IMG/VR virus record: IMGVR_UViG_3300037189_005046
Coordinates: 1-23,479 of that record
DNA: 23,479 nt
DNA from: a virus
Reading direction: 5' to 3' (one strand)
Under the pieces are notes generated by a model. That model was given only the letters and a program-made list of their open reading frames with translations, made no database searches and was not told where the DNA came from. How positions within the stretch are numbered: the stretch's first letter is position 1; each line of letters begins with the position of its first letter. Of this stretch, positions 1 to 23,479 are shown piece after piece. A program made the position numbers and the translations under genes.

Positions 1-405
1 CCAGTTGCCCAGAAGAAGCGTAAGCTAGCTGCTGGGGAAACTAATGGTTGGGATGAAAACCCAATTATTAAAACGCTTTTTGGAAAGGAGACGGAAGTCT
101 TTACAATCAGTGCTCTCGCTTTGGCACTAGATAAAAAGATTGTGACTATTCGTCTTTGGGAGAAGAAAGGGTATATCCCTGGAGCTCCTTATCGTCTCCG
201 TTCCAAAAGTCTCAACGGCAAAAAGGTAAATGGCAATCGTGTGTATACACGAGAGCTAATTGAGATTGCTATTGAGGAATTTGCACGACGTGGACTTTTG
301 GGAACAAGTCGTGTAGAATGGAACCAACACAGCGAGCTAACCAAAGCTATTGTAAAGCGATGGAAAGCAGTTGTGGAAAATGAGAGTCGCAAGACCTCCA
401 ACTAA
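1..405 (+). CDS. MerR-like helix-turn-helix DNA-binding protein, 5' partial
   Basis: The frame is open from base 1 to the TAA at 403-405, giving 134 visible residues; the true start lies upstream. The central part (FTISALALAL, then TIRLWEKKGYIPGAPYR, then a basic stretch, then YTRELIEIAIEE) has the pattern of a MerR-type winged helix: a recognition helix with the TIR.WE..G.IP signature, followed by a wing and a second helix. It probably binds DNA as a transcriptional regulator. No effector domain is visible, so it could equally be an excisionase-like or replication-associated DNA binder. A downstream ATG-like start inside the frame (TTG at 121) would cut off part of the domain, so I prefer the longer open frame. 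The gp32-like gene follows after 35 bases. Confidence 0.7.
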   Translation, partial: PVAQKKRKLAAGETNGWDENPIIKTLFGKETEVFTISALALALDKKIVTIRLWEKKGYIPGAPYRLRSKSLNGKKVNGNRVYTRELIEIAIEEFARRGLLGTSRVEWNQHSELTKAIVKRWKAVVENESRKTSN

Positions 406-408
406 AAT

Positions 409-420
409 AGGCGAAAGCCT
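409..420 (+). promoter_or_regulatory. Short GAAA-tetraloop hairpin in the leader of the ssDNA-binding protein gene
   Basis: AGGC (409-412), loop GAAA, GCCT (417-420) is a perfect 4-bp stem closed by a GNRA tetraloop. It sits just after the upstream stop codon and 20 bases before the ATG at 441. The rest of the leader is A-rich and has only a weak GAAAG as ribosome binding site. The hairpin is seen directly; a regulatory role is inference. Confidence 0.35.
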
Positions 421-440
421 CAACGAAAGAAAATAACACA

Positions 441-1103
441 ATGATTAATTCACCAAGCACCAATGCAAACGACTACCTAGTAGAGGACAGCGTATCTGCA
501 CGTCCTAAGCACGGTACCACCGTACAGGCAGGCGGATGGGCAGCAGCAGATGCTTTCCTGAAGCGTAAGGCAACCAACAACGAAAGCAAGTACGCTTCGT
601 TCCTAAAGTTCTCTGAGCAGGGTAGCCTTGTACGCTTCCTTGACGACGAGCCTTTCAAGGTATACGAAGAGCACTGGATTGACCGCACTGAGGGTCGTCG
701 TTCGTTTGTATGTCTAGGTTCTGACTGCCCTCTTTGCACCATTGCAGGAGACCACCCACGTGCTAAGTTCGCATTTAACGTCCTAGTCCTTTCGGAGGAA
801 GAGCTAACCGTACAGGTTATGGTTGCAGTTCCAACTCTGGCACGACTACTCCAGTCTGCTCATGAAGACCCAAAGAAGGGGCCATTGAGCCGCTACTTCT
901 GGGAAATCAAGCGTCTTGGCATGGGCCGTGACACTCAGTACACCCTTGAGCGTGTACGTGCCACTGACCTCGCTGAAGATTGGGAACTAGATGCCGATGT
1001 AGTGAACGATGCAGTCGAATCGGCTGTACGCTATGACGAGTCAGCAATTACTCTAACGCCTCGTGAGGAATTGATTGACCTAGCCCGTTCGCTAGTAAAC
1101 TAG
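441..1103 (+). CDS. gp32-like single-stranded DNA-binding protein
   Basis: This 220-aa protein probably coats and protects single-stranded DNA at the phage fork. The core has the zinc-binding pattern of phage T4 gp32: H78-x12-C91-x4-C96-x2-C99, where T4 has H64-x12-C77-x9-C87-x2-C90. Hydrophobic strands (AKFAFNVLVL and TVQVMVAVP) follow, as expected for an OB fold. The N-terminus (about 1-35) is polar and flexible. The C-terminus is acidic only in patches, not the long acidic tail of T4 gp32. It lies upstream of the polymerase gene but is separated from it by a terminator, so it can be expressed at a different level. The family call rests on the Zn motif and gene context. Other OB-fold proteins with a CxxC knuckle are the main alternative. 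Confidence 0.75.
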   Translation: MINSPSTNANDYLVEDSVSARPKHGTTVQAGGWAAADAFLKRKATNNESKYASFLKFSEQGSLVRFLDDEPFKVYEEHWIDRTEGRRSFVCLGSDCPLCTIAGDHPRAKFAFNVLVLSEEELTVQVMVAVPTLARLLQSAHEDPKKGPLSRYFWEIKRLGMGRDTQYTLERVRATDLAEDWELDADVVNDAVESAVRYDESAITLTPREELIDLARSLVN

Positions 1104-1114
1104 TACCCAACCCT

Positions 1115-1169
1115 GCGGGAGACCAGGTTCTTACCTCCCTTCTGTCCTGGTCTCCCGCTTTACTATTTT
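1115..1169 (+). terminator. Rho-independent-type terminator after the ssDNA-binding protein gene
   Basis: A perfect 13-bp inverted repeat, GCGGGAGACCAGG (1115-1127) and its complement (1146-1158), encloses an 18-base loop and is followed by TTTACTATTTT (1159-1169). It lies between the stop at 1103 and the ATG at 1179. The T-tract is interrupted, so it may leak or act as a transcript-stabilising end. No clear promoter was seen between it and the polymerase gene. Confidence 0.75.
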
Positions 1170-1178
1170 GAGGCGAAT

Positions 1179-3182
1179 ATGAATATCATCACTACAAAAG
1201 AACAACTCGCAGAGTTTGTTAAGTACTATTCCTCCGTTCCTGCATTTGCATGGGACGTTGAGACCATCGGTGAAGACCGACTATATCCAGTAATCAATGA
1301 CGTATGCTGGATTTCTTTTGCTACCGAGGGACGCACTGATGTTATCCCTATGGGGCACCCTAATGGAGATTTTATTGGCTACTTGAAGCCACTGCTTCTA
1401 GCAGGAGAACGAAGACTAGCTGAGGGTAAAGAGCTCAATGACAGCCATTACTCTAAAGACGAGCGTAAGTGGGAGTCCTTGTTTGACGAAGCTCCTCCAC
1501 AGCTACTTCCTGCAGAGGTATTTGCAGCTATCAAGCCGCTTATGTTTGGTCCAGCATTAAAGATTGCACACAACGCTAAGTTTGACCTTAAGTCTGTGGC
1601 TAAGTACTACCGTGGACAGGTTCCTACTGGACCGCACTTTGACACTCTTATGGCCGCCATGATTACCAACAACCTGAACAAGAACTCGCTAGGTCTCAAG
1701 GCTTGCGTGGAGCGTGAACTTGGAATTGAGATGGCCAAGGGCATAGGAGAAAACGTAGCCCTGCACTCATTTGGCGATGTTGCCAACTACTCAGGTATCG
1801 ATGCTCAGTTAACTTGGGAACTTTATAAGGTGTTAAACTCAAAGATTACTGGCAACTTAAAGCGTGTGTGGAAGCTGGAGATGGATGTGCTATCCGCTCT
1901 GTGTGACATGGAACTTGCTGGTGCCTATATTGATACGGCTCAGCTAGACGTTCTAGCAGAACAGATTGACAATGACCGAGAACTAGCCAAGGCAAAAGCA
2001 TTCAAAGCCGCTGGTAAGTCTTTTGCAATTAACTCTGTGCAAGTAAAGCAGCAGTTACTGTTTACTGTGCAAGAGGGAATGACTAAGCCCCGCATTACTC
2101 CTAACACCAAGTTCAAGGGTGTGTTGACTCCTAAGGGTGCAGACGCCAAGCGTGCAGGAATGACTCTAAGTGAGATTCACTATTCAGTTGGTGCTGAAGC
2201 ACTTGAGTTTTATCGAGGCAAAGACGACCTAGTAGACGCTCTATTGGAATACACTGACTTGAACAAGCTCATGACTACCTACGTAACCCCATATAAGGGA
2301 GGAATGATTGAACGTGAAACTAATGGTAAGAAGACTGTTACTGAAAAGAAGTCCCTACTTATTAATGGTCGTGTCCACACTAACTTTAAATCTCATGGTG
2401 CTGAGACTGGTCGCTTTAGTTCTAGCGAGCCTAATCTTCAGAACATTCCTTCGTCTGGTGAATACGGAAAGCTCGTTCGTAATCTATTTGTAGCTCCTCC
2501 AGGGCACAAGCTGGTGGTAGCTGACTACTCGCAGATTGAGCCTCGCGTAATTGCTTCGTTTTCTAACGACCCTGTGCTTATTGATAACTACCTAACTGGC
2601 GGAGACATCTACACCACTATTGGTGACACCATGGGTGTTGACCGCAAGGCAGGTAAGGTTCTTGTACTAGCCATCTCATACGGTGTAGGCCCTGACAAGA
2701 TTGCTACTTCTATTGGTTGTTCTGTCAAAGAAGCCAAGGACCTACTGACTCGTTTTGAGAAAGAGTTTTCTTCTATTGCTAAGTACAAGGCTAAAGTAGT
2801 ACGCCAGGCTAGAAACAACACCCCAGTTCCATATGTAGAAACTATCTTTGGTCGTAGACGCTATATCCCAGACCTACTGAGTAAAGAGCAAGGATTGCTG
2901 GCACGTGCCGAGCGTCAGGCATTCAACACTATGATTCAGGGAAGTGCTGCAGACATTATGAAGTTGGCACTAGTTCGTGCTCACTCCTGCTTTATTGACG
3001 AGCCAAGTGTAGATGTTATCCTAACGGTACATGACGAACTTGTAACTATTTGTCCAGAGGAGTATGCTGATATAGTAGCAGATTCTATTCGACAATCTAT
3101 GGAAGGAATCCAGTTGAAAGAGATTCGTGTACCTCTAAAGGCAGAGGTATATGTCGTTGATAAGTGGGGTGAAGCTAAGTAA
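1179..3182 (+). CDS. polA: PolA-type (family A) DNA polymerase with 3'-5' exonuclease domain
   Basis: 667 aa. It copies phage DNA. The proofreading domain has all three exonuclease motifs: WDVET (D26, E28), HNAKFD (D136) and Y204-x3-D208. The polymerase domain has motif A DYSQIEPR (449-456), with Pro where most relatives have Leu. Motif B (O-helix) is R489-x3-K493-x7-Y501, and motif C is VHDEL (H618, D619, E620). The 5'-3' nuclease domain of bacterial Pol I is absent, as in many phage PolA proteins. Aligning the O-helix to E. coli R754/K758/F762/Y766 puts Leu497 at the F762 position. The start is ATG at 1179, with GAGGCG as a modest ribosome binding site. The stop overlaps the next start by one base (TAATG). 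Confidence 0.95.
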   Translation: MNIITTKEQLAEFVKYYSSVPAFAWDVETIGEDRLYPVINDVCWISFATEGRTDVIPMGHPNGDFIGYLKPLLLAGERRLAEGKELNDSHYSKDERKWESLFDEAPPQLLPAEVFAAIKPLMFGPALKIAHNAKFDLKSVAKYYRGQVPTGPHFDTLMAAMITNNLNKNSLGLKACVERELGIEMAKGIGENVALHSFGDVANYSGIDAQLTWELYKVLNSKITGNLKRVWKLEMDVLSALCDMELAGAYIDTAQLDVLAEQIDNDRELAKAKAFKAAGKSFAINSVQVKQQLLFTVQEGMTKPRITPNTKFKGVLTPKGADAKRAGMTLSEIHYSVGAEALEFYRGKDDLVDALLEYTDLNKLMTTYVTPYKGGMIERETNGKKTVTEKKSLLINGRVHTNFKSHGAETGRFSSSEPNLQNIPSSGEYGKLVRNLFVAPPGHKLVVADYSQIEPRVIASFSNDPVLIDNYLTGGDIYTTIGDTMGVDRKAGKVLVLAISYGVGPDKIATSIGCSVKEAKDLLTRFEKEFSSIAKYKAKVVRQARNNTPVPYVETIFGRRRYIPDLLSKEQGLLARAERQAFNTMIQGSAADIMKLALVRAHSCFIDEPSVDVILTVHDELVTICPEEYADIVADSIRQSMEGIQLKEIRVPLKAEVYVVDKWGEAK

Positions 3183-3592
3183 TGTTTAAGCGTAAAAAGC
3201 GTAAGCAGTCACTAACTATGGCAGATATGTCTAGCCGTACTCGTGGATTCATCCTTGACTCTCAGATTCAGAATGCTCACGAAATTAGCATAATGTTGGG
3301 ATGTTCAAACATCAGCGACGAACTAGCCGAACGAGAAGAAGAAGAGAGTGACAAGCGAGTAGAACGTTTATCGTACTTGATTCCACTTATCTACGCCTAC
3401 TCTAAAACTCTTGCTGAAGGTACAACTACCTTTCAAAAGGAAAATGCTCCAGAAGAACTAAAAGATATTTCTTCTGAGATTTGGATACAGAGCAAAAAGA
3501 TGATGGAAGAGTTTGCTTTCTCTGTTCTTGTTGGTGCAGTATCTCAAATGATTGATATGGAACTACTAACTATTCCTAAGGATAAGCGATGA
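3182..3592 (+). CDS. Conserved-looking helical protein of unknown function
   Basis: 136 aa, not recognised. It starts with a very basic tip (MFKRKKRKQ) and continues as a mostly helical chain with a charged EREEEESDKRVER segment near residues 50-62. A more hydrophobic C-terminal helix pair follows (FAFSVLVGAVSQMIDMELL), too broken and charged for a clear membrane segment. The ATG overlaps the polymerase stop codon by one base and the TGA overlaps the next ATG, so it is translationally coupled inside the replication operon. A role accessory to the polymerase is possible from position alone. Confidence 0.75.
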   Translation: MFKRKKRKQSLTMADMSSRTRGFILDSQIQNAHEISIMLGCSNISDELAEREEEESDKRVERLSYLIPLIYAYSKTLAEGTTTFQKENAPEELKDISSEIWIQSKKMMEEFAFSVLVGAVSQMIDMELLTIPKDKR

Positions 3593-3963
3593 ACAACGCA
3601 GACTGGTGGGCCAGCAAACTAGGTAACCAGGCACCTGCACCACAGCAGGGTCGTCCACTAAACATTCCAACACCTCCTAGTCAGGTGCCAATGCAGCAGA
3701 TGCCTGTCTTTCAACAGCAACCGCAAAGCAAGGCGGCGAGTGCTAACAAGCTTGCTACGTGTCCTGACTGTGGGTCGAGCAATTACTTTTCTGCAACGCC
3801 TCAGACGTCTGAACGGTGTTTCGAGTGTGGCTATCCCATTCAGCAGTCAGGGAGCAGGTACGGCGGTCTCGCTGGTGCGAATGTTGAAGGCACAGCTACT
3901 GCGGCACGAGGAAATGACGCAACCAACAACTTCAACCCACAAGGAATCATAGGTAGAGCTTAA
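3589..3963 (+). CDS. Zinc-ribbon protein with Pro/Gln-rich N-terminus
   Basis: 124 aa. Residues 12-50 are a low-complexity Pro/Gln/Ala stretch, likely disordered. They are followed by a zinc ribbon with C58-x2-C61 (CPDC) and C77-x2-C80 (CFEC), then a Gly/Ala/Asn-rich tail. Such ribbons commonly mediate nucleic-acid or protein contacts; the specific partner is unknown. It sits between the polymerase and the RecA-like gene. ATGA overlap with the preceding gene and TAATG overlap with the next support both ends. Confidence 0.8.
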   Translation: MNNADWWASKLGNQAPAPQQGRPLNIPTPPSQVPMQQMPVFQQQPQSKAASANKLATCPDCGSSNYFSATPQTSERCFECGYPIQQSGSRYGGLAGANVEGTATAARGNDATNNFNPQGIIGRA

Positions 3964-4157
3964 TGAGCGGACTAAAGAAGGACCTACAGGTACATTATGA
4001 CCACGGGTTTAATGATGGCATCTACCATGCTGTAGACTTTATGAAGTCAGTGGCAAACGACCTATCGCAGTTCCCTGACGGAGAAAACGATGGCTCAGTA
4101 CTAGACGAAATTGCAGACGTACTACTAGAAGATATAAAGGACGTAGAAAATTATTAA
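3963..4157 (+). CDS. Small acidic protein of unknown function
   Basis: 64 aa, not recognised. It is acidic and predicted helical, with a C-terminal half rich in D/E (ending DVLLEDIKDVENY). The start overlaps the previous stop (TAATG), which is the main support. It lies directly upstream of the RecA-like gene with a 19-base gap. Confidence 0.7.
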   Translation: MSGLKKDLQVHYDHGFNDGIYHAVDFMKSVANDLSQFPDGENDGSVLDEIADVLLEDIKDVENY

Positions 4158-4176
4158 TCCAGAAGCACGCAAAATC

Positions 4177-5199
4177 ATGGCCCAGATTAACAAAAAGATG
4201 GGTGCAGATGTAGTGGTTATGGGTGAGGACATTCGTGCAGACCTCATTACCCGTTTCACTAGTGGCTCAGTAACCTACGACTACATTCTTGGTGGTGGGT
4301 TTCCTGCTAACCAGTGGCATGAGCTTCGTGGAGAACCAAGCCATGGTAAAACCGCTCTAGCTCTAAAGACTATTGCTGCCAACCAGGCCATTGACCCAGA
4401 CTTTACTACCGTTTGGGTAGCTGCAGAGCAGTGGGTTCCAGACTATGCAGAGATGTGTGGCGTAGATGTATCCCGTGTAATTGTGGTTGAGACCAACATC
4501 ATGGAGGAAGCCTACGATGCTGTACTAGCATTTGCTGAGTCTAAGTCTGTAGATGCAATTGTTGTTGACTCCCTGCCTTCTCTCGTACCTTCTACTGAGG
4601 ACGAGAAGACTATGGAAGAGGCAACCGTAGGTCGTGGAGCACTACTTACTAACAAGTTCTTCCGCAAGGCTGGTGCTGCCATGAAGCGTAGCCTAACCGA
4701 GGCAGAGCGTCCAATTCTAGGTATTATCATTAACCAGTGGCGTTCACAAATTGGTGTGATGTACGGAGACCCTCGTACTACTCCTGGTGGTAAGGGCAAG
4801 GACTACGCCTACTTCACCATCACTGAGGTCCGTCGTAAGGACTGGATTAAGGTTGGTTCTGGAGATAACGAAGTCAAGGTAGGTCAGCAGATTGTAATGA
4901 AGACCACCAAGAACAAGAGTGCCCCACCATACCAGACTGCTGCAGTTGACTTTTACTTCAAGGAGCACAGTATCTACACTCCAGGTGAGTTTGACGTTGC
5001 CAAAGAAATTGTGGCTATGTCTATCATCAACCAAGTTGTAGAGCGTAAGGGTGGATGGATTTACTACGCAGACCGTAAGTGGCAGGGTGCAGATGCATTT
5101 GCTAATTCCGTACGTGAAGATGTAGAATTGTTTGAAGAGCTTCGCAAGAAGGTCTTAGACAACCAAATCACTTTCCTTAAGGAGGAAGAGGATGAGTAA
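4177..5199 (+). CDS. recA: RecA-like recombinase/ATPase
   Basis: 340 aa. It probably forms filaments on ssDNA and drives strand exchange in phage recombination and repair. Walker A is GEPSHGKT (52-59). The catalytic Glu is E84 (VAAEQ), at the place of E. coli RecA E96. Walker B is DAIVVD (126-131). The L2 region and following strand (INQWRSQIGVMYGDP... TTPGGKG, 185-208) align well with RecA, as does the C-terminal part (KNKSAPPYQTA, YTPGEFDVAKE, KGGWIYY). The acidic tail ends EEEDE. Relative to bacterial RecA the N-terminal helix is short and the P-loop reads GEPSHGKT instead of GPESSGKT. The ribosome binding site is weak. The 3' end contains a strong AAGGAGGA that serves the next gene. Confidence 0.92.
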   Translation: MAQINKKMGADVVVMGEDIRADLITRFTSGSVTYDYILGGGFPANQWHELRGEPSHGKTALALKTIAANQAIDPDFTTVWVAAEQWVPDYAEMCGVDVSRVIVVETNIMEEAYDAVLAFAESKSVDAIVVDSLPSLVPSTEDEKTMEEATVGRGALLTNKFFRKAGAAMKRSLTEAERPILGIIINQWRSQIGVMYGDPRTTPGGKGKDYAYFTITEVRRKDWIKVGSGDNEVKVGQQIVMKTTKNKSAPPYQTAAVDFYFKEHSIYTPGEFDVAKEIVAMSIINQVVERKGGWIYYADRKWQGADAFANSVREDVELFEELRKKVLDNQITFLKEEEDE

Positions 5200-5413
5200 G
5201 ATGAAGGAAGAATACGGTCGCATCGAGGATGAGGCCTACGAGCAGTACATTGAAGAGCAGCGAGAAGAGCTTCGTGAAGAGGGTCGTCAAGAAATGCGAA
5301 TCGAACTGCTGCGAATCATCAGTGTAGAGAAGTCCTGGAACAATCAAAGCGAAGGATTCCGTGGAGCTCTTGACTGGATGGAAGACAAGCTAAAAGGAGT
5401 GGCACGAATCTAA
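5192..5413 (+). CDS. Small charged coiled-coil protein
   Basis: 73 aa. Residues 1-45 are almost entirely E/R/Q/K in a heptad-compatible pattern (EDEAYEQYIEEQREELREEG), so a coiled coil is likely. The C-terminus carries a short WNNQSEGFRGALDWMEDKL segment. ATG at 5192 overlaps the recA-like stop by eight bases and is preceded by AAGGAGGA about six bases away. A second ATG at 5201 would also work. Function unknown. Confidence 0.75.
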   Translation: MSKMKEEYGRIEDEAYEQYIEEQREELREEGRQEMRIELLRIISVEKSWNNQSEGFRGALDWMEDKLKGVARI

Positions 5414-5622
5414 TGTGGATTAGTAAGAAAAAGTTTAACGACAAGCTTTACCTAAAAGAGTACAATGCTCGTCGAGAAGAGTGGACTCGCCAGGAAGAGT
5501 CTCGTCAAAACATTCGTATTAGCGAACTAGATAGGCGTATAACCTCCCTAGAAATTAAGGCTGGTCTAAAGTTAGAACCAAAGTCTTGTTGTTGCGGACC
5601 TGAAGAAGTGGCTATTGGCTAA
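5413..5622 (+). CDS. Small basic coiled-coil protein with C-terminal CCC cluster
   Basis: 69 aa, not recognised. Residues 1-50 are strongly charged and helical (KEYNARREEWTRQEESRQNI), followed by KSCCCGPEE near the C-terminus. Three adjacent cysteines could bind a metal or be lipid- or redox-reactive; nothing more can be said. It is coupled at both ends: TAATG with the gene before and an eight-base overlap with the nuclease gene after. Confidence 0.7.
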   Translation: MWISKKKFNDKLYLKEYNARREEWTRQEESRQNIRISELDRRITSLEIKAGLKLEPKSCCCGPEEVAIG

Positions 5623-5947
5623 GTCAGAAGGTCAGAAGCAGTCCCAGAAGCATGAAAAGCGTATCGCTAAAGCCATTGGAGGGCAAGTGAACGCTGCTTC
5701 TGGGGCCTTTTGGTCTCGTAAAGGGGATGTTCGTAGCCAGGATTTACTGGTGGAGCATAAATGGACTGGTAAGAAGTCAAAGACTATTACTGCCGCAGAG
5801 CTAGAAAAAATTACCAACGAAGCCATCATGGATGGTCGCACACCTGTATTTGGAATTCACCTAAATGGTGAGGACTATGTAATTCTATTAGAGACAGATT
5901 TCCTAGAATTGCGAGACCGACTTGCTCGAACACTTCCAGAACAGTGA
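5615..5947 (+). CDS. PD-(D/E)XK nuclease, Holliday-junction-resolvase-like
   Basis: 110 aa, TTG start at 5615 overlapping the previous gene by eight bases. No ATG or GTG in frame fits better. The order E14 in a helix (KHEKRIAKAIGG), then SGAFWSRKGDVRSQD (D38, D43), then VEHKWT (E47-x-K49) is the catalytic layout of small PD-(D/E)XK nucleases of the Hjc/resolvase type. A strand-helix part (PVFGIHLNGEDYVILLE) completes the fold. It likely cuts branched DNA or other recombination intermediates. The junction specificity is inference from size and motif layout; a different structure-specific or single-strand nuclease is possible. A second, unrelated RuvC-type resolvase lies at 8382. Confidence 0.7.
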   Translation: MAKSEGQKQSQKHEKRIAKAIGGQVNAASGAFWSRKGDVRSQDLLVEHKWTGKKSKTITAAELEKITNEAIMDGRTPVFGIHLNGEDYVILLETDFLELRDRLARTLPEQ

Positions 5948-6263
5948 CTTTAGCTGGCATCATGAAGCAGAATGTAATGGCATTGAAGACCCTGATATTT
6001 TCTATCCCCCTAGGGATAAAGACCTATACAAAGTCATTGCTACGCAAGCAAAAGAATATTGCTTTGGCAATGGCGAAACTCTACCGTGCCCTGTTAGACT
6101 TAACTGTCTTTGGGAAGCAGTCAGAACCGATGAAGACCATGGCATTTGGGGAGGGCTTTCCCATCGAGAGCGTAACGCTCTGGTACGAAAGTGGCAACGC
6201 AAATACCGCACTAAAATGACTCTGAAAGAGTACATCTTTCAGTTAGAGAAGGGCAAGAAGTGA
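5922..6263 (+). CDS. WhiB-family iron-sulfur regulator with unusual Cys spacing
   Basis: 113 aa. It has the four cysteines C18, C47, C56 and C62, the CPV...CLWEA helix and the GIWGG turn (74-78) of WhiB proteins, followed by a basic C-terminus (RKWQRKYRTK) that could contact DNA. The spacing C47-x8-C56-x5-C62 differs from the usual C-x2-C-x5-C because of a FGNGETLP insertion. WhiB proteins bind a 4Fe-4S cluster and work with the primary sigma factor in actinobacteria. The TTG at 5922 is the only early start: an in-frame TAG lies at 5904, and no other start codon occurs before C18. It overlaps the nuclease gene by 26 bases and its stop overlaps the next GTG. Confidence 0.85.
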   Translation: MLEHFQNSDFSWHHEAECNGIEDPDIFYPPRDKDLYKVIATQAKEYCFGNGETLPCPVRLNCLWEAVRTDEDHGIWGGLSHRERNALVRKWQRKYRTKMTLKEYIFQLEKGKK

Positions 6264-7120
6264 ACACTGATTTAAAGAAGTTCTTGGATGCTAAGGCACG
6301 TCCAAGTCGTCTCCTAGGAGATATTGAACGTCACCTCATGGCACGACCAGTAGGTGACCGTAGTACCACGGTGCTACACCCGTCTGAAATTATTAAGCGT
6401 GACTGGTGCAAGCGTGCATCATACTTCTTGCTCAATGGAGAGACCAAGATAGCTGAAAAGCCACCACTCCGTCTGCAGTCTATCTTTGACGAGGGGCACT
6501 ACATCCACGCCAAGTGGCAGAGCTACTTCCAGGAAATGGGAGTATTGCACGGAATGTTTAAGTGTGACGTATGCGACCACATTACTTGGGGTACCTCGCC
6601 TTCTGAGTGCGGTACTTGCCAAGCTCCAGCAAAGAAGCTGGTATATGCAGAGGTAACTTTGTTCGATGATGCTCTACGTATCAAGGGCCACACTGATGGT
6701 TGGATTCGTGGAATTGGTCCTGACACTCTAATCGAGATTAAGTCCATTGGCCCAGGCACTATCCGTGCAGAAGCACCTCAGTTGATGCAAGCTGCAGACG
6801 GCGACTTCATGAAGGCATGGGGACAGATTAAGCGTCCTTTTGGTTCTCACGTATTGCAGGGGCAAATGTACCTAGAGCTTATGAAGCGTATGGGTATGGA
6901 GAACTCTGAGGGTAATCCAATTGACGAGATTACTTTTCTTTATGAACTAAAGGCTGACCAGTCGTACAAAGAGTTTAACGTCAAGGCTGATTACGAACTT
7001 GTGCGTCACATCTTTGATGCAGCAGAGCAGTTAATGCGTGACATTGACAACAACCATGTACCTAACTGTGTAAACGGTCCTGATATGCGTTGCAAGCAGT
7101 GTGCCCCATATGAACAGTAA
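6260..7120 (+). CDS. Cas4-family PD-(D/E)XK exonuclease with inserted zinc ribbon
   Basis: 286 aa, GTG start in a GTGA overlap. The RecB/Cas4 nuclease core shows HPSEI...DWC (40-50), a helix with H80 and H83, GHTDGW (143-148), LIEIKS (E159, K161) and QGQMYLELM (Q200, Y204). A single N-terminal Cys (C50) and a C-terminal trio (C270, C278, C281) match the 4Fe-4S layout of Cas4. An extra four-Cys ribbon, C102-x2-C105 and C117-x2-C120, is inserted before the GHxD motif. Such phage nucleases degrade or trim DNA ends in recombination. No CRISPR array is in the window. It sits between whiB and small replication genes. Confidence 0.85.
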   Translation: MNTDLKKFLDAKARPSRLLGDIERHLMARPVGDRSTTVLHPSEIIKRDWCKRASYFLLNGETKIAEKPPLRLQSIFDEGHYIHAKWQSYFQEMGVLHGMFKCDVCDHITWGTSPSECGTCQAPAKKLVYAEVTLFDDALRIKGHTDGWIRGIGPDTLIEIKSIGPGTIRAEAPQLMQAADGDFMKAWGQIKRPFGSHVLQGQMYLELMKRMGMENSEGNPIDEITFLYELKADQSYKEFNVKADYELVRHIFDAAEQLMRDIDNNHVPNCVNGPDMRCKQCAPYEQ

Positions 7121-7184
7121 CGACTACTGCCTTTGGTGCAACTCTACCCCTTGCCAGTGTGAAAATGATTTGGATGATGACTAA
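7110..7184 (+). CDS. 24-aa Cys-rich peptide
   Basis: A very short frame runs from ATG at 7110, inside the end of the Cas4-like gene, to TAA at 7182-7184. The next gene's ATG overlaps the stop (TAATG). The peptide carries C7-x2-C10-x4-C15-x-C17 followed by an acidic tail ending in DLDDD. Perfect coupling at its 3' end and four cysteines in 11 residues suggest a real metal-binding micro-protein. Length alone cannot exclude chance. Confidence 0.5.
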   Translation: MNSNDYCLWCNSTPCQCENDLDDD

Positions 7185-7642
7185 TGAGTGCAATAGACCG
7201 TTTTGCTAAGTGGAACCTACAGTTCAATAAACCAGCAGACGACCAGGTACGACTGCCTAATGACATTACTGACATTAGCTCAGAAGACCTGGGAGAGTTG
7301 TTTACTCGATTAACTTCGTGGACTGATTACATCGCCTCCCAGCTAACCATGGCAATCCTTGAAGAGCGTGCAGCTCAGAAGAAGAAAGACTACCTAGAAA
7401 ACACAATGCTAGTTAGTCGCATGGGTGCTCAGGTAAAAGGTGAACGTATCACCCTTATTAAGGCACAGATTGCCGTAGATGAAAAGGTACAGGAGCTTGA
7501 CACTGAGTACGAAGAGAAGTACGCTTATCGTAAGTTAGTAGAGATGCTTTTGAACAATCACGAGCGTGACCTACAGTTAGTTAGCCGAGAGATTACTCGA
7601 CGCACTAACGACCAGAGAGCATACAGAAAGGACTCTTTTTAA
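7184..7642 (+). CDS. Helical protein of unknown function
   Basis: 152 aa, not recognised. It is predicted almost all helical. Residues 40-100 contain LAMAILEERAAQKKKDYLENT-like amphipathic segments, and the C-terminus is basic (REITRRTNDQRAYRKDSF). No cysteines and no membrane segment. Its pattern resembles small phage recombination or ssDNA-associated accessory proteins, but I have no motif to support that. Start coupled to the 24-aa peptide (TAATG). The next gene starts directly after the stop. Confidence 0.75.
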   Translation: MSAIDRFAKWNLQFNKPADDQVRLPNDITDISSEDLGELFTRLTSWTDYIASQLTMAILEERAAQKKKDYLENTMLVSRMGAQVKGERITLIKAQIAVDEKVQELDTEYEEKYAYRKLVEMLLNNHERDLQLVSREITRRTNDQRAYRKDSF

Positions 7643-7843
7643 ATGTCAAATTTTATTGAACCAACCCAGGCACAAGTACACCGTATTGGTCAGCAAGAGG
7701 AAAACAACCGTCTGATTCAGGCTCTTTATCGAGCCACTGGTAATCGAGCTATCTTTAAGCTAGACCACACCCTACCTACCACTGACATAGTAATTACTCC
7801 TCAGGCATGGGCAACCCTACTACAGGAAATCTACGCACTATAA
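7643..7843 (+). CDS. Small protein of unknown function
   Basis: 66 aa, not recognised. Two amphipathic helices (residues 8-31 and the C-terminal WATLLQEIYAL) flank a strand-like FKLDHTLPTTDIVIT. No gap to the gene before, and TAATG coupling to the dNMP kinase gene after, which supports translation. Confidence 0.7.
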   Translation: MSNFIEPTQAQVHRIGQQEENNRLIQALYRATGNRAIFKLDHTLPTTDIVITPQAWATLLQEIYAL

Positions 7844-8391
7844 TGATTATCGGATTAACTGGATACGCACGAGCTGGTAAAGACACCGTAGCAGAGCTAT
7901 TTGTAAACAATGGATTTACTAAGATGGCATTTGCAGAACCTATGCGGGAAGCACTTCTTCGTCTAAACCCAATTGTTACTGTAGGCGGGCAGTACACCCA
8001 CCTTAAGGATATTGTAGACCGTATGGGTTGGGAAGCTGTCAAGCAAATGAGTCCAGAAGTACGCCCGCTAATGCAGCGTATGGGAACCGAAGTTGGACGA
8101 AATATGTTTGGTGAAAACTTTTGGGTAGACCAAGCAATGGAAGACGCAATGTTTTATAACGATGTTGTGTTCTCAGATGTTCGGTTTAAGAATGAAGCAG
8201 ACGCTATCGTTGAAGCAGGCGGAGTAATTATTCGTGTAGTTAGGGATGGTGTTGGCCCAACTAACGAGCATGTTTCAGAAAGCGATATGGATAACTACGC
8301 AGTAGACTATGTAATAGGTAATCATGGATTACCCGAAGACCTCTACGCAAAGGTGAATGTATTGCTAGCTAGTATGGAAGCATGGCTCTAG
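7843..8391 (+). CDS. Deoxynucleoside monophosphate kinase
   Basis: 182 aa from ATG at 7843. An upstream in-frame ATG at 7807 would add 12 residues before the P-loop strand. I reject it because 7843 overlaps the previous stop (TAATG) and places MIIGLTG directly at the fold's first strand. Walker A is G7YARAGKDT15. Later parts (KMAFAEPMREALL, the RPLMQRMGTEVGR helix, VVFSDVRFKNEADAI) match the phage T4 gp1 type of dNMP kinase. The enzyme phosphorylates dNMPs to dNDPs for phage DNA synthesis and may accept modified nucleotides. It works with the ribonucleotide reductase at 20406. Confidence 0.85.
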   Translation: MIIGLTGYARAGKDTVAELFVNNGFTKMAFAEPMREALLRLNPIVTVGGQYTHLKDIVDRMGWEAVKQMSPEVRPLMQRMGTEVGRNMFGENFWVDQAMEDAMFYNDVVFSDVRFKNEADAIVEAGGVIIRVVRDGVGPTNEHVSESDMDNYAVDYVIGNHGLPEDLYAKVNVLLASMEAWL

Positions 8392-8984
8392 TGCCAGAAA
8401 AAGTATTTGATGGCGGTCTTCTGCCAGGAAAGCCAGTAGCAATTGGTATCGACCAGTCGCTTACTGGCTTTGCCATTTCAGCGGTAAATATGTTGCACCC
8501 AGAGTTTCACACAACCTGGGTGTACAAATCTAAATACCAAGGAGTGGCTAGGCTGGCAGATATAGCCCAGTGGATGATTAATAAATTTGAATTCTTAGAA
8601 GAGAATAAGAATGATATTTATGATGTGGCCATGGAAGGCACCGTACTTGCTAGTCATTCTGCATTGGTTCTAGGAGAACTAGCCGCCACCGTAAAACTAA
8701 TGTTGTGGGACTTCTTTATTGACCACCCAAACCAATTTTTGCGTACTCCCCTTCAGATACCACCAATGACATTAAAGAAGTATGCTACAGGTAAGGGAAC
8801 TTCAAAGAAGCAAGAAATGCTTCTCCAAGTCTATAAGCGTTGGGGAGTTGAATTAAATGACGATAATGCGGCAGATGCGTACAGTCTTGCTCGCCTTGCT
8901 GGCGAGTGTGTCACGGATGCTATAGAAAAGCAGGTAATCTCGCAGGTTAAAGACCCTAAGTTTAGGGATAATCTGCCTGACTAA
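8382..8984 (+). CDS. RuvC-like Holliday junction resolvase
   Basis: 200 aa. RNase H-like fold with IGIDQSLTGFAIS (D24) as first strand and catalytic Asp, VAMEGT (E85) as the second acid, a basic segment LKKYATGKGTSKK (131-143), and DDNAADAYSLARLAG (D161, D165) as the last acid motif. That order is the RuvC catalytic layout. It probably cuts Holliday junctions before packaging. ATG at 8382 overlaps the kinase stop. It is the last gene of the replication run; 53 bases follow without a gene. A second resolvase-like nuclease of another fold lies at 5615. Confidence 0.85.
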   Translation: MALVPEKVFDGGLLPGKPVAIGIDQSLTGFAISAVNMLHPEFHTTWVYKSKYQGVARLADIAQWMINKFEFLEENKNDIYDVAMEGTVLASHSALVLGELAATVKLMLWDFFIDHPNQFLRTPLQIPPMTLKKYATGKGTSKKQEMLLQVYKRWGVELNDDNAADAYSLARLAGECVTDAIEKQVISQVKDPKFRDNLPD

Positions 8985-9037
8985 CACGGTATCCTAGTTG
9001 TTGAGGACGGCACACTACATCGAACACTAGGACTACA

Positions 9038-9334
9038 ATGACCGAAGAAATTGCCGTAACATCATCTACCGAGGAAACACTCCTTCGAGTTGGTGGCGGT
9101 TCCAGCCCACAATCCGTAGCATCAGCAATTGCACATGCCCTATACGAGAAGCGTCAAGTAATGCTTCGTGCCGTAGGTGCTAGTGCAGTTAACCAAGCTG
9201 TCAAAGCAATTGCAATTGCACGAGGATATGTAGCTCCACGAGGGCTAGACCTAACTTGCAAGCCAGGATTCACCACCATCGAAAGCCGTGATGGTGAGAT
9301 TTCTGCAATGATTTTTGCCATTACAGCACAGTAA
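9038..9334 (+). CDS. SpoVS-like protein
   Basis: 98 aa. Residues 15-97 follow stage V sporulation protein S almost throughout: LLRVGGGSSPQSVASAIAHAL, LRAVGASAVNQAVKAIAIAR, GYVAPRGLDLTCKPGF, then a final strand ISAMIFAI. SpoVS is a small Alba-like-fold protein, linked to sporulation in Bacillus and presumed to bind nucleic acid. In a phage it may bind DNA or RNA or influence host development; that is inference. The first 14 residues are an extra polar tail. It opens the block of unknown genes to 15.9 kb. Confidence 0.85.
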   Translation: MTEEIAVTSSTEETLLRVGGGSSPQSVASAIAHALYEKRQVMLRAVGASAVNQAVKAIAIARGYVAPRGLDLTCKPGFTTIESRDGEISAMIFAITAQ

Positions 9335-9370
9335 AAAAGCCTTACTATTAAATAGATAAAAGGAGCTTTT
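9335..9370 (+). promoter_or_regulatory. AT-rich leader with dyad and possible Shine-Dalgarno-masking hairpin
   Basis: The 36 bases before the ATG at 9371 hold a palindrome CTATTAAATAG (9345-9355) and a strong ribosome binding site AAAGGAG (9359-9365). AAAAGCCTT (9335-9343) can pair with AAGG plus CTTTT (9360-9370, two-base AG bulge), which would bury the ribosome binding site. TACTAT (9343-9348) resembles a -10 box, but no good -35 box is present. The signals are seen; function is inference. Confidence 0.35.
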
Positions 9371-9793
9371 ATGGCAACCAATTTTAGCATGGGACACGGT
9401 ATGCGTCGTCGTTCAGGAGTCCCATCTTCCTACACAGAAGCAGCAGGTAAATCCATGGCACGTGCACACAACACCTCAGATGAGAACTACAACGAGGCAG
9501 CCGCCGCTAATAGCGTACGCATTCCTATTGGTGCAGCCCAGGTTGAGCCAAGCCTACGTGGCACTCTAGTACCTAAGAAGAACACCAAGGCAGCTGACCC
9601 TACCAACCCTGGTAGCAAGGCTAACCGTGCAAACATTGAGCGTGCAGGTGCAACTTACCGCATCCAGCCAAAGACTGGTTACTCGGTAGTTGACCCTACC
9701 GTTGGCCCAACCATGGCTAACGCACGTATTGTTCCTTCGGTAGCAGGTCGTGCTACTCCTAACTTCCAGGGTGGAAGCTCTGACGGTTACTAA
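9371..9793 (+). CDS. Small basic low-complexity protein of unknown function
   Basis: 140 aa, not recognised. Ala/Asn/Gly/Pro-rich with scattered basic residues and no cysteines. It begins MATNFSMGHGMRRRSGVPSS and is probably largely disordered. Strong ribosome binding site (AAAGGAG) seven bases from the ATG, so it is likely well translated. It heads a run of genes with similar composition, perhaps virion or nucleoid-associated proteins. Confidence 0.75.
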   Translation: MATNFSMGHGMRRRSGVPSSYTEAAGKSMARAHNTSDENYNEAAAANSVRIPIGAAQVEPSLRGTLVPKKNTKAADPTNPGSKANRANIERAGATYRIQPKTGYSVVDPTVGPTMANARIVPSVAGRATPNFQGGSSDGY

Positions 9794-9802
9794 GGAGTAG
9801 CC

Positions 9803-10102
9803 ATGCTGTCTACTCAATTTGCTACAGAAAAGTACGGAGTTGAACCCGTAGGTAACTACGGCGTTCATTCCGAGGCTTACCATGGCCCACAGGGTGCTGG
9901 AGCAAGTTACCAGGTAGGTAACAAAGAAAGCACTAGATTCTTTTTTGGTAGGAAAATGCTTCGTGATGCAGCAACCAACCCTATTCCTTTGGCTAATTCT
10001 AAAGCAACTTATACTGAAGAAGTAGGCAAATTGGACACTGTTGGAAACATGGGCTCTGTCAGTCCTGTACACCCTCACCAAATTGACTCAACAGAAGGTT
10101 AA
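9803..10102 (+). CDS. Small protein of unknown function
   Basis: 99 aa, not recognised. Gly/Tyr/His-rich N-terminus (GVEPVGNYGVHSEAYHGPQG), then a basic RFFFGRKMLRDAA segment and a polar tail. AAGGAG overlaps the upstream stop and lies about six bases from the ATG. The next gene begins three bases after its stop. Composition is similar to its two neighbours. Confidence 0.75.
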   Translation: MLSTQFATEKYGVEPVGNYGVHSEAYHGPQGAGASYQVGNKESTRFFFGRKMLRDAATNPIPLANSKATYTEEVGKLDTVGNMGSVSPVHPHQIDSTEG

Positions 10103-10104
10103 TC

Positions 10105-10632
10105 ATGGCAGGTGCAGTAAGCAACTTCTCACCTAACCAAAACTGGCAGTCCCTCGGGGCTGGTGGCCTAAATGGCTACAACAACCAGGGCGGTTATGGT
10201 GGTCCTGCTGTACGTGGTGACCTAGATGCCATTCGTATTGGTACTGGGCGTACCCCTTCTGCAGAATATCCTGATGGTTATTTGGGAACTATTCGTTCAC
10301 GCCGTGATGACCGCCTACTGGATTCTGTAAAGAGTCGCCTAGGTGAAAAGAACTATCAGCGTGGTGTTCACAAGGGTGAACGCATTGAGCCATCAATGTA
10401 TTTTTGGCCAGAATCATTTAATGACCAAATGGGTATTCAGAGAGAAGCACGTGCAAAATATGACAAAGCGAGTGGCACATATCGTGTACCTCGTTTTGCA
10501 CAAGATATACGACTTACACCTGCACCCCATCTGGTCAACGATGGTAAAGCAAATACTGTGGCTAACCAACCTGGAATAATGAACGTTCAGCGTGCAACCG
10601 CATTGAACTACCTAAAGCCAGTGTGGTCATAA
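10105..10632 (+). CDS. Gly/Asn-rich protein of unknown function
   Basis: 175 aa, not recognised. Residues 1-32 are a Gly/Asn/Tyr-rich flexible stretch. The middle is charged (TIRSRRDDRLLDSVKSRLGEK), and the C-terminal half has aromatic and Pro residues typical of an extended structural protein. No enzyme motif. Its stop overlaps the next ATG (TAATG). Confidence 0.75.
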   Translation: MAGAVSNFSPNQNWQSLGAGGLNGYNNQGGYGGPAVRGDLDAIRIGTGRTPSAEYPDGYLGTIRSRRDDRLLDSVKSRLGEKNYQRGVHKGERIEPSMYFWPESFNDQMGIQREARAKYDKASGTYRVPRFAQDIRLTPAPHLVNDGKANTVANQPGIMNVQRATALNYLKPVWS

Positions 10633-10997
10633 TGTCATACTCATTTGATGGTCGTTACGACTATACCAAGCCATGGGTAACTAACAACCCATCGGAAAAT
10701 GCTACTGCACCAAGTTGGTCATACACAGGACCTTGGTCATCCAACATGGAACGACTAACTCAGCAAGCTCTGATGGTTATGACTATTCCAGGTGCACAGA
10801 TTCAACAGATGGTAAAGGCACCTTTGCCACAGATTAGACTTTTCCCAGACCGTTTTGGTTTTGGAAACAGAACACAACCAGACATCGAAGATGTCATCAG
10901 TCTAGACAGAATATACCAGGAGCCACGAGTTTCGTGGTATTCTGGCTCCCCTGCAGGGTATTCTGGTAGTAGTAGAAATAGTTTGGAAGGTATCTAA
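10632..10997 (+). CDS. Trp/Tyr/Ser-rich protein of unknown function
   Basis: 121 aa from ATG at 10632. An in-frame GTG at 10623 would add three residues; I prefer the ATG because it overlaps the previous stop. The N-terminus is rich in Trp, Tyr and Asn (PSWSYTGPWSSN) and the C-terminus in Ser/Gly/Tyr. The centre has an amphipathic helix (MERLTQQALMVMTIPGAQIQQMV) and a strand-rich PQIRLFPDRFGFG. Not recognised. Coupled to the next gene by TAATG. Confidence 0.75.
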   Translation: MSYSFDGRYDYTKPWVTNNPSENATAPSWSYTGPWSSNMERLTQQALMVMTIPGAQIQQMVKAPLPQIRLFPDRFGFGNRTQPDIEDVISLDRIYQEPRVSWYSGSPAGYSGSSRNSLEGI

Positions 10998-12625
10998 TGG
11001 CCGCTGTCAATGAACACGCAGGAGAACTTGCGTCTTATCAAGCTAAGTACCCTCGGCACCCAAAGGATTCTTCAGGTCGTCCAGAGAAACCTCACAGCAC
11101 CTATAATGCTTATGAGGAATCTTCTATTAACTTAACTCCTCAGCAAGCAGAGCAAAACGCTCATGCTGACAGAGCAGCCCAAGATTTTGATTTTCAACAG
11201 CGTGAAGCACGGGCTAAAGCAAACACATCTAGTCCAGTACGTAATTCTAAGATGGACGCAGACCTAGAAGCCAAGCTTCAGGCTGAACTTCAAAGAGTAA
11301 ACGCAAAACCTACTGCAAAACGTGCAACTCGTGGTAGTGGCGTTCCTACTACAGGAAATGGGACTCTTGTAGAGGCTCTTCCAGGAAAACGTTTTGGACA
11401 GCACCTGCACAAAAATCACCAAATAATGAGTGGTATTGTAAATGAGCTAAAGGCATCAGATGACCCTGGACTACAAGCATTTGCAACAATGGCTAGTGTT
11501 CACCTACACGGTGACCCAGCAAATGAAGAGGGCCTAGATGGTGCACGAGACCACATTGACGAGGGTGACCGCCTTCTTGGTACGGTTACTGGTCAAGATA
11601 AAGGTAAAGAACATTACGTAAAAGCTGCTCAGCACATAAAGAATGCTGCAGATATTTTGTCGCACCCATACGTTCAAATGACCGCCAAAAAGAACAATAT
11701 AAATGCAGAAGTACCTAGTATGGACCAAACTCACTCTGCAGTTGAAACCCTTGGTCGTAAACTTAAGTCAAATCCATTTCCAGAAATGAGTATTGGTGGA
11801 AAACCTTATGACGCTAACTCTGAACAAGCATTAACCTATCACACTAATGCCGCTAAATTAACAGGTGCTGAAAAAGTTGATGAAGCCGTAGCTAGGACAG
11901 TAACTAAGAGCAACTTAGCCCGTAGAGGAAGCAGTCGTGGAGGATTTAAAGTAGACCGCACAACTCCGCTTACTCCTGAAGAACGTAAAGCTCTTATGGA
12001 CAACCCAAATAAGTTGCCAAAAAATAGACGAGCTGAACAAGCAGAGCGTACAGGTGACCTAAATGGAGTTCCAACTCCAATAGCAGGGCCACACCTTCCA
12101 GGATACGGCACTGCTAAGAAAAACCTAGGAATAGAAGGAGCTAAAGCAGTAGTTCCTAAACTTATTGCTCAAACAAAGGCACCTACACCAAGACTTAGCA
12201 AGGCAGAAAAAGATAATCTAAGTTTAGCTGACAGAGCTAAGCTAGGAACATTGCCTCGTAGTGAAGAAGGTGAGGTAACTAGCCGTGAACGCAACATGCA
12301 ACTAGTTACTGGTAAGGCTAGCAAGGAACGCAGAACCGCAGTGTTCCATTCTGCTGCTCAAAATAACGTTCCAGACATTATGGGTAAGCCAGAGATTGGA
12401 CCAGATGTAGGTTCTCAAGTAACTCCTGAATTGCCAAAGCCAACAAAACCAGTAGTTAACAGCCCTACGCAACCTGCAGGTTCTAAAACCACTATTGTAG
12501 GAAACCTTTCTGAAGGTGTACTTGAAAAAGACGCTGCAAAAATCCGCAAAAGGGGCATGATGCCAATTTTGTACCCTACAGTACGTAGCGATGTACGTAA
12601 CGACGGCAAGAAGGGTGGTCTGTAA
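10997..12625 (+). CDS. Long basic, partly helical protein of unknown function
   Basis: 542 aa, not recognised. Residues 1-120 are polar and likely disordered. Residues about 135-255 form a helical part rich in His (FGQHLHKNHQIMSGIVNEL, ARDHIDEGDRLLG, AAQHIKNAADILSH). The rest is Pro/Lys-rich with short conserved-looking patches. LPGY at 367-370 followed by GIEGAKAVVPKLIAQ recurs in the next gene, and RLSKAEK (399-405) recurs in the gene after that. No catalytic motif or membrane segment. Size, position and composition would suit a virion-associated or DNA-binding protein, but this is inference. Start overlaps the previous stop. Confidence 0.8.
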   Translation: MAAVNEHAGELASYQAKYPRHPKDSSGRPEKPHSTYNAYEESSINLTPQQAEQNAHADRAAQDFDFQQREARAKANTSSPVRNSKMDADLEAKLQAELQRVNAKPTAKRATRGSGVPTTGNGTLVEALPGKRFGQHLHKNHQIMSGIVNELKASDDPGLQAFATMASVHLHGDPANEEGLDGARDHIDEGDRLLGTVTGQDKGKEHYVKAAQHIKNAADILSHPYVQMTAKKNNINAEVPSMDQTHSAVETLGRKLKSNPFPEMSIGGKPYDANSEQALTYHTNAAKLTGAEKVDEAVARTVTKSNLARRGSSRGGFKVDRTTPLTPEERKALMDNPNKLPKNRRAEQAERTGDLNGVPTPIAGPHLPGYGTAKKNLGIEGAKAVVPKLIAQTKAPTPRLSKAEKDNLSLADRAKLGTLPRSEEGEVTSRERNMQLVTGKASKERRTAVFHSAAQNNVPDIMGKPEIGPDVGSQVTPELPKPTKPVVNSPTQPAGSKTTIVGNLSEGVLEKDAAKIRKRGMMPILYPTVRSDVRNDGKKGGL

Positions 12626-12628
12626 TAA

Positions 12629-13402
12629 ATGGCCCAGAAAAGAAGTACCAATAAAGCTCAGCAACGTGGCCAAGCTGCTCAAGCAAAAGTAACTAACGCC
12701 GAACCAGCAGCCGCTCCAAAGCCAAAGGGTTCAGCAAAAACTCCTGCAGCAGTTCCAGGAACTCCTACTCGTGTTGAACGAGCTCGTCAGAATAAGTCTG
12801 CTGACTTGATTGCAAAATCAGAGGCAAGTGGAGTACCAGTGCCACCTAGCCGTGTTCCTCGTACTGGATACATTCCTAAGCCACAAGCTGCAGCTAAACC
12901 ACGTGGAAAAGTAGCTGCACAAAAAGCAACCGATGCTGCGGCAGCACAAGCTGAATCTGAAAAGAAGTCAGCAGATTTTCTTGAAGCAGGGCGTGCTCAC
13001 GGAGACGTGTCTATTTTGCGTAACCTAGCCATTAATGAGCACGCAAAGCACGTTAAAATGATTAATCAAATGAAAAAGAAATTTCCTGCGGTACCTGCTA
13101 TTCAAGCCTTGCAGCCTAAGACTCTTGCTCAAATTACTCAGGAATTAGCACAGCAACCAAAGCCTGTTAAACACGTAAAAATGACTCCTACAAAGACAGA
13201 AAACTTTGAACTAAACAAGGGTCTTGTCAAAAACGTAGACATGAACACTCAGTTGCTAACACCACTTGCTTCACGTAATTCAACTGTTGAACTACCTGGT
13301 TATGAGGCAGAAAAACGTAAGCCTGCGGGTATTCAAGCTGCTAAAAAAGCTGTTCCTTTCCTAGTAGCCCAGGCAAATAAACTGCCTAAGCAACCAAACT
13401 AG
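12629..13402 (+). CDS. Ala/Lys/Pro-rich basic protein, partial paralogue of its neighbour
   Basis: 257 aa, not recognised. The first 110 residues are an Ala/Lys/Pro/Gln-rich basic stretch (AQKRSTNKAQQRGQAAQAKV), probably disordered and possibly nucleic-acid-binding. A helical segment follows (NEHAKHVKMINQMKKKFPAV). The C-terminus, LPGY at 222-225 and then GIQAAKKAVPFLVAQ (234-248), matches the preceding 542-aa protein at 367-392 with a one-residue spacing change. The two genes therefore probably share a module by duplication. Very low acidic content in the N-terminal half. Confidence 0.75.
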   Translation: MAQKRSTNKAQQRGQAAQAKVTNAEPAAAPKPKGSAKTPAAVPGTPTRVERARQNKSADLIAKSEASGVPVPPSRVPRTGYIPKPQAAAKPRGKVAAQKATDAAAAQAESEKKSADFLEAGRAHGDVSILRNLAINEHAKHVKMINQMKKKFPAVPAIQALQPKTLAQITQELAQQPKPVKHVKMTPTKTENFELNKGLVKNVDMNTQLLTPLASRNSTVELPGYEAEKRKPAGIQAAKKAVPFLVAQANKLPKQPN

Positions 13403-13411
13403 GAGTAACTA

Positions 13412-15436
13412 ATGGCAAAAATAGTAAGCTATGTTACTAGAGAAAAATACAATGCGGCATTAGCTGACCGTGATGCTAAAAAAGAAGCAGGTATTTCTAA
13501 AAACGAATTAAGTGAAGTTAATTCGAATCTAAATTTATTAAAAAATCAACGTGCCTGGCAGCTTAAACATCCTGTACATGGCCCAATTCTTCGTCAGTTA
13601 GATGGAGACCCTGTCACGAGTGCTCCTCAAACTAGCGTTCCTGCTCCTGTAGATAGCCCAAATGTAGGGCAGCAATTGGCACCTGCTGTTCAGGAAAATA
13701 TTAACGGCCCTGTTAAATCACGTTCTACAGCTACTACTACCAGGGCCCGCTATGATAATGCTGACCTTATGGACAAGAAAGAAGCTCCTGAAAAGTTTTG
13801 GGTTACTCCTGGACACCATGACCACGGTGACAACTTAAAGTTTATTAGTAATGGTCTTGAGCACGCGGTTTCTCTTTTTAGCAGACATTTTAACCCAGAA
13901 AATGACCCTAATCACCCTAGTGCTAAAATTATTGACCAAGCAAACAAAGAGCTGTATGCTGCTGACAAGCATCTCGATAATCATTACTATAACCACAAAC
14001 GTGGTGGAGCACTATCGGCTTCTTCACACCTAAACGCTACTGCGTTGAGGCTATCTCGTGTTGCAAATCTTCTTTCTGAAAATGGAATGACCAAAACTCC
14101 AGTACTTAGTTCAAATGTTGGAGAAAAAGACAAGTACGAACTTCGTAATATGTCAGACTTGGTAGGAATTGCTAACAGAACTACAAAAGACTATTCAAAG
14201 TACGCTGATAACAACTCTGGGGTTGCAAAAACTCCAGATTCATTTACTAGTAATGAGCGTATTCCTCTAATTGGTGGACCAGACCCTGCCCGTCTCAGTA
14301 CTGCAGAGAAAAACGAGCGTAGTCAGTACACCAAGAAACTGACTCCAGCTGAAGAAGCATCTGACTGGAACCTACGAGCCAAGTCCGCTGCCCCAACATT
14401 TGAAGCTACTCCTTGGAGTCCAAGCCCAGCCCGAGTTGTAAAGCTGCACACTACGGGTGAAGGTATTAGTTACCCAGTACGTAAAGTAGACCAGTTTGGT
14501 AGAGAACTAGGTGCTGGAACTTCTAGAACTGAATCTGTAGAACCTAAATCTGTTAACCCTGAAAAGTTTCCGATGCTTCCAAAAGAACTTGAAGCAACAG
14601 GTGCTGTAGATTACACGTCAGCACGTAAATACCGAAAAGGGTACGGAAAAGAACTTGCTAGGGTAGTTAGTGATGTTCGAGCTGCCAGAAATACAGTTGT
14701 TGGCTCAAAGATATCAGAAACTCCTAACAGACTTATTCCAGATAGAGAAGTTGCGGAAAGCAGTAGGGGCACTGTACGAGCTAACATTCAAAAAGCTGTA
14801 AATTATGTTGCAGAAAAAAGTCTGTTTCCTACTGCAAGCAATATATTGCCAGGTCGAAAAGATGCAGCACTAGACGCAATACGGTTGGCACATACCCACT
14901 TTAATCAAACTCATGACAAAATTGACAATGGCCAGCTTCCTTCAGAAACTGACCCAGCAGATGTATTACCAACTCACATAAAGAAACTTTTGGGACCTCA
15001 CGGCACTGACCTTGCAGTACGTTCGTACCCAACTTCTAAATGGAACTCTGCTAATATGGCAAAGCCTGAAGCGTCTTCTAACAGGGAGGAAGAATCAGCT
15101 CCTTCCGATGTAACATCTGCAACAGTAAATAACTTTTTTGAACAAAGTCCAGGTATTCGTAGGCCAAGTTCTGCAATTATGGGAGCTATGGCTAAGGCAG
15201 ACGCCTCAGAAAAAGTTATGAACCAGGTTCACTCTCACATTGCTAATGGTAATCTTGCATTGGCTGCAAAAACTCACTATAACCATTTTAACGAGGGTTC
15301 CAGTGTTCCGTTTACACAGACCGCCGCTCACAAAGACCCTGAAGGTTATCTCCGTGATGCTGGAATGTCTCGCAGACTAGACGAAGCAAAGCCAACTAGA
15401 GGACAACGCATGAGCTCAGCGTTTAGAGGAGAATAG
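13412..15436 (+). CDS. Large protein of unknown function with His-rich helical repeats
   Basis: 674 aa, the longest unassigned gene here. The ribosome binding site AGGAG lies about nine bases from the ATG. Residues about 130-230 form a His-rich helical region (GHHDHGDNLKFISNGLEHAV, ANKELYAADKHLDNHYYNH, SASSHLNATALRLSRVANLL). Similar helices with spaced His recur near residues 485-515 (AHTHFNQTHDKID) and 610-640 (VHSHIANGNLALAAKTHYNH). RLSTAEK (294-300) resembles RLSKAEK in the 542-aa protein. Long polar linkers separate these parts. There is no known enzyme motif. It may be an internal virion, scaffold-like or host-takeover protein; I cannot decide which. Confidence 0.8.
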   Translation: MAKIVSYVTREKYNAALADRDAKKEAGISKNELSEVNSNLNLLKNQRAWQLKHPVHGPILRQLDGDPVTSAPQTSVPAPVDSPNVGQQLAPAVQENINGPVKSRSTATTTRARYDNADLMDKKEAPEKFWVTPGHHDHGDNLKFISNGLEHAVSLFSRHFNPENDPNHPSAKIIDQANKELYAADKHLDNHYYNHKRGGALSASSHLNATALRLSRVANLLSENGMTKTPVLSSNVGEKDKYELRNMSDLVGIANRTTKDYSKYADNNSGVAKTPDSFTSNERIPLIGGPDPARLSTAEKNERSQYTKKLTPAEEASDWNLRAKSAAPTFEATPWSPSPARVVKLHTTGEGISYPVRKVDQFGRELGAGTSRTESVEPKSVNPEKFPMLPKELEATGAVDYTSARKYRKGYGKELARVVSDVRAARNTVVGSKISETPNRLIPDREVAESSRGTVRANIQKAVNYVAEKSLFPTASNILPGRKDAALDAIRLAHTHFNQTHDKIDNGQLPSETDPADVLPTHIKKLLGPHGTDLAVRSYPTSKWNSANMAKPEASSNREEESAPSDVTSATVNNFFEQSPGIRRPSSAIMGAMAKADASEKVMNQVHSHIANGNLALAAKTHYNHFNEGSSVPFTQTAAHKDPEGYLRDAGMSRRLDEAKPTRGQRMSSAFRGE

Positions 15437-15438
15437 TT

Positions 15439-15642
15439 ATGTATGATGGCGATGGACAAGACACACTGGAGTTGCAGGCATTTCAGATTGCTCAGAATGC
15501 TACACTGTATAGAGGTTCAGCACCATGCCCAACTTGTGGTGTAATTATGAACCCTACAGAGTTTCTATACAGCATGATGGGTATTTGCCCACCTTGTGGT
15601 GAAAAGCGTAAGCAAGCAAGAATTAAAGGAAAGATGGTATAG
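15439..15642 (+). CDS. Small zinc-ribbon protein
   Basis: 67 aa. C30-x2-C33 (CPTC) and C50-x2-C53 (CPPC) form a standard four-Cys zinc ribbon, followed by a basic tail (GEKRKQARIKGKM). Likely a nucleic-acid or protein adaptor; partner unknown. The upstream sequence has AGAGGAG within the previous gene's end, and the next gene starts three bases downstream. Confidence 0.8.
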   Translation: MYDGDGQDTLELQAFQIAQNATLYRGSAPCPTCGVIMNPTEFLYSMMGICPPCGEKRKQARIKGKMV

Positions 15643-15644
15643 AA

Positions 15645-15857
15645 ATGGCAGTTAACACTAGTCGTTCAATGAACCAGGGCCTTCACGAAGGCAGCACCGA
15701 TGGAAAGTACCGTAAGGCACGTCCAAACACTGAGGTCATGGACCTTGAAGGTCACGAAAAGACAATGGACAACCGTCAGACCCTACACCCATTTGCAGGT
15801 CACGGTTTTGCAACTAGCGAGTACCCAGTAGCGAACCAGGTTAACCCAGGCAAGTAG
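15645..15857 (+). CDS. Small protein of unknown function
   Basis: 70 aa, not recognised. Polar, Gly/His/Asn-rich, no cysteines. It resembles in composition the small proteins at 9371-10102. Last gene of the block; a 42-base spacer with a -10-like box follows. Confidence 0.7.
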   Translation: MAVNTSRSMNQGLHEGSTDGKYRKARPNTEVMDLEGHEKTMDNRQTLHPFAGHGFATSEYPVANQVNPGK

Positions 15858-15860
15858 TTT

Positions 15861-15893
15861 TTGTAGTATACTAAATGGTGTATTAACAAGGAG
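15861..15893 (+). promoter_or_regulatory. Possible promoter -10 box and strong ribosome binding site before the accessory run
   Basis: TATACT at 15867-15872 matches a -10 box at five of six positions and sits in an AT-rich spacer between blocks of different composition. No convincing -35 box is 16-18 bases upstream. AAGGAG (15888-15893) lies six bases before the TTG start at 15900 and decides that start. Confidence 0.35.
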
Positions 15894-15899
15894 CATAAT

Positions 15900-16463
15900 T
15901 TGATTGACGATTTTGGCAAGCCATTAATTGGTACCAAAGAGCATGACGGACCATTAATCCGTTTATTGCGTTGTTTTGTGTGCGAGTCGTGGGAAGAACT
16001 CCCAGATTACGATGGCCCAAGCGATAAAGATTACCTGCTAGAAATTTCCCTAGAGAAGCACGTGTTTCCTTCGGGTGAGCCACATGTTGGCAAGTTGTTT
16101 AAAGTACCTGTATCCGCATGGATGGATGGCAAACAGCGTAAGGGTATTTTAGAGCAGTTAGGCAAGGGCGGTTCAGCAGGTCTGGACGAACTAGACCCAG
16201 AGAAGTCATTTTACGATACCAAAATGACGTTTGCTGAAGATGCCATGAAGTGTTGGAAGTATCACCTTCAGCCAAATAATAACTGTGATGATTACATGGA
16301 CCCAAAAAAGCGTTTGTTGCCTAATACGGCAAAGGAACGCAAAGACTTACATCTACCAAAACCAGAACACGCAGACGGACCAAAGATTTACATTTGTAAT
16401 TTCTGCCCAATGCACAGTGTTATGACCACAAAGTTCCGTGCAATGCGAGGAGATTACAACTAA
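15900..16463 (+). CDS. Cys-containing protein of unknown function
   Basis: 187 aa, TTG start chosen because AAGGAG stands at the right distance. It has two CxxC pairs far apart, C25-x2-C28 (CFVC) and C166-x2-C169 (CNFC), plus C118 and C129. The ends could therefore come together around a metal. The middle is a mixed alpha/beta chain with VFPSGEPHVGKLFKVPVSAW. Not recognised. A zinc-stabilised adaptor is possible. Stop overlaps the next ATG. Confidence 0.75.
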   Translation: MIDDFGKPLIGTKEHDGPLIRLLRCFVCESWEELPDYDGPSDKDYLLEISLEKHVFPSGEPHVGKLFKVPVSAWMDGKQRKGILEQLGKGGSAGLDELDPEKSFYDTKMTFAEDAMKCWKYHLQPNNNCDDYMDPKKRLLPNTAKERKDLHLPKPEHADGPKIYICNFCPMHSVMTTKFRAMRGDYN

Positions 16464-16753
16464 TGGATGCAGAAACCTATTACCTGGTAGTAGTAAACAA
16501 AGATGGTGGCATTTCCACCTACACAGAAATTCCAGAAGAACTGCCAACGATTGAGCGTAAGGCTACTAACGTAGACGTATACCAAAACGCAAAGCAGATT
16601 GTTGACGAGTTTGAGCGAGAGATTCTAACAGGACGTATCGTCCAGGCGATGGTAGCAATTATGTCGCAAAAGGAACCTACTCCACAGGACAAGGTTAAGG
16701 AAGCCCTACTAAAGCGGAATATTAACCCAGAAAGTACTACCCCAGTAGACTAA
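16463..16753 (+). CDS. Small alpha/beta protein of unknown function
   Basis: 96 aa, not recognised. Starts with a beta hairpin (YYLVVVNKDGGISTYTEIP), then a long amphipathic helix (YQNAKQIVDEFEREILTGRIVQAMVAIM) and a charged tail. Coupled to the preceding gene (TAATG). Confidence 0.75.
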   Translation: MDAETYYLVVVNKDGGISTYTEIPEELPTIERKATNVDVYQNAKQIVDEFEREILTGRIVQAMVAIMSQKEPTPQDKVKEALLKRNINPESTTPVD

Positions 16754-16773
16754 ACTAGTTTGTATGACTAGTT
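16753..16773 (+). promoter_or_regulatory. Hairpin with the start codon in its loop
   Basis: AACTAGT (16753-16759) and ACTAGTT (16767-16773) form a perfect 7-bp inverted repeat. Its 7-base loop, TTGTATG, contains the ATG at 16764 of the nucleotidyltransferase-like gene. There is no Shine-Dalgarno sequence at the usual distance. The structure is seen directly; a translational role is inference, and the stem is AT-rich and not very stable. Confidence 0.35.
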
Positions 16774-17663
16774 ATAACCCTACGTCGTACTTTAGTACGC
16801 CAGCCCCACAGCTAGACCCTACTTTATTTGAAGGCAGGGCTCTAAAGTCATGGGTGCGTAATGGTATTAACCAATTGCTACACGGGTTTCTAGCACAAAA
16901 GTTTCGTCATGCAGAACTATGGGCACACCCATGGTTGGCAGGTAGTGGCGTTTCATACCAGTGGTCTGCGGCAAGAATGCCAGGAGATTTGGATTGCCTA
17001 GTAGGCGTAGACTTTATTCAGTTTCGTCAAGCTAACCCTGAATACCGTGGACTAACTGACCGAGAAGTAGCTGACCAGTTAAACGAAGATTTTAGGGCAG
17101 AACTTCAACCTCAGACTGAAAACTGGAATGGTTACGAGTTAACTTTTTACGTTAACCCACAAGCTACAGATATTACTAATATCAAGCCATATGCTGCGTA
17201 TGATTTAAAGTACAACGAGTGGACAGTTCCACCAAACCCAACGCAAGAAGCACCACGTAATCCAGAGTGGGATTCAATTGCTGTATCAGATTACACCTCA
17301 GCCCACCAAGCGTATATTCGTGCAACCAAAGCAATGCAAGATTTAGAAATAAATACATCTGCAGGGCCGCAGCACAGAAACTCGCAAACTGCATTACAAG
17401 CAGCATACCAGCAGGCAAATGCATTGTATACAGAGATACACAGCCAAAGGTCAGAAGCATTTACGCCAAATGGAAAAGGCTACAATGATTTTTATAATTA
17501 CCGTTGGCAAGCAGCTAAACGTAGTGGAGCAATTGATTTGTTGAGAGAAGTCCGCAACGCAGCGGCAGCCAGAATAGGCACAGATATTAAGTCTATTTAT
17601 GGGGTAGACTTCCCAGATGCATCAACGTTAATTCGTCGAGCAGCGTTGTATAGGAATAACTAA
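16764..17663 (+). CDS. Putative nucleotidyltransferase-fold protein
   Basis: 299 aa. Residues 59-78 (AGS, 13 residues, D75-L-D77-C) fit the polymerase-beta superfamily signature hG[GS]x(9-13)Dh[DE]h. A later strand with E125 (YELTFYV) could give the third acid. An N-terminal helix pair (LKSWVRNGINQLLHGFLAQKF) precedes it, as often seen in minimal nucleotidyltransferases. Residues 180-240 are helical with many Gln/Ala. If active it would move NMP groups onto a nucleic acid, protein or small molecule; the substrate is unknown. The call rests on one motif read by eye. Its stop overlaps the next ATG. Confidence 0.5.
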   Translation: MTSYNPTSYFSTPAPQLDPTLFEGRALKSWVRNGINQLLHGFLAQKFRHAELWAHPWLAGSGVSYQWSAARMPGDLDCLVGVDFIQFRQANPEYRGLTDREVADQLNEDFRAELQPQTENWNGYELTFYVNPQATDITNIKPYAAYDLKYNEWTVPPNPTQEAPRNPEWDSIAVSDYTSAHQAYIRATKAMQDLEINTSAGPQHRNSQTALQAAYQQANALYTEIHSQRSEAFTPNGKGYNDFYNYRWQAAKRSGAIDLLREVRNAAAARIGTDIKSIYGVDFPDASTLIRRAALYRNN

Positions 17664-18172
17664 TGAGTAAAGTAATAGCAGTTGTTATGGCATTGAGCGT
17701 AATGTCAGCGGTAGTTACTGATTGGAATTTGCCAGTAAAAGTAATTACTCCTGGAGTAACTAACCCAGCAGTGACTCAAGCTAACATTCAAAGTACTATT
17801 TGCGTAAGTGGATGGACAGCAACTATTCGTCCCTCGTCATCGTACACAACTAATCTAAAAGCCAAGCAGCTGAGTGATGCATACCAGTATGAGGTAGCAG
17901 CATACGGTACAGATTTGGGTAATTATGAGGAGGACCACCTAATTAGTTTAGAACTAGGCGGCAATCCAACTGACCCAAAAAACCTATGGCCACAGCCATA
18001 CGCAGGACAAAATAGCCACAAAAAAGATGCGTTAGAAACTAAGTTGAAGACCTTAGTTTGTACAGGCAAGATTAAGCTGGCAGTAGCACAAAAAGCAATT
18101 GCAAGTAACTGGGTAAATGCATACAAAACCTACGTAGCACCAATTCCTGCAATTACAATAAAAGGAAATTAG
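17663..18172 (+). CDS. Predicted secreted HNH-like nuclease
   Basis: 169 aa. The N-terminus MSKVIAVVMALSVMSAVVTD looks like a signal peptide or an uncleaved anchor: one basic residue, then about 15 hydrophobic residues. The mature part has the layout of a secreted HNH-like nuclease family found in bacteria: EDHLISLELGG (H92), then NLWPQP (N107), then SHKKD (H119), matching the three HNH positions. C47 and C133 could form a disulfide, consistent with export. The C-terminus (VCTGKIKLAVAQKAIASNW) is typical of that family. It would cut DNA outside the cytoplasm or at the envelope; the target is unknown. Stop overlaps the next GTG. Confidence 0.7.
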   Translation: MSKVIAVVMALSVMSAVVTDWNLPVKVITPGVTNPAVTQANIQSTICVSGWTATIRPSSSYTTNLKAKQLSDAYQYEVAAYGTDLGNYEEDHLISLELGGNPTDPKNLWPQPYAGQNSHKKDALETKLKTLVCTGKIKLAVAQKAIASNWVNAYKTYVAPIPAITIKGN

Positions 18173-18267
18173 TGTCACTGTTAGATACGTGCCGTAATTG
18201 CGGTCACGAATTGTATAAAAACATTTGTGTAGAAGACAACTGCAAATGTGATTGCTACGAGGAGTAA
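18172..18267 (+). CDS. 31-aa Cys-rich peptide
   Basis: Short frame with a GTG start overlapping the previous stop (TAGTG) and ending three bases before the next start. Six cysteines in 31 residues: C7-x2-C10 (CRNC), C19, C24, C26 and C28, the last three as CKCDC, then an acidic end. The GAGGAG at 18259-18264, inside its end, is the ribosome binding site of the next gene. Metal binding is likely; function unknown. It is a second tiny Cys-rich frame besides the one at 7110. Confidence 0.5.
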   Translation: MSLLDTCRNCGHELYKNICVEDNCKCDCYEE

Positions 18268-18270
18268 ACG

Positions 18271-18756
18271 TTGCAAATATTGGTAGATATATCTGGAGTA
18301 TTACGTGGCCCAGGAGATGAGCCTATTGGCACAGGAATTCTAATGATTGGAACACTAAGTGTGTACAATCGTTTGACATTCATGTCACCGACAACAGAAG
18401 CAGAAACTAAGTTGTGGCTAAACCTGAATAAGGTTGTTGATTATGATTTGATTTATGGTTCATCAGTGCACCTCGAAGGTGAGAACCTGGCAGAACGCCA
18501 AATAAAGGTAGCCCGTTCCAGGGGACCTATTGATTTATTTATTACAAATAACCCAGAGCTATGGGCGTATGCATTTGAACTGGGTATTCCATCGGTAATG
18601 TTTGGAGTACCAAGTTATACACGGCCAGAGTTTAGGCCAGATGCCCCGAAGAAATTCCGTAAATGGAACGATATCGAAGAATCAATTAATCGTCAGAACG
18701 TACTGAGAACTGAAGATGCTAGATTGACTCGTACAGAGGGGTTGATGTTTGAGTGA
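18271..18756 (+). CDS. HAD-like hydrolase-fold protein
   Basis: 161 aa, TTG start six bases after GAGGAG. ILVDISGVL (D5) at the very start has the form of HAD motif I, with Ser7 where the second Asp of DxD normally stands. LTFMSPTTEAET could be the motif II region, and DLFITNNPELWAYAFELGIPSVMFG near residues 88-112 resembles the later HAD strands. The usual acidic motif IV is not obvious. It may be a phosphatase or nucleotidase of altered chemistry, or an inactive HAD fold. Its stop overlaps the GTG of the TGT-like gene, so the two are translationally linked. Confidence 0.5.
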   Translation: MQILVDISGVLRGPGDEPIGTGILMIGTLSVYNRLTFMSPTTEAETKLWLNLNKVVDYDLIYGSSVHLEGENLAERQIKVARSRGPIDLFITNNPELWAYAFELGIPSVMFGVPSYTRPEFRPDAPKKFRKWNDIEESINRQNVLRTEDARLTRTEGLMFE

Positions 18757-20243
18757 TTGTTTTTAGTGGGGTTGAGATACCAAGTAACAGAACGTTACTG
18801 GAAGCAGCAGGCGTAGAACACGTCATGCTGAATTACTGGGGATTACGGAAACGTGGATTGCCAAAGACAAAGCAATACTATATTGCAGAGCATTTCCTAC
18901 CAGATATGAAAGTATGGGTAGATTCGGGAGCTGTTCAAGCGGATAAAGCAAATTTATCGCAGCGAGAATTAGAAGATTACGCAGCAGATTACGAAGATTT
19001 TATTGCAAATAACTACGACCGTATTGAAGGTTGGGTTGAGTTTGATTCCCAAGTAATGGGCTTGCCATGGATTGTAAACGAACGCAAAGCGTTTGAGCGT
19101 GACCCAAAGATGATTGTAGTATGGCACGAGTCGTACAACAAGCAATTGATTTATGAATGGGCAGACGCCTCATACCAGATTGCATTTCCAGGCGACGTTA
19201 TAGAAAATATAACATCCTTAGCCACAGTTGCAAGAGATTGCCAACGTCTATTCGGTACAAGATTTCATGCATTAGCCACAGCAAAGCCAGATAACCTACG
19301 ACAGATTCATTTTGAGACAGCAAGTACGTTGTCATGGTTGTCGCCAATGCGTCGTGGAGAAACAATTATATGGGATAGCACCAAGCTGGTACGTTATCCA
19401 AAGAGTATGAAAGACCAAGCACGTAAACGATATAAAAATATTGTTGAAGGTGCGGGCCTAGATTTTCAAAAGTTTATTGAAGATGATACTAAAGAAGCAA
19501 CCAAAGTTGCAGTATGGTCATACCTACAGTTAGAAAGCAAAATGGATAAAGATAAACCAAAGCTCACAGTCATCCAGGGTGAGAAAGTATCTGATAACAG
19601 TGATGATACCCTATACACTGGTTTGATGGAAATGGAGGGGTACCTTTCTAATAACAGTGGTTCTGAGATGCGGAAAGTTGAACGTCAAGAAGTAGTACAA
19701 AGAGACCCAAATGAGGTCACTTCAATGCCTGTTTTTGGGTATCAGATGAAGTCTGTTGTAGAGAATGAAAATGGCCGAGACGTACTCAAAGATGTGCCAG
19801 TAGTACAGAGCCAATATGCAAGTTTACGCCAATGTAACACCTGTTTTGTAGCCGCAAATTGCCCTGCATTTAAGGAGAATAATACGTGTGCATTCAACCT
19901 TCCAATAGAAGTAAAGACACCCGAACAGCTAAAGGCAATGAACACAGCGTTACTAGAGATGCAGGCTCAAAGAGTAGCATTCATGCGGTATACAGAGGAA
20001 TTGAACGGTGGTTACGCAGACCCAAACGTGTCTCAGGAGATGGACCGATACTTCAAGATGTTGGAGAAGTTGAAGGCCCTGGACGAGTCCAAAGAGTTCA
20101 TTCAGATTACTGCCCAAAAGAATGCCAGCCAAGGTGTTCTAAGTGCGATTTTTGGTGACCGAGTACAGGCCATGAAAGACAAACCACAGATAATTTCAGA
20201 GGAAAAAACCACCATGATTATTCGAGATAACATCGAAGGATAG
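18753..20243 (+). CDS. TGT-like barrel protein fused to a four-cysteine domain
   Basis: 496 aa, GTG start in a GTGA overlap. Residues 1-260 look like a TIM-barrel of the tRNA-guanine transglycosylase/DpdA kind: MLNYWGLRKRG, VWVDSGAVQ (D57-S-G), LEDYAADYEDFI, WVEFDSQVMG (D98), IVVWHES, then TRFHALATAKPDNLRQI. This family exchanges guanine for 7-deazaguanines in RNA or DNA; the active-site assignment is tentative. After a charged linker (about 265-350), residues 355-496 form a second domain with C361-x2-C364-x5-C370-x8-C379 and then long helices (LLEMQAQRVAFMRYTEEL). It might bind zinc or an iron-sulfur cluster. No preQ0 synthesis genes are in the window. Other alpha/beta barrel enzymes are possible. 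Confidence 0.45.
   Translation: MIVFSGVEIPSNRTLLEAAGVEHVMLNYWGLRKRGLPKTKQYYIAEHFLPDMKVWVDSGAVQADKANLSQRELEDYAADYEDFIANNYDRIEGWVEFDSQVMGLPWIVNERKAFERDPKMIVVWHESYNKQLIYEWADASYQIAFPGDVIENITSLATVARDCQRLFGTRFHALATAKPDNLRQIHFETASTLSWLSPMRRGETIIWDSTKLVRYPKSMKDQARKRYKNIVEGAGLDFQKFIEDDTKEATKVAVWSYLQLESKMDKDKPKLTVIQGEKVSDNSDDTLYTGLMEMEGYLSNNSGSEMRKVERQEVVQRDPNEVTSMPVFGYQMKSVVENENGRDVLKDVPVVQSQYASLRQCNTCFVAANCPAFKENNTCAFNLPIEVKTPEQLKAMNTALLEMQAQRVAFMRYTEELNGGYADPNVSQEMDRYFKMLEKLKALDESKEFIQITAQKNASQGVLSAIFGDRVQAMKDKPQIISEEKTTMIIRDNIEG
19585..19602 (+). repeat. 18-bp direct repeat, copy 1 (inside the TGT-like gene)
   Basis: AAGTATCTGATAACAGTG occurs here in the linker-coding part of the 496-aa gene and again, identical, at 20251-20268 just after its stop. 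Eighteen identical bases are unlikely by chance in 23 kb. Confidence 0.8.
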
Positions 20244-20250
20244 TTAAAGT

Positions 20251-20268
20251 AAGTATCTGATAACAGTG
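20251..20268 (+). repeat. 18-bp direct repeat, copy 2 (intergenic)
   Basis: Identical to 19585-19602. It lies eight bases after the stop at 20243 and its last four bases enter the left arm of the hairpin at 20265. Confidence 0.8.
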
Positions 20269-20306
20269 CCTGCCATGTATTGAAACATGGTGGGCACTAT
20301 TATTTA
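20265..20306 (+). terminator. Probable terminator after the TGT-like gene
   Basis: AGTGCCTGCCATGT (20265-20278) pairs with ACATGGTGGGCACT (20285-20298) over 14 positions, two of them G-U, with a 6-base loop ATTGAA. An AT-rich tail ATTATTTA follows. The tail is not a pure T run. It separates the accessory run from the ribonucleotide reductase gene. The remaining 100 bases (20307-20405) show no gene, tRNA or clear promoter. Confidence 0.6.
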
Positions 20307-20400
20307 CCGAGTATTTGTGCATTTGGAGATATTAACAGGTGTGTAGTAGGCTGAAATGACCGACAATAGAAGTCCCACATCTGGGGTATTTAGTCAAAAG

Positions 20401-20418
20401 TAGAAATGGTAGAAATGG
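20401..20418 (+). repeat. 9-bp tandem duplication over the reductase start codon
   Basis: TAGAAATGG stands twice in tandem (20401-20409, 20410-20418), giving two in-frame ATG codons at 20406 and 20415. Both give the same protein apart from three residues. Confidence 0.7.
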
Positions 20419-22454
20419 TTAATTTTTCATTCCGATTAGCAGAAGAATTTGTTGCAGGATATAAGGACAAGAAGGCTCCTTTCGGTTACGCAGACGTAGC
20501 TGGCAACTCAGTCGGAGAGATTACCTTTCTGCGTACTTACTCTCGTAAGAAGCCTGATGGCACCAAGGAAACTTGGATGGAAGTATGCGAACGTGTAATC
20601 AATGGTATGTACTCGCTTCAGAAGGACCACGCAAAGCTAAACCGCTTGCCTTGGTCAGACGCTAAGGCAGCAGCTTCAGCTAAGGAAGCTTTCGACCGTC
20701 TCTTTAATCTTAAGTGGACTCCACCAGGACGTGGGCTTTGGGTAATGGGTACTGACATTGTAAACGTTCAGCGTAACTCAGCTGCACTTCAGAACTGTGC
20801 TTTTGTTTCTACTAATGAAATGACTAAGAACAACCCTGCTAAGCCTTTTGCTTTCCTCATGGAAGCTTCGATGCTTGGTGTGGGTGTTGGCTTTGACGAC
20901 AAGGGTGCTGACAAGGGCTTTGAGATTTACGCTCCAGGCGAGCCTAGCGAATACATTATCCCTGACACTCGTGAGGGTTGGGCTGAGTCTACTTCTGCAC
21001 TTATTAACTCTTACTTGAAGCCTGACCAGAAGCGTTGGGAGTTTAACTACGACCTTATTCGTCCTTACGGTGCCCCTATTGCTACCTTTGGTGGAACTGC
21101 TGCTGGCCATGAGCCACTCTTTAAGTTGCACACCCAGATTCGCAAGATGTTTGAGGGTCGCAAGGGTGAGAAGGTTACTCGTCGTGACTTGGCTGACATT
21201 GGCAACATGATTGGTGTCTGCGTTGTCTCTGGTAACGTTCGTCGTAGTGCTGAGTTGCTTATTGGTCGTATTGATGATGAGGATTTCCTGAATCTTAAGA
21301 ATGGGGAGCGTTTTCCTGAACGGAATAGCTACGACCCAGAGGCCCCAGGTTGGGCTTGGATGTCTAACAACAGCGTAGAAGTTTGTGTTGGAACCGACTT
21401 CTCGCCTATCGTAGACGGCATTGTACGCAACGGTGAGCCAGGCGTAATCTGGATGGATATGTCTCGTAAGTATGGTCGTCTTGCAGATGGCATTAACAAC
21501 AAGGACCACCGAGTAGTAGGCTACAACCCATGTGCAGAGCAAAGCCTTGAAAGCTTTGAGATGTGTACTTTGGTTGAGACTTACTTGAATCGTCATGACT
21601 CCCTTGAGGACTTTAAGCGTACGCTTAAGTTTGCATACCTTTATGCAAAGACTGTGACGCTACTCCCTACCCACTGGGAAGAGACTAACGCTATCATGCA
21701 GCGTAACCGCCGCATTGGTACTTCTATCTCTGGTGTTGCAAACTTTGCAGATGCCAAGGGCTTGCCTGTGCTTCGTGAGTGGATGGATGAAGGTTACACT
21801 TTGGTCAAGAGCTATGACCAGACCTACAGTGAGTGGCTTGGCATTCGTGAGTCTGTAAAGATGACTACCGTTAAGCCTTCTGGTACTGTGTCTATCCTAG
21901 CTGGCGAAAGCCCTGGTGTTCACTGGACTGCTGGTGGTAAGTACTTCCTACGTGCAATCCGCTTTGCTAACAATGAGCCTATGGTTGAACTGTTCAAGAT
22001 GGCTAACTACCGTGTAGAGCCTGCTAGTGAATCTCCTGACACTACGTCAGTTGTGTTCTTCCCAATTAAGTCTGGTGCTTCTCGTAGTGAGAAGGAAGTA
22101 AGTATCTTTGAGAAGATGGCTCTTGCCGCTACTGCTCAGCGTTACTGGTCGGACAATTCTGTTTCTGTGACTGTCACCTTTGACAGTGAAAAGGAAGCCG
22201 ATGCTGTGGGAACTACTTTGCACATGTACGATGGTCAGCTAAAGACTGTATCGTTCTTGCCTATGGGTAACCACGTTTACCCACAGATGCCTTACACTCA
22301 GATTACTGAGGAAGAGTATGAAGAATACGGAAAGCAGTTGTTTCCTATTGACTTGGCTGGTGTGTACGAGGGCATGTCGCTTGATGCTGTGGGCGAAAGT
22401 TACTGCGTAACAGACGCCTGCGAGATTAAGTTAATCAAGGAGAACACTAACTAA
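20406..22454 (+). CDS. nrdJ: Class II (adenosylcobalamin-dependent) ribonucleotide reductase
   Basis: 682 aa. It reduces ribonucleotides to deoxyribonucleotides with a radical started from adenosylcobalamin. Motifs match the monomeric Lactobacillus-type enzyme: C131 (QNCAF) and C387 as the redox pair, NPCAEQSLESFEMC with C376 as the thiyl-radical Cys, E378, and a C-terminal shuttle pair C667-x4-C672. GNVRRSAELLIG, TVKPSGTVSILAGESPG and LLPTHWEETNA also fit. The length is slightly below the usual 740 or so, fitting a monomeric triphosphate reductase. ATG at 20406 or 20415 is possible. Codons here more often end in T or G (GTT, CTT, GCT) than in the genes before, which favour GTA, CTA and GCA. 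This may reflect separate origin. It acts with the dNMP kinase. Confidence 0.92.
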   Translation: MVEMVNFSFRLAEEFVAGYKDKKAPFGYADVAGNSVGEITFLRTYSRKKPDGTKETWMEVCERVINGMYSLQKDHAKLNRLPWSDAKAAASAKEAFDRLFNLKWTPPGRGLWVMGTDIVNVQRNSAALQNCAFVSTNEMTKNNPAKPFAFLMEASMLGVGVGFDDKGADKGFEIYAPGEPSEYIIPDTREGWAESTSALINSYLKPDQKRWEFNYDLIRPYGAPIATFGGTAAGHEPLFKLHTQIRKMFEGRKGEKVTRRDLADIGNMIGVCVVSGNVRRSAELLIGRIDDEDFLNLKNGERFPERNSYDPEAPGWAWMSNNSVEVCVGTDFSPIVDGIVRNGEPGVIWMDMSRKYGRLADGINNKDHRVVGYNPCAEQSLESFEMCTLVETYLNRHDSLEDFKRTLKFAYLYAKTVTLLPTHWEETNAIMQRNRRIGTSISGVANFADAKGLPVLREWMDEGYTLVKSYDQTYSEWLGIRESVKMTTVKPSGTVSILAGESPGVHWTAGGKYFLRAIRFANNEPMVELFKMANYRVEPASESPDTTSVVFFPIKSGASRSEKEVSIFEKMALAATAQRYWSDNSVSVTVTFDSEKEADAVGTTLHMYDGQLKTVSFLPMGNHVYPQMPYTQITEEEYEEYGKQLFPIDLAGVYEGMSLDAVGESYCVTDACEIKLIKENTN

Positions 22455-22455
22455 T

Positions 22456-22484
22456 TTAACAACTATTCTTTGTGAGAATACGAT
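22456..22484 (+). promoter_or_regulatory. Sigma70-like promoter of the HNH gene
   Basis: TTAACA (22456-22461), a 17-base spacer, and TACGAT (22479-22484) give five and four matches to the consensus boxes. A start site about seven bases after the -10 box falls on the GTG at 22491, so the transcript may be leaderless. A small dyad ATTCT...AGAAT (22466-22480) lies in the spacer and -10 region. Confidence 0.5.
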
Positions 22485-22490
22485 AGAGTC

Positions 22491-22943
22491 GTGTGTATGA
22501 AAACCATAACATCCACACGACTTTGTCGTTCTTGCAAAATAGATAAACCTCTTGAAGAGTATTACACTTACTCTGATGGAAGAACTAAAGATGGTCGCAG
22601 GTCAAAGTGCATTAAATGCATGACTAATGGAAAGCCTCCTGGGCCAGTTCCTATGGACCCACTTACTCGTTATACTGTAGACGAAAAGGGGTGTTGGATT
22701 TGGAATGGTGCAGTGCACAAAAGTGGTTATGGCCAAGTAAAGTGGGAAGGTCAATCAACGGTTGCTCACAGAGTTATTTACAAATTAACAAAGGGAGAAA
22801 TTCCTAAAGGATTAGTTATTGACCATTTGTGTAGCGTGAAGTTGTGTGTCAATCCAGAGCATCTAGAAGCGGTAAACTACTCTACAAACACTCAACGTGC
22901 ATGGGATAGAAACCATTGTGCAACGTGCACTTGTAATGCTTAG
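22491..22943 (+). CDS. Free-standing HNH endonuclease (homing type)
   Basis: 150 aa from GTG at 22491; ATG at 22497 is an alternative start. Zinc ribbon C12-x2-C15 and C40-x2-C43 at the N-terminus, then GCWIWNGAVHKSGYGQVKW (67-85), AHRVIYKLTKGEIPKG, and the nuclease motif VIDHLCSVKLCVNPEHLEAV with D111-H112, N121 and H124. The C-terminus has C143-x2-C146-x-C148. This is the HNH layout of phage homing endonucleases, which cut DNA lacking them and spread by repair. It lies right after the ribonucleotide reductase gene, a classic neighbour for such enzymes. No Shine-Dalgarno is visible. It has its own promoter and terminator, as expected of a self-contained insert. Confidence 0.88.
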   Translation: MCMKTITSTRLCRSCKIDKPLEEYYTYSDGRTKDGRRSKCIKCMTNGKPPGPVPMDPLTRYTVDEKGCWIWNGAVHKSGYGQVKWEGQSTVAHRVIYKLTKGEIPKGLVIDHLCSVKLCVNPEHLEAVNYSTNTQRAWDRNHCATCTCNA

Positions 22944-22956
22944 AGTGTTTGTGTTG

Positions 22957-22982
22957 AAGGGGCCCCGCAAGGGGCCCCTTTT
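22957..22982 (+). terminator. GC-rich terminator with GCAA tetraloop between convergent genes
   Basis: AAGGGGCCCC (22957-22966), loop GCAA, GGGGCCCCTT (22971-22980), then a TTTT tail (22979-22982). It stands between the HNH stop (22943) and the minus-strand whiB stop (22986). The stem also works for transcripts from the right, although the tail on that side is poor in T. Confidence 0.85.
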
Positions 22983-22985
22983 GCA

Positions 22986-23255
22986 TTACTTGGCACGGTA
23001 GTTAACTTGCTTGCGTCTAATGCCTCTACGCATAGCCACACGTTCTTCCATGGTTGTGCCACCCCAGATGCCATACTCGTTCTCAGCTAAAGCAGCCTGT
23101 AAACATTGAAGCACTACAGGACAACCAGCACAGATAGCCTTAGCGTCTGCTATACGCTCTCGATACTCTTTATGGGTAATGCCCTCTCCTTCAGGAAAGA
23201 ACACTTGGACTGGAACTTTAAGTGTTACACAATTACCGTTACTTGCGTCGAACAT
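22986..23255 (-). CDS. WhiB-family iron-sulfur transcriptional regulator (canonical)
   Basis: 89 aa. C9, C42, C45 and C51 in the usual C...C-x2-C-x5-C order (CAGCPVVLQCL), VFFPEG after the first Cys, the GIWGG turn at 62-66, and a basic C-terminus (MRRGIRRKQ). It should bind a 4Fe-4S cluster and adjust transcription with the host sigma factor. On the coding strand, AAAGG stands about ten bases before the ATG. It overlaps the end of the HicA-like gene by 17 bases, so both are probably one minus-strand operon. It is the second WhiB in the window and, unlike the one at 5922, has normal Cys spacing. Confidence 0.93.
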   Translation of the reverse strand: MFDASNGNCVTLKVPVQVFFPEGEGITHKEYRERIADAKAICAGCPVVLQCLQAALAENEYGIWGGTTMEERVAMRRGIRRKQVNYRAK

Positions 23256-23472
23256 TGGGTTTACCTTTCTTAGTTATCTCAATGAATCCTCGAGCTTTTA
23301 AATCGCTCTCCATGTTGTTGATAGAGCGAGGGTCTGATGGACTAGACGGTGAGAAGAAAAACTCTCCTCCTGGGTTAGTCCACTTGTAGTGCCCACCATT
23401 AGTTAGTACTATTACCCAACCTTGTAGGCGTGCTTTCTTTATTAGTTGTTGTACTTCTTTTCTAGCACTCAT
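23239..23472 (-). CDS. HicA-like small RNA-binding/toxin-fold protein
   Basis: 77 aa. VQQLIKKARLQGWVIVLTNGGHYKW (8-31) followed by GGEFFFSPSSPSDPRSINNMESDLKARGF has the order of HicA proteins: helix, strand, the G-x-H turn (H28), strand, then a C-terminal helix ending in a Gly. HicA toxins are dsRBD-like mRNA interferases blocked by HicB. Here no HicB follows; the downstream gene is whiB. A partner could lie just outside the right edge. Phage copies may be inactive or have another RNA-binding role. The basic tail (KKGKPNVRRK) overlaps the whiB start. The start is ATG at 23472; only seven bases of upstream sequence are visible. Confidence 0.65.
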   Translation of the reverse strand: MSARKEVQQLIKKARLQGWVIVLTNGGHYKWTNPGGEFFFSPSSPSDPRSINNMESDLKARGFIEITKKGKPNVRRK

Positions 23473-23479
23473 TTACTTC

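Follow-up and report, generated by a model that had tools for sequence, protein, structure and literature searches.

A DpdA-like barrel fused to a four-cysteine domain lacks the transglycosylase nucleophile in a large group of actinobacterial phages

Introduction

In tRNA-guanine transglycosylase (TGT), Asp280 attacks the nucleotide as nucleophile and Asp102 serves as the general base (PMC6165067). Eukaryotic QTRT2 is a non-catalytic TGT subunit, in which the nucleophile is changed to Glu and which pairs with an active paralogue (PMC6165067). Among phages, the closest described relatives of the protein reported here are the DpdA proteins, enzymes that exchange guanine in DNA for modified bases, represented by those of Enterobacteria phage 9g and Bacteroides phage BS162P1 and by the solved structure 7ui4, together with BRock gp36 and GiJojo gp181, which are annotated as "dpdA-like tRNA-guanine transglycosylase." Searches of an open-access library turned up no account of the missing nucleophile, a catalytically dead DpdA or the Cys partner.

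Here, we analyzed a viral DNA stretch of 23,479 nucleotides (the window; IMG/VR virus record IMGVR_UViG_3300037189_005046), which encodes a 496-aa protein consisting of a DpdA-like barrel and a C-terminal four-Cys domain. The fusion shares with the phage DpdAs (9g, BS162P1, 7ui4) the barrel family, the DSGA motif, an Asp that corresponds to D98, a conserved His, an SxxSW segment and Gly202, but it differs from them in having Ser or Ala in place of the nucleophilic Asp, in lacking preQ0 genes and in being linked to a gene for a degenerate HAD-like protein. BRock gp36 and GiJojo gp181 are full-length homologues with the same fusion, with Ser or Ala at the nucleophile position, and with a HAD-like gene and a gene of the 299-aa type described below lying upstream; they differ from the window in sequence (about 31% identity), in an extra gene between the HAD and DpdA genes and in their annotation as enzymes. 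Like QTRT2, the fusion is a TGT-family protein retained after loss of a catalytic residue (PMC6165067), but unlike QTRT2, it has no active paralogue in the genomes searched.

Results

The 496-aa ORF (18753 to 20243, + strand) starts with a GTG that overlaps the TGA stop codon of an upstream 161-aa HAD-like ORF (18271 to 18756, + strand; overlap GTGA), which itself has a TTG start and GAGGAG upstream of it. A preceding sequence-only reading of the window had reported this overlap, together with D57 in WVDSGA, D98 in WVEFDS and C361, C364, C370 and C379, and all of these are present. In related loci with sufficient upstream DNA, the HAD gene and the 496-aa gene are adjacent, most often at a start-to-end distance of −3, 0 or −7. 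For the 496-aa gene, dN is far below dS (dS of the HAD gene is saturated), and the gene is evidently under strong purifying selection. Because the adjacency of the two genes recurs in relatives, the four Cys are conserved and dN is far below dS, neither the two-gene arrangement nor the four-Cys pattern is, on these comparisons, due to chance. The combination of a fused Cys domain and a HAD partner, which the earlier reading had regarded as unusual, turned out to be standard across a large actinophage group. Searches of Pfam, NCBIfam and PADLOC gave no useful match for the three cluster proteins.

The N-terminal barrel (residues 1 to 260; 18753 to 19532, + strand) was assigned from profile and structure comparisons. 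PHROG 887 ("queuine tRNA-ribosyltransferase") matched the 496-aa protein over its whole length (E = 1.1e-58 over residues 1 to 473), and the same family takes the DpdA of phage 9g at 7e-98 and that of BS162P1 at 7e-31. Direct profile alignment with hhalign linked the fused family to 9g DpdA (E = 1e-5) and to BS162P1 DpdA (E = 4e-5); apart from DSGGF, hhalign gave no direct profile match to Escherichia coli TGT. In a PDB sequence search with the barrel profile, the DNA-guanine transglycosylase 7ui4 ranked first among 177,635 entries as a weak match (E = 0.037), with an alignment that runs through its SIDSTT segment. The AlphaFold2 (AF2) model had a pLDDT of mostly 70 to 93 over the barrel, measured in 10-residue blocks, and low values outside it, falling below 50 over much of residues 267 to 387. 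When this model was searched structurally, the named significant matches in a viral structure library were queuine tRNA-ribosyltransferases (DpdA annotated) and one small terminase, while the top PDB matches were only generic TIM barrels. Measured against the refuting condition of the earlier reading, a best structural match of residues 1 to 260 to a non-TGT fold, the PDB fold search is equivocal, and we do not count it as proof. Taken together, the PHROG 887, 9g DpdA, 7ui4 and viral fold matches uphold the earlier call of a TGT/DpdA-like barrel. We place the barrel in the DpdA branch, an assignment that the sequence establishes and that solved structures back less firmly.

Residues His172 to Gly202 aligned to DpdA without gaps, and the nucleophile fell on Ser191 (19323 to 19325, + strand; HGFAWTEFDLLKHYPFFSVDSVTW / HALATAKPDNLRQIHFETASTLSW), which marks the loss of the catalytic residue equivalent to TGT Asp280. 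The earlier reading had overlooked this serine. We then tallied residues over 222 unique barrels, comprising 136 fused and 86 stand-alone sequences. Asp was absent from the nucleophile position in all 134 unique nucleophile-lacking fusions, which carry Ser (131), Ala (2) or Thr (1). It was present in both fusions that retain the nucleophile (L232 and L233) and in 86 of 86 stand-alone DpdAs, in a collection for which sequence fetching partly relied on the nucleophile motif; 18 stand-alone DpdA sequences outside the fetch pattern also carry this Asp. A fecal phage DpdA (MT835482, L142:2521-4719) has an apparent intein, or a similar in-frame insertion, exactly at its catalytic SSDSS / TTWLGG segment.

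The general base has drifted as well. D57 of the window (18921 to 18923, + strand) is equivalent to TGT Asp102, and the corresponding position in the 136 fused sequences is D in 64, E in 62, H in 5 and S in 3, with a gap in 2. D98 (19044 to 19046, + strand), which aligns with a conserved Asp of DpdA, is kept in 128 of the 136 fused sequences, including 126 of the 134 that lack the nucleophile, and in 86 of 86 stand-alone forms. Directly after the lost nucleophile, the nucleophile-lacking proteins share a constrained segment, SP..G[ED]TI.W....RY.K..K.QAR. Y215, K217 and R224 are each found in 134 of 134 members, K178 and D180 in 131 of 134 each, and E203 in 125 of 134. Position 203 is E or D in most members and Ala or Ser in L152 to L156, which rules out a shift of the catalytic Asp to this position as a general rule. 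In a quick tree, the nucleophile-lacking fusions formed one clade (SH-aLRT 100) on a long stem; the same tree gave no firm order of divergence for L232, L233 and this clade.

We also examined the neighborhoods of these genes for preQ0 biosynthesis. QueC, QueD, QueE or FolE was encoded within about 5 kb of 77 of 88 stand-alone dpdA loci, and none of the four was found within about 5 kb of the 213 nucleophile-lacking fused loci. Likewise, searches for QueC, PTPS and FolE in long related contigs (88 to 113 kb) and in the complete BRock and GiJojo genomes detected the positive controls and no match. A second, canonical DpdA was not found in the same phages: every nucleophile-lacking genome that was searched yielded a single member of PHROG 887. 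The absence of phage preQ0 genes is compatible with the use of host preQ0.

In the Cys domain (residues 355 to 470; 19815 to 20162, + strand), the four Cys, C361, C364, C370 and C379, form a probable metal site ahead of a helical tail. They were conserved (68 of 68), in agreement with the earlier description of this domain, and the exact spacing C-x2-C-x5-C-x8-C occurred in 135 of 136 unique fused sequences. A stand-alone homologue is encoded by BS162P1 (L003:4728-5483; hhalign E = 1.5e-13 to the fused domain). In Bacteroides-type phages, the Cys domain is a gene of its own. In BS162P1, in the fecal phage MT835482 (L142:4722-5483) and in L149 (3470-4165), the gene for a four-Cys protein of 231 to 253 aa immediately follows canonical dpdA, queC lies on the upstream side and queE on the downstream side, and further stand-alone Cys genes near active dpdA and preQ0 genes lie within the dpdA loci of L228 (5812-6573) and L230 (6749-7588). 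The two fusions with an intact nucleophile, L232 and L233, stand beside FolE/QueD/QueE or QueC. In L232, the fused active gene (4929-6782) is preceded by FolE/QueD/QueE and followed, at a short distance, by a terminase-like gene. Since the Cys domain occurs both as a separate gene in dpdA/preQ0 loci and within active fusions, the four-Cys protein appears to be a partner of active phage DpdA that annotation has missed.

The 161-aa partner had been described as a HAD-like protein with DIS in place of DxD, and this motif is present in the window as VDISGVL (D6-I7-S8). The AF2 model (pLDDT 87) and a PDB fold search agree with the HAD assignment; fold matches were HAD phosphatases, including 3ib6 and the T4 Pnkp phosphatase domain. 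Although the predicted fold is the same as in these phosphatases, the acidic residues of motifs I and IV are not conserved: Asp occupies the motif I nucleophile position (position 6) in only 18 of 65 relatives, and the acidic residues of motif IV have degenerated (TNNP/DSDP). Judged by its motifs, the protein is a pseudo-HAD without catalytic motifs of its own. Wherever the DNA of a nucleophile-lacking fused locus reached far enough upstream, the HAD gene was found; no stand-alone or fused-active locus was found to carry it.

Farther upstream, a conserved 299-aa protein (16764 to 17663, + strand) is encoded at 189 of the 213 nucleophile-lacking fused loci, and GiJojo gp178 is 37% identical to it. 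It carries a nucleotidyltransferase-type G60-S61-x13-D75-x-D77 and E125, and the G-S, the DxD and the third acidic residue are present in 116 of 116 sequences. Pfam and PDB searches returned only DUF6932, weakly (E = 0.014); the motif spacing suggests a nucleotidyltransferase fold. The gap between the HAD gene and the genes before it contains a Cys-rich 31-aa micro-ORF (CRNCGHELY...CKCDCYEE; 18172 to 18267, + strand), which overlaps the upstream stop codon by one base and is shared by 11 of the 19 relatives sampled. An ORF for a 169-aa secreted nuclease-like protein (17663 to 18172; weak Endonuclea_NS_2 match) was considered as a further part of the cassette and rejected; as it is found in just 3 of 213 related loci, it would be a recent insertion. 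A terminator-like hairpin (20265 to 20298, + strand; z = −5.9) closes the cluster before a class II ribonucleotide reductase gene.

Other genes of the window encode WhiB-like, DNA polymerase A and UvsX-like proteins besides the class II ribonucleotide reductase, and the gene order is similar to that of the Streptomyces phage BRock/GiJojo group. Given this gene content and order, an actinobacterial host is likely. At 10997 to 15436, three large low-complexity ORFs (542, 257 and 674 aa) had no family match except a weak one to a small terminase, and these are perhaps virion accessory proteins.

Discussion

We favor, with some confidence, the interpretation that the 496-aa protein is a pseudo-DpdA, repurposed and kept as a non-catalytic nucleic-acid-binding factor although its relatives are annotated as enzymes. 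The non-catalytic part of this interpretation draws on the clade-wide loss of the nucleophile, the drift of the general base, the absence of QueC, QueD and FolE from long related contigs, the loss of catalytic residues in the linked HAD and the strong purifying selection. We infer nucleic-acid binding from family membership, and the protein would work without chemistry. The sequence-only reading had raised a possible nucleic-acid modification cassette, which our data do not support: against the insertion of a 7-deazaguanine stand the missing nucleophilic Asp, the drifting general base, the lack of preQ0 genes in the loci and genomes searched and a HAD partner without catalytic motifs. That reading was probably right in its fold call and wrong in its functional call.

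The proposed history starts from an ancestor in which an active DpdA had been fused to its Cys partner. After fusion, the preQ0 genes and the nucleophile would have been lost and the pseudo-HAD gained. The barrel, possibly together with the Cys domain, would bind nucleic acid or a guanine site, the pseudo-HAD would join it as a second non-catalytic subunit, and the complex would direct or control a further factor, for which the co-conserved 299-aa protein with its nucleotidyltransferase-type active site is a candidate. More tentatively, and with considerable doubt, a base-modifying fold turned into a non-catalytic recognition subunit could form, with the pseudo-HAD and the nucleotidyltransferase-type protein, an undescribed machine for nucleic-acid processing, packaging or counter-defence.

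The protein could still be an enzyme, for instance an altered transglycosylase or a base-removing glycosidase using other residues such as E203 or D180. The new invariant residues (E203, Y215, K217 and R224) could form a different active site, and the constraint past the lost nucleophile is strong, with K178, D180 and D98 largely retained. Against this, E203 is replaced by Ala or Ser in L152 to L156, the general base is D in fewer than half of the fused sequences (mostly E otherwise, H or S in 8), and no precursor genes were found in these loci, the long contigs, BRock and GiJojo. We regard an altered enzyme as unlikely. The reading implied by the GiJojo and BRock annotations and by the name of PHROG 887, a normal, active DpdA supplied with preQ0 by the host, is contradicted by a nucleophile absent from 134 of 134 relatives and is highly improbable. 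A decoy role, in which dead barrels would inhibit a TGT or DpdA of the host by dimerizing with it, draws on the fact that TGTs act as dimers and that QTRT2, itself a dead TGT paralogue, has an active paralogue as its partner (PMC6165067), but it needs neither the fused Cys domain nor the HAD protein, and no host partner was identified; we consider it very unlikely.

A further reading is a role in packaging or DNA recognition, similar to that of a terminase small subunit (TerS), in which the Cys domain would be common to this protein and the small terminases of Gordonia phages. The small terminases of Gordonia phages Orchid and Jumbo have the same four-Cys spacing (C-x2-C-x5-C-x8-C in Orchid TerS, with a profile hhalign to the Cys region at E = 1.8e-4), and in whole-genome searches of seven nucleophile-lacking phages with phrog_6902 (TerS), the sole match was the Cys region (E = 4e-4 to 4e-3). 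In addition, no small terminase is annotated in the parts of the GiJojo genome that were read, and the fused active gene of L232 lies upstream of a terminase-like gene. However, the nucleophile-lacking gene is tens of kilobases away from the large terminase gene, the TerS similarity is weak and confined to the Cys region, with no detectable similarity between the N-terminal half of the Gordonia proteins and the fusion, and this Cys domain is also associated with active DpdA, for which a part in packaging is not obvious. We hold a packaging role to be quite unlikely and retain the repurposed, non-catalytic pseudo-DpdA as our preferred interpretation.

The annotation of a large phage family as queuine or guanine transglycosylases would imply modified phage DNA, and yet its members here lack the residue for the chemistry. 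The conserved four-Cys protein is pointed to as an unrecognized partner of active phage DpdA. With living relatives for each step, from a separate partner through an active fusion to a dead fusion carried by hundreds of actinobacterial phages, these proteins form a natural pseudoenzyme series along which one can trace how an enzyme is lost and put to new use.
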